A stretch of 64,000 nt of DNA from Tistrella mobilis KA081020-065 (lineage in GTDB: Bacteria; Pseudomonadota; Alphaproteobacteria; Tistrellales; Tistrellaceae): NCBI RefSeq assembly GCF_000264455.2, contig NC_017958.1, positions 186,001-250,000 of the forward strand, read 5' to 3'. Both the position numbers and the translations under genes were made by a program. Below the pieces are notes generated by a model, which did no database searches, was not told the DNA's origin, and saw only the letters and a list, made by a program, of their open reading frames with translations. The stretch's first letter is position 1. Every line of letters starts with the position of its first letter. Positions 1 through 64,000 of the stretch are shown here, in pieces.

Positions 1-33
1 AATTCCGTTGCTTGCCGGATCACGAAAAATCGA

Positions 34-266
34 ATGGCAGACGATACGGGAATAGCCTGGGCCGGCGACGCTGAACGGATGGGGGCCACTTGGTCCGCGT
101 GGTGGGGGTGTTCGAAGCTCGTCGAAAAGCGGCCCGCCTGGAAGCCCGTCGGCTCCGCGTGCGACTTCTGCTATGCGGAAGCGAATGCAGAGCCGAAGCG
201 CCGGGGGCTGGCCTTGAAGACCGGCGCGCCCGCAATCCCCCTGTGGGGCAAGGCCGGCGTTCGTCA
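34..266 (+). pseudogene. Truncated phage Gp37/Gp68-like (DUF5131) protein, N-terminal remnant
   Basis: The translation begins MADDTGIAW and carries WWGCSK followed by CDFCYAE, the signature seen near the N-terminus of phage Gp37/Gp68 proteins (usually WWGC-x-K, then C-x2-CYAE). A PLWG segment follows, as in the family. After about 75 residues the family-like sequence ends and the frame runs antisense into the LuxR-type gene that stops at 264, so only the first third or less remains. The full-length family is usually over 200 residues. I infer a remnant of an integrated element cut off by deletion. Its function in phages is unclear. The assignment rests on motif recognition only. Confidence 0.5.
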
Positions 267-1094
267 GAAATGCAGCAGCACCGGAAACCCGCCCGGCCGG
301 CCGAAACGGTGCACGGGCACGGGGCCATCGGCGGTCGGCTCCAGCAGGGACGCGGCCGAGGGGGCGTGGAGGCGCGGGCCACTGTCGCTCAACCGTTCGG
401 CCGTCAGCATCAGCGAATAGGCGAGCGCCACAGCCTGGGTCTGGCTGTGCACGCCCATCTTGGCCAGCACCGCCTTGACCAGCTGGCGGATGGTCGCCGG
501 CTTGCGGCCGGTCTCGGCGGCGATCGCCTCGATATCGCGGCCGTCCATCAGCGCGAACAGCACACGTAGCTCGGACGGGATCAGCCCGAAAACCGCGGTC
601 AGCCGCGCCTCCAGCGCCGTGTCCTGGCCACGCCGGCATTCGACCAGCAGAATGTCGCCGCCGCGCTCCGGTGCCATGCCGGCCAGCAGCAGGGTCCGCT
701 CGCGCATGTCAGCCACGAACAGCGCCCCGGCCTCGCCCGTGCGGCGCACGGCTTCAAGAAAGGCCGTGTGGCTGCCGGGCGTCAGCACCACCGCACCCAG
801 CTCGTCGCCCACCTCCAGCGCCAGACGCCGCGCGGCGGCGGCATTGCGGCTGAGCACCCGGCCGGCGGGATCCAGCACCAGCATCACGCCTTCATCGGCG
901 AAGCCGGCCGCGCCCATCGCCTCGAAGATCGCCGGCACGTCGCCCATCATCATCGACAGCCGATCGATCCCGCCGCGGCCTTCCAGCACGTCGGAAATCA
1001 GATCCACCAGGCGGCGATAGGCCGCCTCGGTGCTCTGAATGGGGGGAGCCTGAATGGGTGTGTTCCGTGCCGGTCCGGCCGCATCCGCGGTCAT
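264..1094 (-). CDS. LuxR-type helix-turn-helix transcriptional regulator
   Basis: A 276-residue protein. Residues about 50-160 look like a PAS-like sensor region (VLDPAGRVLSRNAAAARRL). Residues about 168-228 form a LuxR/GerE-type DNA-binding domain, with SELRVLFALMDG, IAAETGRKPATIRQLVKAVLAKMGV and ALAYSL. The last 45 residues are Pro- and Gly-rich. No acyl-homoserine-lactone domain or receiver domain with phospho-acceptor Asp is evident, so the signal is unknown. The stop codon lies beside the phage-like remnant on the opposite strand. Target genes cannot be inferred from the context. Confidence 0.75.
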   Translation of the reverse strand: MTADAAGPARNTPIQAPPIQSTEAAYRRLVDLISDVLEGRGGIDRLSMMMGDVPAIFEAMGAAGFADEGVMLVLDPAGRVLSRNAAAARRLALEVGDELGAVVLTPGSHTAFLEAVRRTGEAGALFVADMRERTLLLAGMAPERGGDILLVECRRGQDTALEARLTAVFGLIPSELRVLFALMDGRDIEAIAAETGRKPATIRQLVKAVLAKMGVHSQTQAVALAYSLMLTAERLSDSGPRLHAPSAASLLEPTADGPVPVHRFGRPGGFPVLLHF

Positions 1095-1254
1095 GCGCCG
1101 CCCTGCCCCGCAGATGGTGGAGATCGGCTCAGTCTATATCAGGGCGGGGGTGGATGACATGACCGGGATGGGGGGGCCCAGGTCGGCGGTCCCGCTGGAA
1201 ATCGGCATATACCAGGCATAAGTTATCCTGTGTCGTGCCCCCGGAGACCCGTTC

Positions 1255-1404
1255 ATGCCACGCACCGTGCGGCCGGACTGGCTGTCATTTGCCGAGGAAC
1301 CGGAGGAAGACCAGGATTTCCTGCGTGAGCGTCCGGACCTGATCGACGAGGGACGCTTTTCTCTCGACGGTGATCTGCCGGACGACAAGACCGGGACGCG
1401 CTGA
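1255..1404 (+). CDS. Small VapB-like antitoxin, possibly truncated
   Basis: A 49-residue acidic protein (MPRTVRPDWLSFAEEPEED..., ending DDLPDDKTGTR-like) whose TGA overlaps the ATG of the next frame (TGATG at 1402-1406), the usual toxin-antitoxin coupling. The next frame starts with a PIN-domain signature, so this is probably the antitoxin partner of a VapC toxin. It lacks an obvious N-terminal AbrB or ribbon-helix-helix domain, so it may be an N-terminally shortened remnant. The assignment rests mainly on context. Confidence 0.45.
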   Translation: MPRTVRPDWLSFAEEPEEDQDFLRERPDLIDEGRFSLDGDLPDDKTGTR

Positions 1405-1507
1405 TGCCTGCGGTCTACATGCTCGACACCAATATCTGTTCCGACATCATGCGGGATTTCGCGCGTGGCGAGGCTGCGCGTCGAGGGTTGGGCGGCGGAG
1501 GATTGAG
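1404..1507 (+). pseudogene. VapC-like PIN-domain toxin, truncated after about 20 residues
   Basis: The frame starts MPAVYMLDTNICSDIMR, the standard start of a PIN nuclease with the first catalytic Asp in LDTN. After about 20 residues the similarity ends and the reading frame continues into Gly- and Arg-rich sequence and then through tRNA-Gln, which cannot be PIN domain. The remaining acidic catalytic residues are absent, so the toxin cannot be active. The end given is approximate and marks where the protein stops looking like PIN. A deletion between this gene and the tRNA is the simplest explanation. Confidence 0.6.
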
Positions 1508-1552
1508 CAGGGTGACCGGCGCCGGGAGGCGGCCAGGATCCGATACCGGATA

Positions 1553-1626
1553 TGGCTGGGGCGCCAGGATTCGAACCTGGGATCACGGGACCAAAACCCG
1601 TTGCCTTACCGCTTGGCCACGCCCCA
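1553..1626 (-). tRNA. tRNA-Gln (anticodon TTG)
   Basis: The minus strand reads as a complete 74-nt tRNA. The acceptor stem TGGGGCG pairs with CGCCCCA, the anticodon arm is ACGGG-TTTTGGT-CCCGT with anticodon TTG, the T arm contains GGTTCGAATCC, and the CCA end is encoded (1553-1555). The anticodon decodes CAA, giving glutamine. It sits between the broken VapC frame and ispE. Confidence 0.95.
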
Positions 1627-1664
1627 TCGCGCGGGCTGCAACATAGTACGGACCCGGACGGCTT

Positions 1665-2600
1665 TCAACCGGATCGGGCGGGGGTTTCACGGATTTCGGG
1701 CGGGCCGGCGAGCAGCGGGCCGGTGGCCGTCCACCAGCCGGGGTGGGCTGTGGAGATCAGGCTCTGGGCGGCTTCCGCGGCAGCGGCTTCGGTGAAGAGC
1801 GCGAAGCAGGTGGCGCCCGATCCGGACATGCGCGTGAAACATGCCCCCGCCAGCCGGCCAAGTGCCGCCTCTGCCTCGGGAATTTCGGGAACCAGGCTGC
1901 GGGCGGCGCCCGAGAGGTCGTTGCCGGCCGCCCCGAGTGCCGCCAGCCACGCGCCGATATCGGCGGTATCGGGGGCCGGCAGCCGGGCCGCGGGCGTGAA
2001 GCCGGCGCCGGCGGCGGCGCGGGCACGGAACACCACCGGCGTCGACAGCGGCACCAGCGGGTTGACCAGCAGGATGTGCAGGCCTGCGAAGGCGGCCGCG
2101 GCCGGCGCGTCGAGCGGTGCGACCACCTCGCCCACCCCGGTCACGCGGCAGGGTGTGGCGGTGACACACATCGGCACGTCGGCACCCAGGCCTTCGGCCA
2201 CGGCCTGAAGGTCGTCCGCCCCGGCGCCCCAGGCATGGCCCAGCAGGCGCAGCACCGCCGCGGCGTCGCTGGAGCCGCCACCGATGCCGCTTGCGACCGG
2301 CAGATGCTTGTCGAGCCGGATCCGCGCCGGCAGCGGCCGGCCGAGCCGGGCGGCGAGCCCCGTGGCGGCGCGCATGACGAGATTGTCGGCCGGGGCGGTG
2401 TCGCCCAGCGCCGCGGCGAAAGGGCCTTCAAGATCGAAACCGGTGGGCGTTCCCGCAGGCGCCGGACGCGGATCGACCACCACCCTGTCTCCCGCCCCGG
2501 CAAAGACCACCAGGCTGTCGAGCAGGTGATAGCCGTCATCCCGGCGGCCGGTGACGTGCAGGTGCAGGTTGATCTTGGCAGGCGCCAGGGTGGAGAGCAT
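1665..2600 (-). CDS. ispE: 4-diphosphocytidyl-2-C-methyl-D-erythritol kinase
   Basis: IspE phosphorylates CDP-methylerythritol with ATP in the cytosolic MEP route to isoprenoids. The 311-residue product starts LSTLAPAKINLHLHVTGRRDDGYH, where PAKINL and the DGYH segment are the N-terminal signature with the catalytic Lys. The GHMP-kinase glycine loop is LPVASGIGGGSSDAAAVL, and a late SGSGATCFALF matches the third GHMP motif. The ATG at 2600 was chosen because the family begins just before PAKINL. Upstream in-frame sequence runs into the TPR gene, which ends 17 nt before the start, so the two are probably cotranscribed. Confidence 0.95.
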   Translation of the reverse strand: MLSTLAPAKINLHLHVTGRRDDGYHLLDSLVVFAGAGDRVVVDPRPAPAGTPTGFDLEGPFAAALGDTAPADNLVMRAATGLAARLGRPLPARIRLDKHLPVASGIGGGSSDAAAVLRLLGHAWGAGADDLQAVAEGLGADVPMCVTATPCRVTGVGEVVAPLDAPAAAAFAGLHILLVNPLVPLSTPVVFRARAAAGAGFTPAARLPAPDTADIGAWLAALGAAGNDLSGAARSLVPEIPEAEAALGRLAGACFTRMSGSGATCFALFTEAAAAEAAQSLISTAHPGWWTATGPLLAGPPEIRETPARSG

Positions 2601-2617
2601 CAGTTGGGGAGGGGCGG

Positions 2618-4357
2618 TCACTTGGGGGCGGGAGCCGCGACGGGGATCACGCTGCCCGCGGGCGCCGGCGGCAGGCCCCGGGCCAGCTTGCCGCGGATGA
2701 TCTCGGCCTGTTTCGGCTCGGGGTCGAAAACCAGGGCATGGCTCCACTGGAAGCGGGCCTCGCGCTCGCGCCCGACCCGCCAATAGGCGTCGCCCAGATG
2801 ATCATTGATCGTGGGGTCGTTGGGCTGCAGCAGAACCGCCTGTTCCAGCCGGGCGACGGCGCCCTCGTAATCGCCCATCTGGAACAGCGCCCAGCCCAGG
2901 CTGTCGACGATGAAGCCGTCGCGCGGGCGCAGCGTCACCGCCTTTTCAAGCATGGCCCGGGCCCGGTCCAGGTTCATGCCCTTCTCGACCCAGGAATAGC
3001 CCAGATAATTCAGCACCAGCGGCTGATCGGGCGACAGCTGCAGCGCCTTCAGGAAATCAGACTCGGCCTCGGGCCAGCGGCCGGCGCGCTCATAGGCGAC
3101 ACCGCGGGCATAAAACAGATCCCAGTGTTCGGGACCGGGATCGACCAGGGCCGCAAGCGCGCTGCTATAGGCGCGGGCGGCATCGTCCCAGCGTTCCTGC
3201 CGGCGATAGAGTTCGGCCAGGCTGATCGCCGCATCCTTCTGGCCGGCGGCCACCCGCTCTTCCAGCAGCGCCTCAGCCCCGTCGATATCGCCCGAGGCTG
3301 CGAGATTGTCGGCGATGCGGATCGCCGCCGCCTCGGCCACGGCACCGCCATCGTCGATCTTGCGGAAGGCATCTAGCGCCGAACGGTGATCGCCGGCCCG
3401 CTCGTAAACCTCGCCCACCAGATAGCGGGCATCGGCGAAATCGGGGCGCATGAACAAAGCGAGCCGGCCGTAGAACAGGGCGGCCCCCAGCACCTGATCG
3501 CGCAGCAGCAGGCCGGCGACGCCGTAAAGCGCCTCGGCGATGCCGGCCTTGTAGTCGGGCACCAGCCGCGGAAGTTCCTCACCCGCCTCGATCCGCGCCA
3601 GCGCCTGGCGCAGCGTCGTGCTCTCGGGCGCATCGCGCAGAAGCTGGCGATAGAGATCGGCCGCCTGGTCGCGGTTGCCGGTGCGGACGAGATACGAGGC
3701 GTAGGACTGGATCAGCCGCACGGGCGTCGGCCCGCCGCTCGACAGCGCCACCTCGTAATTGGCCCGCGCGCCTGCATCCTGTCCGGCCAGATCGTGGATC
3801 AGCGCTGCATAATAATAGCGGTAGGTGGCGAAAGCCGGCGTGCCGGCCAGCCGGTCGAGCGCGGTGACCGCCTCTCCCGAACGGCCGCGGCCAAAACGCA
3901 CCCAGGCATCGACCACGGGGGCGAGCAGCGCGTTGACGCCGCCGCGATCCATGCGGTCGGCCATGCGCTCGGCCTCGATCAGCTCTCCCGCCTGGATGCG
4001 GTCCAGGATCAGCAGCAGATCGGCGAACGGGGCGGCCGGCTCCAGCGCGCGCACGCGCTTTGCATAATCCAGCGCCTGGGGGATGTTGCCTTCGCCCGCC
4101 GTCAGCAGCATGGCGCGGCGCAGCAATTCCGGGTCCTGCGGCGCCTGATCGAGCGCTGCACGATAGAAGGCGGCCGCGGCGGTGAAATCGTCACGGGTCT
4201 GGGCATAGCGCCCGGCCAGATAGTTGCCGGTGAAGGTACGGCCGACCTGGACATCCGGGGCCGGCCCGGTGCCCGGGCTGGCGCAGGCCGCCAGCAACAG
4301 CGTCGCCATGGCCGCGAAAACCACCGCTCCCGCCCGTCTGCTGCCTGCCCGTGTCAT
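2618..4357 (-). CDS. Tetratricopeptide-repeat lipoprotein
   Basis: A 579-residue protein with a lipoprotein signal: basic start, hydrophobic run AVVFAAMATLLLAAC and a lipobox LAAC with Cys about residue 25. The mature part is built from TPR units, such as AAAFYRAALDQAPQDPELL, EAESDFLKALQLSPDQPLVLNYLGYSWVEKG in pieces, and GAVARLEQAVLLQPNDP. Such lipoproteins usually scaffold protein complexes in the cell envelope, and the partner here is unknown. The reading frame extends further upstream, but the signal peptide places the start at 4357 (an in-frame ATG at 4369 is an alternative). IspE follows 17 nt downstream. The same pairing is common in alphaproteobacteria. Confidence 0.85.
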   Translation of the reverse strand: MTRAGSRRAGAVVFAAMATLLLAACASPGTGPAPDVQVGRTFTGNYLAGRYAQTRDDFTAAAAFYRAALDQAPQDPELLRRAMLLTAGEGNIPQALDYAKRVRALEPAAPFADLLLILDRIQAGELIEAERMADRMDRGGVNALLAPVVDAWVRFGRGRSGEAVTALDRLAGTPAFATYRYYYAALIHDLAGQDAGARANYEVALSSGGPTPVRLIQSYASYLVRTGNRDQAADLYRQLLRDAPESTTLRQALARIEAGEELPRLVPDYKAGIAEALYGVAGLLLRDQVLGAALFYGRLALFMRPDFADARYLVGEVYERAGDHRSALDAFRKIDDGGAVAEAAAIRIADNLAASGDIDGAEALLEERVAAGQKDAAISLAELYRRQERWDDAARAYSSALAALVDPGPEHWDLFYARGVAYERAGRWPEAESDFLKALQLSPDQPLVLNYLGYSWVEKGMNLDRARAMLEKAVTLRPRDGFIVDSLGWALFQMGDYEGAVARLEQAVLLQPNDPTINDHLGDAYWRVGREREARFQWSHALVFDPEPKQAEIIRGKLARGLPPAPAGSVIPVAAPAPK

Positions 4358-4895
4358 GCGAAGGTCCATCCCGTCGATCGGCCCCTGCCGGCCCGGACCA
4401 CGGTCCGACCCTCCGGCTTTTCTGGATGCGCCCCGGCTCCCCGGGCCGCCATTCGTCGCACCATCCGCGGCCCGCGGCAAGGGGGCCGGCGGTTTGGCTG
4501 GCGACTGCGACATTTTCGTCTCGCACCGCGTTGCGGCAATGCCACCATTGGACACTCTGGCCATGCCCCTGTCCAGCGCAGACGGCCGGCGCCGGCCGGA
4601 GCCATCGCATGGCTGAAGATCAACGGCGCGACCCATGCAGACAATGCCGGGCTCGACACTTGACCTTCGGCCCGGTTTGACGCACAAATCGCGGGTTACA
4701 GCAGGGCCGCGCCGTCAGCAGGCGGCGGGAGCCCGTATCCCGACCGGTTCCGGTCCGTTCTCGCCTGCCGCCCTCTTCCCCGCCGGGAAGGGGTCGCCGC
4801 GGGCGTGGCCGTGTCCCGGGCATACGGTCAGAGCGGGCACGGCCCGCGTGGCGAACGCCGCAAGGCGGGCGCCCGTACCTTGAGGAAATGGTGCC

Positions 4896-5087
4896 ATGGG
4901 CAGCAAGAACAACCCGAAGAACCGCGGCGCTGCTGCGGTTGAGAAGACCTTCGACGGCAAGAAGGTGAAGCCGGTCCTGTATGTCGGCTCGAATGTCGGC
5001 CATGGCCGCTACATCGCCGCCCAGGACGAGGGTGGCAAGCTGGTGAACGACGCCGGCGGCCGCCCGGTCGCGTGGCGCGATATCTGA
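4896..5087 (+). CDS. Conserved small basic protein of unknown function
   Basis: A 63-residue protein, MGSKNNPKNRGAAAVEKTF followed by DGKKVKPVLYVGSNVGHGRY and a short acidic tail ending RPVAWRDI. I recall near-identical small proteins, starting with KNNPKNRG and containing KKVKPVLYVG, in many proteobacteria, but no function is known to me. It is Lys- and Gly-rich with no membrane segment. AGGAAATGGTGCC lies just before the ATG and supplies a ribosome-binding site. A strong hairpin terminator starts about 100 nt after the stop. Confidence 0.75.
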   Translation: MGSKNNPKNRGAAAVEKTFDGKKVKPVLYVGSNVGHGRYIAAQDEGGKLVNDAGGRPVAWRDI

Positions 5088-5100
5088 GTCTTTAATTCAG

Positions 5101-5175
5101 CCCCTCGGCCCAAGCGGCCGCTACCGCGGCCTTGGCCGCCGCCTCAATGGCGGCTGGGTGCCGCTGAGCGGCACC
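5101..5175 (+). repeat. Dispersed hairpin repeat, copy A
   Basis: Shares the core CCTTGGCCGCCGCCTCAATG plus GGCGGCT, and a preceding GC-rich arm, with two copies at 53572-53650 and 53681-53758. The core itself folds (GCCGCC with GGCGGC). It is followed by a second hairpin, GGTGCCGC-TGA-GCGGCACC (5157-5175), whose sequence differs from the one in the other copies although the structure is kept. It lies between a stop codon and a terminator. The origin is unknown; it resembles a REP-type intergenic element. Confidence 0.6.
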
Positions 5176-5191
5176 GGGGTATGAAGACGGA

Positions 5192-5245
5192 CGACACACA
5201 AAACGGCCGCAGTCGGGAAACCGGCTGCGGCCGTTTTGTGTGTCG
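5192..5245. terminator. Bidirectional intrinsic terminator, near-perfect 25-bp hairpin
   Basis: A perfect 21-bp inverted repeat (5192-5212 and 5225-5245) extends inward by a TG wobble and three more pairs to a GAAA tetraloop. Each arm holds AAAA or TTTT at its outer part, so both strands give a stem followed by a short U-rich run. It lies between the convergent small-protein gene (stop 5087) and the AsmA-like gene (stop 5250) and should end both transcripts. Confidence 0.85.
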
Positions 5246-5249
5246 GGGA

Positions 5250-7001
5250 TCAGGAGGCGCCGCGGGGCAGGAAGGGTGTGGTGGCGGCGGCGCGGTCGGC
5301 GTGGCGGACCAGGCCTTCGGCCATACGGTCGTCGAAGGTGACGTCGACCCGGACGTCACGCACGGCATCGCCACGCCAGACCGCCTCGCCCGCTTCCAGG
5401 CGCAGCTTGCCGCCGCCATGGGCCGGCAGGCCGCGGAGCGCAATACGGTCGGCCTCTGCCACCGCGTCGCGGCCGGTCATATAGGCATCGAGGTTGAGAC
5501 GGTCGAAGGCGACCCGGCCGCCCAGGCGCCAGGCCTGATCAGGCCCGCCCCAGGCCGCCGACAGCCCGCCCGATACCTCGGCGCCGTCGAAGGTGCCCGA
5601 AAGATCGGTGAGGCCCAGCCCGCCGGGGGCCAGTGCCGCCGTGGCCCTGAGCGCCAGCCGGCCCAACCGGCCCGGGGCTACGCCCGGCTGCTCGCCGCCG
5701 TTGAAGGCTGCAATCAGGCCCGAGACCGAGCGGGCTTCGAGCGTCATGATGCCGTCGAAGCCGAGCCCGCCGGCCCGCTGGCCCACACGCCCCTCGGCAT
5801 CCAGCCGGGTGGCGCCGGCCGGGCTTTCGACCGAGAAGGCCGGCATCAGCACATCACCACCGGTGCGCGGGTCACGCTTCAGCGTGACGGCGAGATCGGA
5901 GAGCGCCGGCATCGCCGCCATCCCGGTTGCGACAGAGGCCGCGGTGAGGTCAAGGTTTGCCGGCAGCGCGCCGAGCAGGGCCGCAGCAGCGCCCGGGGCC
6001 GCGGCGGCTTCGATCCAGGGGCCGGCATCGAAACGGCCCAGATCGATGCGGGCAGTGACGCCGCCGGCCATGCCGTCGGGCGCCCAGGCAAGTTCCCCCT
6101 CGGCCCGACTGTCGCCGAGGCTCATCTCCGCACGGGTCAGCCGGGCACCGGTGTGGTCGACCTTGAGCGCACCGGTCAGACGCAGCGGCAGGCCGAAGGG
6201 CACCGGCGGCGGGGTGGTGGCACCCGACACGTCGGAAACCAGCCCGGCCAGCACGCCGGCATCCCCGGCCCTGAGATCGATGCTGCCATCGAAACCGCCG
6301 GGCAGGATCCGGCCGTCATAGGTGACCGCGGCACCGCCGGCGGTGAGCGTCGCACGGCCGGCGACGGCGCGCACGCCCTCGCGATCGGCCGCACCCAGAC
6401 GCATCTCCAAGAGGATGGGCACGCCGCCCGCCGACATCCGCCCGGCGAGTTCCCGCCCGCCCCCGGCGAGCGCCTGGCTTTCCGCCTCCACCCCATCGAG
6501 CAGCACCCGCCGCCCGCCGCCGAGGCCAAGATCCAGAATGCCGTTGTGAATGGTGAGATCGGGCGCGCCCGCAATCAGAAAGGAGGCGGCGGACGCCGCC
6601 GCCGTTGCCGGTTTTGCCCCGGCTTCGGGCCCTTCTTCCAGGGCGAGGCGCGGCCCGTCGAGCACCACCCGCCGGGGGCTGAGCCCACCGCCCAGAAGAT
6701 CGCCGAAGCCAAGCCCCATCGAGAGATGATCGGCGGCAAAGGCGGTTTGCGGATCGTCGCCGATCAGCACCTCGTCGAGGCCCAGTTCCGGCATGGGGAA
6801 CAGCCGGAGCGTGATCGGCCCGGCCACCGACACCCGGGCGCCGATGGCATCGGCCAGCCGGCCGACGACGCTCTGGGCCGTGGCCGGCGAGACCTCGCGC
6901 AGATCCCGGCCCGGCAGCCAGACGGCACCGGCAACCCCCGCCGCGGCCAATCCGGCCACGACGATCACACCGGTCGTGATCGCGATACGGGCGAACGACA
7001 T
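5250..7001 (-). CDS. AsmA-family envelope protein
   Basis: A 583-residue protein with one N-terminal membrane anchor (ITTGVIVVAGLAAAGVAGAVWL). It then has the AsmA-type segment IGARVSVAGPITLRLFPMPELGLDEVLIGD and a repetitive beta-rich body of Gly-, Ala- and Leu-rich strands up to PFLPRGAS. AsmA-like proteins are inner-membrane proteins facing the periplasm and are implicated in outer-membrane lipid homeostasis, possibly as lipid-transfer bridges. The length is typical of shorter members. The ATG at 7001 was chosen because the anchor follows directly and GGAGAGG precedes it. No partner gene is adjacent. Confidence 0.8.
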   Translation of the reverse strand: MSFARIAITTGVIVVAGLAAAGVAGAVWLPGRDLREVSPATAQSVVGRLADAIGARVSVAGPITLRLFPMPELGLDEVLIGDDPQTAFAADHLSMGLGFGDLLGGGLSPRRVVLDGPRLALEEGPEAGAKPATAAASAASFLIAGAPDLTIHNGILDLGLGGGRRVLLDGVEAESQALAGGGRELAGRMSAGGVPILLEMRLGAADREGVRAVAGRATLTAGGAAVTYDGRILPGGFDGSIDLRAGDAGVLAGLVSDVSGATTPPPVPFGLPLRLTGALKVDHTGARLTRAEMSLGDSRAEGELAWAPDGMAGGVTARIDLGRFDAGPWIEAAAAPGAAAALLGALPANLDLTAASVATGMAAMPALSDLAVTLKRDPRTGGDVLMPAFSVESPAGATRLDAEGRVGQRAGGLGFDGIMTLEARSVSGLIAAFNGGEQPGVAPGRLGRLALRATAALAPGGLGLTDLSGTFDGAEVSGGLSAAWGGPDQAWRLGGRVAFDRLNLDAYMTGRDAVAEADRIALRGLPAHGGGKLRLEAGEAVWRGDAVRDVRVDVTFDDRMAEGLVRHADRAAATTPFLPRGAS

Positions 7002-7257
7002 CGCCTCTCCGTTCCCTCTGGCGTTCCGGCCGCCTTTCCGGCGGTCCGGTCGGGCCTGCGGCCGCATTCCTGCCGGACATCCCCCTCAGAATGCCCCTCG
7101 CAGGATGGCGGTCCGCGCCCTAGATTCTCTTCCCGCCGGCCCCTGCCGGCAGCGCCGCCCTTGCGGCGTCATTGACCCTAGCCGGGGCCGCGCCCATGGG
7201 CAACTCTGCCCGTGACCGGCGATGTCCGCGGCAGACCTGCCGGAGGAGACGTCGGCC

Positions 7258-7461
7258 ATGGGTGACGTCATCAACCTCAATGCCGTGCGCAAGCAGCGCG
7301 AGCGCGCGGCCAAGGAAGCCCGGGCGGCCGAGAACCGCGCCCGTTTCGGGCAGAGCCGCCTTCAGCGCGATCTGCGCGATGCGGAGCAGAGCCGTGCCGA
7401 GCGCGAGCTGGACCGCAAGCGGCTGTCCTTCGACGACCCGGACAAGACGCCCAAGCGTTGA
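7258..7461 (+). CDS. DUF4169 family small protein
   Basis: A 67-residue highly charged protein starting MGDVINLNAVRKQRERAAKE, then AENRARFGQ and an Arg/Glu-rich helix ending DKTPKR. This is the pattern of DUF4169, a small alphaproteobacterial family of unknown function (GDVINLR...RFG..K.ER). It is probably a single long helix and cytosolic. An upstream ATG at 7222 exists, but GGAGGAG sits at proper distance from 7258 and the family starts at MGDVINL, so 7258 is preferred. Confidence 0.8.
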   Translation: MGDVINLNAVRKQRERAAKEARAAENRARFGQSRLQRDLRDAEQSRAERELDRKRLSFDDPDKTPKR

Positions 7462-7514
7462 TCGGGGCCGGGCGTTGATCGGGGCCGGGCGTTGATCGGG
7501 GCCGGGCGTTGATC
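7456..7514 (+). repeat. 17-nt tandem repeat, about 3.5 copies
   Basis: The unit CGTTGATCGGGGCCGGG is repeated exactly at 7456, 7473 and 7490, with a partial fourth copy (CGTTGATC) at 7507. The first copy overlaps the stop codon of the DUF4169 gene. It lies between that gene and the convergent aminopeptidase gene. It looks like slippage duplication with no clear function. Confidence 0.9.
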
Positions 7515-7538
7515 CAGGACCAGCCGACCGCCGCCGGA

Positions 7539-9602
7539 TCAGCCGGCGACGAGCGGCCGGGTCACCGCAGCAAGCCAGCCCCTGACGCCATCGTCGACCA
7601 GGGGCGAGACCTCGGCCAGCACCCGCGCGTGATAGGCATCGACCCAGGCGATTTCGTCGGCGGTCAGCATGTCCACCCGGATCAGGCTGCGGTCGATGGG
7701 GGCGAGCGTCAGGGTTTCGAAGCCGAGGAACCGCCGGCCGGCGAAGCCGGTGCCCTCGTCCCGCACCACCAGCAGGTTCTCGATCCGGATGCCGTAGCGG
7801 CCGGGCTCGTAATAGCCGGGCTCGTCGGACAGGATCATCCCCGGCTCCAGCGGCTGGCTCGACAGTTTGGAAATCCGCTGCGGGCCTTCATGCACCGACA
7901 GATAGCTGCCGACGCCATGGCCGGTGCCATGGTCGAAATCCAGCCCCGCCGCCCAGAGATCGCGCCGGGCCAGGACGTCGAGCTGGGCACCGGTGGTGCC
8001 GGCCGGAAAACGCGCCACCGCCACCGCGATATGGCCCTTCAGCACCCGGGTGAAGGCGTCTGCCACCTCTGCCGGCAGATCGCCCACCGCCACGGTGCGG
8101 GTGACGTCGGTGGTGCCGTCCAGATACTGGCCGCCGCTGTCGACCAGATAGATCTGCCCCGGCTCCAGCCGCCGGTTGCTGCGCTCATTCACCCGGTAAT
8201 GGGCCATGGCGGCATGGGGCCCCGAGGCGGAGATGGTCTCGAAGCTCATGCCCCGGTAGTGATCGAGCCCGGCGCGCAACCGGCCGAGTTCGGCCGCGGC
8301 GTCAAGCTCGGTCAGATGGCCCTTGGGCGCCTCGGCCGCGATCCAGGCAAGGAAGGTGACCAGCGCGCCGGCATCGCGCAGATGCGCCGCCCGCGTACCC
8401 GCCAGCTCCACCGCATTCTTGCGCGCCTTGGGCAGCGAGACCGGCGAGCTGCCCTCCACCACCGTGGCCCCCGCCTGCTTCAGCCGGTGATCGGCCCAGA
8501 TATTGGCGGTGGTGGGGTCGATCAGCACCCGGCGACCGGCGCAGTCGTCGAGTGCCGCCCCCAGCGCCTCGACGCCCGCGACCCGTGCCTCGCCCGCCAG
8601 ATGGTCGATCACCTCGGGCGTCAGCTTGCGGCGGTCGATGAAGATCTGCGCCTCGCCGTCGCTGGCGATCAGGCCGAAGCCCAGCGGCAGCGGCGTGCAG
8701 GGCACGTCGGCGCCGCGGATGTTGAGCAGCCAGGCCAGTTCCTCGGGCATGGTGATCAGATAGGCATCGGCGCCGGCGGCGGCGATCGCCTCGCCGATGC
8801 GCTTGCGCTTGGAGGCCACGCTCTCCCCCGCGAAGGCCTCGTCATGGGGCACCACGGGGGCAAGCGGCATGGCGGCGCGGCCGTTCCAGATGGCATCCAG
8901 CGGGTTGCCCTCCAGCGCCGCAAGCTCGACGCCGGCACGCGCCAGCACGCGCTGCCAGCGCGAAATCTCGGCCGGGGTGTGCAGCCTGGGATCATAGCCG
9001 ATCCGCGCACCGCGCCCGGCGGTCTCGGCGATCCAGGCGATCGGCGTGCGCTCCACCACATGGCAGCGCTCGAACACCTGCCCGTCGACCTCCTGCTCGG
9101 CCTGGATGGTGTAGCGACCGTCGACGAAGACGGCGGCCCGGTCCTTCAGGATGACTGCGGTCCCGGCCGAGCCGTGGAAACCGGTGATCCAGGCCAGCCG
9201 TTCGGCCGCGCGCGGCACGTATTCACCCTGATGCTCGTCGGCGCGCGGCACGATGAAGCCGTCGACCCCCGCCGCCGCCAGCCGCAGCCGCAGCCGCGCC
9301 ACCCGGCCGGCCGTGTCCGGCGCCTCGTCCCAGAGCCCGTCTTCCAGCCGGGCCGCAACCTCGGCCCGGCGGGCGACCAGCGCTGCGACCAGGTCCGGAT
9401 CATGCGGGCCGCGGCCCAGAACCAGATCCACCCAGCGCAGGTCGCCGGCAGGCGATGCCGCGGCATCGATGCCGGCCAGCAGGGCGTCGAGCCCGGCCGC
9501 CCCCACCCGTGCGCCCCGGGCGGCAAGCCGCCGGGCAAGCTCGTCACCATCGAGCGACAGAGAGATCGGGGCAGCGGTTCCGTCCGGGGTGGAAGCGGTC
9601 AT
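7539..9602 (-). CDS. Xaa-Pro aminopeptidase (aminopeptidase P family, M24B)
   Basis: A 687-residue cytosolic metallopeptidase that removes N-terminal residues before proline. The N-terminal half has two creatinase-like domains (AGVDGFIVPRADEHQGEYVP, then RLAWITGFHGSAGTAVI). The C-terminal pita-bread domain shows the metal ligands in DSGGQYLDGTTDVTRT (two Asp), HGTGHGVGSYLSVHEGP (His), LSDEPGYYEPGRYGIRIENL (Glu) and the last Glu in the FETLTLAP region. Length fits the long three-domain subgroup. The ATG at 9602 has a GAGG at proper distance; an in-frame ATG at 9617 is also possible. It follows prmA closely on the same strand. Confidence 0.92.
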   Translation of the reverse strand: MTASTPDGTAAPISLSLDGDELARRLAARGARVGAAGLDALLAGIDAAASPAGDLRWVDLVLGRGPHDPDLVAALVARRAEVAARLEDGLWDEAPDTAGRVARLRLRLAAAGVDGFIVPRADEHQGEYVPRAAERLAWITGFHGSAGTAVILKDRAAVFVDGRYTIQAEQEVDGQVFERCHVVERTPIAWIAETAGRGARIGYDPRLHTPAEISRWQRVLARAGVELAALEGNPLDAIWNGRAAMPLAPVVPHDEAFAGESVASKRKRIGEAIAAAGADAYLITMPEELAWLLNIRGADVPCTPLPLGFGLIASDGEAQIFIDRRKLTPEVIDHLAGEARVAGVEALGAALDDCAGRRVLIDPTTANIWADHRLKQAGATVVEGSSPVSLPKARKNAVELAGTRAAHLRDAGALVTFLAWIAAEAPKGHLTELDAAAELGRLRAGLDHYRGMSFETISASGPHAAMAHYRVNERSNRRLEPGQIYLVDSGGQYLDGTTDVTRTVAVGDLPAEVADAFTRVLKGHIAVAVARFPAGTTGAQLDVLARRDLWAAGLDFDHGTGHGVGSYLSVHEGPQRISKLSSQPLEPGMILSDEPGYYEPGRYGIRIENLLVVRDEGTGFAGRRFLGFETLTLAPIDRSLIRVDMLTADEIAWVDAYHARVLAEVSPLVDDGVRGWLAAVTRPLVAG

Positions 9603-9633
9603 GGGGTCAGGCCTCATCAGGAGGAAGGGCGGT

Positions 9634-10575
9634 TCAGTCCTGACGGCGGGGCGCCCGCCGCATCATCAGCGTGGTCCAGCCGTCGAGCACCAGGCGCTTG
9701 TCCAGCACCAGGCCGCGACGGCGATAGGCGTTCAGCACCCAGCTGTCCTGGCGGGGGGTCAACCCCGACAGCACCAGCCGGCCACCCGGCGCCAGATGCC
9801 GCACCACCACCGGCGCCATCCGCGCCAGCGGCCGGGCCAGGATATTGGCCAGGATCAGGTCGTAGGGGCCGTGGGCCATGACCTCGGGCCGGCGGAAGCC
9901 TTCCGAGATCAGCGGGATCACCCGGTCGCGAACATGGTTGATGTGGATGTTCTCGGCCGTCACCGCAACCGAACGCGGATCATTGTCGACCGCCAGCACC
10001 CGGCGGCGCAGCCGGCGCGGGTTGAAGCGCTGCGCCGCAGCGATGGCGAGCACGCCCGTGCCGCAGCCCATGTCCAGAACCCGGCCGACCGGCTTGCCGC
10101 GCCGGGCCAGGTGATCGATCATGGTCAGGCAGCCGCGGGTGGTGCCGTGCTCGCCCGAACCGAAGGCCTGGCCGGCATCGACCACGATGCCGATCGCCCC
10201 CGGGCGAACCACCTCGGCCGCGTCCAGATGGCTGCCATGGACCACGAACTGCCCGGCATGGATGGGCACGAAGCTTTTCAGCACGTCGCTCGCCCAGTCG
10301 CGATCCTCGATCTGGTCGAGCACGGGCGTCTCGAGCGCGATGCCTTCGGCGGCCGCGGTCAACGAGATGCGGGTGCCGATTTCGGCCATGTCGGGCCGGG
10401 GGCCGCGGGCATAGCCGGTGACACGCCACCACAAACCGTCCTCGATCACCTCGAAACTGGTGAGGCTTTCGACGAAGGGCTCCAGCGCGGTCTCGACCGC
10501 GGACACATGCTCCAGACCCGGAACCTCCAGGGTCAGCCGCCAGACCAGGCGGGCGGGATCAGACGGGCTCGACAA
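9634..10575 (-). CDS. prmA: Ribosomal protein L11 methyltransferase
   Basis: PrmA trimethylates ribosomal protein L11 using S-adenosylmethionine. The 313-residue product has an N-terminal substrate-recognition part, then the signature DAGQAFGSGEHGTTRGCL, the SAM motif RVLDMGCGTGVLAIAAA, the acidic VLAVDNDPRSV, and the catalytic-site segment YDLILANILARPL. The start at 10575 overlaps the end of uvrD by 17 nt, so translation is probably coupled. Order uvrD-prmA-pepP on one strand suggests one transcript. Confidence 0.92.
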   Translation of the reverse strand: MSSPSDPARLVWRLTLEVPGLEHVSAVETALEPFVESLTSFEVIEDGLWWRVTGYARGPRPDMAEIGTRISLTAAAEGIALETPVLDQIEDRDWASDVLKSFVPIHAGQFVVHGSHLDAAEVVRPGAIGIVVDAGQAFGSGEHGTTRGCLTMIDHLARRGKPVGRVLDMGCGTGVLAIAAAQRFNPRRLRRRVLAVDNDPRSVAVTAENIHINHVRDRVIPLISEGFRRPEVMAHGPYDLILANILARPLARMAPVVVRHLAPGGRLVLSGLTPRQDSWVLNAYRRRGLVLDKRLVLDGWTTLMMRRAPRRQD

Positions 10576-12952
10576 AGCGATCGATCACTTTCTTCCGGCC
10601 GACCCCGTCGAACACCACCTGCAGCTTGTCGCCTTCGATGCGTTCGATGAAGCCGGTGCCATATTTGGCATGCGACACCCGCATGCCGATCTTGAAGGAC
10701 GAGGTATCGGCGGCCCTGGCCGCCGCGGCCGCCTGTCCCGGGGTGCGGCCGCTGGCGGGACCGGGGCGCCGGGGCGCCACCGACATGCCGCCCCGTTCCA
10801 CCCTGACCGCGGTGCCGTCGATGGTCCGGGCGGTGACGTCGTCGGCCAGCCGGGTCGCGCGGTCATAGACTTCGGTCTGGGCATAGGGGCTGGTCTGGGC
10901 GTATGGGTCGGCACGCCGCCCGGCCGGCTGCCAGCCGGCGGCGCGGTTGCCGCCATAGACCCCGGTCTGGCCCGAGAGTTCGACATGCTCGGCCGGCAGT
11001 TCTTCCACGAAGCGCGAGGGAACGGCCGACAGCCACTGGTTGTAGACCCGGCGATTGGCCGCGAAGCTGATCACCGCCCGGCGGCGGGCGCGGGTGATGC
11101 CCACATAGGCCAGCCGGCGTTCCTCTTCCAGCCCGTCGCGGCCGCTTTCCTCCAGCGCGCGTTCATGGGGGAAGACGCCCTCCTCCCAGCCCGGCAGAAA
11201 GACGGTGTCGAATTCCAGGCCCTTGGCGCCGTGCAGGGTCATGATGCTGACCATGTCCTCGCCTGCGCGGGTATCGGTGTCCATCACCAGCGAGACATGT
11301 TCGAGGAAAGCCGGCAGGCTGTCGAATTCCTCGACCGTGCGCACCAGCTCCTTCAGGTTGTCGAGCCGGCCCTGGGCCTCGGGCGTCTTCTCGGTCTGCC
11401 ACATGCCGGTCAGCCCGCTTTCATCCAGCATCTGCCGGACCACCTCGCCATGAGGCTCGTGCGACAGCGCCTCGCGCCAGCCGGCGATCATGCGGGTGAA
11501 ATCGGCCAGTGCCGCGCGCGCCTTGGGCCGCAGCCCGCCCACCACCACCGGATCGGCCGCGGCCACCAGCATCGGCAGCCCCGCCGCCCGTGCCGCCACC
11601 GCCACGGCCTGAACCGAGGTGTCGCCCAGCCCGCGCTTCGGCACGTTCACCACCCGCTCGAAGGCCAGATCGTCGGCGGGCGTGATGATCAGGCGCATAT
11701 AGGCGAGCGCGTCGCGCACCTCGGCGCGCTCGAAGAAGCGCAGGCCCCCGACCACCCGATAGGGCATGCCGATGGTCACGAAGCGGTCTTCGAAAGCGCG
11801 GGTCTGATGGCCGGCGCGGACCAGCACCGCCATGTCGGAAAGCGACATGCCCTGGGCGCGCAGATGTTCGATCACGTCCGAGACGAAGCGGGCTTCCTCG
11901 TCGCCATCCCAGCAGCCCTGGACCCGGACCTTCTCGCCCTCGCCGTCATCGGTCCAGAGCGTCTTGCCCAGCCGCTCTTCATTGTTGGCGATCACGGCGC
12001 CGGCGGCGGCCAGGATATGGCCGGTGGAGCGGTAATTGCGCTCCAGCCGGATCACCGTCGCCTCGGGAAAATCCTTTTCGAAGCGCAGGATGTTGCCGAC
12101 CTCGGCACCGCGCCAGGAATAGATCGACTGGTCGTCGTCGCCCACGCAGCAGATGTTGTGATGGGCCTGGGCCAGCAGGCGCAGCCACAGATACTGGGCG
12201 ACGTTGGTGTCCTGATACTCGTCGACCAGGATGTAGCGGAAGCGGCGCTGCCAGTCGGCCAGCACGTCGGGATGCTCGCGGAACAGCCGGATGCATTCCA
12301 TCAGCAGATCGCCGAAATCGGCCGCGTTCAGCTCTTTCAGCCGTTTCTGATAGGCGGCGTAGAGATCGGCACCACGGCCGCGCGCCACCTCATGCGCCTC
12401 GGCCCCCGGCACCTGGCCCGGCTGCCAGCCCTTGTCCTTCCAGCGCTGGATGGCGCCCACCAGCACCTTGGGCGGCCAGCGCTTCTCGTCGACGCCGGCC
12501 GCCTGGATCACCTGCTTCGCCAGCCGCACCTGATCATCGGTATCGAGAATGGTGAAGGTGGAGGTGAGCCCGACCAGCTCGGCGTGCCGGCGCAGAATGC
12601 GGGCACACAGCGAGTGGAAGGTGCCGAACCAGAGCCCGCTTTCTTCCGCGCCGATCAGCCGCCCCACCCGCTCGCGCATTTCGCGCGCGGCCTTGTTGGT
12701 GAAGGTGACCGCCAGGATCTGCCAGGGCCGGGCGCGGCCGGTATCCACCAGATGCGCCAACCTTGTGGTCAGCACCCGGGTCTTGCCGGTGCCGGCGCCG
12801 GCCAGCACCAGAACCGGCCCGTCCAGCGCCTCCACCGCCGCCCGCTGCTCGGCATTCAGCCCGTCGAGATAGGCATGGGCATGGGACGCACCGGCGCCGC
12901 GCGCGGGATGCTGCGGCACCGAGGCTTCCGGCAGGCTGAACGGATCGGACAT
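10559..12952 (-). CDS. uvrD: ATP-dependent DNA helicase UvrD/PcrA (SF1)
   Basis: A 797-residue superfamily 1A helicase for nucleotide-excision and mismatch repair. The Q-like motif LNAEQRAAV is followed by Walker A AGAGTGKT (Lys about residue 57). Further motifs are TFTNKAAREMRERV, ILVDEYQDTN (Walker B), GDDDQSIYSWRGA, LERNYRST, IMTLHGAKGLEFDTVFLPGWEEG and RRLAYVGITRARR. The C-terminal tail carries the SFKIGMRVSHAKYGTGFIE segment that contacts RNA polymerase in PcrA/UvrD. The ATG at 12952 gives the usual short lead before the Q motif; the frame remains open to 13006. Confidence 0.95.
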   Translation of the reverse strand: MSDPFSLPEASVPQHPARGAGASHAHAYLDGLNAEQRAAVEALDGPVLVLAGAGTGKTRVLTTRLAHLVDTGRARPWQILAVTFTNKAAREMRERVGRLIGAEESGLWFGTFHSLCARILRRHAELVGLTSTFTILDTDDQVRLAKQVIQAAGVDEKRWPPKVLVGAIQRWKDKGWQPGQVPGAEAHEVARGRGADLYAAYQKRLKELNAADFGDLLMECIRLFREHPDVLADWQRRFRYILVDEYQDTNVAQYLWLRLLAQAHHNICCVGDDDQSIYSWRGAEVGNILRFEKDFPEATVIRLERNYRSTGHILAAAGAVIANNEERLGKTLWTDDGEGEKVRVQGCWDGDEEARFVSDVIEHLRAQGMSLSDMAVLVRAGHQTRAFEDRFVTIGMPYRVVGGLRFFERAEVRDALAYMRLIITPADDLAFERVVNVPKRGLGDTSVQAVAVAARAAGLPMLVAAADPVVVGGLRPKARAALADFTRMIAGWREALSHEPHGEVVRQMLDESGLTGMWQTEKTPEAQGRLDNLKELVRTVEEFDSLPAFLEHVSLVMDTDTRAGEDMVSIMTLHGAKGLEFDTVFLPGWEEGVFPHERALEESGRDGLEEERRLAYVGITRARRRAVISFAANRRVYNQWLSAVPSRFVEELPAEHVELSGQTGVYGGNRAAGWQPAGRRADPYAQTSPYAQTEVYDRATRLADDVTARTIDGTAVRVERGGMSVAPRRPGPASGRTPGQAAAAARAADTSSFKIGMRVSHAKYGTGFIERIEGDKLQVVFDGVGRKKVIDRFVEPV

Positions 12953-13111
12953 CGGAGGGGCCGGCTCTCTTGGTCTGGACGCGGGGTTCCGGGTTCGCTG
13001 GAACATAACCGAAACGCGGCCGCGACGACAGCCATCGGCACGCCTGCCTTACCTATACCCTCGGCGGTGCATCTGCAAGGCGTGCGCCTGGGGGTTGTCG
13101 GCCTGGGGTTG

Positions 13112-14143
13112 TCAGGAGGTACCTGGGCGGGTCTGGGCCTGCCAGAACCTCCGCAGCCGATCGTGAGGTTCGCGCATCCAGCGCTCACAGAGCGCGATCT
13201 CGGCGGCTGAGGCCTCACGACGCTTACGGTCACCATCGGGAACGAAGGCCGGACGGTCGCCGCGGCCCTTGGAATAGAGCCGCGCCTCGCGCTCCATCCC
13301 GGCGATTTCTTCCGGCTGCGGCCGGATGCCGAGCCAGGGCAGAATGCGGTCGATCACCGCCCCCGGCAGCTCGGCATGGTCGACCAGCAGCCACCCGGCC
13401 GGCGCGCCGGCGATCCTGTCCGCCGCCAGAGACAGTGCCCGCCCGAGAACGGCGGCAATGAACGTCTCGATGTCCATGCCGGCGGCAGCGGTCGGCCGCA
13501 TGCCCAGGCTGAAGGCCCGACGCATCGGGTTGTGAAACGAGAGCGACCAGCCGGGCCGAAGGCGCAGGTTCGAGACCAGAATCTCCAGCGGATCCCGCAT
13601 CACGAAGACCTTGCGCATCCGAGGCGCGACCGTCTCCAGCTCGCCGAGGCGGTCCAACCCGATGCACGAGAACTTCACCATAAAATACCGGGCCTCGGGC
13701 ATCATCGGACGCCCGAGCAGGGCAAGCACAAGGCGCAGATCATCCTGCCTGACACCGGCCGGAACCGGCGTCCAGAACGGCCCCATCAGATCGAGCAGCG
13801 CTTCCGGCTCGTCGGCGATCTGCACGCCGCCGATCCCGCCCAGCATGTTGGCGACCAGGGTCGACCCGCAGCGCGAGGCATGGAAGATCCCGGCCGTCAG
13901 CGGCAGGCTGGTGGCCGGAGACGGTCCGGCAGCCAGAGACGGTCCGGCCGTCAGGGACGGATCATCCAGCGACAAATCCCGGAAGAGCAGATCCCGAAAG
14001 GGCGCATCCGCATCCCGCGCCTGACGCAGTGCCGCACGGAACGACCAGCGGCCATCAGCCGGCCGGGCGGCGGACCTTAGGCGCAGACGCCGGCCGTCGC
14101 GGGTGATGAGCGCCCGCTCGGGCAGCTCCCATCCGGCGATCAA
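13112..14143 (-). CDS. Sulfotransferase-family protein, putative lasso-peptide tailoring enzyme
   Basis: A 343-residue protein with the two PAPS-binding signatures of sulfotransferases: a P-loop-like HASRCGSTLVANML (about 88-101) and RDPLEILVSN (about 183-192) for the 3'-phosphate. Residues about 58-82 are a low-complexity stretch rich in Leu, Thr, Ala, Gly, Pro and Ser, encoded by short tandem repeats. The start is a TTG at 14143 whose last two bases form part of the TGA stop of the lasso precursor gene (TTGA overlap), the best evidence that it belongs to that pathway. No other in-frame start lies nearby. It could sulfate the peptide or another small molecule. Some sulfotransferase homologues have other chemistry, so the reaction is inferred. 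Confidence 0.75.
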   Translation of the reverse strand: MIAGWELPERALITRDGRRLRLRSAARPADGRWSFRAALRQARDADAPFRDLLFRDLSLDDPSLTAGPSLAAGPSPATSLPLTAGIFHASRCGSTLVANMLGGIGGVQIADEPEALLDLMGPFWTPVPAGVRQDDLRLVLALLGRPMMPEARYFMVKFSCIGLDRLGELETVAPRMRKVFVMRDPLEILVSNLRLRPGWSLSFHNPMRRAFSLGMRPTAAAGMDIETFIAAVLGRALSLAADRIAGAPAGWLLVDHAELPGAVIDRILPWLGIRPQPEEIAGMEREARLYSKGRGDRPAFVPDGDRKRREASAAEIALCERWMREPHDRLRRFWQAQTRPGTS

Positions 14144-14292
14144 CTCATATTGCGGGTGGCGAGACCTTCCGTAACCTGGCTGCCAGCCCCCTCGGTCTGA
14201 TCATGGATGGGCACGACCGTCAGCCTTGGCGTCGACCAGACCGCCGACGTCATATTGACACTGGCAGAAAGCTCACCGTTTCGATCGGTCAT
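14140..14292 (-). CDS. Lasso peptide precursor (50 residues), predicted core of 16 residues with Gly1-Glu8 ring
   Basis: Translation from the ATG at 14292 gives 50 residues. The leader contains WSTPRL (residues 19-24), a match to the YxxPxL recognition motif with Trp for Tyr, and ends ...DQTE with Thr33 at position -2 of the cut. The predicted core is GAGSQVTEGLATRNMS (35-50): Gly1, an acidic residue at position 8 for the macrolactam, and an eight-residue tail ending in Ser. AAGGAG lies 9 nt before the ATG. The stop overlaps the TTG start of the sulfotransferase gene, and the cyclase gene ends 99 nt upstream. It is too short for usual gene calling. The role follows from motif, context and coupling; the product is unproven. 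Confidence 0.8.
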   Translation of the reverse strand: MTDRNGELSASVNMTSAVWSTPRLTVVPIHDQTEGAGSQVTEGLATRNMS

Positions 14293-14391
14293 CGCCGGCT
14301 ACTCCTTAATGATGATGATTTGTGCAGACAATACACATTGCGATCGGCGCGGTGAACGGGCAAGAGCGTCGCCGCCCGGAGATGATGTGCC

Positions 14392-16308
14392 TCAGCCATT
14401 GCCACCCTCGGCCCGACAGATGAACTGCCCGACGCGCAACCCGCGCCCGACGGCATGCAGCAGGGGCAGCATGGTTTCCAGCCGGGACGCCTCTGTCGCA
14501 TCTGCGGGCCAGGCCTCGATCAGCCGCCGGATCTTCGGCAGGTCGAGCACCTCGCGGGCAAGCGGCGATGCCTCGCAGCGCGCGATCTCCGCCATCATCC
14601 AGTCGCGCCGGATGGTCATCCGGTGGAACCAGTCGGCATTTTCCAGACCCGTCCGGCGCTCGTCGAGCACCGCCTGCGGCAGACGACCGGCCAGGACCCG
14701 CCTTGCAAGCCAGCGGTCGCGGCCCCGGTCCAGATACTGCCCCGGGGGCAGCCCCAGGCAGAAATCGACCAGCCGGACATCGGTGAGCGGATGGCGCCGA
14801 TCGGCCGGATCGGCCCACATATGGCCGGAATGCGCGAGCTTCAGGAAGGTGTTCTTCTCGATCAGCTCGATTCGCATGTCGGCGTCGCGAGAGGCGGTGC
14901 ACCGTGGCGCATGGCCTGTAAGACGTCCCTCTGCGAGCCGTTCGCCGAGTGCCGGGGCAAGGGCGCTGCGTTCACGCCAAAGCTCCGGCCGTCCCCTGAG
15001 GCGCTTCACGGCAAGCCGCAGTTCGGGCGGCAGGGCCGGCAGCAGCGCCCATCCCAGAAATTCCCGGAGCGGTGATTTGCCCTGGCGTGCCCGCCCGGCC
15101 AGATTCGATGCCAGAGCCCCGAAGTGCAGGCGACGAAGCTGATCGGCCATCGCAAGACGCCCGTCCCAGCTGAGCGACAGATTGCCGCCCTCGCCCGTCA
15201 GCACCACACGCGCCCCCAGATCGCGCGCCAGATCCGGTGTCGGGTGATAGAGCCCGTCCGAGAACAGCCAGCTCATCGGCCAGTCACGGCGATGGAAACG
15301 ACCGCCCGGATCTTCATCCGGCCCCGTCGGCTCCGGCGCCACCACATGATGGGGCACCATGTTCGGATAGAGCGGCGGCACCAGCCGGGCACCATCCCAC
15401 TCATCCTGGATCAGCCCGGGCACCTCGGGCAAAGCCACCATGGGCTGCGGTCGCACGGTCACGGTATGCAGGGGCGCCGGGCCCCGCAGCCGGGCCGCCG
15501 TCGTGGCCACGGCGGTGGAATCGAGCCCGGCCGTCAGATGGCAGAGCAGCGGTTCGTCACCGGCCGGCAGACGACAGGCGACCGCCTGTTCCAGCAGATG
15601 GCGGGCCGCCTCGACATAGTCGTCATCGCGCCGGAACCGGATCCGGCGGGTGTGATCGGGCTGCCAGTACCGCCAGAGCCGCAGACGGCCGTCGGACCAG
15701 GTGAGCCCATGCCCCGGCGGCAGCATGTCGATATCGGTGTGAACGGTGCGATTGGGCCGGCGATGGGCGGCGGCGACCAGCGTCAGCCCCAGAATATCCG
15801 GATCCAGCCCCTGGGGAACGGCCGGGTGGGCCAGAAGCGTATCGATCCGGGACGCGAGCAGAATACCGTCCGGGCGGCAGCAATAGAACAGCGGCCGCCC
15901 GCCCATCTGGTCGATCGCCGCAATCAGCTCCCGGCGCGCCGGATCCCAGCGGATGACCGCAAAATCGCCCACCCAGGCGGCGGGGGCAGCCTCTCCCTGA
16001 CGGGCCAATGCGGCTGCGGCAAGGGTGTCTGCCTCCGTTCCGGCCGGATGGTCGAGCATGGCGGCGAGTTCGGCAGCATTGTAGAGGGCACCGTCGAACA
16101 GGCTGACACTGCCATCCGGTCCCGGCCGGCATGGCAGGGGCCGCGGGGGCCGCGACGACGGTCCGGCCGCCCCGGTCTGGAGCAGCAGGGCGATGCCGTC
16201 GTCATGGTGCCGGCGGATGGTCAGCCCGGATACGGACACCGCCGCCGCCGCCCGCCGGTCGTCGATGACGCCATAGTCTCGCCCGACATGCGCGAACAGG
16301 AGATTCAC
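14392..16308 (-). CDS. Lasso peptide macrolactam synthetase (asparagine synthase-like)
   Basis: A 638-residue asparagine synthetase homologue. The N-terminal glutaminase-like half (VNLLFAHVGRDYG, FDGALYNAAELAAML, GDFAVIRWDPARRELIAAIDQMGGRPLFY in pieces) lacks the catalytic Cys at position 2, as in lasso cyclases, which activate a side-chain carboxylate and join it to the Gly1 amine. The synthetase half has the ATP loop LTAGLDSTAVA and GEGGNLSLSWD. A GTG at 16308 is preferred because homologues begin MNLxFAHVG. A TTG at 16341 is the longest start. The precursor gene follows. ATP-dependent ring closure of the precursor is inferred. Confidence 0.85.
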   Translation of the reverse strand: MNLLFAHVGRDYGVIDDRRAAAAVSVSGLTIRRHHDDGIALLLQTGAAGPSSRPPRPLPCRPGPDGSVSLFDGALYNAAELAAMLDHPAGTEADTLAAAALARQGEAAPAAWVGDFAVIRWDPARRELIAAIDQMGGRPLFYCCRPDGILLASRIDTLLAHPAVPQGLDPDILGLTLVAAAHRRPNRTVHTDIDMLPPGHGLTWSDGRLRLWRYWQPDHTRRIRFRRDDDYVEAARHLLEQAVACRLPAGDEPLLCHLTAGLDSTAVATTAARLRGPAPLHTVTVRPQPMVALPEVPGLIQDEWDGARLVPPLYPNMVPHHVVAPEPTGPDEDPGGRFHRRDWPMSWLFSDGLYHPTPDLARDLGARVVLTGEGGNLSLSWDGRLAMADQLRRLHFGALASNLAGRARQGKSPLREFLGWALLPALPPELRLAVKRLRGRPELWRERSALAPALGERLAEGRLTGHAPRCTASRDADMRIELIEKNTFLKLAHSGHMWADPADRRHPLTDVRLVDFCLGLPPGQYLDRGRDRWLARRVLAGRLPQAVLDERRTGLENADWFHRMTIRRDWMMAEIARCEASPLAREVLDLPKIRRLIEAWPADATEASRLETMLPLLHAVGRGLRVGQFICRAEGGNG

Positions 16309-16364
16309 GGCACCGTTCCCACCTCGAATGGATGTCGCCAAGAGACGGCCGTCTGTCTCACGGC

Positions 16365-17165
16365 CTACCTATCCGGTCGGACAGGGCTCTGCAAGCCGGG
16401 AACGATCGGATGCGCCGCCGGCGTCACGCCGAAGCTCTGGCGGAACCGGGCGATGAAGCCGCTGACGCTGGCATAGCCGAGGTCGAAGGCGATGGCGGTG
16501 ACCGAGGCGCCCTCGGCGAGCATTTCCAGCGCGCGCATCATCCGGGCGCGGTGGCGCCAGTCGGTGAAGCTGAGGCCGGTTTCGCGCGGAAACCGGCGGC
16601 TGAGCGTGCGCGGGGTGATGCCCGCCCAGGCGGCCCAGCCGTCCAGGCTGCGTCCGTCGGCCGGATCTTCCAGGATCGCCTGTGCGATCCGCTGAAGGCG
16701 CGGCTCCGCCGGCATGGGCAGGCCGAAATCTTCGGCGGGAAGCCCCCTGATCTCGTCCAGGATCAGCCCGGTGATCCGGGCGCGCGCCGCATCCGTCCGC
16801 TCATCTTCCCAGCTCGCGGCGCGCAGGATCGCCTCGCGCAGCAGGGCCGGCACGCGCACCGTGCGGGGGGTGGACGGAAGCTCCGTGCAGCGATCGGGGC
16901 GGATATAGGCGGTCCACCCGGCGCCCGGCCCGAAGCTTCGCCCGCCATGCAACTGCCAGGGCGGCAGCCAGATGCCGTAACCGGCCGGCACCAGCCAGGC
17001 GCCCTGATCGGTCAGCACGGTGACGACCCCGCGGCTGCAGCCGATCATCTGGCCGCGGGGATGACGATGGGCCTCGGTGTCGAATTCGCGCTTCAGCTCA
17101 ACCGTGAAGGCTGCGACCTCCGGGCCGTCGAGGGCATGGCCGATCGTCTCGGGTGCATGGGACAT
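16365..17165 (-). CDS. AraC-family regulator with N-terminal cupin
   Basis: A 266-residue protein. The N-terminal cupin has REFDTEAHRHPRGQMIGCSRG and PAGYGIWLPPWQLHGG, the pattern of AraC regulators of the NimR/YdeC-like group. The C-terminal tandem helix-turn-helix (about 165-255) has SLDGWAAWAGITPRTLSRRF and VTAIAFDLGYASVSGFIARFRQSFGVTP. It starts 93 nt from the divergent PPOX flavoprotein gene and ends 56 nt before the lasso cyclase gene on the same strand. It may therefore regulate either neighbour; divergent control of the flavoprotein is the commoner arrangement. Confidence 0.85.
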   Translation of the reverse strand: MSHAPETIGHALDGPEVAAFTVELKREFDTEAHRHPRGQMIGCSRGVVTVLTDQGAWLVPAGYGIWLPPWQLHGGRSFGPGAGWTAYIRPDRCTELPSTPRTVRVPALLREAILRAASWEDERTDAARARITGLILDEIRGLPAEDFGLPMPAEPRLQRIAQAILEDPADGRSLDGWAAWAGITPRTLSRRFPRETGLSFTDWRHRARMMRALEMLAEGASVTAIAFDLGYASVSGFIARFRQSFGVTPAAHPIVPGLQSPVRPDR

Positions 17166-17258
17166 GGCGCCATCCTGCTATCGATTGGCGCCGATAGATT
17201 AGCAGCGCCAGGCCAGACGGCGTAGAACGGATCCATCCGAATGCGGGAGGCAAACCCC

Positions 17259-17870
17259 ATGTCCGACATCACCCCGACCGATCTCGACCAGCTCTATGAT
17301 CCGCCGTCCGAGGCGATCCAGCGCGGCGTCATGCCCCATCTGATCGGCTTCCACGAAGACTATATCGCGCGCGCCACCTTCTTCTGCCTGGCGAGCGGCC
17401 GCGAACACGGCCTCGACGCCTCGCCCCGGGGTGGTCCTCCCGGCTTCGTGAAGGTGATCGACCCGCAGCATGTCGCCTTCGCCGACTGGCCCGGCAACAA
17501 CCGGATCGAAACCCTGCGCAACCTGGTCGAGGACGACCGCCTGGCCATGCTGTTCCTGTTTCCGGGGCTGGAAGTCTTCCTGCGCATCAACGGCCGCGGC
17601 CGGATCTCTCGCGAGGCCACGCTTCTGGCGCAGCTGACGGAAGGGGCAAAGACCCCCAAAACCGCGATCGTGGTCGCAATCGACGAGGTGCTGTTCCACT
17701 GCGGCAAGGCCATCAACCGCGCCCGCCTCTGGCAGCCGGACGCCCGCATCGACCGCGGCACCCTGCCCTCGGTCGGCCGGATGAAAGCCGCCATGACCGG
17801 CGGCTCAGACGCCGATGCCGGGCGGGTGGATGCGGAATATGAGCGGGCGGTGAGGAATGATCTGTATTGA
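17259..17870 (+). CDS. FMN-dependent PPOX-type flavoprotein (pyridoxamine 5'-phosphate oxidase-like)
   Basis: A 203-residue split-barrel flavoprotein. Typical segments are FFCLASGREHGLDASPRGGPPGFVKVID, FADWPGNNRIETLRNLVEDDRLAMLFLFPG and the C-terminal FHCGKAINRARLW. This resembles the MSMEG_1061-type PPOX subgroup, with FMN-binding residues in the RGGPPG and GNNR regions. The substrate is unknown; it need not be pyridoxamine phosphate. GGGAGG upstream of 17259 favours this ATG over the one at 17241. It is divergent from the AraC gene, which may control it. Confidence 0.8.
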   Translation: MSDITPTDLDQLYDPPSEAIQRGVMPHLIGFHEDYIARATFFCLASGREHGLDASPRGGPPGFVKVIDPQHVAFADWPGNNRIETLRNLVEDDRLAMLFLFPGLEVFLRINGRGRISREATLLAQLTEGAKTPKTAIVVAIDEVLFHCGKAINRARLWQPDARIDRGTLPSVGRMKAAMTGGSDADAGRVDAEYERAVRNDLY

Positions 17871-17930
17871 TCGGCTTGCGGGGTCAGGAGGCCGGCCTTA
17901 CCCACTCAAGGGTAGAAGGAGCGCCTGACC

Positions 17931-18098
17931 ATGCACTCTCAGACACCCATGCCCGACAGCAGTGCCGACGGCGAGCGCCGCATTGATCTTTCGGTGCGCG
18001 ACAGCGAAGCCTTTGTTCGGGCTCTCACCGACCCGCAGCCGCTCGAGGATCGCCTGTCGGACACCATCGGTCGATACCGCCGGCAGACCGGCGTCTGA
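17931..18098 (+). CDS. Small DUF1778-like (TacA-type antitoxin-like) protein
   Basis: A 55-residue protein, MHSQTPMPDSSADGERRIDL then SVRDSEAFVRALTDPQPLED and RLSDTIGRYRRQTGV. The middle resembles the end of DUF1778 antitoxins (D-x-E-x-F-V-x-A-L plus NPPxPxxRLxxAxxRYR), with a ribbon-like RRIDLSV before it. AAGGAG precedes the ATG at good spacing. No GNAT toxin partner follows; the next gene is convergent. It may be an orphan or shortened antitoxin. The frame is too short for confident assignment. Confidence 0.5.
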   Translation: MHSQTPMPDSSADGERRIDLSVRDSEAFVRALTDPQPLEDRLSDTIGRYRRQTGV

Positions 18099-18163
18099 CA
18101 CATACAACCGACGTTTCGGTCAGATCGCAGGCGACGACATCTTGCCGGTCACCATCTTGTCGG

Positions 18164-19696
18164 TCACTCCCCTGCATCTGCCCGAGGAACCTGCTCCGCC
18201 ACAAACCGGATCCGCCCCTCCACCACCGGCGCCACCTCGCCGCTGCGGGCCAGGTGGTCGATCACCTGGTTGGCGGTGAGTTGCGAATCCGACAGGCCGA
18301 TCACGGTCCGGGCGGTGGCGAAGGCGCCATAGCCGTCGCCGGCGCCGGCCACGTAATCGGTGGTGGCGAGCTGGTAGAGCCGGTCGGGGTCGAGCGGCTC
18401 ACCGCCCACCATCACTTCCTGAAGCCGGGCGCCGGGCGGCTGGGCGGGATCGACGGTCAGGGTCATGCCCGAGACCTGCGGGAAGCGGCCGGCCAGCTCG
18501 TCCAGCCCTGAGAGGCCGTTTTCCAGCGCCTTGTGCAACTCGGCGCCGGTCACTTCCAGCTTGAGCGTCCGGTTGCCGAAGGGCAGTTCCGAGAGGATGT
18601 CGCGGCGGGCGATGCGGGTGCCGGGCTCGTAGATCCGGTCGGCGCGGATGCCGCCGCCATTGATCATCGCCACCTCGGCCCCCACCGCCGCACGCATCGC
18701 ATCGGTGATCAGATTGCCGATCGCCGCCTCCCGCCCGCGCACGGTGGCCCGGCGGCTGTCGAGGGCTGTGGCCAGCGTCGCCACCGGCTCGTCCAGCGCG
18801 GCGCCCAGGCTCTGCCCGTATCGGGCGACCAGGGCGGCGATGTCGGGATCGGGCGTCACCTCACCCGTGTCGACGATCTCGAATCGCGGGCGCCAGCTCA
18901 GGCGGTCGGCGGTCTTTTCGATGTCGATGCGGGTGACGACCACATGATCGCCTTCCGATCCGCTTTCGGCGAGGGCGACGCGGCCGTCATGGAAGACCAG
19001 CAGATGTTCGTCATGGCCCGACAGGATCAGATCGGTGCCGCCGTCGCGCACCAGACGCATGTCGATGTCGAGGGGCGTATGGGCCACCGCGACCACGAAA
19101 TCGGCCCCGGCCTCGCGCAGCTGCCGGGCGGCGGCACGGCCGGCATCCAGGCTGGCGCCGAAGATGATGGCGCTGCGCCTGGCCACGACCCGGGTCGATT
19201 CGGTGGTGAGCCCGTAGAAGCCGATGCGGATGCCGTCCTGCTCGACGATTTTGGCGGGCAGCGTATGGGCCGGCTGGCTGCCGTCGGGCTCGTGGATGTT
19301 GGAGGCAACGACGTCGAAGCGGGCCTCGGCCATGCGGGCGCGGAAGACCTCGGCGCCGAAATCGAACTCGTGATTGCCCGGCACCATCACATCGGGGGGC
19401 ATGTGGTTCAGGATGTCGATGATATGCCGCCCCTGATCGAGGCCGGAGAGCAGCGAGGGCGAGATGGTGTCGCCGGCATGGATGAAGAAGGCCGGGCCTT
19501 CCTGCCGCACCCGGTCGAGCACCGCCTTGACCCGGGCAAAGCCGCCGCGGCCGTCCTTCTCGTCCATCCGGTCGATGTCGTTGGTCTGGACGAAGCGGAG
19601 GGTGACGGTTCCGGCCGCTGCCGGCACGGCGGTGGCGGCAAGCAGAATGGCGGCCGCGACGGCGGCCAGATGGTGGCGACGCAGCGTCAGCGGCAT
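18164..19696 (-). CDS. Secreted bifunctional metallophosphatase/5'-nucleotidase
   Basis: A 510-residue UshA-type enzyme with a cleavable signal peptide (LAAVAAAILLAATAVPAAAG). The metallophosphatase domain has QTNDIDRMDEKDGRGGFARV in pieces (the usual ND-H is ND-I), IHAGDTISPSL, VPGNHEFDFG, AVAHTPLDIDM and LSGHDEHL, which supply the dinuclear metal ligands. The C-terminal substrate domain contains NLITDAMRAAVGAEVAMINGGGIRA and TTDYVAGAGDGYGAF. It acts in the periplasm on nucleotides and releases phosphate and nucleosides. Its start overlaps the end of the pentapeptide-repeat gene by 10 nt, so the two are coupled. Confidence 0.88.
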   Translation of the reverse strand: MPLTLRRHHLAAVAAAILLAATAVPAAAGTVTLRFVQTNDIDRMDEKDGRGGFARVKAVLDRVRQEGPAFFIHAGDTISPSLLSGLDQGRHIIDILNHMPPDVMVPGNHEFDFGAEVFRARMAEARFDVVASNIHEPDGSQPAHTLPAKIVEQDGIRIGFYGLTTESTRVVARRSAIIFGASLDAGRAAARQLREAGADFVVAVAHTPLDIDMRLVRDGGTDLILSGHDEHLLVFHDGRVALAESGSEGDHVVVTRIDIEKTADRLSWRPRFEIVDTGEVTPDPDIAALVARYGQSLGAALDEPVATLATALDSRRATVRGREAAIGNLITDAMRAAVGAEVAMINGGGIRADRIYEPGTRIARRDILSELPFGNRTLKLEVTGAELHKALENGLSGLDELAGRFPQVSGMTLTVDPAQPPGARLQEVMVGGEPLDPDRLYQLATTDYVAGAGDGYGAFATARTVIGLSDSQLTANQVIDHLARSGEVAPVVEGRIRFVAEQVPRADAGE

Positions 19697-20223
19697 TGCC
19701 CGACACTCCCTTCGGCGCAGCGCGTGGTGCCGTCGACCCAGACGGCCCCTTCCAGATCGGCATCATAAAGATCGGCGCCGGTCAGATTGGCGCCGGTGAA
19801 ATCGGCGCCGCGCAGATCGGCGCGGTAGAACCGGGCGCGGCGCAGATCTGCGCCGGTGAAATCCGCCCGGGCGGCCTTGGAGCGGGTGAAATCGGCACTT
19901 TGCAGATCGGCCTCGGCGAAGATCGCCGCTTCGGCCTTGCCCGAGACGAATTTCGCGCCGCGCAGATCCGCGCCCGAGAAATCGGTGCCGGTGACGTCGG
20001 CGCGGGTGAACGAGGCATCGCGCAGCCGGCCGCCGGTCAGCGACATGCCCTGCATCGGCCGCCCGTCGAAGAAGCAGCCGACCCAGTTCACCCCCGGCCG
20101 GCCGGGATCGCTGCAACCGGCGCGGGCGGGACCGGTATCGGCGGCGATCACCGCGGCGAGGGCCAGCAGGGAGACGGTCAGGCTGCGGCGCAAAAAGCTG
20201 CGAGAGTCGGTCTGGCGGGTCAT
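19687..20223 (-). CDS. Secreted pentapeptide-repeat protein
   Basis: A 178-residue protein with a signal peptide (LRRSLTVSLLALAAVIAADTGPARA) and then repeats of the A(D/N)LxG type, such as ADVTGTDFSGADLRGAKF and RADFTGADLRRARFYRADLR. These form a right-handed quadrilateral beta-helix. Four Cys (CSDPG, VGCF, TRC, GQC) flank the helix and may form disulfides in the periplasm. The ATG at 20223 starts the signal peptide; upstream in-frame sequence lacks one. It is translationally coupled to the downstream 5'-nucleotidase, which suggests a shared process, but its role is unknown. Confidence 0.82.
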   Translation of the reverse strand: MTRQTDSRSFLRRSLTVSLLALAAVIAADTGPARAGCSDPGRPGVNWVGCFFDGRPMQGMSLTGGRLRDASFTRADVTGTDFSGADLRGAKFVSGKAEAAIFAEADLQSADFTRSKAARADFTGADLRRARFYRADLRGADFTGANLTGADLYDADLEGAVWVDGTTRCAEGSVGQCR

Positions 20224-20449
20224 CGGGAGCATTTGCCTCGTCTGGCCGATCCATAACACGGCATCCGCACCAACATATCGCGCCACGCCACCCCCGGACA
20301 GGCCGAAGCGCCGGCTGCGACGCCGCGACACCGCCGGGGCCGGCGCGAAAAGGGTTGGCGTTCGCGGCTGACGGGGACAATCTGTGCATCAAACACCGGA
20401 TGCGGAGGCCCCGATACCGGTGATCGACATCTTTCCGGAGATCCGTGCC

Positions 20450-21871
20450 ATGGCCCTCGCCGCCCCCGCCCCGTCCGCCCCCGCCCGGCCCGTCGCCACT
20501 GCCGTCGACGACGCTTTCGTCGCGGCCCTCGTGCAGCTTCTCGGCGACCGGGTCTCCACCGCTCAGGCGGTGCGCGAACAGCATGGCCGCGACGAGAGCT
20601 ATCACGACGTCGAGGCGCCCGATGTGGTGGTCTTCCCCGAGACCACCGAAGAGGTGGCGGAAGTGGTGAAGCTCTGCGCCGCCCATGCCGTGCCGATCAT
20701 CCCCTTCGGCACCGGCACCTCGCTGGAAGGCGGCGTTGCCGCCACCCGCGGCGGGGTGTGCATCGATGTCAGCCGGATGAACCAGATCCTGCGGGTATCG
20801 ACCGACGATCTGGACGTCACCGTCCAGGCCGGCGTCACCCGCAAGCAGCTGAACGAGCATTTGAAGACCACGGGGCTGTTCTTCCCGATCGACCCCGGCG
20901 CCGATGCGTCGCTGGGCGGCATGGCCGCGACCCGCGCCTCGGGCACCAATGCGGTGCGCTATGGCACGATGCGCGAGAACGTGCTGTCGCTGACCGTGGT
21001 GATGCCCGACGGGCGGATCGTCAAGACCGCACGCCGCGCCCGCAAATCCTCGGCCGGCTATGATCTCACCCGGCTGTTCGTGGGCTCGGAAGGCACGCTT
21101 TGCGTGATCACAGAAGTCACGCTTCGGCTCTATGGCGTGCCCGAGGCGATCTCGGCGGCGGTCTGCCCGTTCGAGACCCTGGAAGGTGCCGTGCGCACGG
21201 TGATCCAGACCATCCAGATGGGCATTCCGGTCGCCCGCGTCGAACTGCTCGACGAGCTGTCGGTCAAGGCGGTCAACGCCTATTCCAAGCTCGACAACCC
21301 GGTGCAGCCGACCCTGTTCTTCGAATTCCACGGCACCGAGGCGGGTGTGGTCGAACAGGCCGAGATGGTGCAGGCGATCGCTGGCGAGCATGGCGGCGGC
21401 GATTTCCGTTTCGCGACGCTCGCCGAAGACCGCAACGCCCTCTGGCAGGCCCGGCACAATGCCTATTACGCCTCGCTCAGGCTGAAGCCCGGCTCCAAGG
21501 GCTGGCCGACCGATGTCTGCGTGCCGATCTCGCAGCTGGCCGATGCGATCCTGGAGACCCGCAAGGATCTGGAAAGCTCCAGCCTGATGGCGCCGATGGT
21601 CGGCCATGTCGGCGACGGCAATTTCCATCTGGTCTTCCTGGTCGACCCCGAGAACCCCGACGATCTGAAAGAGGCCCAGCGCCTCAACGACCGGCTGGTG
21701 GAGCGCGCGCTCGCCTTTGGCGGCACCTGCACCGGCGAGCATGGCGTGGGCCTGGGCAAGCGCGACTTCCTGATCGCCGAACATGGCGAGGCGATTTCGG
21801 TGATGCGCCAGCTGAAGCAGGCGCTGGATCCGCAGGGGATCATGAACCCGGGCAAGGTGCTGCGCCCCTGA
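20450..21871 (+). CDS. FAD-linked oxidase, D-lactate/glycolate dehydrogenase-like (GlcD family)
   Basis: A 473-residue flavoenzyme of the GlcD/D-LDH (VAO) type. The FAD domain shows PDVVVFPETTEEVAEVVKLC, IPFGTGTSLEGGVAA, the DPGADASLGGMAATRASGTNAVRYG segment and SSAGYDLTRLFVGSEGTLCVITEVTLRL. The cap domain ends with HVGDGNFHLVFLVD, CTGEHGVGLGKRDFL and the terminal DPQGIMNPGKVL. It oxidises a 2-hydroxy acid, passing electrons to quinone or cytochrome c. D-lactate is the commonest substrate for this subgroup. The ATG at 20450 is preferred, though the frame is open from 20384. It stands alone. Confidence 0.88.
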   Translation: MALAAPAPSAPARPVATAVDDAFVAALVQLLGDRVSTAQAVREQHGRDESYHDVEAPDVVVFPETTEEVAEVVKLCAAHAVPIIPFGTGTSLEGGVAATRGGVCIDVSRMNQILRVSTDDLDVTVQAGVTRKQLNEHLKTTGLFFPIDPGADASLGGMAATRASGTNAVRYGTMRENVLSLTVVMPDGRIVKTARRARKSSAGYDLTRLFVGSEGTLCVITEVTLRLYGVPEAISAAVCPFETLEGAVRTVIQTIQMGIPVARVELLDELSVKAVNAYSKLDNPVQPTLFFEFHGTEAGVVEQAEMVQAIAGEHGGGDFRFATLAEDRNALWQARHNAYYASLRLKPGSKGWPTDVCVPISQLADAILETRKDLESSSLMAPMVGHVGDGNFHLVFLVDPENPDDLKEAQRLNDRLVERALAFGGTCTGEHGVGLGKRDFLIAEHGEAISVMRQLKQALDPQGIMNPGKVLRP

Positions 21872-21942
21872 AGGTCTGAGTCCGGGGAGGATCTGAGCCC
21901 GGGAAGGGCTCACCCGAAGGTTTCCCGGCAACCACTCTGCAA

Positions 21943-21973
21943 CGATGCCCGCGCGCCCCGGCCGCGGGCATCG
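21943..21973 (+). terminator. Candidate terminator after the FAD-linked oxidase gene
   Basis: CGATGCCCGCG (21943-21953) pairs perfectly with CGCGGGCATCG (21963-21973) around a nine-base loop, giving an 11-bp GC-rich stem, followed by GCGTTT. The T run is weak, so efficiency is uncertain. It lies between the oxidase stop (21871) and the ABC transporter operon. Confidence 0.5.
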
Positions 21974-22091
21974 GCGTTTCCGGGGTGACGCGGGTGGTAT
22001 ACCGGGCCTAGACTGCCCGCCATGCCGGCACCAGACCGGTAGCTTCGACAAGACGATGACGTGTGAAGAAACCGTCGGGAGACGACCGAAG

Positions 22092-23174
22092 ATGCTCAGC
22101 ACCCGTTCCGGGGCGCGGCCTTCCCGCCGCAGCCTGCTCAAGACCATCGGCCTTTGCGGCGCGGCGCTCGCCGCCCTCGCCTCGGGCCTGCCCGGCGGCG
22201 CCGTCGCGGCGGAAAAGACCAAGGTGACGGTCGCGGCCCTCGCCTTCGTGTCCTCCTCGCCGCTGTTCATCGCCAAGGACCGCGGCTATTACGAAGCCGA
22301 AGGGCTGGATGTCGACATCCAGATCTTCCGCGCCGCCCAGCCGGTGGCGGTGGCGATTGCCTCGGGCGATGCCGATTTCGGCGTGACCGCCTTCACCGCC
22401 GGCTTCTACAACCTGGCGGGCAAGGGCGCGCTCAAGGTCATCGCCGGCCAGTCGGCCGAAATCGCCGGCCAGGACGGATCGGCGATCCTGGTCTCCAACA
22501 AGGCCTGGGACGAGGGCTTCCGCTCGGTCGACGACTTCCCCGGCCACAGCCTGGCGATGACCCAGACCGGATCCTCCTTCCACTACATGATCGGCCGGAT
22601 CGCCGAGGCCCGCGGCTTCGACCTCTCGAAGGTCGACCTGAAGCCGCTGCAGGCGGTGCCGAACATGATCGCGGCGCTGAAATCCGGCCAGGTCGACGCG
22701 ATGATCATCGTGCCGCATATCGCCAAGGGGCTGGTCGATTCGGGTGCCGCGAAGATGATCGGCCGGGTGGCCGATATCGCCCCCTATCAGCTGGGCGGGC
22801 TGTTCACCTCCACCCGCAACGTCAGCGAACATCGCGACATGGTGGAGCGGTTCGTGCGCGCCTATGTGAAGGCGGCGGCCGACTACAACGCCACCCTCAA
22901 CCAGAACGACGCCAAGGGCGAACGGGTCTATGGGCCCGACACCCAGCCGGTGGTCGACATCATCAACAAATATGTCTATCCCGAAAAGCCGAACGATGCC
23001 GGCGTGAAGGCGGGTGCGATGTATATCGAACCCCAGGGCCGGTTCGATGCCGCCGACATCGCCGATCAGCTGCGCTGGTACAAGCAGCACGACCTGGTCG
23101 ATGCCGATGTCGAGGCCGCAAGCTTCGTCGACACCAGCTTCGTGCCCGGCGGCTTCTCGGTTCAGGCGAAGTGA
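22092..23174 (+). CDS. ABC transporter substrate-binding protein, NMT1/SsuA-like
   Basis: A 360-residue periplasmic binding protein. The N-terminus has a twin-arginine-like signal (SRRSLLKTIGLCGAALAALAS) ending near GAVAAE. The mature part matches the NMT1/THI5-like fold: FVSSSPLFIAKDRGYYEAEGLDVDI, SGDADFGVTAFTAGFYNLAGKG and LKPLQAVPNMIAALKSGQVDAMI. Relatives bind sulfonates, nitrate, aromatic acids or pyrimidine precursors, and the ligand cannot be read from the sequence. It is first in an operon with an ATPase (10 nt later) and a permease. The ATG at 22092 gives the best signal; 22056 is an alternative. Confidence 0.85.
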   Translation: MLSTRSGARPSRRSLLKTIGLCGAALAALASGLPGGAVAAEKTKVTVAALAFVSSSPLFIAKDRGYYEAEGLDVDIQIFRAAQPVAVAIASGDADFGVTAFTAGFYNLAGKGALKVIAGQSAEIAGQDGSAILVSNKAWDEGFRSVDDFPGHSLAMTQTGSSFHYMIGRIAEARGFDLSKVDLKPLQAVPNMIAALKSGQVDAMIIVPHIAKGLVDSGAAKMIGRVADIAPYQLGGLFTSTRNVSEHRDMVERFVRAYVKAAADYNATLNQNDAKGERVYGPDTQPVVDIINKYVYPEKPNDAGVKAGAMYIEPQGRFDAADIADQLRWYKQHDLVDADVEAASFVDTSFVPGGFSVQAK

Positions 23175-23184
23175 CGACCCGACG

Positions 23185-23952
23185 ATGCGCCTGATCCTGA
23201 AGGCCGTCTCTCATGCCTATGACGGCCTGCACGCCCTCGGCCCCGTCGATCTTACGGTCGGCGCGGGCCGCATCGTCGCCGTGGTCGGCCCGTCGGGCTG
23301 CGGCAAGTCCACCCTGCTCGGCATCGCCGGCGGGCTGATCCGGCCGACATCCGGCGAAGTGCTGTCGGCGGGGGCGGCGCCCGAAGGCTGCCTGAACCCG
23401 CTGACCTATGTCTTCCAGGATTTCGCCCTGCTGCCCTGGCGGACGGTGGCGAAGAACGTCGCCCTGCCGCTGGAAGGCCGTGGGCTCGGCGCGGCAGAGG
23501 TCCGCGCACGCGTGGCCGATGCCCTGGCGCGCACGGGGCTTGCCGACTTCGCCGGCGCCGTGCCGCGCCAGCTGTCGGGCGGCATGCGCCAGCGGGTCGG
23601 CATCGCCCGGGCGCTGGCGGTCTCACCCGCCGTGCTGCTGATGGACGAACCGCTCTCGGCACTGGATGCCCAGACCCGCGAGCTGTTGATCGAGGATCTT
23701 GTCGCCCTGCACGGCCGGGCGCCGTTCAGCGCGCTCTATGTCACCCACAACCTGATCGAGGCCGTGCGCCTCGCCCACGAGGTGGTGGTGCTCTCCCGCC
23801 GGCCGGGACGGATCCGCGAGGTGGTGCAGATCGACACGCCGCTCGATGAGCGTGCCGCGGACGGCGCCGGCATGGCCGCCCTGGCCGACCGGCTCTGGCG
23901 GTCGATCCGCGACGAGGCCGCCACCGCCGATCGTGAGGTGCAGCATGGCTGA
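23185..23952 (+). CDS. ABC transporter ATP-binding protein (SsuB/TauB-like)
   Basis: A 255-residue ATPase with Walker A VVGPSGCGKSTLLGI, Q-loop VFQDFALLPWRTV, signature QLSGGMRQRVGIARAL, Walker B VLLMDEPLSALD, and H-loop YVTHNLIEAVRLA. FALLPWRT is typical of the nitrate/sulfonate/taurine importer group, which fits the NMT1-type binding protein just upstream. It couples ATP hydrolysis to uptake. It overlaps the permease gene by 8 nt. Confidence 0.92.
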   Translation: MRLILKAVSHAYDGLHALGPVDLTVGAGRIVAVVGPSGCGKSTLLGIAGGLIRPTSGEVLSAGAAPEGCLNPLTYVFQDFALLPWRTVAKNVALPLEGRGLGAAEVRARVADALARTGLADFAGAVPRQLSGGMRQRVGIARALAVSPAVLLMDEPLSALDAQTRELLIEDLVALHGRAPFSALYVTHNLIEAVRLAHEVVVLSRRPGRIREVVQIDTPLDERAADGAGMAALADRLWRSIRDEAATADREVQHG

Positions 23953-24766
23953 CCAGCCTCTTCGGACCACGCCCCAGGACGACACGCCGCGCCCGGTGCC
24001 CTATCGCGGCGGCGGTTTCGCGCCGCGCCGGATGCCGCTGGTCACCGGCCTGTTCTTCGCCCTGCTCTTCGGCCTCTGGGCACTGGGATCGGCCCGGGGC
24101 TGGATCGGACCGCTGACCCTGCCGCCGCCGGGCGATGTGCTGGCCGCCCTCGCCCGGCTGATCGAGACCGGCGATCTCTGGCGCCATCTTTCCGCCTCGC
24201 TGATGCGCCTCGGCCTGGGCTGGGCGCTGGGGGCCGCCTTGGGCGTGGCGGTCGGGCTGATGGTCGGGCTGTTCTCGCTGGCCCGCGCCACCGGCCTGCC
24301 GCTGGTGACGGCGCTGTTCCCCATCCCCAAGATCGCGCTGCTGCCGCTGTTCATCATCTGGTTCGGCATCGGCGAGCCGTCGAAGGTTGCGACCATCGCC
24401 TTCGGCGTGTTCTTCCCGACCGTGATCAACACCGCCGGCGGCGTGGCCGGCGTGCCGCGCAGCCTGATCTCCATGGGCCAGAGCTTCGGCCTGTCGTCCT
24501 GGCGGATCGCCACCCGCATCGTGCTGCCGGGCGCCCTGCCCGCCATCCTGACCGGTTTCAGGGTCTCGGCCTCGATCGGCATCATCCTGCTGGTGGCGGC
24601 CGAGATGATCGGCGCCGAATACGGGCTGGGCGCGCTGGTGCTGAATGCCGGCAATCTGATGCGGCTGGATCTGCTGATCGCGGGCGTGGTGGTGCTGTCG
24701 GCCCTGGGCCTGGTGGTCGCCTTCCTGCTCGGCCTGGTCGAGAAACGCCTGCTGCGCTGGCGCTGA
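23945..24766 (+). CDS. ABC transporter permease (SsuC/TauC-like)
   Basis: A 273-residue inner-membrane permease with about six hydrophobic segments (LVTGLFFALLFGLWALG, LGLGWALGAALGVAVGLMVG, and later ones to VAFLLGLVE). The EAA-like loop is VPRSLISMGQSFGLSSWRIATRIVLPGALPAILTGFRVS, in line with the BPD_transp_1 family of aliphatic-sulfonate type importers. It is the last gene of a three-gene importer operon. Only one permease is present, so it probably works as a homodimer. Confidence 0.9.
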   Translation: MADQPLRTTPQDDTPRPVPYRGGGFAPRRMPLVTGLFFALLFGLWALGSARGWIGPLTLPPPGDVLAALARLIETGDLWRHLSASLMRLGLGWALGAALGVAVGLMVGLFSLARATGLPLVTALFPIPKIALLPLFIIWFGIGEPSKVATIAFGVFFPTVINTAGGVAGVPRSLISMGQSFGLSSWRIATRIVLPGALPAILTGFRVSASIGIILLVAAEMIGAEYGLGALVLNAGNLMRLDLLIAGVVVLSALGLVVAFLLGLVEKRLLRWR

Positions 24767-24793
24767 GCCGGGTTTCATGCTGGGATCGGCGCC

Positions 24794-25834
24794 ATGAGCA
24801 CGACCGATAACGACGTTCCGACCCGCGGCCTGGTCCACGCCTTTGCCCTGGATGGCAGGGGCGGCGGCCGGCCGCTCTCCCCCGCCCAGACCGCGGCGGC
24901 GCTGCGCGACCGCAGCGCCGGCCAGACGGTCGATGCCCCCGATCTCTGGCTGCATGTCGACCGGATGGATCCAGGCGTGCAGGACTGGCTCGATCTCGCG
25001 GGCGTGCCGCCGCATGCGGCCGAAGCCCTGCTCGCCGAAGAGACCCGGCCCCGGGCCGATCGCTTCGCCGACGGGCTGGTGGTCAATCTGCGCGGGCTGA
25101 ACGTCAACCCGGGCATGGAGGCGTCGGATCTGATTTCGGTCCGCGCCTGGACGGTGGCGGGGATGACCATCACCACCCGCCGCTACCCGCTGCGCTCAAC
25201 CCGCGAAATGGCCGAGGCGCTGACCGCCGGCAGCGGCGGCCCGCGGGATTCGGGCGGAGTGATCGCCGATCTGGCCGACCGGCTGGTCGGCCGGCTCCGG
25301 CCCGAGGTCGACCGGCTGGAAGACCTGATCGACGATCTGGAAGACGAGGCGCTGGCCGGTGCCGCCGACGCCCGCCCGCGCGAGGGCATCCGCAAGGCGC
25401 GCGCCGCGCTTGCCGAACTCAGGCGCGAGACCATCGCCTTCCGCCGCTATATGGCGCCCCAGCGCGAGGCGCTGATGCGGCTGGCCGGGCTCGACCCGTC
25501 CCCCTTCGGCCATGTCGACCGGCTGGAACTGCGCGAGACCGCCGACCAGCTGACCCGGATGGTCGAGGATCTGGACGCCATCCGCGAACGCACCCTGCTC
25601 GCCCAGAGCGAATGGGAAGCGCGCATCGCCGAGCGCACCGACCGCACGGTCTATCTGCTGACCATCCTGTCGTCGGTGATGCTGCCTTTGGGCTTCATCA
25701 CCGGGCTTCTGGGCGTCAACGTCGCCGGCATCCCCGGCGCCGACGACCCGGCCGCCTTCCTGCTGCTGTGCCTGGCGCTGGGCCTGCTGGTGGCGGTGCA
25801 GTTCGTCCTGTACCGGCGGCTGCGGTGGATCTGA
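24794..25834 (+). CDS. CorA-family divalent cation transporter, ZntB-like
   Basis: A 346-residue CorA/ZntB homologue. A long soluble N-terminal domain with charged helices (DRLEDLIDDLEDEAL and others) leads to two C-terminal membrane helices. The pore motif reads GLLGVNVAGIPG, that is GVN in place of the CorA GMN, which is typical of ZntB-like members. It probably moves zinc or another divalent cation across the inner membrane. The C-terminus YRRLRWI is basic, as usual. It starts 27 nt after the ABC permease stop, but a functional link is not evident. Confidence 0.85.
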   Translation: MSTTDNDVPTRGLVHAFALDGRGGGRPLSPAQTAAALRDRSAGQTVDAPDLWLHVDRMDPGVQDWLDLAGVPPHAAEALLAEETRPRADRFADGLVVNLRGLNVNPGMEASDLISVRAWTVAGMTITTRRYPLRSTREMAEALTAGSGGPRDSGGVIADLADRLVGRLRPEVDRLEDLIDDLEDEALAGAADARPREGIRKARAALAELRRETIAFRRYMAPQREALMRLAGLDPSPFGHVDRLELRETADQLTRMVEDLDAIRERTLLAQSEWEARIAERTDRTVYLLTILSSVMLPLGFITGLLGVNVAGIPGADDPAAFLLLCLALGLLVAVQFVLYRRLRWI

Positions 25835-25851
25835 TACCCGGATCGCGCCAC

Positions 25852-26666
25852 TTACATGGGGATTTTCCCAAGATCTTCGCAAACTTCCTCGGCCAGATCT
25901 CTCAAACGTCTCGCTGTACACTGCGGAAACGCATCGATCATAAGATTTAAACGTCGATGTAAATTACTGACGTTTTTACTCTTAAAAATCTCACATCTTG
26001 TCCGTTCGGGATACATTTGTCCGGCATCCCCTTCTTTCGAGTGATGTGGGCCATAGAGTCCTATTCCGTGGCAGAATAGGAATTTGTCAAACACACGCAG
26101 TCCAAGGAGGGGTTAAATTTATGATCTGATGCTTTTTTTGACAGAGCAGACGAATTTTCATCCCAGAATTTCGAAATATTCTCGTAACATTCTTTCATAT
26201 TACTTTGATTTCTCCTTAAAACTGCAGAATTCACAAATTTGTCAAACATCGTCCAGTCTTCTGGACGCAAAAACCATGTTAATTTAGAGTATGCTGAATT
26301 TATCTTTCTGTTTTCAATTCTATTCTTATCAGAGAATTCGCATAGAAATTTAGCACGCTCAGTAAATTTTCTCTCCAAAATGCGTCGCATACAATTACTG
26401 TTTAATTTATCGACAAGTCTGCATCTAGCATCACCTTCAATTTTTATATTTCTACTAATAGAATATTCTTTTAATATATATTTTAATGTATCCGTGTCAA
26501 TACAACCAATGTCGTTATCACTTCTATCGCCATTCTTAGAAAGAACACCCGTCAATCTCAAGATAACATAATCGGCAGTAATCCATCCCCTATAGGCGTC
26601 GATAACCGCCATTAAACTCATTTCTTTTAATACGCTTTTTTCGTCATCAATAGATACTCCAGACAT
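25852..26666 (-). pseudogene. AT-rich unknown gene split by a frameshift
   Basis: The first frame (26666-26061) codes 201 residues starting [16 protein letters not shown], with SD GGAGAG. It ends in an unlikely tail CLTNSYSATE. A second frame continues from the same point as VFDKFLFCHGIGLYGPHHSK... and runs to the TAA at 25852. They join if two bases are removed from the GTGTGT at about 26088-26093, giving LDCVFDKFLF and a 270-residue protein. Codon use and GC are far below those of the neighbours, which indicates recent acquisition. I recognise no family; the protein is charged and probably soluble. A sequencing error is possible. Confidence 0.6.
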
Positions 26667-26690
26667 CTCGCTCTCTCCGTCAAAAATCTT

Positions 26691-28085
26691 TTAGAGATAG
26701 GTCGACGCCACGGCCGGCTGTTCGCTCAGCGCATGGGCCATGTATTCCAGCGCGCGACGCAGATCGGCGCGGCTGGTCGGGCCACCCAGGCAGAGGCGGA
26801 CCGCTTCGGGCGGGGTGACGCCGACCGCGAAGGCGTCGCTCGCCACCACACCGATGCCGGTGGAGCGCATCTGACCTATGAAGGCCGAACGGGTCCAGCC
26901 CGCGGGCAGCGGCACCCAGAGATTGAAGCTGGCCGGGTCGGTTCGGAAGCTGTCGGGCGCCAGAACCTCGGCGGCGAGCTGCTGGCGGGCGGCGGTCTCG
27001 GCACGGATGAAGCGCAGCAGGGCGTCGGCGGTGCCGTCCTCAATCCAGCGGGTGGCAAGGGCCACGGTCACCGGCGAGGCCATGACCGTGGCCGTGCGCA
27101 CCGCAGCCGTGAAGGGCCAGCCGGCCCGGGCGCTGGGCGCCACCACATAGGCCGCCCGCAGCCCGGCGCCGATGCATTTTGCCAACCCCGCCACATGCCA
27201 GGTCAGATCCGGCGCCAGCGCCGCGAAGGGGGCCGGGCCCTGGGCGGGGATGAAGCCATAGGCATCGTCCTCGACGATCGGCACGCCGAACCGCCGGGCG
27301 ATGGTGACGATCTCCTCGCGCCGGCGCTGCGGGATGGTCAGCGTGGTCGGGTTCTGCAGGGTCGGGTTCAGGTAGAGCGCCTTGGGCGCCAGACGCCGGC
27401 AGGCATCTGCCAGGGCATCGGGGTCGATGCCGTCGTCGTCCATCGGCAGGCCGGCCAGTTTCAGCCCCAGCTGGGCGGCGATCGACCGCACGCCCGGATA
27501 GGTGATCTCTTCGGCCAGCACCACATCGCCGGCCGAGGCCAGCACGCCCAGTATCCCCATCAGGGCCGCATGGGCGCCGGGGGTGACCATCAGCCGTTCC
27601 TGGGCCGGCACCAGACCGCGACGGCCGAGCCAGATGGAAGCGGCATCCTTGTCGGCAGGGGCGCCGCCGAAATCCTGATAGCGCAGCAGCGCCACCAGAT
27701 CCCGGCCCACCGCTTCCAGCCCCGCCTGCATGCGGGCGATCAGCGCCGGATCGTCGGGTTCGGGCGGCAGGTTCATCGTCAGGTCGACGACGTCGGCGCG
27801 TCGGGGCTGGCCACGTGCCACGGTTTCGCGATCCGGGCGCGGCAGGGCCCGGACATAGGTGCCCTGTCCGACCCGCGATTCGACCAGCCCGCGGCGATGG
27901 GCTTCGGAATAGCCCCGGGCGACGGTGGTGAAATCGATGCCCAGCCGCTCCGCCAGCCGGCGCTGCGGCGGCAGCCGGTCGCCCACCGACAGCCGGCCGG
28001 ACCGAAGATCCGCCTCGATCACGTCGGCGATCGCCAGATAGCGGGGTCTGTCACTGGCGGACAGGTCGGGCATCCACTCCGTCAT
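26691..28085 (-). CDS. MocR-type regulator (GntR helix-turn-helix fused to aminotransferase domain)
   Basis: A 464-residue MocR/GabR-family protein. The N-terminal winged helix-turn-helix is [45 protein letters not shown] in pieces, with VGQGTYV. The rest is a fold-type I aminotransferase: [52 protein letters not shown], and [19 protein letters not shown] with the PLP Lys. It lies next to the Nit1C cluster with 405 nt between divergent starts, which makes it a candidate regulator of that cluster. In other species Nit1C has a different regulator type, so this is inference. Cofactor and ligand are unknown. Confidence 0.85.
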
Positions 28086-28490
28086 GCGGTCACCGGGTCT
28101 CGTCTGAAGGCAATTGACGGTATCTTGTTGCACGCCCTGAGGCGGGGCGCAATCGCGGGCAGCGGCGGCTTTGTGCCGCAGATCCCGGCAGTGACCGGAT
28201 TGACTGGATTTCCGCCCGGCCGACGTCCATCCGGATCCGACAGTTTTTATGCGGATAACTTGGGCAAACGCGCCCATGCACGAAATTTAAGCTCAATTCA
28301 TAGGCAGAACGACCATTCCATAGGCGATTCCGACCCGGCGACCATGCTGATTGACTGTATATATGACTGCAAATTGACTGCATCTGATTACATCATGAAC
28401 AGGCGGTCGCATGGCATGGGCGTTGCACTTCCCGAGACCCCGAGAGCCGCGGCAGAGGCGCCGCGGACCGGCACCATCGGAGAGACAACG
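28086..28490. promoter_or_regulatory. MocR/Nit1C intergenic region with three TGACTG direct repeats
   Basis: This 405-nt region separates the MocR and nitB starts. TGACTG occurs at 28352-28357, 28364-28369 and 28375-28380, spaced 12 and 11 nt, about one helical turn, in a locally AT-rich stretch. A fourth lies at 28201-28206. Direct repeats on one face of the helix are typical of MocR/GabR operators. No RNA gene is seen. I could not place a convincing -35/-10 pair for nitB. Confidence 0.45.
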
Positions 28491-28973
28491 ATGCCCGTGG
28501 TCACCAAGCCCGCCCATCAGACCGGCGACTTCCTGGTCAATTACGAAGAGAAGGTGTTCGAGGACGTGAAGGCCCAGCCGGGAGAGAAGGCGCTGGTCAC
28601 CTTCCACACCGTCGCCTTCGAAGGCTCGATCGGCCTTGTGAACCTGCTGCAGGCGACCCGGTTGCTGCGCAAGGGCTTCGAGACCACCGTGCTGCTCTAT
28701 GGGCCCGGCGTGACGCTGGGCGTGCAGCGCGGCTTCCCCAAGCTCGGCGACGAGGCTTTCCCCGGCCATCTGGCGATGAACAACCAGATCGTCAAATTCA
28801 TGGAGGAAGGCGGCAAGGTCTATGCCTGCCGTTTCGCGCTTCAGGCGCTTTACGGCCATGGCGAGCCGTCGCTGATCCCGGGGATCACGCCCATCAACCC
28901 GCTGGACGTGCTCGACCTGGTGCTGCTGCACCGCAAGGACAACGCCTTCATCCTCGACACCTGGACGCTCTGA
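28491..28973 (+). CDS. nitB: Nit1C protein NitB (MSMEG_0572/Sll0783 family)
   Basis: A 160-residue protein with an alpha/beta DsrE-like pattern: [50 protein letters not shown] in pieces, [28 protein letters not shown] and ILDTWTL. This matches the nitrogen-starvation response family MSMEG_0572/Sll0783, which always leads the nitrilase cluster. The biochemical role is unknown; the cluster is needed for nitrile and cyanide assimilation in Pseudomonas pseudoalcaligenes. GGAGAG precedes the ATG at 28491. The nitrilase gene starts 56 nt downstream. Confidence 0.85.
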
Positions 28974-29029
28974 TCACTCGTCCCCCGCTCAAGAGCCCCC
29001 CACTCACGAGCCAGAGACGCGAGGACGCG

Positions 29030-30106
29030 ATGACCGGATCCCGTGCCACACCCGCCACCATCCGCGCCGCTGCGGTCCAGATCGCTCCCGATCTGGACAC
29101 GGCGGCCGCCACGCTGGAGCGCGTCCTCGCCGCCGCCGCCGAGGCGGCGGCAAGAGGCGCACAGCTGGTGGTCTTCCCCGAAACCTTCATTCCCTGGTAC
29201 CCGTATTTTTCGTTCGTGCATCCACCAGTTGCAACCGGTGCCGAACATCTCCGGCTCTACGACCAGGCGGTGACCGTGCCCGGCCCGGTGACGGCCGCCC
29301 TCGCCGAAGCAGCGCGGCGCCATGCCATGGTGATGGTGGTGGGCGTCAACGAGCGCGACCACGGCTCGCTCTACAATACCCAGCTGGTCTTCGATGCCGA
29401 CGGCACGCTGCTGCTCCGCCGCCGCAAGATCACCCCCACCTTCCACGAGCGGATGATCTGGGGCCAGGGCGACGGCGCCGGGCTGAAGGTGGTGGAAACG
29501 GCCGCCGGCCGGCTGGGGGCGCTGGCCTGCTGGGAGCACTACAACCCGCTCGCCCGCTATGCGCTGATGGCGGCGCATGAGGAGATCCACGCCGCCCAGT
29601 TCCCCGGCGCGCTGGTCGGGCCGATCTTCGCCGAGCAGATCGAGGTCACCATCCGCCACCACGCGCTGGAAAGCGGCTGTTTCGTGGTCAATGCCACCGG
29701 CTGGCTGACGCCGGAACAGAAGGCCCGCATCACCCCCGACCCCGCCCTGCATGGCGCATTGTCGGGCGGCTGCATGACCGCGATCGTCTCGCCCGAAGGC
29801 CGGCATCTGGTGCCGCCGCTGACCACGGGCGAAGGCATCCTGGTCGCCGATCTCGACATGGGCCTGATCCTGAAGCGCAAGCGGATGATGGATTCGGTGG
29901 GCCATTACGCCCGGCCGGAACTGCTGTCGCTGCGCCTCGACGACCGCCCGGCGGTGCCGATGCATCGGGCCGCCGCCCCGTCCGACACCCTCATCCCCGG
30001 GAGACGCCGCGATGTCAGAGATCCTGCAGGCGCCGATGCCGACCCGTCCGCCGACCGCGGAGACGCTGATCAACGAGCTGCAATCCTTCGGCGCCAGGCT
30101 GGCTGA
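29030..30106 (+). CDS. nitC: Nitrilase NitC (Sll0784 family)
   Basis: A 358-residue nitrilase that hydrolyses nitriles to acids and ammonia. The catalytic triad is visible: Glu51 in [12 protein letters not shown], Lys133 in [17 protein letters not shown], and Cys167 in [17 protein letters not shown] and [15 protein letters not shown] are typical of the Sll0784 group rather than of arylacetonitrilases. The last 30 residues ([12 protein letters not shown]...) overlap the radical SAM gene by 95 nt in another frame, an unusually long overlap. The natural substrate in Nit1C is thought to be a nitrile formed from cyanide and a keto acid. Confidence 0.9.
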
Positions 30107-31202
30107 CGCAGCCGGACCCGCGGTCGACCGCAAGGGCGGCGCCGGCCCGTCGGATCATACCGCCCTTACCATCGGCGAGACGACGGTGATGGTGCCGATC
30201 CACACCGGCGCGGCCAAGGCCAGCCCCTATGTGCTGGAACGGCCCGATACGGCCGGCCGGTCCCGGGTGTTCCGCGACGGCCGGGCGCTCGGCGAGGTCT
30301 CGTTCCCGCGCCGGCCGCGTTTCTACGACAGGATGACCGAAGACGGCGTGCCCTATTGGAAGATCGCCACGCTTCACGGCCGCGACGTGCTGGCGACCAC
30401 CGTGCTGCAATCCTGCGTGCGCTATGTCAGCCGGGCCAAGACCTGCCAGTTCTGTGCCATCGGCCAGTCGCTGGCCGCCGGCCGCACCGTGGAGCGCAAG
30501 ACCCCGGCACAGCTGGCCGAGGTCGCCCGGGCAGCGGTGGAACTGGATGGCGTCCGCCACATGGTGATGACCACCGGCACCCCGCCCGGCAAGGATCGCG
30601 GCGCTGCCATCCTGGCGGAAAGCGTTGCGGCGGTGAAGGCGGCGGTGGATCTGCCGGTGCAGGTGCAGTGCGAGCCGCCCGACGACGATGCCTGGTTCCG
30701 CCGCCTGAAAGAGGCCGGCGCCGATGGCCTGGGCATGCATCTGGAGGCGGTGACCGAACCGGTGCGGGCGCGGATCATGCCCGGCAAGGCCCAGGTGCCG
30801 GTCAGCCGCTATCTTGAGGCATTCGCGGCGGCGGTGCCGGTCTTCGGCCGCGGCCAGGTTTCCACCTACATCCTGGCCGGGCTGGGCGACGGGGTGGACG
30901 ACATTCTGGCGCTCTGCCGGCAGCTGGTCGCGATCGGCGTCTACCCCTTCGTGGTGCCCTTCGTGCCGATTTCGGGCACACCGCTCGCCGGTCATCCGGG
31001 GCCCGATGCCGCCTTCATGCATGCGGTGCTGGACCCGCTCGCCGCCATGCTGGCCGGGGCCGGGCTGGCGGCCGACGCGGTCAAGGCGGGCTGTGCCCGC
31101 TGTGGCGCCTGCTCGGCGCTTTCGACCTATGAGCGCCGCCGGGCAGGCCGCCCGGATGCCATCGAACGCGCCGCCCCCCTGCCGGCCGAGGTGCTGCCAT
31201 GA
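30012..31202 (+). CDS. nitD: Nit1C radical SAM protein NitD (MSMEG_0568 family)
   Basis: A 396-residue radical SAM protein with an unusual cluster motif. In [18 protein letters not shown] the first Cys is separated by nine residues from the C-x2-C pair, instead of CxxxCxxC, as in the MSMEG_0568 family. The body contains [11 protein letters not shown] (glycine-rich SAM site) and [22 protein letters not shown]-terminal [11 protein letters not shown] could hold a second cluster. The reaction is unknown; it acts in nitrile assimilation by context. Its start lies inside nitC, and its stop overlaps the ATG of nitE. Confidence 0.88.
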
Positions 31203-31756
31203 TGCCGGAACCGCTTCATCTCTTCCCGCCATCCTCCCCCTTTCTGCCCGCGAGCTTCCAGATCAAGCTGGCGGTGGAGCCCTGGGAACGCGCCGCGGCT
31301 GCCCGGCTGCGCCGGCAGGTGTTCTGCACCGAACAGCGCCTGTTTGCCGGCGATGACGGCGATGCGATCGACCGGGTGGCGCTGACGCTGGTCGCGGTGT
31401 CGCTGCTGGGCGTCGCCCCGGGCGATGTGGTCGGCACGGTGCGGATCCACGAGGCCGAACCGGGCCTGTGGTGGGGATCGCGGCTGGCGGTCGACCGCGC
31501 CCATCGCCGGATCGGCGCCCTGGGATCGGGCCTGATCCGGCTTGCAGTCTCCACCGCACGCGCCCGCGGCTGCAGCCGTTTTCTGGCCCATGTCCAGGCG
31601 GCGAACGCACCGCTCTTCCACCGGCTGCACTGGCGAAGCCTGGCCGAAATCGACCTTCACGGCCACCCCCATCACCACATGGAAGCCGATCTCGATTTCT
31701 ATCCGCCGGCCCGGGCGCCCGAGACCGGGTTCATGACGCTGCGGAGGGCGGCATGA
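31199..31756 (+). CDS. nitE: Nit1C N-acetyltransferase NitE (MSMEG_0567/Sll0786 family)
   Basis: A 185-residue GNAT-fold protein: FQIKLAVEPWERAAAARLRRQVFCTEQ at the start, GDVVGTVRIHEAEPGLWWGSRLAVDRAHRRIGALGSGLIRLAV in pieces (acetyl-CoA loop R-x2-x-I-G-x-L-G-S-G), and FLAHVQAANAPLFHRLHWRSL. The acceptor is unknown. It is translationally coupled on both sides (ATGA overlaps with nitD and nitF). Length and motifs fit the Sll0786 family. Confidence 0.86.
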   Translation: MMPEPLHLFPPSSPFLPASFQIKLAVEPWERAAAARLRRQVFCTEQRLFAGDDGDAIDRVALTLVAVSLLGVAPGDVVGTVRIHEAEPGLWWGSRLAVDRAHRRIGALGSGLIRLAVSTARARGCSRFLAHVQAANAPLFHRLHWRSLAEIDLHGHPHHHMEADLDFYPPARAPETGFMTLRRAA

Positions 31757-32772
31757 CCGCGCTCGACGCCCTGGCGGCAGAGCTGGCGCGGGCGCCGGGG
31801 CTGGCGGCCAAGGCCGATATCGCGGCGGTGACCCGCCGTCTTGGCCTGACCGGGGCCGGCGGTGCCGCGGTGCCCGTGGGCGACGACTGTGCCGCCATTC
31901 CCGATGGCGACGGCCATCTGCTGTTCGCGATCGAAGGCTTCATGAACCGCTTCGTGGCCGCCGATCCCTGGTTCGCCGGCTGGTGCGGGGTGATGGTCAA
32001 CCTGTCGGACATCGCCGCCATGGGCGGGCGGCCGATTGCGGTGGTCGATGCGCTCTGGTCGCCCGGCGACGGCACCGCGGCCGAAATTCTCGACGGGCTC
32101 CGGGCGGCGGCGCGCTGCTATGGCGTGCCGGTGGTCGGCGGCCACAGCAATCTGTCGACGCCACAACCGCAACTGGCCGTGGCCGTGCTGGGCCGGGCAG
32201 AACGCCTGCTGACCAGCGCCGATGCCCGGCCGGGGGACCGGCTTGTGATGGCGGTGGATCTGCGCGGCGCCTGGCGCCCGCCCTTCGACAACTGGCAGGC
32301 GGCGCTGGGGGCACCGGCCGACCGGCTGCGCGGCGATCTGGCCCTGCTGCCCGCGATCGCCGAAGCCGGGCTCGCCCGCGCCGCCAAGGATATCAGCCAG
32401 GCGGGTGTGGTGGGGACGGCGGCGATGCTGGCCGAATGCTCGGGCGTCGGGATCACGATCGACGTCACCGCCATCCCCGCACCGCCCGACACCGATCCCG
32501 CCCGCTGGCTGAAGGCGTTTCCCAGCTTCGGCTATCTGCTGGCGGTCGCCCCGGACCACGAGGCCGCTGTGATCCGCCGATTCACCGATCGCGACATCGC
32601 CGCCGCCACGATCGGCCATATCCATGCCGGCTCCGTGGTCTCGATCACCGACGGCCGATCGACCGCGGCGGTCTGCGACCCCGGCGCCTTCCCCCTGCTC
32701 GGCTGCGCGCCACACGGCATGCCTGCCGTCACCCGGCCTGTCCGCACCCTTATGGGGGAGGCCGTACCGTGA
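31753..32772 (+). CDS. nitF: Nit1C AIR synthase-related protein NitF (Sll0787 family)
   Basis: A 339-residue PurM/ThiL-like ATP-binding protein. GDDCAAIPDGDGHLLFAIEGF is the AIR-synthase N-terminal motif, followed by GVMVNLSDIAAMGGRPIAVVDALW, VVGGHSNLSTPQPQLAVAVLGRA and AKDISQAGVVGTAAMLAECSGVG. It is a homologue of AIR synthase, hydrogenase maturation HypE and ThiL, which activate a substrate with ATP. Its substrate is unknown; HypE handles a thiocyanate-to-nitrile step, a suggestive parallel. It overlaps nitE and the glycosyltransferase gene by 4 nt. Confidence 0.86.
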   Translation: MTALDALAAELARAPGLAAKADIAAVTRRLGLTGAGGAAVPVGDDCAAIPDGDGHLLFAIEGFMNRFVAADPWFAGWCGVMVNLSDIAAMGGRPIAVVDALWSPGDGTAAEILDGLRAAARCYGVPVVGGHSNLSTPQPQLAVAVLGRAERLLTSADARPGDRLVMAVDLRGAWRPPFDNWQAALGAPADRLRGDLALLPAIAEAGLARAAKDISQAGVVGTAAMLAECSGVGITIDVTAIPAPPDTDPARWLKAFPSFGYLLAVAPDHEAAVIRRFTDRDIAAATIGHIHAGSVVSITDGRSTAAVCDPGAFPLLGCAPHGMPAVTRPVRTLMGEAVP

Positions 32773-33959
32773 TCTCCGCCGACCGGCCGCTGCGCATCGC
32801 GCTGCTCACCCATTCGACCAACCCGCGCGGCGGGGTGGTCCATGCGCTGGAACTGGCCGATGCCCTGGTCCGGCTGGGGCACGAGGCGGTGGTGCATGCG
32901 CCCGATCCCGACGGGCGCGGCTTCTTTCGCGACACGCTGGCCGGCACCCGGTCGGTTCCGGTGACGGCACCGGCGGGGCCTGGTCTGGCGGCGCTGGTCC
33001 AAAGCCGGATCGCCGGCTATCTGGCGTATTTCGAGGATCCGGCCGCCCGCGATTTCGACATCTTTCACGCCCAGGACGGCATCTCGGGCAATGCGCTGGT
33101 GACGCTCAGGGATCGCGGCCTGATCGGCCGGGCGATGCGGACCGTCCATCATGTCGACCGCTTCGGCGACGACCGGGTCGATGCGCTGGAAGCGCGCTCG
33201 ATCCGCGGCGCCGACGAGCTGTTCGTGGTCTCCAGGGTCTGGGCGGACGAGCTGGCCCGGCGTTTCGGCCGGCAGGCGACGGTGGTCGGCAACGGCGTCG
33301 ACATGACCCGCTTCTCCCCGGATGCCGACGGGCGTGAGGACGGGCTGCGGCAGCGCTTCGGTCTGGGCGCCGGCCCGGTTTTCCTCTCGGTCGGCGGCAT
33401 CGAAGCACGCAAGAACAGCATCGCCATCCTGCAGGCCTTCGCTCAGGTCCGACGGCTGAAACCGCGGGCACGGCTGGTGATCGCGGGCGGCGCCTCGGTG
33501 CTGGATCACGACAGCTATCGCGCCCGGTTCGAGGCGGCACGCCATGCCTGTCGCCTGCCCGCAAATGCGGTGGTGGTGACCGGCCGGCTGGATCATGCCG
33601 AGATGCCGGCGCTCTACCGGATCGCCGACACGCTGGTCTTCCCCTCGCTCAACGAAGGCTTCGGCCTGGCGGTGATCGAGGCCATGGCCGCCGGCCTGCC
33701 GGTGGTGACCGCGACCATCCCGCCCTTCACCGAACATCTGGCCGCCGACGAGGCGGTCTGGTGCGACCCGCATTCGGTCGCCTCCATCGCCGACGCGATG
33801 CTGGTCTCGCTGGTCGAGCCGCTGCGCAGCCGGCTGATCGCCGGCGGCTATCGGGTCGCCGCCCGTCACGACTGGCGCCGCACCGCCATGGCCCATCTCG
33901 CCCAATGGCGCCTGCTGCACGAAACCGCCACCCCGAGGGGGATGCCATGCCCGAGATGA
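32769..33959 (+). CDS. Nit1C-associated glycosyltransferase (MSMEG_0565 family)
   Basis: A 396-residue GT4-type transferase. The N-terminal domain is RIALLTHSTNPRGGVVHALELADALVRLGHEAVV; the C-terminal nucleotide-sugar domain has FLSVGGIEARKN, VVTGRLDHAEMPALYRIADTLVFPSLNEGFGLAVIEAMAAGLPVV in pieces, with the E-x7-E motif EGFGLAVIE. The start is GTG at 32769, overlapping the nitF stop as GTGA. This gene occurs in many but not all Nit1C clusters. The sugar donor and acceptor are unknown. It overlaps nitG by 13 nt. Confidence 0.85.
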   Translation: MISADRPLRIALLTHSTNPRGGVVHALELADALVRLGHEAVVHAPDPDGRGFFRDTLAGTRSVPVTAPAGPGLAALVQSRIAGYLAYFEDPAARDFDIFHAQDGISGNALVTLRDRGLIGRAMRTVHHVDRFGDDRVDALEARSIRGADELFVVSRVWADELARRFGRQATVVGNGVDMTRFSPDADGREDGLRQRFGLGAGPVFLSVGGIEARKNSIAILQAFAQVRRLKPRARLVIAGGASVLDHDSYRARFEAARHACRLPANAVVVTGRLDHAEMPALYRIADTLVFPSLNEGFGLAVIEAMAAGLPVVTATIPPFTEHLAADEAVWCDPHSVASIADAMLVSLVEPLRSRLIAGGYRVAARHDWRRTAMAHLAQWRLLHETATPRGMPCPR

Positions 33960-34239
33960 CCTTCACCATCCGCTGGCCCGACGGCGCCGTGGAGCGCTGC
34001 TATTCGCCCTCGCTGGTGATCCGCGACCATTTCGCCGCCGGTGCCGACTATGCCCTTGCCGATTTCCGCGCCCGCGCCCGCACCGCCCTGATCGAGGCGA
34101 GCGACCGCGTGCAGGCCCGCTATGGCTTTCCCTGTTCGCGCGCGATGGGCCAGCTCGACCGGATCGAGGCCGGCTGCGCGCGCTTTGCCACCACCGCCGG
34201 CGCGCGGGTGCGCGTCGAGCGGTTCGACGATCCTGCGGA

Positions 34240-34243
<4 letters not shown>
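33947..34243 (+). CDS. nitG: Nit1C small protein NitG (MSMEG_0570 family)
   Basis: A 98-residue protein, MPEMTFTIRWPDGAVERCYSP then SLVIRDHFAAGADYALADFR and a helix ending with DRIEAGCARFATTAGARVRVERFDD. It matches the MSMEG_0570 nitrogen-starvation family found only in Nit1C clusters. Two Cys (in RCYSPS and PCSRAM) are visible along with one more in AGCARF. Function is unknown. It is coupled to the glycosyltransferase upstream and to nitH downstream (ATGA overlap at 34240). Confidence 0.85.
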
Positions 34244-35529
<1,286 letters not shown>

Positions 35530-35540
35530 GGCGCCGGCGG

Positions 35541-35858
35541 TCACGGCCGGCGGTAGAGGATCATGCCGGCATGGTAGAGCACGCCGTCGACGAAATCGCC
35601 ATCGGCGGTGAAGCCGGTGTCGTCGACATAGTCGATATGATCGCCGGTGATCGTGTAGCGGCCCTGATAGGCCGCTTCACGGCTACCGCGCGCCTCGACA
35701 TAGCGGCCGTCGGCGCGCAGTTCGTGGCGGATGCGGCCGTCTTCGGTCACCCACATGCCGATGTAAGGGTGTGGATCGGTTGCGGTCACGGATGTCGTCT
35801 CCCCTGCAAGGGCGGTGGAGGTCAGCAGCAGCAGGCCGGCGGCGATAAGGCGGCGCAT
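35541..35858 (-). CDS. Atu4866-domain secreted protein
   Basis: A 105-residue protein with a signal peptide (LIAAGLLLLTSTALAGE) and a beta-rich domain, DPHPYIGMWVTEDGRIRHEL, then DGRYVEARGSREAAYQGRYT and GDHIDYVDDTGFTADGDFVDGVLYHAGM in pieces. This is the Atu4866 domain, a small barrel of unknown function. It is often found next to a short-chain dehydrogenase, as here: the SDR gene ends 14 nt upstream on the same strand. It converges with nitH. No catalytic residue can be named. Confidence 0.82.
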   Translation of the reverse strand: MRRLIAAGLLLLTSTALAGETTSVTATDPHPYIGMWVTEDGRIRHELRADGRYVEARGSREAAYQGRYTITGDHIDYVDDTGFTADGDFVDGVLYHAGMILYRRP

Positions 35859-35872
35859 CGGTCCTCTCCTGA

Positions 35873-36622
35873 TCAATGCGGGCTGGCGGTCGGGCGGATG
35901 ACGATCTCGCTGGTGTCGACGTCATCGGGCTGGGCAATGGCGAAGCGGATCGCGCGGGCGATCGCTTCGGGCGGGATCGCCACCGCCCGGAAGGTGGCCA
36001 TCGCGTCGCGGGCGGTGGTATCGGTAATGGTCTCCGCCAGTTCCGAGGTCACCACGCCGGGCGAGATCACCGTCACCCGCAGCCGGTCGGTTTCCTGCCT
36101 GAGGCCGTCGGAAATCGCCCGCACCGCATATTTGGTCGCACAGTAGACCGCGGCGGTCGGGCTGACGGCATGGCCGCCGATCGACGAGACGTTGATCACC
36201 TGGCCGAAGCCCTGCGCCGTCATCACCGGCAGCACGGCGGCGATGCCGTGGAGCACGCCGCGGATGTTCACGTCGATCATCCGGTCCCATTCGTCGAGCT
36301 TGAGCGAGGCGAGCGGCGAAAGCGGCATCACGCCGGCATTGTTCACGATCACGTCGATCCGGCCGAATTCCTCGCGGGCGGCGACGGCGAAGCCGGCGAT
36401 GTCGTCGCGGTCGGTGACGTCCAGCGTCCGGACGCGGATCGTACCGCCCGCTTCCGTCACGTCTTGGGCGAGGCGCTGCAAGCGGTCGAGCCGGCGGGCG
36501 CCGGCGACCACGATCGCGCCGGCTTCGGCCAGCAGCCGGGCGGTGGTCTCGCCGATGCCGCTGCTGGCGCCGGTGACCAGGACAACCTTGCCGGCGATGC
36601 CGTCGATGGGGGCGGTCGTCAT
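35873..36622 (-). CDS. Short-chain dehydrogenase/reductase (SDR)
   Basis: A 249-residue classical SDR. The cofactor motif is VLVTGASSGIGETTARLLAEAG, the structural motif VNNAGVMP, and the catalytic set Ser in INVSSIGGHA with YCATK (Tyr-x3-Lys). Arg residues after the first strand (GARRLDRL) suggest NADP(H). The substrate is unknown. The ATG at 36622 has AGGAG at nine nt; an upstream ATG at 36631 has none. The LysR gene upstream and the Atu4866 gene downstream form a commonly seen trio. Confidence 0.88.
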   Translation of the reverse strand: MTTAPIDGIAGKVVLVTGASSGIGETTARLLAEAGAIVVAGARRLDRLQRLAQDVTEAGGTIRVRTLDVTDRDDIAGFAVAAREEFGRIDVIVNNAGVMPLSPLASLKLDEWDRMIDVNIRGVLHGIAAVLPVMTAQGFGQVINVSSIGGHAVSPTAAVYCATKYAVRAISDGLRQETDRLRVTVISPGVVTSELAETITDTTARDAMATFRAVAIPPEAIARAIRFAIAQPDDVDTSEIVIRPTASPH

Positions 36623-36732
36623 ATGCGTCATCTCCTGAGGCTGGCCCCGAAGGCCGTTGGTCCTGAAAGAGAGATGACATGGCAGGCGGCCGGATATAAT
36701 CCGGCAGGAACGACCAGGACTTTTAAGCCCGA

Positions 36733-37647
36733 CTAAATAATTGTGCCGGCGGCACGCAGCGCATCGATGAAGGCGCGCATCGCCGGTGGCATCCGGCGCT
36801 GCCGCGGATAGCACAGGAAGAAGCCGGGATAGGGCGCACACCAGGGCTCCAGCATCGTGACCAGCCGGCCATCGGCAAGATACGGCCCCGCCTCCTCGTC
36901 GGTCAGGAAGGCGATGCCGATGCCGGCAAGGCAGGCATCCAGCATCAGCCGCCGGTCGTCCAGGATCAGCGGCCCTTCGACCGAGACCGCGAACCAGCCA
37001 TCGGCCCGGTGAAATTCCCAGTCATAGGGCAGGCTGCGCCCGCTCCACCGCCAGCGGATGCAGTCGAACCCGATCAGTGCCTCCGGGGTCTCGGGCCGGC
37101 CGTGACGGGCGACGAAATCCGGTGTGGCCACCGGCATCTGGCGATGATCACCACCGAGCCTGACCGCGATCATATCCTTCTCCACCACCTCGCCCGGGCG
37201 GATGGCGAGGTCGAAACCGCCGGCGACCGGATCGACCACAGCATCATCCACCGTCAGGTCGATCACCACATCGGGATGCGCGGCGTGGAAAGCAGCCAGC
37301 ATCGGCAGGATCCGCCGTTCCGCCGCCACCTGTGCCGCATGTACCCGTACCGTTCCGGCGATGCGTCCGCCCGCGCGGGCGGCACCCGAGACGGCATCGC
37401 CGATCTCGGCTATGGCCGGGCGCAGGCGTTCCAGCAGGGCTGCCCCGGCAGGCGTGGTGGCGACGCTGCGGGTGGTGCGGTTCAGAAGCTGCACGCCCAG
37501 CCGGTCTTCCAACGCCCGGATGGTCTGGCTGAGAGCCGAAGGGGTGACGCCCAGCTTCTCGGCGGCACGGCTGAAGCCCGCCTGTTCTGCCACCGCGACG
37601 AAGGCGACGAGCTGGGCATATTCCGCCCCCTGAACGGTCGGTGTCAT
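36733..37647 (-). CDS. LysR-family transcriptional regulator
   Basis: A 304-residue LysR protein. The winged helix-turn-helix is YAQLVAFVAVAEQAGFSRAAEKLGVTPSALSQTIRALEDRLGVQLLNRTTR in pieces. The effector domain is of the subgroup often paired with SDR genes (FDLAIRPGEVVEKDMIAVRL, RWRWSGRSLPYDWEF). It lies upstream of the SDR and Atu4866 genes on the same strand, which it probably controls. The ATG at 37647 was chosen as the frame upstream lacks family similarity. Confidence 0.88.
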   Translation of the reverse strand: MTPTVQGAEYAQLVAFVAVAEQAGFSRAAEKLGVTPSALSQTIRALEDRLGVQLLNRTTRSVATTPAGAALLERLRPAIAEIGDAVSGAARAGGRIAGTVRVHAAQVAAERRILPMLAAFHAAHPDVVIDLTVDDAVVDPVAGGFDLAIRPGEVVEKDMIAVRLGGDHRQMPVATPDFVARHGRPETPEALIGFDCIRWRWSGRSLPYDWEFHRADGWFAVSVEGPLILDDRRLMLDACLAGIGIAFLTDEEAGPYLADGRLVTMLEPWCAPYPGFFLCYPRQRRMPPAMRAFIDALRAAGTII

Positions 37648-37742
37648 GACGCTGTACTCCGGACGGGATTGCCGGCACGCCGCAGATGCTCTCCAATGAC
37701 CGGTCATGAACTGCGCGACAGACGCACCCGGAGGAACGCCCG

Positions 37743-38489
37743 ATGACCGACACCATCCGCCTTACCCGCGACGGCCCGATCGCCACCATCACCCTCGACC
37801 GGCCGCCGGTCAATGCGCTGGGTGCAGCCGAGCTCGACCGGCTGATCGCGCTGGTGGTCGAGGTCGATGCCGATCAGGACATCCGGGCGGTGGTGCTGAC
37901 CGGCGCCGGACGCTGCTTCTCGGCCGGGCTCGACCTCGGCCAGGAGCTGGATGCGATCGAGGCCGAGCGCCCCGGCCCGTCATCGCGGGGCGTGGCGCTC
38001 TATCAGGCGCTGACCGGCCGGCGCACGCCCTGGATCGCCGCCATCAATGGCCCGGCCCTGGGCGCGGGGCTCGGCATCGCGATCTGCGCGGATGTGATCC
38101 TGGCGTCGGAGACCGCCACCATCGGCCTGCCCGAAATCGATGTCGGCATGCTGGGTGGCGCCCGTCACGCCATGCGCCTGCTGGGCCATTCGACCGTCGC
38201 CCGGCTGCTGCTGACCGGCCGGCCGATGCCGGCGGCAGAGCTGGCGCGGCGCGGCGCGATCGAGCCGGTGCTGGCACCCGATGCTCTGCTGCCGGCAGCC
38301 CGGACCCTCGCCACCGAAATCGCCGCCAAGGACCCGGTGGCGGTCGCCCATGCCCTCGCCTGCCTGTCGGAGGTGGAGGATCTGCCGCTGGTCGAGGGCT
38401 ATGCGGCCGAGATGCGACATGTGGCGGAACTGGCCCGTACCGAGGCCGCACAGGCGGCGATGCGGCGGTTCCTGAAGCGCGAGGCCTAG
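37743..38489 (+). CDS. Enoyl-CoA hydratase/isomerase family protein
   Basis: A 248-residue crotonase-fold protein. The oxyanion-hole segments are GAGRCFSAGLDLGQEL and INGPALGAGLGIAICADVILASE. The substrate region has LPEIDVGMLGGARHAMRLLG, where the Glu of LPEID aligns with a catalytic acidic residue. The C-terminus is short. It could hydrate or isomerise an acyl-CoA; the exact activity cannot be read. It is divergent from the LysR gene (95 nt between starts). The lower-GC methyl-ketone region begins after its stop. Confidence 0.85.
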   Translation: MTDTIRLTRDGPIATITLDRPPVNALGAAELDRLIALVVEVDADQDIRAVVLTGAGRCFSAGLDLGQELDAIEAERPGPSSRGVALYQALTGRRTPWIAAINGPALGAGLGIAICADVILASETATIGLPEIDVGMLGGARHAMRLLGHSTVARLLLTGRPMPAAELARRGAIEPVLAPDALLPAARTLATEIAAKDPVAVAHALACLSEVEDLPLVEGYAAEMRHVAELARTEAAQAAMRRFLKREA

Positions 38490-38515
38490 AGCAGGGTCAG
38501 ACATTCACGCCTTTT

Positions 38516-38572
38516 TTCAAAGATCACACCGGTTCCTTCAAGACCGACGCCACCCCCACTGCCTATCGTTCT
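38516..38572 (+). promoter_or_regulatory. Candidate AraC-dependent promoter before the hydroxyacyl-CoA dehydrogenase gene
   Basis: TTCAAA (38516) and TTCAAG (38537) lie 21 nt apart within a 31-nt block that also occurs, with few changes, before the monooxygenase gene at 41038. The second half-site is 26 nt before CTATCGTTC (38563), which sits where a -10 element would be. The same 26-nt spacing recurs at the other copy. Half-sites spaced two helical turns apart and overlapping the -35 position fit class II activation by an AraC protein; the AraC gene is at 40019. Confidence 0.55.
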
Positions 38573-38635
38573 TGTCCAAGATACGATTCTTCAACAAAAA
38601 CATAGCGCCAGTTCCAACCGGCGCAGGGAGGGCTC

Positions 38636-39592
38636 ATGTCTAAGATTGAGAAGGTGACCGTGCTCGGCGCCGGCGTGCTCGGCGCACAGATTGCATGGCA
38701 TACCGCTTATAAGGGCAAAAGCGTCGTCGTCTACGACATCCTCGCTGAGGCCCTGGAGCGCTGCAGGAGCGCTCACGAGCAGTATGCGGAAATCTACGGG
38801 AAGGACGTTGGCGCCAGCGCAGCCGATATTGCCGCTACCCGCAGCCGCCTGCGCTACTCGGCCGACCTTGCGGACGCGGTGGGAAAGGCCGACCTGGTGA
38901 TCGAGGCCGTCCCCGAAGTGCCGGCCATCAAAACGGACGTCTATCAGAAGATGGCGCCGCTGCTGCAGCCACACACGCTGATTGCCACGAATTCATCCAC
39001 CCTCCTGGCACGCGATTTCGCTGCCGCGACCGGCCGTCCCGACAAGTACTGCGCGATGCACTACGCCAACCTGATCTGGATCATGAACGTGATCGAGGTC
39101 ATGGCTCACCCGCAGACAAGCAGGGAGACGCTGCGCGAGGCAACCAGGTTCGCCATCGAGACCGGTATGGTGCCGATCCCCGTCCGGAAGGAACAGAACG
39201 GCTATGTGCTCAACACCTGGTTCGTGCCGCTGATCACTGCGGCTCAAACGCTGGTGACCAATGGCATTTCCACGCCTGAGGACGTCGATCGCACCTACCT
39301 GAAGGTCAATGCGGGCGCGAGCATGGGACCTATGGCTCTGATCGACATGGTCGGCATGAAAACCTTCTTCGACGTCCTGTCCTATTGGGGACAAGCGAAC
39401 AGGGATCAGCAGATGCTGGATAATGCTGCCTACGTGAAGGCGCACTTCCTGGACAAGGGATTGCTGGGCACGGGGACAGGCGAAGGCTACTACAAGTATC
39501 CCAATCCGGCTTTCCGGCAGAAGGACTTTCTGGCCGTGCCCGACCTGTCGAAGGTCGATGACATCGTCGCGCAGATGATGCCGATCGTGTGA
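38636..39592 (+). CDS. 3-hydroxyacyl-CoA dehydrogenase family protein
   Basis: A 318-residue NAD-dependent dehydrogenase. The Rossmann motif is VTVLGAGVLGAQIAWHTAYKG, then ADLVIEAVPEVPAIKTDVYQKM, IATNSSTLLARDFAA, and a His motif AMHYANLIWIMNVIEVM. The C-terminal helical domain has GMVPIPVRKEQNGYVLNTW and ASMGPMALIDMVGMKTFFDV, close to the classical catalytic segment. It would oxidise a 3-hydroxyacyl-CoA or a similar secondary alcohol. It shares a promoter motif with the monooxygenase gene, so it probably serves the same catabolic route. GGGAGG precedes the ATG. Base composition is lower in GC than neighbours. Confidence 0.85.
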   Translation: MSKIEKVTVLGAGVLGAQIAWHTAYKGKSVVVYDILAEALERCRSAHEQYAEIYGKDVGASAADIAATRSRLRYSADLADAVGKADLVIEAVPEVPAIKTDVYQKMAPLLQPHTLIATNSSTLLARDFAAATGRPDKYCAMHYANLIWIMNVIEVMAHPQTSRETLREATRFAIETGMVPIPVRKEQNGYVLNTWFVPLITAAQTLVTNGISTPEDVDRTYLKVNAGASMGPMALIDMVGMKTFFDVLSYWGQANRDQQMLDNAAYVKAHFLDKGLLGTGTGEGYYKYPNPAFRQKDFLAVPDLSKVDDIVAQMMPIV

Positions 39593-40018
39593 AGCCGGCC
39601 CGTTGCTCCCGGGTGCGGGGCTGTACCAGTTCACATCGGCGATCGGGCGCGCGCCGACGGCGCGGCCCTCTCCCCTGTGCAGCTTGTCGATGCCGACGTG
39701 CAAGCTGTTCCGGCCGGTCGCCGGATGCGTCATAAGATGCTGCTTATCCAAGGTACACCCCCTCGCGGCCGACGTCGTTTTCCTCGGCACAGATCCGTCG
39801 CGACCTGTGGCGGAAACGTGGGGCGAGCACTCAAAACCGGATGCATTTCAGACGGCGGTTCGAACCGCCGCTCGACTTGAAATCAAGCAGGCCCGGCCCC
39901 ATTCAGAGGGTATTGATATCTAAGGGTCGAGAGGGTGATGTTAACCTGCGGTGCCGGTGCGGTGATGCTCGACGGGTCTTGAGCGGGCCCGCTCCGACCG
40001 TGCGTGAAAGGTTCTCTC
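39593..40018. other. Intergenic region with palindromes, no recognisable gene
   Basis: This 426-nt region precedes the AraC gene. It holds an 18-bp perfect palindrome CGGCGGTTCGAACCGCCG (39853-39870), which can fold as a 7-bp stem with a TCGA loop. CTTGAAATCAAG (39876-39887) follows five bases later. They may act as a terminator-like hairpin for the upstream gene or as operator sites. Short frames here show no family similarity. Confidence 0.5.
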
Positions 40019-40915
40019 ATGCCGCATGTGATACGACCCGAGGAACTTCCGCTGTGGGTACCCGGAGAGGTGCTGCTTTCGAGTGACGGTCGTGATTGGA
40101 GAGATATCTACACACGTACCTACCGCTACGGATGCCTTGATGTGGAGGTTCCCGCGCTCACGGACTTTATGCTCGTGTCCTATAGAAAGGGCAGCACCCG
40201 GGTCGATCGACGGTTCGAGGGACGCTGGAAAGAGGCGCAGTGCCACCCGGGCGACTTCTCTCTGTTGACCCGCTCCCAACCATCGCACTGGCGTTGGGTG
40301 GCACCGGTCGATGTCACGCATGTTTACGTGTCCGGTGATCTGGTTACACGCCTGGCGGCCGAGGTGTTCGAACGGCCGATGGTCGAAGTGCGGCTGAACG
40401 ATTTGCTCCAGGCGCAGGATGCCGTGGTCACCGGTATCGTGACCGCGATCATCAATGAAATCGGCGATCCCGCCACGGGCGGCGGATTGTATATCGATGC
40501 GCTGGGTGTCCAGCTCGTTGTTCACCTGTTGCGGCACTATGCATCGGTTGAACCCATCGCCACCTCTGAGCGCAGCCAGTTCGCACCTGCATTGCGTCGG
40601 CGCCTCATCGGTTATATAGAGGCGCGCCTGGATCAGAACCTGACCCTCAAGGACCTCGCGGATGTCGCGAATATGGGTGTGTGGAATTTCTCCAGGCATT
40701 TCCGGGCCTCGTTCCAGACGTCGCCCCATCGGTATATTGTCGAGCGCAGGCTTGAGCGAGCCCGGACGCTGCTGAGCCAGGATCGCTTGCCGGTCAAGGC
40801 GGTGGCTTTCATGTGCGGCTTCTCCGATCAGGCACATCTGACGCGCGCGATGCGGGCGAGAATGGGATGCACCCCGGCCGCGCTTCGCAAGGGCGCCTCG
40901 GCTCAAGAGATCTGA
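40019..40915 (+). CDS. AraC-family regulator, probable activator of the ketone locus (MekR-like)
   Basis: A 298-residue protein. The N-terminal half is an AraC-binding-like sensor (DFMLVSYRKGSTRVDRRFEGRW, CHPGDFSLLTRSQPSHWRW). The C-terminal half has tandem helix-turn-helix motifs, NLTLKDLADVANMGVWNFSRHF and LPVKAVAFMCGFSDQAHLTRAM, with final GCTPAALRKG. It lies between the dehydrogenase and monooxygenase genes, both of which carry the same upstream motif. The Pseudomonas veronii mek locus also has an AraC gene. AAAGG precedes the ATG at 40019; the frame opens with a GTG at 40004. Confidence 0.82.
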   Translation: MPHVIRPEELPLWVPGEVLLSSDGRDWRDIYTRTYRYGCLDVEVPALTDFMLVSYRKGSTRVDRRFEGRWKEAQCHPGDFSLLTRSQPSHWRWVAPVDVTHVYVSGDLVTRLAAEVFERPMVEVRLNDLLQAQDAVVTGIVTAIINEIGDPATGGGLYIDALGVQLVVHLLRHYASVEPIATSERSQFAPALRRRLIGYIEARLDQNLTLKDLADVANMGVWNFSRHFRASFQTSPHRYIVERRLERARTLLSQDRLPVKAVAFMCGFSDQAHLTRAMRARMGCTPAALRKGASAQEI

Positions 40916-41037
40916 ACACTCTCACGCTTTCAGACCGCGTCTTTGTCCTGGCGCGGCGCGGGTCTTCTTGTCTGTGCTTTACGAAGCTGATCGGGGAAAC
41001 GTAACTGCCTGCGAGGCGCAGGCCACTCACCCGATTA

Positions 41038-41095
41038 TTCAAAACATCCCACAGTTTCTTTCAAGATCGCCACATGTGGGCGCTGCTAGTGTTCC
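41038..41095 (+). promoter_or_regulatory. Candidate AraC-dependent promoter before the Baeyer-Villiger monooxygenase gene
   Basis: TTCAAA (41038) and TTCAAG (41060) lie in a 32-nt block shared with the promoter at 38516. The pattern is TTCAAA-x-ATC-x-CAC-x-G-x-TTC-x-TTCAAGA-x-CG with one indel. CTAGTGTTC (41086) follows the second half-site by 26 nt, as in the other promoter. CCACATGTGG, a 10-bp palindrome, fills the spacer. The monooxygenase ATG is about 75 nt downstream of the expected transcription start. Confidence 0.55.
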
Positions 41096-41172
41096 CCATA
41101 GCTTGATGACCTTGCGACTGCGGATTGACCGCGATTGCAAGGCCAGGGAGGCAAGCTACAGGAGAAGACATA

Positions 41173-42822
41173 ATGAGCACTGGTCTGGACATCACCGTCC
41201 CGACCACCGAGGCGACGCCTTTCACAAGGCTCGACGCGGTGGTCATTGGCGCCGGCATCACCGGCATGTACCAATTGTACAAGATGCGCGAACTGGGCCT
41301 GAACGTCCGCGCTTATGAAACGGGCTCGGGCGTCGGCGGAACGTGGTACTGGAACCGCTATCCCGGCGCGCGCGTGGATTCGCAGGCGGAAATCTACAAT
41401 TACTGGATTTCCGAAGAACTCTACAAGGCCTGGAAGCCGAGCGAACGCTTTCCTGCGCAGCCCGAGACCGAGGCGTGGCTCAATTTTGTCGCGGATCAGC
41501 TCGACCTGAGAAAGGACATCCAGCTCAATACACGCATCGTGTCTGCCCACTACCAGGAGGACACGGGCCGCTGGGACGTGCGAACCGCCGATGGGGAGCA
41601 TATCGACACCCGGTTTCTGCTGACATGCTGCGGACCGCTGTCAGCGCCGCTGATCAATCGTTTCCCCGGACAGGAAAGCTTCCGTGGCGAGGTTCATCAC
41701 ACCGGCCTGTGGCCAAAGGCCGGTGTCGACGTGAAGGGCAAGCGTGTCGCCGTGGTCGGCACGGGCGCTACGGGCATCCAGGTGATTCAGTCCATGGCCC
41801 CCGAAGTTGCTTTGCTGAAGGTCTTCGTGCGCACCCCGCAATACATGGTGCCGTTGAAGAATCCAAAATACAGTCAGGCCGATTGGGATCACTGGACCAG
41901 CCGGTTCCACGAAACGAAGCAGCGTGTGCGCTCAACATTCGCAGGTTTCGATTTCGACTTCGCGAACAAGCCCTGGGCGGAGCTGACGCCATCCGAGCGC
42001 ACCCGGATCCTGGAGAAATTCTGGGCAGAGGGCTCGCTCTCCATGTGGCTTGCGACGTTCCCGGAGATCTTCTTCGATGAGAAGATCGGGGAGGTTGTTT
42101 CCGAATTCGTGCGCGAAAAGATGCGTGAGCGGCTTCGGCACGACCCGGATCTCTGCCGCGTTCTGATCCCCACCCGTCACACCTTCGGGACGCATCGTGT
42201 GCCACTCGAAAACGGCTATCTGGAGGTCTATCTGCGGGACAATGTCGAGGCCGTCGATTGCCGCGCGTCGCCTATCGAGCGCATTGTCCCCGAAGGGATC
42301 CAGACCGCCGACGGCAGGATCCACGACGTCGATGTGATCGTACTCGCGGTTGGCTACGACGCCGGTACGGGCGGGCTTGCCAGGATCGACATTCGCGGCC
42401 GCGGCGGGCGATCGTTGAAGGAGTTGTGGCAGAAGGACATCCGCACCGCCATGGGCTTTCAGGTCCACGGCTATCCGAACCTGTTCATGACCACGGCGCC
42501 GCTCGCCCCTTCGGCAGCCCTGTGCAACGTGCCGACATGCGCCCAGCAACAGGTCGACTGGATTGTGGGTTGTGTCGACTATGCGCGCCGCAACGGAAAG
42601 AAGGTCATCGAAGCGACGAAGGAATTCGAGGACGCGTGGGTCAGGCATCACGACGAGCTGGCGAGCGCGACCCTTCTTTCAAAAACCAACTCCTGGTACA
42701 TGGGCGCGAATGTCGAGGGCAAACCGCGCCGGCTCGTGGCTTATGCGGGTGGCGTGGGCGCCTATAACAGCCAGTGTGACGAGGAGGCCGCCAAAGGCTA
42801 TCCCGGCTTCGCGATGCGCTGA
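41173..42822 (+). CDS. mekA: Baeyer-Villiger monooxygenase, MekA-like
   Basis: A 549-residue flavin monooxygenase that inserts oxygen next to a ketone carbonyl using NADPH and O2. FAD motif: AVVIGAGITGMYQLYKM, then GGTWYWNRYPGARVDSQ. NADPH motif: VAVVGTGATGIQVIQSM. The Baeyer-Villiger fingerprint FxGxxxHxxxWP is present as FRGEVHHTGLWP, and DVIVLAVGYDAGTGGL is the second FAD-site segment. A MetX-fold hydrolase gene follows by 26 nt, the same pairing as mekAB for alkyl methyl ketone degradation in Pseudomonas veronii. Small ketones are the likely substrates, but cyclic ketones are not excluded. AGGAG precedes the ATG. Confidence 0.85.
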   Translation: MSTGLDITVPTTEATPFTRLDAVVIGAGITGMYQLYKMRELGLNVRAYETGSGVGGTWYWNRYPGARVDSQAEIYNYWISEELYKAWKPSERFPAQPETEAWLNFVADQLDLRKDIQLNTRIVSAHYQEDTGRWDVRTADGEHIDTRFLLTCCGPLSAPLINRFPGQESFRGEVHHTGLWPKAGVDVKGKRVAVVGTGATGIQVIQSMAPEVALLKVFVRTPQYMVPLKNPKYSQADWDHWTSRFHETKQRVRSTFAGFDFDFANKPWAELTPSERTRILEKFWAEGSLSMWLATFPEIFFDEKIGEVVSEFVREKMRERLRHDPDLCRVLIPTRHTFGTHRVPLENGYLEVYLRDNVEAVDCRASPIERIVPEGIQTADGRIHDVDVIVLAVGYDAGTGGLARIDIRGRGGRSLKELWQKDIRTAMGFQVHGYPNLFMTTAPLAPSAALCNVPTCAQQQVDWIVGCVDYARRNGKKVIEATKEFEDAWVRHHDELASATLLSKTNSWYMGANVEGKPRRLVAYAGGVGAYNSQCDEEAAKGYPGFAMR

Positions 42823-42848
42823 TCCTGAAAACAGCGAGAGACATTCAA

Positions 42849-43904
42849 ATGCGCAATAATCCCTATTATGGACCCGAAGGCCACGGCCCCTACGAGATGA
42901 TCGGAATTGGTGATCTTGATCTCGAGGAAGGCGGGCGGATCCCCGACTGCCAGCTTGCGGTTGCGACGCATGGTAAACTCAACGCGGCAAAGGACAACGC
43001 AATCCTTGTGCCGACCTGGTACTCCGGCACCAGCAAGATCATGGAGCAGGTCTATATCGGCGACGGCCGAGCGCTGGATCCGTCGAAATACTTCATCATC
43101 GTCGTCAACCAGATCGGCAACGGCCTGTCGACGTCGCCGCACAACAGCACGGGCGCATTGGCCGGCCCCGGCTTCCCGAAGGTTCGCATCGGAGACGACG
43201 TGCGCGCCCAGCATCAACTGTTGACCGAGACATACGGGTTGGATCGCCTCGCGCTGGTCGTCGGCGGCTCGATGGGCGCACAACAGACCTACGAATGGGC
43301 CGTGCGCTATCCAGAATTCGTTCAGCGGGCTGCTCCGATCGCGGGAACGGCGAAATTCACCGAGCACGACATCCTTCTGCTGGATACGCTGGCTGAAGCG
43401 ATCACCTCGGATCCGGGATTCCGTGACGGGAGCTACGCCTCACCGGCTGATGTCGCTGCAGGCCTGAAGCGACATGCGAAAGGCTGGACGCTCTGCGGGT
43501 GGAGCGATGCGTTCTTCCGCGCCGGGCGGCACCGAGCCTTTGGCTTCGAGACCGTGCGGGACTTCGCGGATAATTTCATGGTGGGCTATTTCGCCCCCAT
43601 GGATCCGAACGCCCTCCTGTCGATGTCATGGAAGGCCCAGAACGCCGACGTCAGCCGCCACACCGGCGGGGACCTCGCGGCGGCGCTCGGGCGCATTAAG
43701 GCGAAGACCTTTGTCATGCCCATCAGCCATGACGTGATCTTCCCGGTTGCGGACTGCGCGGCGGAACAGGCGTTGATATCGGGAAGCTCGCTGCGTCCGC
43801 TGGTGTCGATTGATGGCCATCTCGGTCTGTTTGGCGCCGATCCTGAACTGTTGGCGCAAGTCGACGCCAACCTGAAGGAACTCATGGAAACGTCGGTGGA
43901 TTGA
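42849..43904 (+). CDS. mekB: Alpha/beta hydrolase of the homoserine O-acetyltransferase fold, MekB-like esterase
   Basis: A 351-residue MetX-type alpha/beta hydrolase. The nucleophile elbow is VVGGSMGAQQTYEWAVRYPEFV (Ser in GGSMG), preceded by NAILVPTWYSGTS and NQIGNGLSTSP. The acid is probably the Asp of ISHDVIFPVADC, and the His is in SIDGHLGLFGAD. MekB of Pseudomonas veronii belongs to the same fold and hydrolyses the esters made by the monooxygenase, so ester cleavage is favoured over homoserine acetylation given the adjacent BVMO gene. It is 26 nt from mekA and probably cotranscribed. Confidence 0.82.
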   Translation: MRNNPYYGPEGHGPYEMIGIGDLDLEEGGRIPDCQLAVATHGKLNAAKDNAILVPTWYSGTSKIMEQVYIGDGRALDPSKYFIIVVNQIGNGLSTSPHNSTGALAGPGFPKVRIGDDVRAQHQLLTETYGLDRLALVVGGSMGAQQTYEWAVRYPEFVQRAAPIAGTAKFTEHDILLLDTLAEAITSDPGFRDGSYASPADVAAGLKRHAKGWTLCGWSDAFFRAGRHRAFGFETVRDFADNFMVGYFAPMDPNALLSMSWKAQNADVSRHTGGDLAAALGRIKAKTFVMPISHDVIFPVADCAAEQALISGSSLRPLVSIDGHLGLFGADPELLAQVDANLKELMETSVD

Positions 43905-44030
43905 TCCCGCCGCCTCACCCGCCAGGCCACGGGTTTGCGCATCGCCGTCGAAGCAGCCCGTGCCCGTCGCGCCATCGACGCCATCACGCCGGCCGACGCC
44001 TGCGGCTGTTTCACGGCGACGGGCTATGAA
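43905..44030 (+). pseudogene. IS630-like transposase C-terminal remnant
   Basis: In the frame immediately after the hydrolase stop, the translation ends AIDAITPADACGCFTATGYESE. IS630-family transposases end with a pattern like A-x2-x-F/I-T-P-A-D/E-x3-x-F-x-x-x-G-Y. About 40 residues remain, with no start codon and no catalytic Asp residues. It overlaps nothing and ends at the junction with the higher-GC DUF6544-like gene, so it probably marks the edge of an acquired segment. The match is short and by eye. Confidence 0.45.
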
Positions 44031-44906
44031 TCAGAATGATGGCACTCCGATCTGGTTTCGAAAGGCGATGCGCATCACCCGGCCGCGCCAGAAGGGCAGG
44101 ATGCGGCCGCCCGCGGCGCGGGAGATGGTGAAAGCCATCGGCAGCATGACCTCCCCGACCAGCTGGTAGTCTTCGCGGGTCACATGCTCGCCCGAGCCGT
44201 GATAAGGGGTGGTGAGGTCGCCATCCTCTTCGGCCGCGAAGCTGGCGAGGCTGCCATCGGGGCGGAAGCTGGCGACGAGCGCGGCCGTCAGGCCGCCATG
44301 GCTGACCACCGCCCGGGCATGGCTGTCGTCGATCGCCTGCCATGTCACTGGCCCGCCGGGCAGCAGGGCCATGGGGTAGAGCGGGCTTTCCAGCAGCCAG
44401 CGCCTGAGCGAAATCCGGTCGAGCTCGGGCGAGCCGGTTTCGTCGACCACGGTGACGAGACCCAGGATCCGGGCCTTCATCTCCATCCGGCCGTCGGCGA
44501 AAGCATCCCAGGCGCGGGCATGAATGCCGGGCAGGATCGGCGTGCGGGCGGCGAAGGCAAGCGCCGGCACCCCCACCGCCACGGTCTGGCTGGCGGTGGT
44601 GGGGGCGAACCCTTCGGTGCGCGGCCGGCGGAAATCGCCCGCCATCTCCATCTCCACCAGCCGCACGCCGACGGGCGGGCCGTCGGGGAAGGTGAAGCGG
44701 AGATAGGCCCGGACCGGCACCGGCAGGGCCGCCAGCGCCGCGCTATCGGGATCCGGCGGCATGGCGGCCCGTGCCGCCACCCGCACCCGTTCGACATGGG
44801 CGGCAATCTCCGCCCCGGTCCGCCAGCTGCCGATCAGGACCGCGATCAGGCCGGCCACCACCATGCCGCCGGCCAGAAGGGCCGCGGTTCGCCAGGTTCT
44901 GCGCAT
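44031..44906 (-). CDS. Membrane-anchored DUF6544-like protein
   Basis: A 291-residue protein with one N-terminal membrane segment (TAALLAGGMVVAGLIAVLIGS). The domain starts ALAALPVPVRAYLRFTFPDGPP, the entry pattern of DUF6544-type proteins, then runs through beta-strand-rich sequence (FAARTPILPGIHARAWDAFADGRM) to YQLVGEVMLPMAFTIS. Function is unknown. It is followed, in the reading direction, by the remnant at the low-GC boundary. A TetR gene ends 73 nt before its start on the same strand, so TetR control is possible. Confidence 0.6.
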   Translation of the reverse strand: MRRTWRTAALLAGGMVVAGLIAVLIGSWRTGAEIAAHVERVRVAARAAMPPDPDSAALAALPVPVRAYLRFTFPDGPPVGVRLVEMEMAGDFRRPRTEGFAPTTASQTVAVGVPALAFAARTPILPGIHARAWDAFADGRMEMKARILGLVTVVDETGSPELDRISLRRWLLESPLYPMALLPGGPVTWQAIDDSHARAVVSHGGLTAALVASFRPDGSLASFAAEEDGDLTTPYHGSGEHVTREDYQLVGEVMLPMAFTISRAAGGRILPFWRGRVMRIAFRNQIGVPSF

Positions 44907-44979
44907 GAAATCTCCCTTCCCCCCGCCATCGGTGCAGCGGGTGGTTGATGCTTTTGGGACGGTTGGATGACGGGATTGA

Positions 44980-45603
44980 TCAGCCGTCGGGGCGACCGAC
45001 GCCCAGGATCAACCCCATCATCGTGTCGACAACGCCCGTGCGCAGCGTCGCTTCGGCTGCACCCCCTGCAGGTGCCCGGCCGGCCGCGATCAGGGAAGCG
45101 GCGCCATGCACCGCCGACCAGAGGGTGAAGGCGACCAACCCGGGATCGCGACCGGGCAGCGGCCCCTCGGCCTGCACCGCCTCTACCGCCCCCCTGAGCA
45201 GGGTGAGCGAGGTCATGCCCGGATCGGCCGCGAAGGGATCGCCGGCAAGATCCGGCAGCGGCGGAGGCGCGAACATCAGGCGGTAGAGCGCCGGATATTC
45301 CGCGGCGAAGGCGAGATAGGCAAGCCCGCCCTCGCGCAGCCGCGCCACCGCATTGCCGGCCGTGCGGGCGGCGACGGCGAGCTTGGTCTCATAGAGCCGC
45401 CGGAAACCCTCGTCATGGACCGCCCGGAGCAGGGCATCGCGGTTGCGGAAATGGTTGTAGAGCGCGGGCGCGCTGCAGCCGATGGCGGCTGCGACCTCGG
45501 CCATGGTCAGCGCCATGGGGTCGCGGTCCTCCAGCAGGCGGATGGTCTCGACCACCGCCCGGCCGGGAATGTCGATCGCCTGGTCCTTGCGCGGGCGCGC
45601 CAT
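44980..45603 (-). CDS. TetR-family transcriptional regulator
   Basis: A 207-residue TetR protein. The helix-turn-helix is LTMAEVAAAIGCSAPALYNHFRNRDALLRAV. The effector domain ends with a WSAVHGAASLI segment typical of the TetR_C_33 or WHG group. The ATG at 45603 starts MARPRK; an open frame runs to 45660, but the operator lies there. A long inverted repeat 13 nt upstream of the start (45616-45652) is the probable autoregulatory site. It may control itself, the downstream DUF6544-like gene, or both. Confidence 0.88.
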   Translation of the reverse strand: MARPRKDQAIDIPGRAVVETIRLLEDRDPMALTMAEVAAAIGCSAPALYNHFRNRDALLRAVHDEGFRRLYETKLAVAARTAGNAVARLREGGLAYLAFAAEYPALYRLMFAPPPLPDLAGDPFAADPGMTSLTLLRGAVEAVQAEGPLPGRDPGLVAFTLWSAVHGAASLIAAGRAPAGGAAEATLRTGVVDTMMGLILGVGRPDG

Positions 45604-45615
45604 GACGTGCCTCCA

Positions 45616-45652
45616 ATTACTGAACGATATTAAATTAATTTCATTCAGTAAT
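45616..45652. promoter_or_regulatory. TetR operator: imperfect 37-bp inverted repeat
   Basis: ATTACTGAACGA (45616-45627) mirrors TCATTCAGTAAT (45641-45652) with one mismatch in twelve, around a 13-bp AT-rich centre TATTAAATTAATT. Its AT content stands out from the GC-rich neighbourhood, and it covers the expected promoter of the TetR gene at 45603. It also lies just after the stop codon of the ybhR-like gene (45680), so it is not internal to that operon. Confidence 0.75.
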
Positions 45653-45679
45653 GAGGTCAAGCCCGGTTGACGCTCTCGC

Positions 45680-46801
45680 TCACTGCAGCCGGCCGCGGAC
45701 GAAGACCACCGCCACCGTGAGCGTCACCGCCGCGATGACCGCCAGTGGCCAGAGATTGGCTGCCACCTCGGAAGCCGGCAATGCCTTCACGAACGAACCT
45801 TCGACGATGATCAGGAAGTGCTTCAGCGGGATGGCCTCTGCCATCCAGCGCAGCAGCCTCGGCATGTTGTCGACCGGCGTGGCGAAGCCCGACATCAGGA
45901 TCATCGGCACGACCACTGCGAAGGTGCCGAGAATGGCCTGCTGCTGTGTGGCGCAGAGCGAGGAAATGACCAGGCCTACCCCGACGACCGAGAGGATGAA
46001 CAGCATCAGGCTTGCAATCAGCAGCGGGAAGGAGCCGGTAAAGGGAATACCGAAACCGAAAATGCCCGCCAGGATCATGATCGTGCCGAGCAGGCTTCCG
46101 ATGATCAGCGCCGGCACGGTCTTGGCCAGGATGATCTCTCCCGGTGTGGTGGGGGACACCAGCAATTGGTCGAAAGTGCCAAGCTCGCGCTCGCGGGCAA
46201 TGGACAGGGCGGTCAACAGCAGCGCAATGGTGGTGGTCAGGATACCGGACAGTCCCGGCACCACGAACCAGCGGTAAATGAGATTGGGGTTGAACCAGTG
46301 CCGCAGCGCCACCGCCTCGCCCGCCGCAGCCCCTCCGGCTTCTCCAACCCGGATGCGTGCCCCCAGTTGTTGGGCGATGGTGGAAAGATAGCCGTTGGTG
46401 ATCTGGGCCGCATTGGCGCGGCGGCCATCGAGCAGCAGCTGCGCCTCGGCGGTCTCTCCACGCTCCACCCGGCGGGAGAAATCGGGCGGGATGGCGAGCG
46501 CTGCGATCACCGTGCGGTCGTCGATCAGCCGGGCCAGCGCCGCCTGATCATGGACCGGGCGAAGCCGATGTACGAAACCTGCCGCTCCGATCCGGGCCAC
46601 GAGTTCGGTCGACCAGCGGCCCTGATCCTGATCGTAGACGGCGATATCGACATTGCGCACCTCCAGCGTCACCGCGAAGGAGAAGACCAGCAGCTGCATC
46701 AACGGCGGCACGATCAATACCGTACGGCTGCGCGGGTCACGCAGGATGCTGAGCAGTTCCTTGACGATCTGGGCGCGGAGACGCGGGGGAACGAGGCGCA
46801 T
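45680..46801 (-). CDS. ybhR: ABC-2 type permease, YbhR-like
   Basis: A 373-residue inner-membrane permease. It starts with the usual KELLSILRDPRSRTVLIVPPLMQLLVFSFA anchor in pieces, a periplasmic domain (VDIAVYDQDQGRW... VIAALAIPPDFSRRV), then HWFNPNLIYRWFVVPGLSGIL and five hydrophobic helices. ARERELGTFDQLLVSPTTPGEIILAK is the ABC-2 signature. It is the last gene of a five-gene run in the same order as Escherichia coli cecR-ybhG-ybhF-ybhS-ybhR, an exporter linked to drug or cation resistance. Confidence 0.85.
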   Translation of the reverse strand: MRLVPPRLRAQIVKELLSILRDPRSRTVLIVPPLMQLLVFSFAVTLEVRNVDIAVYDQDQGRWSTELVARIGAAGFVHRLRPVHDQAALARLIDDRTVIAALAIPPDFSRRVERGETAEAQLLLDGRRANAAQITNGYLSTIAQQLGARIRVGEAGGAAAGEAVALRHWFNPNLIYRWFVVPGLSGILTTTIALLLTALSIARERELGTFDQLLVSPTTPGEIILAKTVPALIIGSLLGTIMILAGIFGFGIPFTGSFPLLIASLMLFILSVVGVGLVISSLCATQQQAILGTFAVVVPMILMSGFATPVDNMPRLLRWMAEAIPLKHFLIIVEGSFVKALPASEVAANLWPLAVIAAVTLTVAVVFVRGRLQ

Positions 46802-46804
46802 GGG

Positions 46805-47931
46805 TCAGCTGTCCAGGCTCTTGGCGGTCCTGAGCCGCGCGATGATGAAGAACACCGAGCCGATCGCCAGCATGACCAGCAGATCCGGCAGCAACACCCG
46901 CCAGACATCCCCGGCCAGGAACACCGTCTGCAGGGCGGAGACGAAATAGCGCGCCGGTACCAGATTGGTGAGCATCCGGATCGGCCAGGGCATGGAGGCG
47001 ATCTCGAACAGGAAGCCCGACAGCATGAAGGCAGGCAGGAAGCCGGTGAGCAGCGCCACCTGGGCCGCAACAAACTGGTTGCGGGCGATGGCCGAGATCA
47101 ACAACCCCTGCCCCAGAGCCGGCACCAGAAAGGCCGCGGTCAGGGCCAGCAGCGCCCCCCATGAGCCCCGCAACGGCACATCGAAGACGTGTATGGCGAG
47201 AAGTGCACATCCCGTCGTCGTCATGAGCCCGAGCGCGAAATAGGGGAGCAGCTTGCCCACCAGAATCTCGGTCACCGACGCCGGGGTGGAAAGGATCGCC
47301 TCCATTGTGCCACGCTCCCATTCCCGCGCCACGACCAGCGCGGTCAACAGGGTGCCGATCATGGTCATGATGATCGCGATGGCTCCGGGAACCAGGGCAC
47401 GCCGGCTCTCCAGCTCGGCATTGAACCAGAAGCGTGATACCAGCGAGACGGGGCGGGCGCTGCTGCCCCCTCACGCCCCGCCTGCCAGGCCGCCACCAGC
47501 CCCAGCGTGTAGTTGGCGACGAAACTGGCGGTGTTGGGCTGGGAGCCGTCGGTGATCACCTGAACCAGCGGCGTCTCTCCCGTCTGAAGCCTGCGGGTGA
47601 AATCCTGCGGGATGACCACATAGCCGCGCAGCCGCCCCGCGACGACGCCGGCTTCGACATCACGCCGGTCGCGGGCGGGGGTGACGGTGAAATAGCGGCT
47701 GCCGGCAAAGGCCGCCGCCAGCGAGCGGGCCTCGGCATCATCGGTTTCCGCCACCACACCCACCGGCACCCGGCGGATGTCGAGTGAGACCGCGTCGGCA
47801 TAGAGAAACAGCATCACCACCGGCAGCACGAAGGCGATCAGGATCGCCGACGGGTCCCGCAGAATCTGCAGGCTCTCCTTGACGATCAGAGCCGCAAGCC
47901 GCCCGGGGTCGAAGCGCCGCACCGGTGTCAT
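46805..47931 (-). pseudogene. ybhS: ABC-2 type permease, YbhS-like, split by a frameshift
   Basis: The first frame (47931-47365) codes the N-terminal half, with RLAALIVKESLQILRDPSAILIAFVLPVVML and VIPQDFTRRLQTGETPLVQVITDGSQPNTA in pieces. It goes astray after GREGAAAPAP. The expected continuation VSLVSRFWFNAELESRRALV, then PGAIAIIMTMIGTLL, is found one frame over and runs on to 46805. A missing single base in or near the G- and C-runs at about 47443-47470 explains this. Either the exporter is inactive or the base was lost in sequencing. The ATP-binding and other permease genes look intact. Confidence 0.8.
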
Positions 47932-49682
47932 GCACCCGCCTCCCGGTCTGCGTCATGCGCCTCGATCAGCCCGATAAAGGCGTCCTCCATGGTCGGCTCC
48001 GGCAGATCCCGGGTCACGACCCGGGCCTTGAGTGCATCGGGCGTGTCGAGGGCGATCAGTTTCGAGCGGTACATCAACGCCACCCGATCGCAGTATTCGG
48101 CCTCGTCCATAAAATGGGTGGTCACCATCACCGTCACCCCCTTGCGGACCAGGCCATTGATATGGGTCCAGAATTCGCGGCGGGTGATCGGATCGACACC
48201 CGAGGTCGGTTCGTCGAGAAACAGCACCGGCGGCCGGTGCATCAGGGCGCAGGCCAGCGCCAGCCGCTGGCGGTAGCCAAGCGGCAGATCTCCTGGCGCC
48301 CCCGTCAGATGACGGCCGAGCTGAAAGGTCTCGATCATCTCCTCGACCCGCGCCCGCCGCACCCGCCCCTCCAGCCCGTAGACACCGGCCGAGAACTCAA
48401 GGTTCTGACGGACCGAGAGCAGGCCATAGAGCGAAAATTTCTGCGCCATATAGCCAAGCTGCCGCTTCGCCTCGCTGGTCGCCCGGCGCAGATCCAGCCC
48501 GGCGACCTCGGCCGCACCGGCGCTTGGCCGCAACAGGCCGCAAAGCATCTTGAAAGTGGTCGACTTGCCCGCACCGTTCGGACCGAGCAGGCCGAAGATC
48601 TCGCCGCGGCTGACCTCGAAGCTGACATCCTCGGTGGCGGTGAAGGTGCCGAAGCGCCTGGTGAGATGGCGGCAGGATACCGTCACCTCCGTCTCCAACC
48701 GCACCGGATCCATGCGTTCGGCGAGCCGTGAGGTGCCGCCAGGGCCGCCGCCGAGCAGGTCGATGAAGGCGTCCTCGAAGCGCGGGGTCACCGCCTCGAC
48801 CCGCGCACCGGTTTCGGCTGCGAACGGTGCCAGCAGATCGGGCGTACCGCCCTCGCGCAGCACCAGGCGGACGGCGTCGCCCTGAATGACCCCGTCGCTC
48901 ACGCCCGGCAGGCCCAGCGCCTCGGACAGGACCTGCCGGCGATCACGCCGCGGCCCGGCCAGACGGAAGCTGCGGTCATGGAGCCGCGCGGTCAGCCCTG
49001 CCGGCGGACCGTCATATTCCAGCCGGCCTTCATTCAGCAGCAAAACGGTCTCGCAGCGCTCGGCCTCGTCGAGATAGGCAGTGGACCAGACCACCGCCAT
49101 CCCCTCCCCGGTCAACGCCTCGACCATCCGCCAGAGGTCCTGGCGGCTGACGGGATCCACCCCCACACCGGGCTCGTCGAGCAGCAGCACCCCGGGTGTA
49201 CCCATCAGCGCGCAGGCAAGTCCCAGCTTCTGCTTCATGCCGCCCGAAAGCCGCCCGGCCAGTCGGCTGGTGAAAGGGCCGAGCCGCGTGAAACCGAGCA
49301 GGCGCTCGAAAACCGGTTGCGCCCGCCGCGGCGCGATGCCGCGCAACCTGGCATAGAGACGCAGATTCTCGATCACCGAGAGGTCTTCATAGAGCCCGAA
49401 GCGCTGCGGCATATAGCCGATCGATGGCGCCACCCGGTCGCGGTCGTGGCTGACATCGACCCCGGCCAAACGGATGGTGCCGGCATCAGGAGCCATAAGT
49501 CCGGCCATCAGCCGCATCAGCGTCGTCTTGCCGGCACCATCCGGCCCGACCAGCCCGGTCAACCGGCCACGCAGGATCCGGGCATCGATGCCCTTCAACG
49601 CCTCGACACCGGGGAAGCTCTTGACCACCCCCGCGACATCGACCGCGACGGCGTCATCCCCTGCCGGCGCGGCTGCCGCCAT
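47928..49682 (-). CDS. ybhF: ABC exporter ATPase with two nucleotide-binding domains, YbhF-like
   Basis: A 584-residue protein with two complete ATPase domains in tandem. The first has Walker A LVGPDGAGKTTLMRLM, signature RLSGGMKQKLGLACAL and Walker B VLLLDEPGVGVD. The second has LLGPNGAGKSTTFKML, a diverged signature DLPLGYRQRLALACAL and VLFLDEPTSGVD. A membrane-fusion partner gene lies upstream and two ABC-2 permease genes downstream, all overlapping or nearly so. Together they form an exporter of the YbhGFSR type spanning the inner membrane and periplasm. Confidence 0.9.
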   Translation of the reverse strand: MAAAAPAGDDAVAVDVAGVVKSFPGVEALKGIDARILRGRLTGLVGPDGAGKTTLMRLMAGLMAPDAGTIRLAGVDVSHDRDRVAPSIGYMPQRFGLYEDLSVIENLRLYARLRGIAPRRAQPVFERLLGFTRLGPFTSRLAGRLSGGMKQKLGLACALMGTPGVLLLDEPGVGVDPVSRQDLWRMVEALTGEGMAVVWSTAYLDEAERCETVLLLNEGRLEYDGPPAGLTARLHDRSFRLAGPRRDRRQVLSEALGLPGVSDGVIQGDAVRLVLREGGTPDLLAPFAAETGARVEAVTPRFEDAFIDLLGGGPGGTSRLAERMDPVRLETEVTVSCRHLTRRFGTFTATEDVSFEVSRGEIFGLLGPNGAGKSTTFKMLCGLLRPSAGAAEVAGLDLRRATSEAKRQLGYMAQKFSLYGLLSVRQNLEFSAGVYGLEGRVRRARVEEMIETFQLGRHLTGAPGDLPLGYRQRLALACALMHRPPVLFLDEPTSGVDPITRREFWTHINGLVRKGVTVMVTTHFMDEAEYCDRVALMYRSKLIALDTPDALKARVVTRDLPEPTMEDAFIGLIEAHDADREAGA

Positions 49683-49686
49683 GGCG

Positions 49687-50706
49687 TCAGTCCTCCCTGT
49701 CCAATGTCACCGTTACCGGCATGCCCTGACGCAGCCCGTCATCGGCATCGGTGACCACGATCCGCAGCCGGTAAACCAGATCCGTGCGAAGCGCCGTGGT
49801 CTCGACCGATTTGGGCGTGAACTCGGCGCGGGGAGAGACGAAACCGATCCGCCCGTCATAGACCCGACCGCCGCTATCGGTGGTGACCCGAACCGCCGCG
49901 CCCGGCACGGCACGTCCAAGATCCGGTTCCGCCACATAGGCGCGGACATAGACCGGATCCTTCAACGACAGGGTATAGACAGGCGTGCCCGCGGCAGCCA
50001 TGCTGCCCGGTTCCAGGATCCGGGCGAGGATGGTGCCGGCGGCAGGCGCCGCAAGCCGGGCATCCTCCAGCGCCGTCCGCGCCTGATCGCGCGCCGCCCC
50101 GGCCGCCGCCAGTGCCGCCTCACCGGCGGCGATGTCTTCGGCCCGCGCACCGGCTTCGAGCAGGGCAAGCGCCTGACGGCGCGCCTCCAGAACCGCCGCC
50201 GCCTCGTCGCGGGCGGCACGGGCGGCATCTGACTCGCTTTCGCTCACCACCCGGGAGCCGACCAGAGAGCGCTTGCGCCGATAATCGATCTCGGCGAAGC
50301 GCAGGGTCGCCTCGGCCTGGGCCAGCAGGGCGGCGGCTTCGGCGATCTCTTGCGGCCGGTTGCCATTGCGCAGCCGGTCGAGCGATGCCTGCGCCTGGGC
50401 GCGTTCGGCTTCGGCGCGGGCGGCCGCATCGCGGAGCGGCCGGTCGTCGAGCACCGCCACCACATCGCCCGCCTGCACGGCATCACCTTCCTCGGCCGCC
50501 ATTTCCGCGACCCGCCCCCCCTGGCGGAAGGCGAGCGCCACCTCGCGGATGTCGACATTGCCGTAGAGCACCAGCCGGGCATCGCTGGCCGCCCCGGACA
50601 CAAGCCGGTCCCGCAGCCAACCATTGGCCGGCGGCCAGAACAGGCCGATGGCGACCGCAGCAGCCATCCCCCCCAGAAGCAGAGCGACACGCAACGCGGC
50701 TTTCAT
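49687..50706 (-). CDS. ybhG: HlyD-family membrane-fusion protein, YbhG-like
   Basis: A 339-residue periplasmic adaptor. One N-terminal membrane helix (ALLLGGMAAAVAIGLFW) is followed by a lipoyl-like segment EEGDAVQAGDVVAVLDDR and a long coiled coil rich in Ala, Arg and Glu (ARAEAERAQAQASLDRLRNG... EAAALLAQAEATLRFAEIDYRRK). The second lipoyl half is LAAPAAGTILARILEPGSMAAAGTPVYTLSL, and a beta-barrel ends it. It links the inner-membrane ABC transporter to the outer membrane. It overlaps the TetR gene by 4 nt. Confidence 0.88.
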   Translation of the reverse strand: MKAALRVALLLGGMAAAVAIGLFWPPANGWLRDRLVSGAASDARLVLYGNVDIREVALAFRQGGRVAEMAAEEGDAVQAGDVVAVLDDRPLRDAAARAEAERAQAQASLDRLRNGNRPQEIAEAAALLAQAEATLRFAEIDYRRKRSLVGSRVVSESESDAARAARDEAAAVLEARRQALALLEAGARAEDIAAGEAALAAAGAARDQARTALEDARLAAPAAGTILARILEPGSMAAAGTPVYTLSLKDPVYVRAYVAEPDLGRAVPGAAVRVTTDSGGRVYDGRIGFVSPRAEFTPKSVETTALRTDLVYRLRIVVTDADDGLRQGMPVTVTLDRED

Positions 50707-51365
50707 GAGCGATCTCCGGCCGGGACAAGCATGGCGGTAAGGTTGCGGCGAAGCTGCCCCTGGATTGCGACGATCTCGTCCGGACCGATCGCCGGCTGGT
50801 CAATGATCCGGAGCACCGCGGCCCGTGCGACCCGGAAGACCAGCATCTGGCCCATGATGGTCGCCACCACCAGCCGTGGATCCCCTGCCTGTGCCATGGG
50901 ATCGATATGTTGTACCAACCGGATCAGGCCACGCGAGACTGGCCGCATCAACCCGTCGTGAAGCAGGGCGAAAGCCGCCGTCGGCGATTGCTGTTCACGT
51001 ACCACAAGCTGCGCCCAGGGATTGCTCTCGGTTCCCGCCATGAGGAGGATGAAAGCGTCGGTCATCCGGAACAGCAGGGCGAGCCCGTCCTCGCGACCCG
51101 GAGGAAGGTCGCCATCCAGCGCTGCCTCGATCTCCGCCAGGACGGGGCCGATCCGGGCACGGATCTGCTCGACGATATCCGCAAACACCGCCAGATACAG
51201 GCCTTCCTTGTTCCGGAAGTGATAGCCGATCAGCGCCTGATTGACCTTCGCCGTCTCCGCGATGGTACGCGTGCGGGTAGCATCGAAACCGTCGCGTCCG
51301 AACACGTCGATCGCCGCCCGGATCAATGCCTCCCGCGTTGCATCGCCACGTGTCGCCTGTGTCAT
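50703..51365 (-). CDS. cecR: TetR-family regulator of the export operon, CecR-like
   Basis: A 220-residue TetR protein with DUF1956-type effector domain. The helix-turn-helix is TRTIAETAKVNQALIGYHFRNKEGLYLAVFADIVEQIR. It is the first gene of the exporter operon, overlapping the adaptor gene by 4 nt, exactly as cecR leads ybhGFSR in Escherichia coli, where it represses the operon. An AT-rich imperfect palindrome about 53 nt upstream (51418-51437) is the probable operator. Confidence 0.86.
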   Translation of the reverse strand: MTQATRGDATREALIRAAIDVFGRDGFDATRTRTIAETAKVNQALIGYHFRNKEGLYLAVFADIVEQIRARIGPVLAEIEAALDGDLPPGREDGLALLFRMTDAFILLMAGTESNPWAQLVVREQQSPTAAFALLHDGLMRPVSRGLIRLVQHIDPMAQAGDPRLVVATIMGQMLVFRVARAAVLRIIDQPAIGPDEIVAIQGQLRRNLTAMLVPAGDRS

Positions 51366-51417
51366 GGCTCCGGGTGCCTGTGCAGATGGGGTCCAACTCA
51401 GTTTGATTGATCAGATG

Positions 51418-51437
51418 ATTTAGTCAAATGATTAAAT
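51418..51437. promoter_or_regulatory. Candidate operator of the CecR-like repressor
   Basis: ATTTAGTCAAATGATTAAAT is an imperfect 20-bp palindrome (ATTTA-x-TCA, AA, TGA-x-TAAAT). It lies in an AT-rich patch upstream of the TetR gene at 51365. Its placement and size fit autoregulation by that protein. It sits between this operon and the terminator of the ferritin-like gene. Confidence 0.55.
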
Positions 51438-51455
51438 AATTGTCGTCGTGAATAA

Positions 51456-51478
51456 GGGCTGACCCGACGGATCAGCCC
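51456..51478 (-). terminator. Candidate terminator after the ferritin-like gene
   Basis: On the minus strand GGGCTGA pairs perfectly with TCAGCCC around a nine-base loop, followed by TTATT. It lies 22 nt after the stop of the ferritin-like gene and before the export operon. The T run is short, so termination may be partial. Confidence 0.55.
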
Positions 51479-51499
51479 CTCTCATTCGTCTGGATGTGC

Positions 51500-52615
51500 T
51501 CAGGCTGCGGTGTCGTGGCGGCTGCGGCGCGCGGCGTTCACGCCGGCCAGGAATTCCAGGCCCTCGGCGGCGATGGCATCGCCCACCGTGCCCTCGCCCT
51601 CCCCCGCCAGCGCGCCCAGATCGACCCACTGGGCATAGAGCGGCCGGGTCCGGTCGGTGATGATGCCCGCATGCAGCAGGGTCTTGACCAGCACCCGGAA
51701 GACATTGGTGCTCTCGGACATCTCGGCGCGACGGACGTCGGAGGTATAGCTCTCCTTCATGGCATCCCGCACCCATTCCCAATCAAGCCCCAGCGGCGCA
51801 TAGAGCGCCTGCTTCTGGCTGGGATGGAGCATGTTGAACATCAGAATCTGAAAGCACTGCGCCGCCCAGTCCTCGACGCCGTTGCGCGCCTTTTCGTCCA
51901 TCATCGGCAGGGCATCGCGGCCCCAGAGCTTGCCGGCGCGATGGTGGAAGGCCTCGTCGGTCATCACCAGCTGGGTCAGCCGGCGCAGCACCGGGTCCTG
52001 GCTCTTGGAATGCAGGCTGGCGAAAATGCCCATGGCGAGGCCTTCGACCAGAAGCTGCATGCCGACGATCTTGCGCGGCACGTCGGTCAGGTCGACCAGT
52101 TCCTTCAGCAGCCCGCCCAGCACGTCGGAGGCCGGCATCGGCGCACCCCAGCGGGTGTGGATATAGCGGCTGAAGGCGGTGACATGGCGGGCTTCCTCGC
52201 GCGCCTGATTGGCGGCATATTCCACCACCCCCGGATCGGCGAGCATATGGCAGAGGCTGGCCGACAGCGACAGCGCCCCCTGCTCGCCATGCAACACGCT
52301 CGACAGCCACCAGCGCGCGCTTTCATTGGCGAACCAGACCCGCTGTTCGGCGGTCAGCCGGTCGGCGACAGCGCTGTTCAGTTCGGGCACGATCGAGGCC
52401 GGCATGACCGTCTCGGTCGCCATGTCGAACGGCTCGTCGAAGCGGATATAGGCGGTGTCGAGCGGGTCCCAGAAATGGCGATGGGTCTCGGCGATGATCT
52501 CATCGAACAGATCGGTGCGCTCGGCATAGCGCGGCACCCGGATCTGATCGAGAAAGCCGGCCGGTCCGACCGCTCGGAAGGCACCGCTCCGGCTGACGCT
52601 GGTGGTCTCGGGCAT
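51500..52615 (-). CDS. Ferritin-like diiron protein
   Basis: A 371-residue helical protein with the ligands of a carboxylate-bridged diiron site: Glu111 (HGEQGAL), Glu141 and His144 (REEARHVTAF), Glu191 (LLVEGLAMG), and Glu221 with His224 (MTDEAFHHRAG). This is the ferritin-like/ribonucleotide-reductase-like arrangement used by oxygenases and oxidases. I do not recognise the subfamily. It is the most downstream gene of a group with a PaaA-like diiron protein, a radical SAM protein and a Rieske protein. The ATG at 52615 is preferred. A 22-bp palindrome lies about 100 nt upstream, so its expression is probably controlled separately. Confidence 0.75.
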   Translation of the reverse strand: MPETTSVSRSGAFRAVGPAGFLDQIRVPRYAERTDLFDEIIAETHRHFWDPLDTAYIRFDEPFDMATETVMPASIVPELNSAVADRLTAEQRVWFANESARWWLSSVLHGEQGALSLSASLCHMLADPGVVEYAANQAREEARHVTAFSRYIHTRWGAPMPASDVLGGLLKELVDLTDVPRKIVGMQLLVEGLAMGIFASLHSKSQDPVLRRLTQLVMTDEAFHHRAGKLWGRDALPMMDEKARNGVEDWAAQCFQILMFNMLHPSQKQALYAPLGLDWEWVRDAMKESYTSDVRRAEMSESTNVFRVLVKTLLHAGIITDRTRPLYAQWVDLGALAGEGEGTVGDAIAAEGLEFLAGVNAARRSRHDTAA

Positions 52616-52711
52616 GGATGTCTCGTCCCCTGACTGATGCGGACCTGGGCTGATACGGCCGGATGGCATCGGGCGCGGATCGCGCCTCTTGTTCTTGTCT
52701 TAAGGATAGAA

Positions 52712-52733
52712 TGATTGACGTATACGTCAATCA
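52712..52733. promoter_or_regulatory. 22-bp perfect palindrome upstream of the ferritin-like gene
   Basis: The 22 bases from 52712 to 52733 are their own reverse complement, with central ATTGACGTATACGTCAAT (52714-52731). TGACG-x4-CGTCA half-sites of this type are typical of operators for TetR-family or similar dimeric regulators. It lies 97-118 nt before the ferritin-like ATG on the minus strand. No regulator gene is adjacent. Confidence 0.75.
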
Positions 52734-52798
52734 AGGAGCGCACGACATGATCCGGCCATCGGCCGGCAGCCGCGCGCCCCGTCGGAAACCGCCGACGA

Positions 52799-53551
52799 TC
52801 AGAGGAACTTCCGATTCGCCTCGGCCTCCGGCACCTTCAGCCCCAGCACCTCGACCCGCGGGGTGATCTGGGCGATGAAGCGCCGGCGGGCTTCTTCATT
52901 GGTGTACTGGCGCAGGCCCCACTTCACATAAAGCGGCGAGCGCTTGCTTTCCGAGCTGCCGAAGAGGTCGAGCGTGATCGGCCAGGCCTTTTCCAGCATC
53001 GCCTGGGCATCCTTCAGCCCCTCTTCCGTCTGGCAGTATTCCCAGACGATCCGGTAGCCCTGGGCGACGTGGTTGTGCTCGTCGATGATGACGCTGGTGC
53101 ACATGTCGGCGATCGGCTTGTACGAGCTTTTCGACATCTCGTGGATCTGCGCCAGCACGGCGGCTTCGCCGATGAACGAGAACATGCCGCGGCCCAGCCA
53201 GTTCTCGATCCGGCGCACACCCTCGGTGCGGTAGAATTCGCGCTGATCCAGATGCTGCTGCAGCATATAGGCGGTGTCGATGCCGATATCGTCCAGCACC
53301 GCCTTGCCGCGGATGTAGTGATCCATCTCCTCGGCGGCACGCTCGCAGCACACCTTGCGCTCGAAGGCGGTCGGCGCCATCGGATAGAAGATCTGGATGT
53401 AGTCGTCGGCACCGGTCAGCTCGCCCTCGGTATGGGCGCGCAGCTGATGGATCACCAGCTCCTGGTACTCGTCCGGCATCTCGCGGAAGGCCTTGGCATC
53501 CGGCACGAGCAGCCGCTCCCCGGCGGCAGCATGAGCGGTCTGTTCGGTCAT
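52799..53551 (-). CDS. PaaA/PaaC-like diiron protein (phenylacetic acid catabolic family)
   Basis: A 250-residue helical protein of the PaaA/PaaC family. Two E-x2-H motifs are visible, Glu75-Met-Asp-His78 (EEMDHYIRG) and Glu158-His-Asn-His161 (IIDEHNHVAQG), with Glu129 (FIGEAAVLAQI) between, which suits a diiron centre. PaaA forms the epoxidase of phenylacetyl-CoA breakdown, but the partners PaaB-E are absent here, so another substrate is likely. The next gene upstream is a thioesterase, 205 nt away, and that gap holds two repeat copies. A ribosome site AAGGAAC precedes the ATG. Confidence 0.75.
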   Translation of the reverse strand: MTEQTAHAAAGERLLVPDAKAFREMPDEYQELVIHQLRAHTEGELTGADDYIQIFYPMAPTAFERKVCCERAAEEMDHYIRGKAVLDDIGIDTAYMLQQHLDQREFYRTEGVRRIENWLGRGMFSFIGEAAVLAQIHEMSKSSYKPIADMCTSVIIDEHNHVAQGYRIVWEYCQTEEGLKDAQAMLEKAWPITLDLFGSSESKRSPLYVKWGLRQYTNEEARRRFIAQITPRVEVLGLKVPEAEANRKFL

Positions 53552-53571
53552 CTTGAGCGTTCCTTTTTGGT

Positions 53572-53650
53572 GGTCCCTCGCCGGGCGGGCGCTGCCGCGC
53601 CCTTGGCCGCCGCCTCAGTGGCGGCTTGGACCGACCCGGGGGTCGGTTCC
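53572..53650 (+). repeat. Dispersed hairpin repeat, copy B
   Basis: Near-identical to copy C 109 nt further on and shares its core with copy A at 5101. It contains a GC-rich arm, the core CCTTGGCCGCCGCCTCAGTG plus GGCGGCT, and a final hairpin GGACCGACC-CGGG-GGTCGGTTC. It lies just upstream of the ribosome-binding site of the PaaA-like gene on the opposite strand. Confidence 0.75.
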
Positions 53651-53680
53651 GAAGGGAATTGGTGGTGGTGGTGATTCCGT

Positions 53681-53758
53681 GGTCCCTCGCCGGGCGGGCG
53701 CTGCCGCGCCCTTGGCCGCCGCCTCAATGGCGGCTTGAACCGACCTGGAGGTCGGTTC
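53681..53758 (+). repeat. Dispersed hairpin repeat, copy C
   Basis: Same element as copy B, with core ...GCCTCAATGGCGGCT and a perfect terminal hairpin GAACCGACC-TGGA-GGTCGGTTC (53737-53758). The end coincides with the TGA stop codon of the thioesterase gene (53757-53759). Copies B and C form a direct repeat in an operon gap. Confidence 0.8.
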
Positions 53759-54236
53759 AAAGAGGGGGGCTGAGGGATGTCGGTGGCTGGTTGACGGCGG
53801 TGACGACGCCCGCAGCGCGGACGCGGGGGCCGCCGCGGGCGTCGGAAATGGTGGCGGCAAGCAGGACCGTGCCGGTGCCGGCCTGGCCCTCGATTTCGGC
53901 ACGGGCGATCACCCCCCGGGGCAGGACGGGGCCCAGCCAGCGCTGATCCAGCGAGACCAGGCGCGAGGGGGCATCGCCCAGAACGGCGGCGGCAGCGGCC
54001 CGCATGGCGCGTTCCATCAGCGCCTGAAGGATGCCGCCATTGATCAGCGCACGTTCGGCGCCGCCCTTGTGAAAGGGCTGAAGGCGGGTGATGGTCGCGA
54101 TCGCCGCATCGGGGCCGTCGGCCTCGACCCGGATCGCGTTGTGCAGCGCCACCGGCTCGGCCGAAAGCCGGGCCGCAGCCAGGGCGATCCCGGCCGCGGC
54201 GTCGGTTTCCGGTGCATCGGCCGGCAGCACGGTCAC
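53757..54236 (-). CDS. Hotdog-fold PaaI-type thioesterase
   Basis: A 159-residue protein with hotdog features. RLQPFHKGGAERALINGGILQALMERAMRAAAAAVLG corresponds to the central helix with the usual HGG-x replaced by INGG. LVSLDQRWLGPVLPRGVIARAEIEGQAGTGTVLLAATISDARG is the beta sheet region. Thioesterase activity on acyl-CoA is inferred from the fold. It overlaps the radical SAM stop by 4 nt, so both are coupled. Its own stop touches repeat copy C. Confidence 0.72.
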   Translation of the reverse strand: MTVLPADAPETDAAAGIALAAARLSAEPVALHNAIRVEADGPDAAIATITRLQPFHKGGAERALINGGILQALMERAMRAAAAAVLGDAPSRLVSLDQRWLGPVLPRGVIARAEIEGQAGTGTVLLAATISDARGGPRVRAAGVVTAVNQPPTSLSPPL

Positions 54237-55498
54237 GCCACCACCTCAGGCGCCCGGACCCGGATCTCGCCCGCCTCTGCCGCCTCGCGGCCGGCAACGG
54301 CGGCCAGAAGCGGGTTGGGCAGGGTTTCGCCATGGGCCAGATCGACCGAGACCTGCGCGGCATGGCCGTCGCCGATCGGGTCCATCACCGCCTGACGGCG
54401 GCCGGCATCCTTGGTCCAGTGGAACGGACCCCAGATGAACTGCTTCCAGTAGCTCTCGGCCATCTCGACCCAGGTCTCGAGCATCACCTTGTCGGTGAGG
54501 AAGCGGTCCATGCTGACCACCATCCACGAGATCACCGCCTGGCTGTCGCGGCAGCCGTTGCAATGGCCCGAGGTGCAGCAGAACTTCACCGTCTTCAGGT
54601 CCGCCGCCCAGGTGTTGAAGAAGGGCAGCACCGGGTTGCCGTTGACCAGCCGGTCGGCATGGCCGGCATGATCCTGCGACAGCGACGGGCAGACGTCATA
54701 GCCGAAGCGGCCGAAATGGCTGCGGCCGGTGATCATGGTGCGGATGTAGTAGGGCGTGCTGACCACGGTCTCGGGATATTTCGCCCGCACCCGAAGTGCC
54801 TCTTCCAGCAGCTCTTCCTGCCGGGCAAGCGCCGTCGGATCCTCGGCGTCATAGGCGCTGTAGAAGTTGAAGTTGACCCGGTTACCGTTGTCGCGGATCC
54901 GGACCACCGTGTCTTCGATATGCTCGATGCCGGTCTCGGTCAGCGCATAGATGAAGCCCGCGCGCGGGTCGTCGCGATAATTGCCGAGCGCAGTCTCGAA
55001 CAGGCCGCTGAAGGTGCGGCCGCTGGGCTTGATGCCGCGCAGCTGATCGTCCATCGGCCCGCCGCCGAACAGGGTCAGGCCGATCGCGACATTCTCGAAC
55101 CCCTCCATCGGCAGCCGGCGCAGCCCGTTGGACGAGATCGTCACATAGGGCATGTGCTTGACATAGAGCCGCAGCCGATCGGGAAAGAGCGTCGGCTCGC
55201 CGCCGATCACCAGGGCGGCATTCACCCGCCGTTCCTTGGTCTCCTTGATCAGAAAGGCTTCCAGCGCCTCGGCATCCTTGGCCTCCCGCGTGGCGGTGTC
55301 GTGGCCGTATTCGAAGAACCAGCAGCCCTTGCAACGGATGTTGCAGGCATTGGTGAGGTGATATTCGCTGACGCGGATCTTGCGGGAGAAGCGCAGCACC
55401 GCCTGCAGGCGGTCGCGAAGCTCGTCCTCGCCGTCGAGCAACGCCTCCAGGCGTTGCATGCGCTCGCGCGTCACAGTGCGATTTTCGTCGGTCTTCAT
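54233..55498 (-). CDS. Radical SAM protein with C-terminal cysteine cluster, function unknown
   Basis: A 421-residue protein with the CxxxCxxC cluster motif at Cys52, Cys56 and Cys59 (HLTNACNIRCKGCWFF). The GGEPT glycine motif is at about 99-103 (VIGGEPTLFPDRLRLY). The C-terminal region has Cys270 (YDVCPSL) and FCCTSGHCNGC (307, 308, 313, 316), which could bind auxiliary clusters as in SPASM proteins. No RiPP precursor or known partner is adjacent; the neighbours are a thioesterase, diiron proteins and a Rieske oxygenase. The substrate is unknown. GGEPT proteins of this type often modify peptides or small molecules. Confidence 0.8.
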   Translation of the reverse strand: MKTDENRTVTRERMQRLEALLDGEDELRDRLQAVLRFSRKIRVSEYHLTNACNIRCKGCWFFEYGHDTATREAKDAEALEAFLIKETKERRVNAALVIGGEPTLFPDRLRLYVKHMPYVTISSNGLRRLPMEGFENVAIGLTLFGGGPMDDQLRGIKPSGRTFSGLFETALGNYRDDPRAGFIYALTETGIEHIEDTVVRIRDNGNRVNFNFYSAYDAEDPTALARQEELLEEALRVRAKYPETVVSTPYYIRTMITGRSHFGRFGYDVCPSLSQDHAGHADRLVNGNPVLPFFNTWAADLKTVKFCCTSGHCNGCRDSQAVISWMVVSMDRFLTDKVMLETWVEMAESYWKQFIWGPFHWTKDAGRRQAVMDPIGDGHAAQVSVDLAHGETLPNPLLAAVAGREAAEAGEIRVRAPEVVA

Positions 55499-55697
55499 CC
55501 GAGGCAGCCCCTTCGTCGTCGTCGTTTCGCGGATCGGCGGGGGTCGCAGATTGAGAGCCGGGCGGACGCACGCAGCTTCCCGGGCAGGCGCGTGGTGGCC
55601 ACGCGCCCTCAGAAGATCTGGTCGTCATATCAGTGCGGTGTCGCCGCGCCGGCTCAGGACCCGGGGATCACAGGGTCCGGGATCACGGGATCCGGGA

Positions 55698-56879
55698 TCA
55701 CTCGGCCGCTTCGGCGTAGCGGACCCAATCGGCCTGACCGTTCAGCATCGCCTCCACCTCCTGGTGGAACCAGGCGAGAGCCTGTTCGTAACGGCCGAAG
55801 ACGAAATGGTCGTTGGCACCGGAATTGAGCGCCGCCTGGATGGCCTCGGAGCGGTCGCTGTCCTCTTCGGTCACCTCGAAGACGACATGCATGCTCTTCG
55901 ACCAGATGTCCTGGGCGGTGGCGCTTTCCAGATATTTCGGCGGCACCAGCGTGTAGGCCGGCAGCTTGCAATTGTCGATGCCGTCGGGCCAGACCTGGAA
56001 GATGGCGCAATGATCGGGCAGCACCGCCAGCATCAGATTGGGGAAGATGGTGTAGAGCACGGTGGAATGGTCGCGCAGGTTCCAGGTCTCGCGATCCTGG
56101 TCGCGGATCTCGGGGATCGAGCGCTTGGGCAGCACCACCCGGGCATGCGGCGACAGCCGGTCGAAGGCGGCGGTGTTGTCCAGGAAGACCGGCCAGATGG
56201 TCTTCGTGTGGGTGCGGCGGGTGTGATAGTTCTCAAGGAACGTATCCAGCGCCAGCTTCCAGTTGGTCTTCTTCTCCAGCTGGGCAGGCCGCCAGACGAC
56301 GTAATCGGCGGTGCCGATATGCTCAAGCTCATGCGCCATCGGCCCCAGCCAGGCATCGACATCCACCTTGGGCGCGGTCGGGTCCACCTGGACGAAGACG
56401 AAGCCATAGCGCTCGGCGCAATGCAGCCGGCGCAGGCCCATCTCCTCGCGCTTCATGTTCGGGAAGCCTTCCGCCGCGGGCACGCCGACCAGCTTGCCGT
56501 CGGTACCGTAGGTCCAGGCATGATAGGGGCAGACGAAGCTGCGCTTGTGGCTGCCGCATTCCTCCCAGACCAGCTTGGTCCCGCGGTGGCGGCAGGCGTT
56601 CACAAAGGCGTTGACCGAACCGTCCTGGGTGCGGACCAGCAGGATCGGCACCCCGGTCACGTCCATGGTCTTGTAGTCGCCCGGCTTGGGCAACTCGCTG
56701 CCATGGGCGACGATGATCGGGTTGCGGCGGAAGATGATCTCGACCTCGCGCTTGTAGCGCTCGGGATCGATATAGCGGCTGACCGGATTGTGATACTCGG
56801 CCGGGTCCATTTCCGTGGTGCGACGATCGATCATATCGAACACGCGATCGATCAGATGCACCTGGGTAGCGTGATCCAT
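55698..56879 (-). CDS. Rieske non-heme iron oxygenase, large subunit
   Basis: A 393-residue ring-hydroxylating-type oxygenase. The Rieske cluster ligands are Cys96 and His98 (NACRHRGTKL) and Cys117 and His120 (FVCPYHAWTYG). The mononuclear iron site is in DTFLENYHTRRTHTKTI (His219, His224). It would hydroxylate or demethylate an organic substrate using O2 and electrons from a reductase that is not in this window. Length and ligands look intact. A good promoter lies upstream. The radical SAM gene follows 199 nt downstream on the same strand. Confidence 0.86.
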   Translation of the reverse strand: MDHATQVHLIDRVFDMIDRRTTEMDPAEYHNPVSRYIDPERYKREVEIIFRRNPIIVAHGSELPKPGDYKTMDVTGVPILLVRTQDGSVNAFVNACRHRGTKLVWEECGSHKRSFVCPYHAWTYGTDGKLVGVPAAEGFPNMKREEMGLRRLHCAERYGFVFVQVDPTAPKVDVDAWLGPMAHELEHIGTADYVVWRPAQLEKKTNWKLALDTFLENYHTRRTHTKTIWPVFLDNTAAFDRLSPHARVVLPKRSIPEIRDQDRETWNLRDHSTVLYTIFPNLMLAVLPDHCAIFQVWPDGIDNCKLPAYTLVPPKYLESATAQDIWSKSMHVVFEVTEEDSDRSEAIQAALNSGANDHFVFGRYEQALAWFHQEVEAMLNGQADWVRYAEAAE

Positions 56880-56986
56880 GGCGTCCTCATCGAATTATTG
56901 ATTTTTAGAGCATCGGGTCGGGTCTGCGGACGGGCACGCATCCGGGAAGGACGGCTGGCTGCCCTGGGGACTCAAACTCGGTTCAA

Positions 56987-57015
56987 AATATACCTGTGGT
57001 TGTGATCTATCGCAA
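56987..57015 (-). promoter_or_regulatory. Sigma70-type promoter of the Rieske gene
   Basis: On the minus strand TTGCGA (57010-57015) is followed by a 17-nt spacer and TATATT (56987-56992). Four of six -35 bases and five of six -10 bases match the consensus. The spacing is ideal, and the ATG of the Rieske gene is about 107 nt downstream. The whole 309-nt gap 56880-57188 holds no recognisable gene; an AT-rich core surrounds this promoter. Confidence 0.65.
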
Positions 57016-57188
57016 TGCACGAAATAGATGAACAATAATCTACCCATGATTCGAAATCTTCGACTTGGGCCCGATCCGGATGATGGACGTGTGCAGGCCG
57101 TCGAAAAATTCCGGGGGACGGCTCCGGCCGCGCATGATGGCGGGCGGGTCCGTCCCCCGGATGCAGGTATGTAATGGCGCCGGCCGGT

Positions 57189-57659
57189 TCAGTTGCGCGG
57201 GTGCAGCACGGCGCAGGTGGTTGTCGCATGGGCGTAAAGCGTGCCGTCGGGGCCGATCAGCCGACCTTCCGCCGTTCCCAGCATGCGGCCGGTATGGATG
57301 GCGCGGCCGATGGCGCGCACCGGGCTGATGGTCACCGGCAGGGCCCGCACCATGTTGACCTTCAGCTCTACGGTGGTAGAGCCCACCCCCGCCGGCATCA
57401 GGCTGTGGATGGCGCAGGCGACCGCGGCGTCCAGCAGGGTCGCCATATAGCCGCCATGGGCGACGCCCATGCCGTTCAGCACATGCGGGCCCGGCTCGGC
57501 CACGATTTCCGCCTCGCCGCGTTCGATCCGCGCCAGGCGGAAGCCCAGCGTCTCGGCGATCGGCGACAGCGAGCGGCCGCCATCGATATAGGCCTGCAGC
57601 TGCGCCAGCCCGTCGAGGCCGGCGATGTCGTGAGCTTCGGCATCTCCGGTCGCACTCAT
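57189..57659 (-). CDS. PaaI-type hotdog thioesterase
   Basis: A 156-residue protein with the PaaI thioesterase pattern. LNGMGVAHGGYMATLLDAAVACAIHSL carries the HGG with the nearby Asp on the helix, and STTVELKVNMVRAL is the conserved beta strand. It probably hydrolyses an acyl-CoA released during the pathway. It overlaps the MaoC gene by 4 nt, so the two are coupled. Start at 57659; the frame is open to 57689. Confidence 0.85.
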   Translation of the reverse strand: MSATGDAEAHDIAGLDGLAQLQAYIDGGRSLSPIAETLGFRLARIERGEAEIVAEPGPHVLNGMGVAHGGYMATLLDAAVACAIHSLMPAGVGSTTVELKVNMVRALPVTISPVRAIGRAIHTGRMLGTAEGRLIGPDGTLYAHATTTCAVLHPRN

Positions 57660-58141
57660 GCCACCACCACCCGCCGACGGAGCATCCACATGCTGCGCAT
57701 GGTGCAGATCACCTCGTCATTCTGGTTGTAGGTCTTGTAGAGCAGTTTGACGATACCGCGGTCCGGCTTCGACCGGCTGGGGATGACCTCCGTCACCTCC
57801 AGCTCCAGACGGATGGTATCGCCGGGACGCATCGGCTTCAGCCAGCGGACCTCGTCGAGGCCGGGCGAGCCCATCGACGCGGTCGAGACGATCTGCGCCT
57901 CCAGCACCAGCCTGAAGCCGAGCGCGAGGGTATGGAAGCCGCTGGCGATGATCCCGCCATAGATGCTGGCGGCAGCCGCTTCGCGATCGACATGGAAGGG
58001 CTGGTTGTCGAACTGGCTGGCGAAGGCGATGATCTCGTCTTCGGTGACGCTGCGCGCGGGCGTGCGGAAGACCTGCCCGGCGGCGAAATCCTCGAAATGG
58101 AGGTCGGTCACGGGCGGGGTGGCGGCGGTGTCTGCGGACAT
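57656..58141 (-). CDS. MaoC-like hydratase/dehydratase
   Basis: A 161-residue hotdog protein of the MaoC dehydratase family. DLHFEDFAAGQVFRTPARSVTEDEIIAFASQFDNQPFH is the start, with the catalytic Asp and His in the region DNQPFHVDREAA. The helix reads IYGGIIASGFHTLALGFRL, and VRWLKPMRPGDTIRLELEVTEV follows. It would hydrate an enoyl-CoA or a similar acid. It is the first gene of the group that runs to 51500 and is coupled to a thioesterase gene. AAACG-AA-CGTTT (58186-58197) lies about 45 nt upstream and could be an operator. Confidence 0.85.
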   Translation of the reverse strand: MSADTAATPPVTDLHFEDFAAGQVFRTPARSVTEDEIIAFASQFDNQPFHVDREAAAASIYGGIIASGFHTLALGFRLVLEAQIVSTASMGSPGLDEVRWLKPMRPGDTIRLELEVTEVIPSRSKPDRGIVKLLYKTYNQNDEVICTMRSMWMLRRRVVVA

Positions 58142-58232
58142 GGGATCAGGCTACCTTGCTGCGGGTCTCTTCCTGCGGACCCTTGAAACGAACGTTTGAT
58201 CCGCAGGAGTATGCCCGTTTCCGGCGGCCCCG

Positions 58233-60359
<2,127 letters not shown>

Positions 60360-60437
60360 TCAAGACGCGGTATCGAAGGATGGGGCGCGAGATGTACGAC
60401 GAGCCGGCGCCGGGGGCAAGCCCGGCGGCAGAGCCGC

Positions 60438-62114
60438 TCAACTGCGCACGGCCAGGCTCATCAGCCGGTCGGCAGCGGCCCGTGCCTCGGCGGTGAGTTC
60501 GGCGCCGGACAGCATGCGGGCGACCTCTTCGCGCCGCTCGGCCGCGGTCAGGGCCCGCACCTCGGTGAGCGTGGTCTCACCCTCAACCCGCTTTGCGACC
60601 CGCAGATGCAAGTCACCACGTGCTGCGACCTGGGGGTTGTGGGTGACGACCAGGACCTGGGCATGGCCGCCCAGGCGCTGCAGCCGTTCGCCCACCGCAT
60701 CGGCGACGGCACCGCCGATGCCGCTGTCGACCTCGTCGAAGACCAGGGTGCCGGCGCTGGCGGTACGGGCCAGAACCACCTTCAGCGCCAGCATCAGCCG
60801 CGACAGCTCGCCGCCGGATGCCACCCTGGCGAGCGGGCCGGCCGGCGCACCCGGATTGGTGCGGACCATGAACTGGCAGCGCTCGATGCCCTCCGGCCCC
60901 CAGGCGTCTTCCGGCAGCGGATCGAAGGCGACCGCGATCTCGACCCGGCCCATGCGCAGCGGCCCGAGTTCGACGGCGATCGCCTTGATCAGGTCATCGG
61001 CCGCCGCCTTGCGCGCCCGGCTCAGATCTTCTGCCACCTCGCGATAAACCCGGCGCGCCTCGGCGGCGGCGGCGGTCAGTTTCGCCGCGACCGTGCCGCC
61101 GCCGTCGATCAGCTCCAGCCGGGCGCGCAGCTTGCGGGCAAGCTCGGGCAGGTCTTCGGTCGTCACCTGATGGCGGCGGGCGGCGGCCCGCAGGGCATAG
61201 AGCCGGTCCTCCACCACTTCCAGGCTGTCCTCGCCCAGATCGAGGTCGGCAAGCAGCCGCTCGACCCCGGCCACCCCTTCGCCGATCTCGATCGAGGCCC
61301 GTTCCAGCCCGGCCCGCAGCTGGCGGACCCGCTCGTCGGTTTCGGCATCGGGCAGGCGCTGCAGGGCGCGATCGGCATCCAGCAGCCGCACCTCGAGCGT
61401 CGGCTCGCCGTTCAGCGCATCCAGCGCCGCGTTCAACGCCGCCACCATCCGGTCGGCATTCTGCAACCGCTGGCGGCGGTGGACCAGATCCTCCTCCTCC
61501 CCCGGCTGCGGCTTCAGCTTGTCGAGATCGGCGAGGCTGGTGCGGAGATGATCCTCTTCGCGCCGCACGGCCTCGGCCTCGGCCTCGGCGCGGTCGCGGG
61601 CGGTGTCGGCGGCCTGCATCTCGCGGAAGCGGCGCGCCACCTCGGCCTTCAGCGCCTCGTGGCCGCCGAACTGGTCCAGCACCTCGCGATGGGTGCGCGG
61701 GTCCAGCAGGCCGTGCTGGTCGTGCTGGCCGTGGATTTCGACCAGAACCTCGCCCAGCTGGCGCAGCAGACCCACGCCGACCGCCCGGTCGTTCACCCAG
61801 GCGCGGCTGCGGCCATCGGGGGTGACGGTGCGGCGCAGGATCAGCGGCAGCGCCGCCGGTATCTCCTGCTCTGCCAGCATGGTCAGCGCCGGATGATCCT
61901 CCGCCACCTCGAACACGGCGGTGACCGAGGCCTGGGCGGCACCGGCGCGCACCAGCCCGCTGTCGCCCCGCGCCCCCAGCGCGAGCCCCAGCGCATCGAG
62001 CAGGATCGACTTGCCGGCACCGGTCTCGCCGGTGAGGACGGCAAGGCCGGGGCCGAGGTCGAGATCGAGCCGGTCGATCAGAACCACGTCGCGGATCGAG
62101 AGACTGGCGAGCAT
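60438..62114 (-). CDS. recN: DNA repair protein RecN
   Basis: A 558-residue SMC-like ATPase for double-strand break repair. The Walker A is VLTGETGAGKSILLDALGLALG. Coiled-coil arms lie in the middle (RDRAEAEAEAVRREEDHLRTSLADLDKL). The signature GGELSRLMLALKVVL and Walker B TLVFDEVDSGIGGAVADAVGE are in the C-terminal part. VEIHGQHDQHGLLDPRTHREVLDQFG is typical of RecN. The ATG at 62114 places MLASLSIRDVVLIDRL at the usual N-terminus. ligA follows on the same strand. Confidence 0.95.
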   Translation of the reverse strand: MLASLSIRDVVLIDRLDLDLGPGLAVLTGETGAGKSILLDALGLALGARGDSGLVRAGAAQASVTAVFEVAEDHPALTMLAEQEIPAALPLILRRTVTPDGRSRAWVNDRAVGVGLLRQLGEVLVEIHGQHDQHGLLDPRTHREVLDQFGGHEALKAEVARRFREMQAADTARDRAEAEAEAVRREEDHLRTSLADLDKLKPQPGEEEDLVHRRQRLQNADRMVAALNAALDALNGEPTLEVRLLDADRALQRLPDAETDERVRQLRAGLERASIEIGEGVAGVERLLADLDLGEDSLEVVEDRLYALRAAARRHQVTTEDLPELARKLRARLELIDGGGTVAAKLTAAAAEARRVYREVAEDLSRARKAAADDLIKAIAVELGPLRMGRVEIAVAFDPLPEDAWGPEGIERCQFMVRTNPGAPAGPLARVASGGELSRLMLALKVVLARTASAGTLVFDEVDSGIGGAVADAVGERLQRLGGHAQVLVVTHNPQVAARGDLHLRVAKRVEGETTLTEVRALTAAERREEVARMLSGAELTAEARAAADRLMSLAVRS

Positions 62115-62190
62115 CCGGTCTTCCGTGACGATTGCGAAGGGAACGGGGGGTCGGGTGGGTGGCGAAGCGGGGTTGCGGGCGATCGCGGGA

Positions 62191-63069
62191 TCAGAAGACC
62201 GAGTTGAAGGCGCGGCTGATCCACGACCCCTTGTCTTCCAACGGCTGAAGATTGCGGCCGGTGAGCAGGGCATAGCTGTCTTCGTACCAGTCGCTGCCCG
62301 GATAGTTGTAGCCCAGCACCGCGGCAGCGGTCTGGGCCTCGCGCTCGATGCCGAGCGACAGATAGGCCTCCACCAGGCGGTGCAGAGCCTCCGGCACATG
62401 GGTGGTGGTCTGATAGCGCTCGATCACCGTGCGGAAGCGGTTGATCGCGGCGATGTACATGCCGCGGGTCAGATAGTAGCGGCCGATCTCCATCTCCTTG
62501 CCGGCCAGATGGTCGCGGGCAAGGTCGATCTTCAGCCGCGCGTCGCGGGCATAGGCGCTGTCGGGGAAGCGGCGTACCACCTCCTGGAAGGCCTCCAGCG
62601 ACTTGCGGGTCATCTCCTGGTCGCGGCCGACATCCGAGATCCGCTCATAATGGCAGAGCCCGACCAGATAATAGGCATAGGCGACATTGGGATTGCCGGG
62701 ATGCAGGTCGATGAAGCGCTGCGCGGTGGCGATCGCATCCTCGTACTGATTGGCCTGATAATAGGAATAGGCCGCCATCAGCTGCGCCTCGGTGGCCCAG
62801 GTCGAATAGGGGTGCTGGCGTTCGACCTCGTCAAAGCTCTGCGCCGCCTTACGGTACTCGCCCTGATCGAGTTCGCTCGCCGCTTGGGCGTAGATCTGCT
62901 CCACCGGCCGCTCGACATAGGCGGGACGGTCGTCGTCATCGCTCGAGCATGCAGCAAGTGCCGCCACGCACGCCGCCAGAATGCCGGCCCGCAGGATCCT
63001 GTGGACCCGGGTCACGGCTGTCGCCGTCCGCATCGCGATCGCCCGTTCCGTTGCGACTGCCTTCGCCAT
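62191..63069 (-). CDS. bamD: Outer-membrane assembly lipoprotein BamD
   Basis: A 292-residue lipoprotein of the BAM complex that folds outer-membrane proteins. The signal peptide ends in the lipobox ALAAC (Cys about residue 41), then SSDDDDRPAYVERPVEQIYAQA. TPR-like repeats follow, with FDEVERQHPYSTWATEAQLMAAYSYYQANQYEDAI and FIDLHPGNPNVAYAYYLVGLCHYERI in pieces. The start is uncertain: 63069 or the in-frame ATG at 63033 would both precede the signal. recN and ligA follow on the same strand. lpxC, common upstream of bamD in alphaproteobacteria, is absent here. Confidence 0.92.
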   Translation of the reverse strand: MAKAVATERAIAMRTATAVTRVHRILRAGILAACVAALAACSSDDDDRPAYVERPVEQIYAQAASELDQGEYRKAAQSFDEVERQHPYSTWATEAQLMAAYSYYQANQYEDAIATAQRFIDLHPGNPNVAYAYYLVGLCHYERISDVGRDQEMTRKSLEAFQEVVRRFPDSAYARDARLKIDLARDHLAGKEMEIGRYYLTRGMYIAAINRFRTVIERYQTTTHVPEALHRLVEAYLSLGIEREAQTAAAVLGYNYPGSDWYEDSYALLTGRNLQPLEDKGSWISRAFNSVF

Positions 63070-63889
63070 CCGTTCCCCGTCATGCTGCTCGGTGTCATGT
63101 CACGTCTCTGCCGGCCCTGGCCGGGCGGCCGCTACTATATCATTCCTGATCCGCACGAACAGAGGCGTGGCGCCCTCTCCGCATATCCGTGCCAGCGCCC
63201 GCGGCCCTGTAAGGCCAAGCGCCCGCGGCCATGCAAGGCCAGCGCCCGCGGCCACCCAGGATATGTGATGAGATCCCCTCATTTCGAGGCCGGAACACTT
63301 GCATTCCCTTTGGAAAGACCCGGCAACCCGATCCGTGGACGGGAACGATCCAGCCAACGACCGCCGTACAGCGATGGTGCAACATGCACAACGTCAATGG
63401 CTTCGCGCGATGTACACCCCGTTGCCGCAGGCCGTCCCGTACGGTGCGGCACCCTGGTTTCAAGTCTTGAACCCTGTCCCCTGCGCTCCGGATACGGCCG
63501 CGGCGCGGCATTTGAAGTCCGTCGGCAGCTGACTCAAGAAACGCCATGCTCACATCCCGAGAAATGGCCCAACATCCGATATTTACCATTTCTTCACCAC
63601 GCCAAGGATTTCTGAGTTCATTCTACAAAATCCTTAATTCGTGTCGATATATTCCCATAAACCCGACGACGATCCAATAATTACACTATTGCGTTTTGCA
63701 AATCGTCACAAAAGAAGCCAGATGCCATAAGCCCTGTCATTTGATGGGCAACCGAGGGTGTTATCAGTTTACGGCAGTTTCTAGCGAAAATGCCATAAAC
63801 GATTGTTTTGGTGCCCGCTATGTCTCTTAGCCCACCAAGAATGATTACTCGAAGTTCTGTTTGACAAAGTTGTCCATGGGACCGCAAAT
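63070..63889. other. About 0.8 kb without a recognisable gene
   Basis: The left part is GC-rich and contains a tandem repeat (63194-63253). From about 63530 on, GC drops and short repeated words such as ATGCCATAA (63722 and 63790) occur. Frames are short and show no family similarity. TTGACA (63861-63866) near the following gene could be a -35 element, but I found no good -10 partner. Confidence 0.6.
63194..63253 (+). repeat. Tandem repeat of 23-24 nt, about 2.5 copies
   Basis: Units begin AGCGCCCGCGGCC at 63194, 63218 and 63241, each followed by a variant of NTGNAAGGCC in the first two. They lie upstream of bamD in the region without genes. They look like slippage products. No regulatory role is evident. 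Confidence 0.85.
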
Positions 63890-64000
63890 ATGAGCAACAA
63901 AAACATGCATAGAGACGCCTGCGCTATGGGGGAACTGGCTAGACGTGTCGACAATTTCGTCGGGGAGCGGATCCGGCTGCGGCGGACGCTGCTTGGCATG
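63890..64000 (+). CDS. XRE-family helix-turn-helix regulator, N-terminal part only
   Basis: The gene runs off the window. The visible 37 residues include VDNFVGERIRLRRTLLGM, the entry to the helix-turn-helix of a widespread alphaproteobacterial XRE family (usually VG-x-RIRLRRTLLGMSQ). The ATG at 63890 is one of two or three possible starts; others encode the Met residues in NMHRD and CAMGEL. Function and partners lie beyond the window. Confidence 0.7.
   Translation, partial: MSNKNMHRDACAMGELARRVDNFVGERIRLRRTLLGM

Follow-up and report, generated by a model that had tools for sequence, protein, structure and literature searches.

A lasso peptide locus of Tistrella mobilis that encodes a probable sulfotransferase, without B1 and B2 genes

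Gene content of the locus

On the minus strand of the window, by which the whole 64-kb stretch of DNA analysed here is meant, an AraC-type regulator, a cyclase, a precursor and a sulfotransferase follow each other in this order, with the features located as given below.

16365..17165, minus strand: AraC-type regulator, on the basis of PF12833 and AraC_binding
14392..16341, minus strand: divergent lasso cyclase (C), Asn-synthase-like, 649 aa from TTG at 16341 or 638 aa from GTG at 16308
14140..14292, minus strand: lasso precursor (A), 50 aa, with residues 1-34 as the leader
14143-14190, minus strand: predicted core, codons 35-50 counted from the ATG at 14292
14185..14190, minus strand: Gly1 and Ala2, the first two core codons, counted from the ATG at 14292
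13112..14143, minus strand: sulfotransferase-fold protein (STx), 343 aa from a putative TTG start

The TGA stop codon of the precursor and the TTG of the following frame share bases (TTGA), and this overlap is kept in the second species of the genus (locus L042) and in another genome of the same species (L145), as had been proposed as a check. The AraC-type gene, a possible regulator of the lasso locus by its location upstream on the same strand, occupies the corresponding site in the second species (L042:6445-7251). No exporter was seen in the three-gene unit of cyclase, precursor and sulfotransferase, and a PLSDB search with the locus gave no match.

In lasso clusters, B1 and B2 are typically encoded beside A and C, which is not a chemical requirement. 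Searches with the PF13471 (B2) and PF05402 (B1) profiles gave zero matches inside the 64-kb window, and L042 and L145, the orthologous loci, equally lack both genes. Frames, domains and profile searches confirm the original prediction that a cyclase, a hidden precursor and a sulfotransferase are present in a window devoid of B1 and B2, and the three-gene unit is a real lasso peptide locus with a probable sulfate-adding enzyme.

The precursor peptide

The precursor of 50 aa consists of a leader, MTDRNGELSASVNMTSAVWSTPRLTVVPIHDQTE, and a predicted core, GAGSQVTEGLATRNMS. As predicted for this frame, the leader contains WSTPRL, a motif of the form [Y/W]xxPx[L/V/I], and has Thr at -2, while the core starts with the small residue Gly1 and carries Glu8 as the Asp/Glu at 7-9. 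A Shine-Dalgarno-like AAGGAG stretch is located 9 nt upstream of the ATG, and Pfam and NCBIfam searches assigned the precursor to no family. A combined lasso pattern (W/Y-x-x-P-x-L/I/V/M, a gap of 7-9 residues, Thr/Ala at -2, a small residue 1, an acid at 8 and a tail of 5-12) has one match in the 64-kb window, which is this precursor, whereas Markov-shuffled windows give 0.017 matches on average, by which a chance frame is ruled out. The frame had been considered too short for gene calling; instead, its 153 nt, which satisfy the length minimum usual in gene callers, score poorly for coding.

The frame is equally long in the genome of the window (G000), in G108 (L145, same species) and in G001 (L042, second species of the genus), with the WSTPRLTVVPIHDQTE stretch identical in all three. 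Within the cores compared, GAGSQVTEGLATRNMS, GGGSQVTEGLVTRNMS and GSGSQVSEGPRTRDMS, Gly1, Glu8 and the final Met-Ser are constant and other positions vary, with a dN/dS near 1 over the 16 codons between G000 and G001, a value derived from few sites. A constant leader and frame combined with such a core is the pattern expected of a RiPP precursor, and on the grounds of this conservation the frame is judged to be a real precursor. More distantly, related cores (AKGSQVTE...) adjoin related cyclases in Novispirillum (AKGSEVTESTTTKNTS, L087) and Rhizorhabdus (AKGSQVTESSTTRNSAS, L109), and in the related precursors position 8 is acidic and position -2 is Thr/Ala. Homologous precursors beside related cyclases, the absence of which had been named as a refuting observation along with a disrupted frame, are therefore present, and the frame is unbroken in close relatives. 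A C-terminal Ser is found in 30/32 precursor-like matches, with a search pattern that did not require it; the one clear exception is the precursor-like frame at L029:8267-8413, which lies next to kinase and cyclase genes and ends in Pro-Pro-Pro.

The cyclase

The cyclase is composed of an Asn_synthase (PF00733) and a GATase_7 domain. The GATase_7 match starts at profile position 25, so that the N-terminal part with the Cys is absent, which bears out the predicted lack of the catalytic Cys in the glutaminase half. Among NCBIfam models, the lasso cyclase NF033535 matches best (E 9.5e-46), with a score far under its strict cut-off of 525 bits. A PDB search with the cyclase profile retrieved hydroxyamidotransferase, beta-lactam synthetase, asparagine synthetases and, weakly, CarA, which are ordinary fold relatives. 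Close relatives of the window cyclase occur in clusters with B1 and B2.

The ortholog in the second species is 93% identical. Between G000 and G001, the cyclase displays a dN of 0.036 and a dS of 0.213 (dN/dS ~0.17) and STx a dN of 0.043 and a dS of 0.194 (dN/dS ~0.22), ratios by which both genes appear to be under purifying selection. A locus without local B1 and B2 and without a visible exporter in its three-gene unit might be regarded as what is left of a formerly complete cluster that is decaying and no longer makes a product, but with selection acting on both enzymes and with precursor frame, leader and overlap intact in two species this is highly improbable.

B1 and B2 elsewhere in the genome

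The T. mobilis genome of 6.5 Mb in 5 contigs harbours six cyclase loci at E <= 1e-40, none of which has a local B2. In the closest paralogous locus, L025, precursor (core GISNVSDDGFISTHS), cyclase, STx, PqqD and a 2OG-oxygenase follow each other, again without B2. A full-genome search, as suggested with the original prediction, recovered ten PqqD (B1-like) matches, several of which adjoin paralogous cyclases, and a single PF13471 match, a B2 of 146 aa on a different contig (C3:654729-655079), which reaches 71 bits against NF033537 (lasso_biosyn_B2; cut-off 33) and has Cys and His in place. Neither a cyclase nor a B1 is found near this lone B2 on C3, and a PDB search with it gave nothing. A second, divergent B2 was sought with a profile built from 16 B2 proteins, which found no further copy in the genome. 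The second species equally possesses one B2 of nearly the same sequence at the same site without a cyclase nearby. One B2 on another contig and B1-like genes beside paralogous cyclases support the proposal that B1 and B2 are supplied by another locus, with the genes at L024, L025, L029 and L031 as candidates for the B1 partner.

Besides these genes, PqqD and an HprK-like kinase occur together without a cyclase at two further sites of the same genome, L032 (contig C2) and L033 (C1), the latter with a 46-aa frame that contains WEIPTL and ends in Ser (L033:7244-7384). By gene content, these two loci possibly make linear phosphorylated peptides.

The split arrangement in related genomes

A scan of one genome per species yielded 65 loci, and 59 cyclase loci with full flanks were taken from the combined set, in which a B2 within ~7.5 kb was counted as local. 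Such a local B2 is present in 23/59 loci, which are consequently ordinary lasso clusters, while 36/59 have no B2 within this distance and 12/59, including the window locus, have neither B1 nor B2. The split arrangement, initially thought to be uncommon, is hence not rare in this clade.

B2 was found in 46/49 genomes searched. Across 144 evenly sampled alphaproteobacterial genomes, B2 is encoded in 13/14 genomes with a related cyclase versus 7/130 others (Fisher p 1e-12, with kinship ignored and B2 local in several). A lone B2, with none beside a cyclase, is found in G000, G001 and G108, which belong to one genus, and in G040, G064, G074, G095, G097 and G102. Lone B2 genes thereby occur in 7/11 lineages with B2-less cyclase loci, compared with a background of 5% (p 4e-7); in this test, the 11 lineages had been selected for their cyclases, and some of the assemblies are drafts. 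In an IQ-TREE phylogeny, orphan B2 proteins are interspersed among cluster-borne ones, and the orphan B2 genes compared have no shared neighbours.

On the other hand, genome searches detected no B2 in the cyclase-bearing G005, G058, G071 and G081, and given these four genomes some B2-less cyclase loci may not use B2. The G005 genome, which is complete and from the same class, encodes B1, a kinase and a sulfotransferase in addition to related cyclases (L158, L159), and no detectable B2. The leader might accordingly be removed by another unlinked protease or not at all, with the lone B2 unrelated or serving only some loci. Precedents are the leader proteases AplP and TldD/E, which are encoded away from the cluster and serve other RiPP classes (PMC10885120); those, however, are metalloproteases, whereas the protease considered here is of the dedicated lasso B2 type. 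As B2 strongly co-occurs with related cyclases, Thr/Ala at -2, needed by B2, is kept in the precursors, and orphan B2 proteins do not separate from cluster-borne ones, this alternative is considered unlikely. Action of B2 in trans is, from the distribution of the genes, the best reading despite the four cyclase genomes without a detectable copy.

The sulfotransferase and predicted sulfation

The Pfam assignment of STx is marginal (PF13469, E 0.035, below cut-off), and as the profile comparison of the STx family with PF00685-type sulfotransferases is equally weak (E 0.0009, probability 24), structure was used. The AlphaFold2 model has a pTM of 0.79 and a mean pLDDT of 74.5; confidence is low over most of residues 1-76, so that the start of STx is provisional. 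A Foldseek search with the model retrieved PAPS sulfotransferases with probability 1.00 and modest TM-scores of 0.4-0.5, the best being a tyrosylprotein sulfotransferase (E 7e-7; ~15-18% identity to TPST1/2). The predicted core contains no Tyr, and Ser or Thr would therefore be the acceptor, unlike in TPST1/2. In the family alignment RCGSTL is invariant and RDPLEILVS is present in all rows with variation; by analogy, these are read as the two PAPS-binding motifs. An APS kinase is encoded in the genome.

Among the related cyclase loci, 42/59 possess an HprK-like kinase. Members of the STx family are located near nine of the related cyclase loci, four of which have no kinase; at the window locus, STx is present and the kinase absent. 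In known lasso systems, an HprK-like kinase phosphorylates this C-terminal Ser (PMC9266682). The presence of STx without a kinase, combined with precursors that end in the very residue that lasso kinases phosphorylate, leads to the prediction that STx sulfates the C-terminal Ser16 of the core, while Ser4, Thr7 and Thr12 would be alternative sites. The calculated masses are 1559.736 Da for the lasso and 1639.693 Da with sulfate, a shift of +79.957 Da.

Whether the product is a lasso and whether STx acts on it can be viewed differently, as the window cyclase is divergent from curated lasso cyclases and the STx gene lies several kb away from the cyclase at L085 and L091, which would be compatible with an unthreaded macrolactam, a linear peptide or a sulfotransferase with another substrate. 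However, the precursor agrees with lasso precursors in residue 1, the acid at 8 and Thr at -2, relatives own full B1/B2/C sets, and the STx gene directly follows the cyclase at L025, L043, L051 and L052 and the precursor in the window, which makes these options distinctly unlikely. STx is a candidate tailoring enzyme of the lasso peptide, as originally proposed.

Proposed pathway

The locus probably represents an incomplete half of a lasso pathway, with B1 and B2 supplied in trans and the product sulfated by the local STx. A B1 (PqqD/RRE) protein from another locus would bind the WSTPRL leader motif and present the precursor to B2, whereupon the lone B2 cysteine protease encoded on the other contig would cut after Thr-Glu. 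The local cyclase would then join Gly1 to the side chain of Glu8 to give a 16-residue lasso, and STx would place a sulfate group, donated by PAPS, on a peptide hydroxyl, with Ser16 as the most likely site. Thr at -2 fits B1/B2 cleavage (PMC10885120), and B1 in trans is plausible as FusB1, an actinobacterial (non-Bacillota) B1, binds non-cognate leaders with similar efficiency (PMC13381572).

In a wider and more tentative version, lasso biosynthesis might be modular across the genome in this alphaproteobacterial clade, with the lone B2 and shared B1 proteins processing the peptides of several B2-less loci on different replicons, each with its own cyclase and tailoring, which here would be O-sulfation of the C-terminal Ser, a residue phosphorylated in relatives. 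Should many unlinked loci depend on a single protease, they would be rated incomplete by cluster-based tools, heterologous expression of the locus alone would fail, and addition of the lone B2 could unlock many proteobacterial lasso peptides.

Relation to known lasso systems

The discovery, cloning and reconstruction of lasso pathways have usually dealt with complete A-B1-B2-C clusters. With the canonical split-B systems (B1, B2 and C; paeninodin, fusilassin), the window locus shares the leader motif, Thr at -2, the ring acid at 8 and the Asn-synthase-like cyclase, but B1 and B2 are unlinked, and a single B2 seems to be shared by six cyclase loci. The kinase-tailored SyanA/SyanK clusters of Sphingobium yanoikuyae likewise involve proteobacterial precursors ending in Ser (PMC8498205, PMC9266682), while the window locus has no kinase, B1 or B2 and a sulfotransferase instead.

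A sulfotransferase gene in a lasso locus, originally assumed to be uncommon, has a precedent in the putative one already noted in paeninodin-type Firmicutes lasso clusters (Zhu et al. 2016, cited in PMC8498205). Those clusters contain the essential lasso genes, whereas the window locus has neither B1 nor B2. A literature search, with most subscription journals outside its scope, retrieved neither lasso loci served by a lone B2 nor a sulfated lasso peptide, and within this literature sulfation, if true, would be a new modification for the class. We know of no sulfated product shown for the paeninodin-type Firmicutes clusters.

Tailoring genes at related loci

PF00685-type sulfotransferases always occur with an HprK-like kinase in the 59-locus set (28/28; for example L024:11385-13072, L045:10738-12326 and L046:10892-12570), and judged by this association the two may act jointly, for example on a phosphorylated C-terminal Ser. 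The Tistrella-like and Ferrovibrio loci L025, L043, L051 and L052 share a closely kept core, G-x-x-x-Q/V-S-x-D-G/F...NTHS or STHS, and in addition to STx carry PqqD and a 2OG-Fe(II) oxygenase, from which hydroxylation is a possible extra step at these four loci.

Follow-up and report, generated by a model that had tools for sequence, protein, structure and literature searches.

A conserved and mobile radical SAM and diiron oxygenase core at a composite oxidative locus of Tistrella mobilis

Gene content and organization of the locus

The window, a 64,000-nucleotide stretch of the Tistrella mobilis KA081020-065 genome (NC_017958.1, positions 186,001 to 250,000), carries seven minus-strand open reading frames at 51500-58141, all intact, and two predicted regulatory signals (window coordinates):

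51500..52669, minus strand: second diiron carboxylate protein, R2/R2lox/AurF-like fold (E, ExxH, E, ExxH), predicted to be separately regulated
52712..52733, no strand: perfect 22-bp palindrome TGATTGACGTATACGTCAATCA, predicted operator of the second diiron gene that overlaps its -35 element
52799..53551, minus strand: PaaA-like single-gene diiron oxygenase, core gene (PF05138, E 7e-17)
53757..54236, minus strand: TE2, divergent hotdog protein (4HBT-like), core gene (weak 4HBT_3 match)
54233..55498, minus strand: SPASM/twitch-type radical SAM enzyme (PF04055), one auxiliary 4-Cys site, core gene
55698..56879, minus strand: Rieske non-heme iron oxygenase (PF00355 and PF00848, Ring_hydroxyl_A)
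56987..57027, minus strand: predicted promoter region of the Rieske-radical SAM-TE2-PaaA unit (TTGCGA-17-TATATT), sequence unchanged in the sister species
57189..57689, minus strand: TE1, PaaI/4HBT hotdog thioesterase with canonical HGG...D (TIGR00369, 71.5 bits, cut-off 36.6)
57656..58141, minus strand: MaoC-type hydratase, directly behind ligA (PF01575, E 2e-21)

A sequence-only reading of this DNA had described seven same-strand oxidative and thioester-handling genes, and its inventory is borne out: all seven are present, the family assignments hold in profile searches (TE2 is a weak hotdog-like match that stays under the curated threshold, and the second diiron protein falls below every family cut-off), and the two pairs regarded as coupled, MaoC/TE1 and radical SAM/TE2, do overlap, the latter by 4 bp. 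Another assembly of the species has the same gene order, and comparison of two species of the genus gave dN/dS values of about 0.02-0.21 across the genes (Rieske 0.016) versus 0.076 for ligA, consistent with purifying selection.

The accompanying claim of one gene group was not confirmed, because gaps of 130-310 bp separate parts of the stretch, promoter and operator signals are separate, and membership is lineage-specific. The layout suggests three transcription units. In the first, MaoC and TE1 follow ligA; the second runs from Rieske through radical SAM and TE2 to PaaA-like and has a separate predicted promoter (conserved in the sister species though the flanks differ); the third is the second diiron gene under a predicted operator of its own. 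Outside this lineage, the five genes from Rieske to second diiron protein are kept only in a Rhodospirillales MAG (L001), with the Rieske protein at the equivalent position (56% identical). MaoC and TE1 are absent upstream of that five-gene set, and in the sister species (G001) an IS110-type element splits MaoC from TE1; their membership of the group is thus doubtful, and they are probably a neighbouring pair. TetR and ABC-type genes downstream (45680-51365) were also considered as members and rejected, as the TetR gene is CecR-like and does not adjoin the cluster in G001.

Metal sites and relatives of the encoded enzymes

The radical SAM protein carries the CX3CX2C motif (C52/C56/C59) and, as the earlier reading had noticed, extra cysteines (C270/C307/C313/C316), all invariant in an alignment of 34 homologues, and one auxiliary cluster is predicted from the latter ligands. 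No curated subfamily was reached, the best NCBIfam match being viperin (33.6 bits, cut-off 180). The top VIA match of its structure model (pLDDT 82) was BlsE (Z 17.5). The CX3CX2C core, a single auxiliary cluster site and the fold (Z up to 17.5) are common to the SPASM/twitch small-molecule enzymes BlsE, SpeY, DesII and AbmM; unlike these, the protein described here belongs to its own sequence family and is genetically tied to an O2-activating enzyme. The Rieske protein has both its cluster and mononuclear iron ligands (C96/H98/C117/H120 and H219/H224), and in each diiron protein all six ligand positions are invariant within the family alignment (E44/E75/H78/E129/E158/H161 in 20 PaaA-like sequences; E129/E159/H162/E209/E239/H242 in 24 sequences of the second family).

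The PaaA-like protein matches PaaA structures (E 6e-19) and shares with the PaaA subunit of phenylacetyl-CoA epoxidase (PaaABCDE) a ferritin-like diiron fold, all ligands, 220 alignable residues and CoA-linked neighbours. It differs in having a radical SAM enzyme as partner and in scoring far under the cut-off of the PaaA equivalog TIGR02156 (83.4 bits, cut-off 280). No Paa epoxidase partner adjoins it, as first noted, and a genome search likewise found neither a PaaC-type protein nor a PaaK scoring above its cut-off; the only two PF05138 proteins are both PaaA-like, each beside a radical SAM gene.

TE2 has NGG...E where HGG...D is usual, and an NG...D/E region is common to TE2 and the hotdogs of other core loci. 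Lacking the usual HGG motif, these proteins are regarded on sequence grounds as putative thioesterases only.

No family claims the second diiron protein above cut-off, the best being AurF (PF11583, 21.1 bits, gathering score 29.6). Its model (pLDDT 86) gave VIA Z scores of about 20 to R2, R2lox and AurF, with AurF (20.1) tied with the other two. While the diiron carboxylate fold and the E, ExxH, E, ExxH pattern are common to R2-like ligand-binding oxidases, AurF/CmlI N-oxygenases and aldehyde-deformylating oxygenase, the fold singles out none of them, and this protein represents a separate alphaproteobacterial family whose gene bears a predicted fatty-acid-regulon operator. The family is multi-copy with scattered paralogues and occurs elsewhere without the other six genes, which argues against its earlier placement as a pathway member.

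The palindrome motif recurs in this genome beside or before MerR regulator, thiolase, fadD, fadL and SCP2 genes, and lies upstream of homologues in five other genomes. Its position before fadL, fadD, thiolase and the MerR regulator points to a candidate operator of the fatty-acid-regulon type and hence to a fatty-acid regulon for the second diiron gene, with putative binding by MerR. The motif presumably resembles that of LiuR. A palindrome, here TTnACGTnnACGTnAA, next to acyl-CoA genes and a MerR regulator is a feature shared with MerR-type acyl-CoA regulons (LiuR, PMC5343134); the difference is that the gene it stands before at this locus is an uncharacterised diiron gene.

A conserved core with interchangeable oxygenases

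Surveying 50 homologous radical SAM loci revealed a PaaA-like gene within 2 kb of the radical SAM gene in 22, and a hotdog thioesterase or MaoC protein was present in 16 of these 22, usually after the PaaA-like gene. Distances of the two partners co-vary (r=0.92; matched in none of 2000 permutations). Other neighbours among the 50 loci were P450s (16) and an alpha/beta hydrolase (9); in Actinobacteria a cytochrome P450 takes the partner's place, as it does for four of five distant homologues. The core pair spans Alpha-, Beta- and Gammaproteobacteria and Actinobacteria, with the oxygenase class changing by lineage, which may reflect different substrates between clades. In most genomes the radical SAM-PaaA-hotdog core occurs without the other four genes, and the present genome holds a second copy of it.

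Among some 400 Pseudomonadota genomes searched, the radical SAM and PaaA-like subfamilies were found only in the genome itself (627 and 620 versus 123 bits for the next radical SAM score; 424 and 408 versus 115 for PaaA-like). Chromosomal core copies sit within NRPS/PKS-type gene clusters, and acyl-type genes around core loci comprise hotdogs, MaoC, WS/DGAT, MBOAT and KS/ACP/reductase (the KS/ACP/reductase genes assigned by reading), though at some core-like loci the hotdog is the sole visible acyl gene.

With identical protein sequences, the core occurs on Alteromonas plasmids and, on an IncC plasmid, inside a Tn3-family transposon that is complete and carries the core alone as cargo. This element has perfect 27-bp terminal inverted repeats (L148, 19445 and 29785), a 5-bp target duplication (AAACA) on each side, a transposase (TnpA) gene split by IS21 and a recombinase (resolvase) gene. 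Papers on the Alteromonas plasmids leave the cassette genes unnamed in the main text.

Inferred function and alternative explanations

The seven genes are a composite rather than a single co-inherited pathway. We posit, at an even balance of confidence, that a mobile three-gene oxidative core acting on an acyl thioester has here received Rieske and second diiron additions. The diiron enzyme would use O2 to hydroxylate, epoxidise or desaturate the acyl part, the 5'-deoxyadenosyl radical of the twitch-type radical SAM enzyme would remove a hydrogen from the same acyl part, leading to rearrangement, ring closure or decarboxylation, and the hotdog protein would finally hydrate or hydrolyse the product. 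The substrate would be bound to CoA or a carrier protein, and this order of steps and the product are likewise conjectural. In this genus the core unit gained the Rieske oxygenase, a lineage-specific addition, and is adjoined by the second diiron protein from the predicted fatty-acid regulon, which would allow up to three O2-using steps. An unusual fatty-acid-like group is the probable product or target of the core.

The acyl context of core loci and the operator on the second diiron gene count towards an acyl substrate. Counting against it, BlsE, which the radical SAM fold resembles most, has a sugar nucleoside as its substrate, and other matches have peptides; the operator serves one gene only, outside the core; and the HGG motif is missing from the core hotdogs, some of which stand at loci with no further visible acyl gene.

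That all seven genes serve one dedicated CoA-linked catabolic or biosynthetic pathway, as first proposed, is unlikely. Their compact same-strand arrangement, purifying selection on all seven, the maintained order and the retention of five of seven genes in L001 fit such a pathway, but the regulatory signals are separate, MaoC-TE1 is missing or split in relatives, and both the core and the second diiron family stand alone elsewhere. The seven do not co-occur across genomes, and their separation in relatives is the outcome named beforehand as counting against a single group; what stands of the original proposal is an undescribed oxidative, thioester-linked set. A Paa-like ring pathway, in which the PaaA-like protein epoxidises an aryl-CoA, MaoC acts as the PaaZ oxepin hydrolase and the thioesterase as PaaI, seems more doubtful still: PaaA is the nearest relative, the window MaoC matches the PaaZ MaoC domain (E 1e-18) and TE1 matches PaaI weakly, but the missing PaaC-type protein and PaaK and the low equivalog score argue against it, as do the lack of conservation of MaoC-TE1 with the core and of any PaaZ match for the Alteromonas MaoC.

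P450-radical SAM pairs occur in peptide pathways, and the SPASM peptide maturases SkfB, anSME and ChlB are among the best fold matches, so that the radical SAM enzyme could modify a small precursor peptide that the oxygenase then tailors. We consider this RiPP-type maturation rather improbable, given that no small open reading frame beside the radical SAM gene is common to distant loci (in Nocardia, no conserved short gene lies between P450 and radical SAM), the modelled N-terminus is a short helix pair that would leave no room for a recognition domain, and the partners are hotdogs. Carriage on plasmids and a transposon, with three genes sufficing, might instead mean that the core confers resistance or detoxifies by oxidising some toxic compound. 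We judge this improbable too, as the NRPS/PKS-type setting of chromosomal copies suggests production rather than removal and a search of 5,426 E. coli genomes did not return the core.

Diiron oxygenases and P450s require O2, to which radical SAM enzymes are usually sensitive. It is possible, and we propose it tentatively, that the core represents an undescribed partnership: members of this radical SAM family would as a rule share a single acyl-linked substrate with an O2-activating enzyme, diiron or P450 according to lineage, and the mobile three-gene module would yield a new functional group or signal. A search confined to open-access literature, and so a weak negative, returned no paper that connects radical SAM enzymes to thioesterases and diiron proteins of PaaA or AurF type. 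That the pair persists across phyla, swaps its oxygenase class and is carried by a transposon points to a reaction of wide use, and the compact three-gene plasmid form opens it to testing by expression in a single laboratory host. Next to the Burkholderia cluster lies an AHL synthase, which raised the idea of a homoserine-lactone product; this was set aside, as the synthase adjoins a gene read as RsaM-like and probably serves regulation only.

Gene content and organisation

The ORF listing of the window contains the seven minus-strand genes at 51500–58141 proposed from sequence alone, and the metal ligands are intact in all of the claimed iron and radical SAM proteins, such that the original observation of the genes is sound. 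Pfam and NCBIfam confirm five of the families: MaoC, PaaI/4HBT hotdog (TE1), Rieske oxygenase, radical SAM (rSAM) and PaaA-like diiron protein. TE2, also a hotdog protein, has diverged and matches weakly, and the second diiron protein (diiron2) falls below every curated family, with AurF the nearest. Between the two species of the genus compared, dN/dS ranges from 0.02 to 0.21 across all genes, versus 0.076 for ligA.

The sequence-only reading had further proposed a single oxidative group, which does not hold: the seven genes are not one unit. Two features suggest separate starts:

57015–56987, minus strand: promoter-like site (TTGCGA-17-TATATT) upstream of the Rieske gene
Over the -35 of the diiron2 gene: perfect palindrome TGATTGACGTATACGTCAATCA, separate from the Rieske promoter-like site

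Promoter-like sites barely exceed chance (2 observed vs 1.0), and the weight of the Rieske site therefore rests on conservation, since the stretch around it shows no differences from the sister species (G001), unlike the DNA on either side. MaoC-TE1 is directly preceded by ligA and separated from Rieske by 309 bp; in G001 the pair is itself split, with an IS110-type transposase gene (family by reading) between MaoC and TE1 (L059, 5013–6347). Outside the genus, Rieske-rSAM-TE-PaaA-diiron2 was seen in one lineage only, a Rhodospirillales MAG, where MaoC and TE1 are absent from the 0.9 kb upstream of Rieske up to the contig end and could lie further away. Nor do all seven co-occur across genomes. 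A second copy of the rSAM, PaaA-like and hotdog core in T. mobilis and in G001 has no Rieske, MaoC-TE1 or diiron2 beside it, and members of the diiron2 family lie apart from the other six in the 19 loci covered outside the genus, save one weak MaoC match.

Downstream, TetR (CecR-like), HlyD-like, double ABC ATPase and ABC-2 permease genes (45680–51365) resemble a ybhGFSR-type efflux operon, the permease ORF being seemingly split over frames (46805–47931). This TetR recurs in another T. mobilis assembly and was not found in G001.

A mobile three-gene core

Among 50 rSAM loci, 22 have a PaaA-like partner within 2 kb, 16 a P450 (these in Nocardia and Streptomyces), nine an alpha/beta hydrolase and three none of these; a hotdog protein, of either 4HBT or MaoC type, is also present at 16 of the 22 PaaA-type loci. 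The rSAM and PaaA-like proteins diverge in step, their distances co-varying (r=0.92, 18 loci, 0/2000 permutations). In the rSAM tree the P450 partnership forms a single clade (100/100) and the PaaA partnership requires ~5 changes. Among ~400 Pseudomonadota genomes both subfamilies are confined to this T. mobilis genome, hundreds of bits above their next relatives. A GC-rich block of ~75 bp in the TE2-PaaA gap (53552–53756) occurs twice, and once in the sister species.

Core proteins with the same accessions occur on Alteromonas plasmids and the IncC plasmid pVIM-Exn692. On the IncC plasmid the core lies within:

L148 19445–29785 (NZ_OR497351.1 169444–179784): complete Tn3-family transposon, 10,341 bp, in Enterobacter, on a VIM-type plasmid of the IncC group

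It has perfect 27-bp terminal inverted repeats, a 5-bp duplication (AAACA), a resolvase and a Tn3 transposase into which an IS21 element has since inserted. It carries the PaaA-like/rSAM/MaoC core together with a short gene for a response regulator, cargo that the Alteromonas plasmids share. No core copies were found among 5,426 E. coli genomes. Three genes thus apparently suffice, and the substrate would have to come from many hosts or their surroundings.

The second diiron protein and its predicted operator

The diiron2 family is a multi-copy one, with a scattered distribution in Alphaproteobacteria (62/385 genomes at a loose threshold; strong matches 47–61% identical), and its predicted model (pLDDT 86) matches R2, R2lox and AurF equally. 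The palindrome TTnACGTnnACGTnAA lies 55–170 bp upstream of diiron2 homologues in five other genomes. Elsewhere in T. mobilis it stands next to a MerR regulator that is grouped with thiolase and acyl-CoA ligase genes, next to the FadL gene, and close to genes for SCP2 and acyl-CoA ligase; these operator loci carry TTGACGTTTACGTAAACGTCAA (L158, G000:C4:938659–938680; L157; L156). By gene content, the palindrome is a predicted operator of a MerR-type fatty-acid regulon. The motif resembles that of LiuR. LiuR, of the MerR family, regulates the breakdown of branched-chain amino acids (acyl-CoA catabolism; PMC5343134).

Proposed function

The data show that the core genes are linked and mobile, that the metal ligands are intact and that the operator is there; substrate, step order and product are what we infer. 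In the best reading, an oxygenase, rSAM and hotdog protein serve one acyl-linked substrate. The diiron oxygenase (or P450) and the twitch-type rSAM would act in turn, after which the hotdog protein may hydrate or release the product, and in T. mobilis the Rieske oxygenase and fatty-acid-regulated diiron2 could contribute extra oxidations. Four alternatives are less likely: a single route through all seven genes, an aryl-CoA route of Paa type, maturation of a peptide, and detoxification. The superfamilies of the core enzymes are each already known. On limited evidence, we found no description of a mobile rSAM-oxygenase pairing with a hotdog partner in the open-access literature searched; the core can be read as a variant of known enzyme kinds, and a categorically new reaction is possible.

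Partner genes across clades

Of five distant rSAM homologues (25–33% identity), four are paired with P450s, two of these near MBOAT acyltransferases; the fifth (L141) is close to a contig end. Comparison with solved structures identifies the Nocardia partner upstream of rSAM as a P450, and a Streptomyces rSAM locus has a WS/DGAT-type protein. At one actinomycete locus the PaaA-rSAM pair sits, by reading, amid ketosynthase, carrier-protein, reductase and NRPS genes. In Burkholderia stagnalis the core adjoins a gene cluster of NRPS type that includes a chlorinating enzyme. This plasmid locus (L061, 6925–17019) carries adenylation, carrier-protein and chlorinating enzyme genes, an AHL synthase, and the PaaA-rSAM-TE core with a cupin, and is likely an uncharacterised natural-product cluster.
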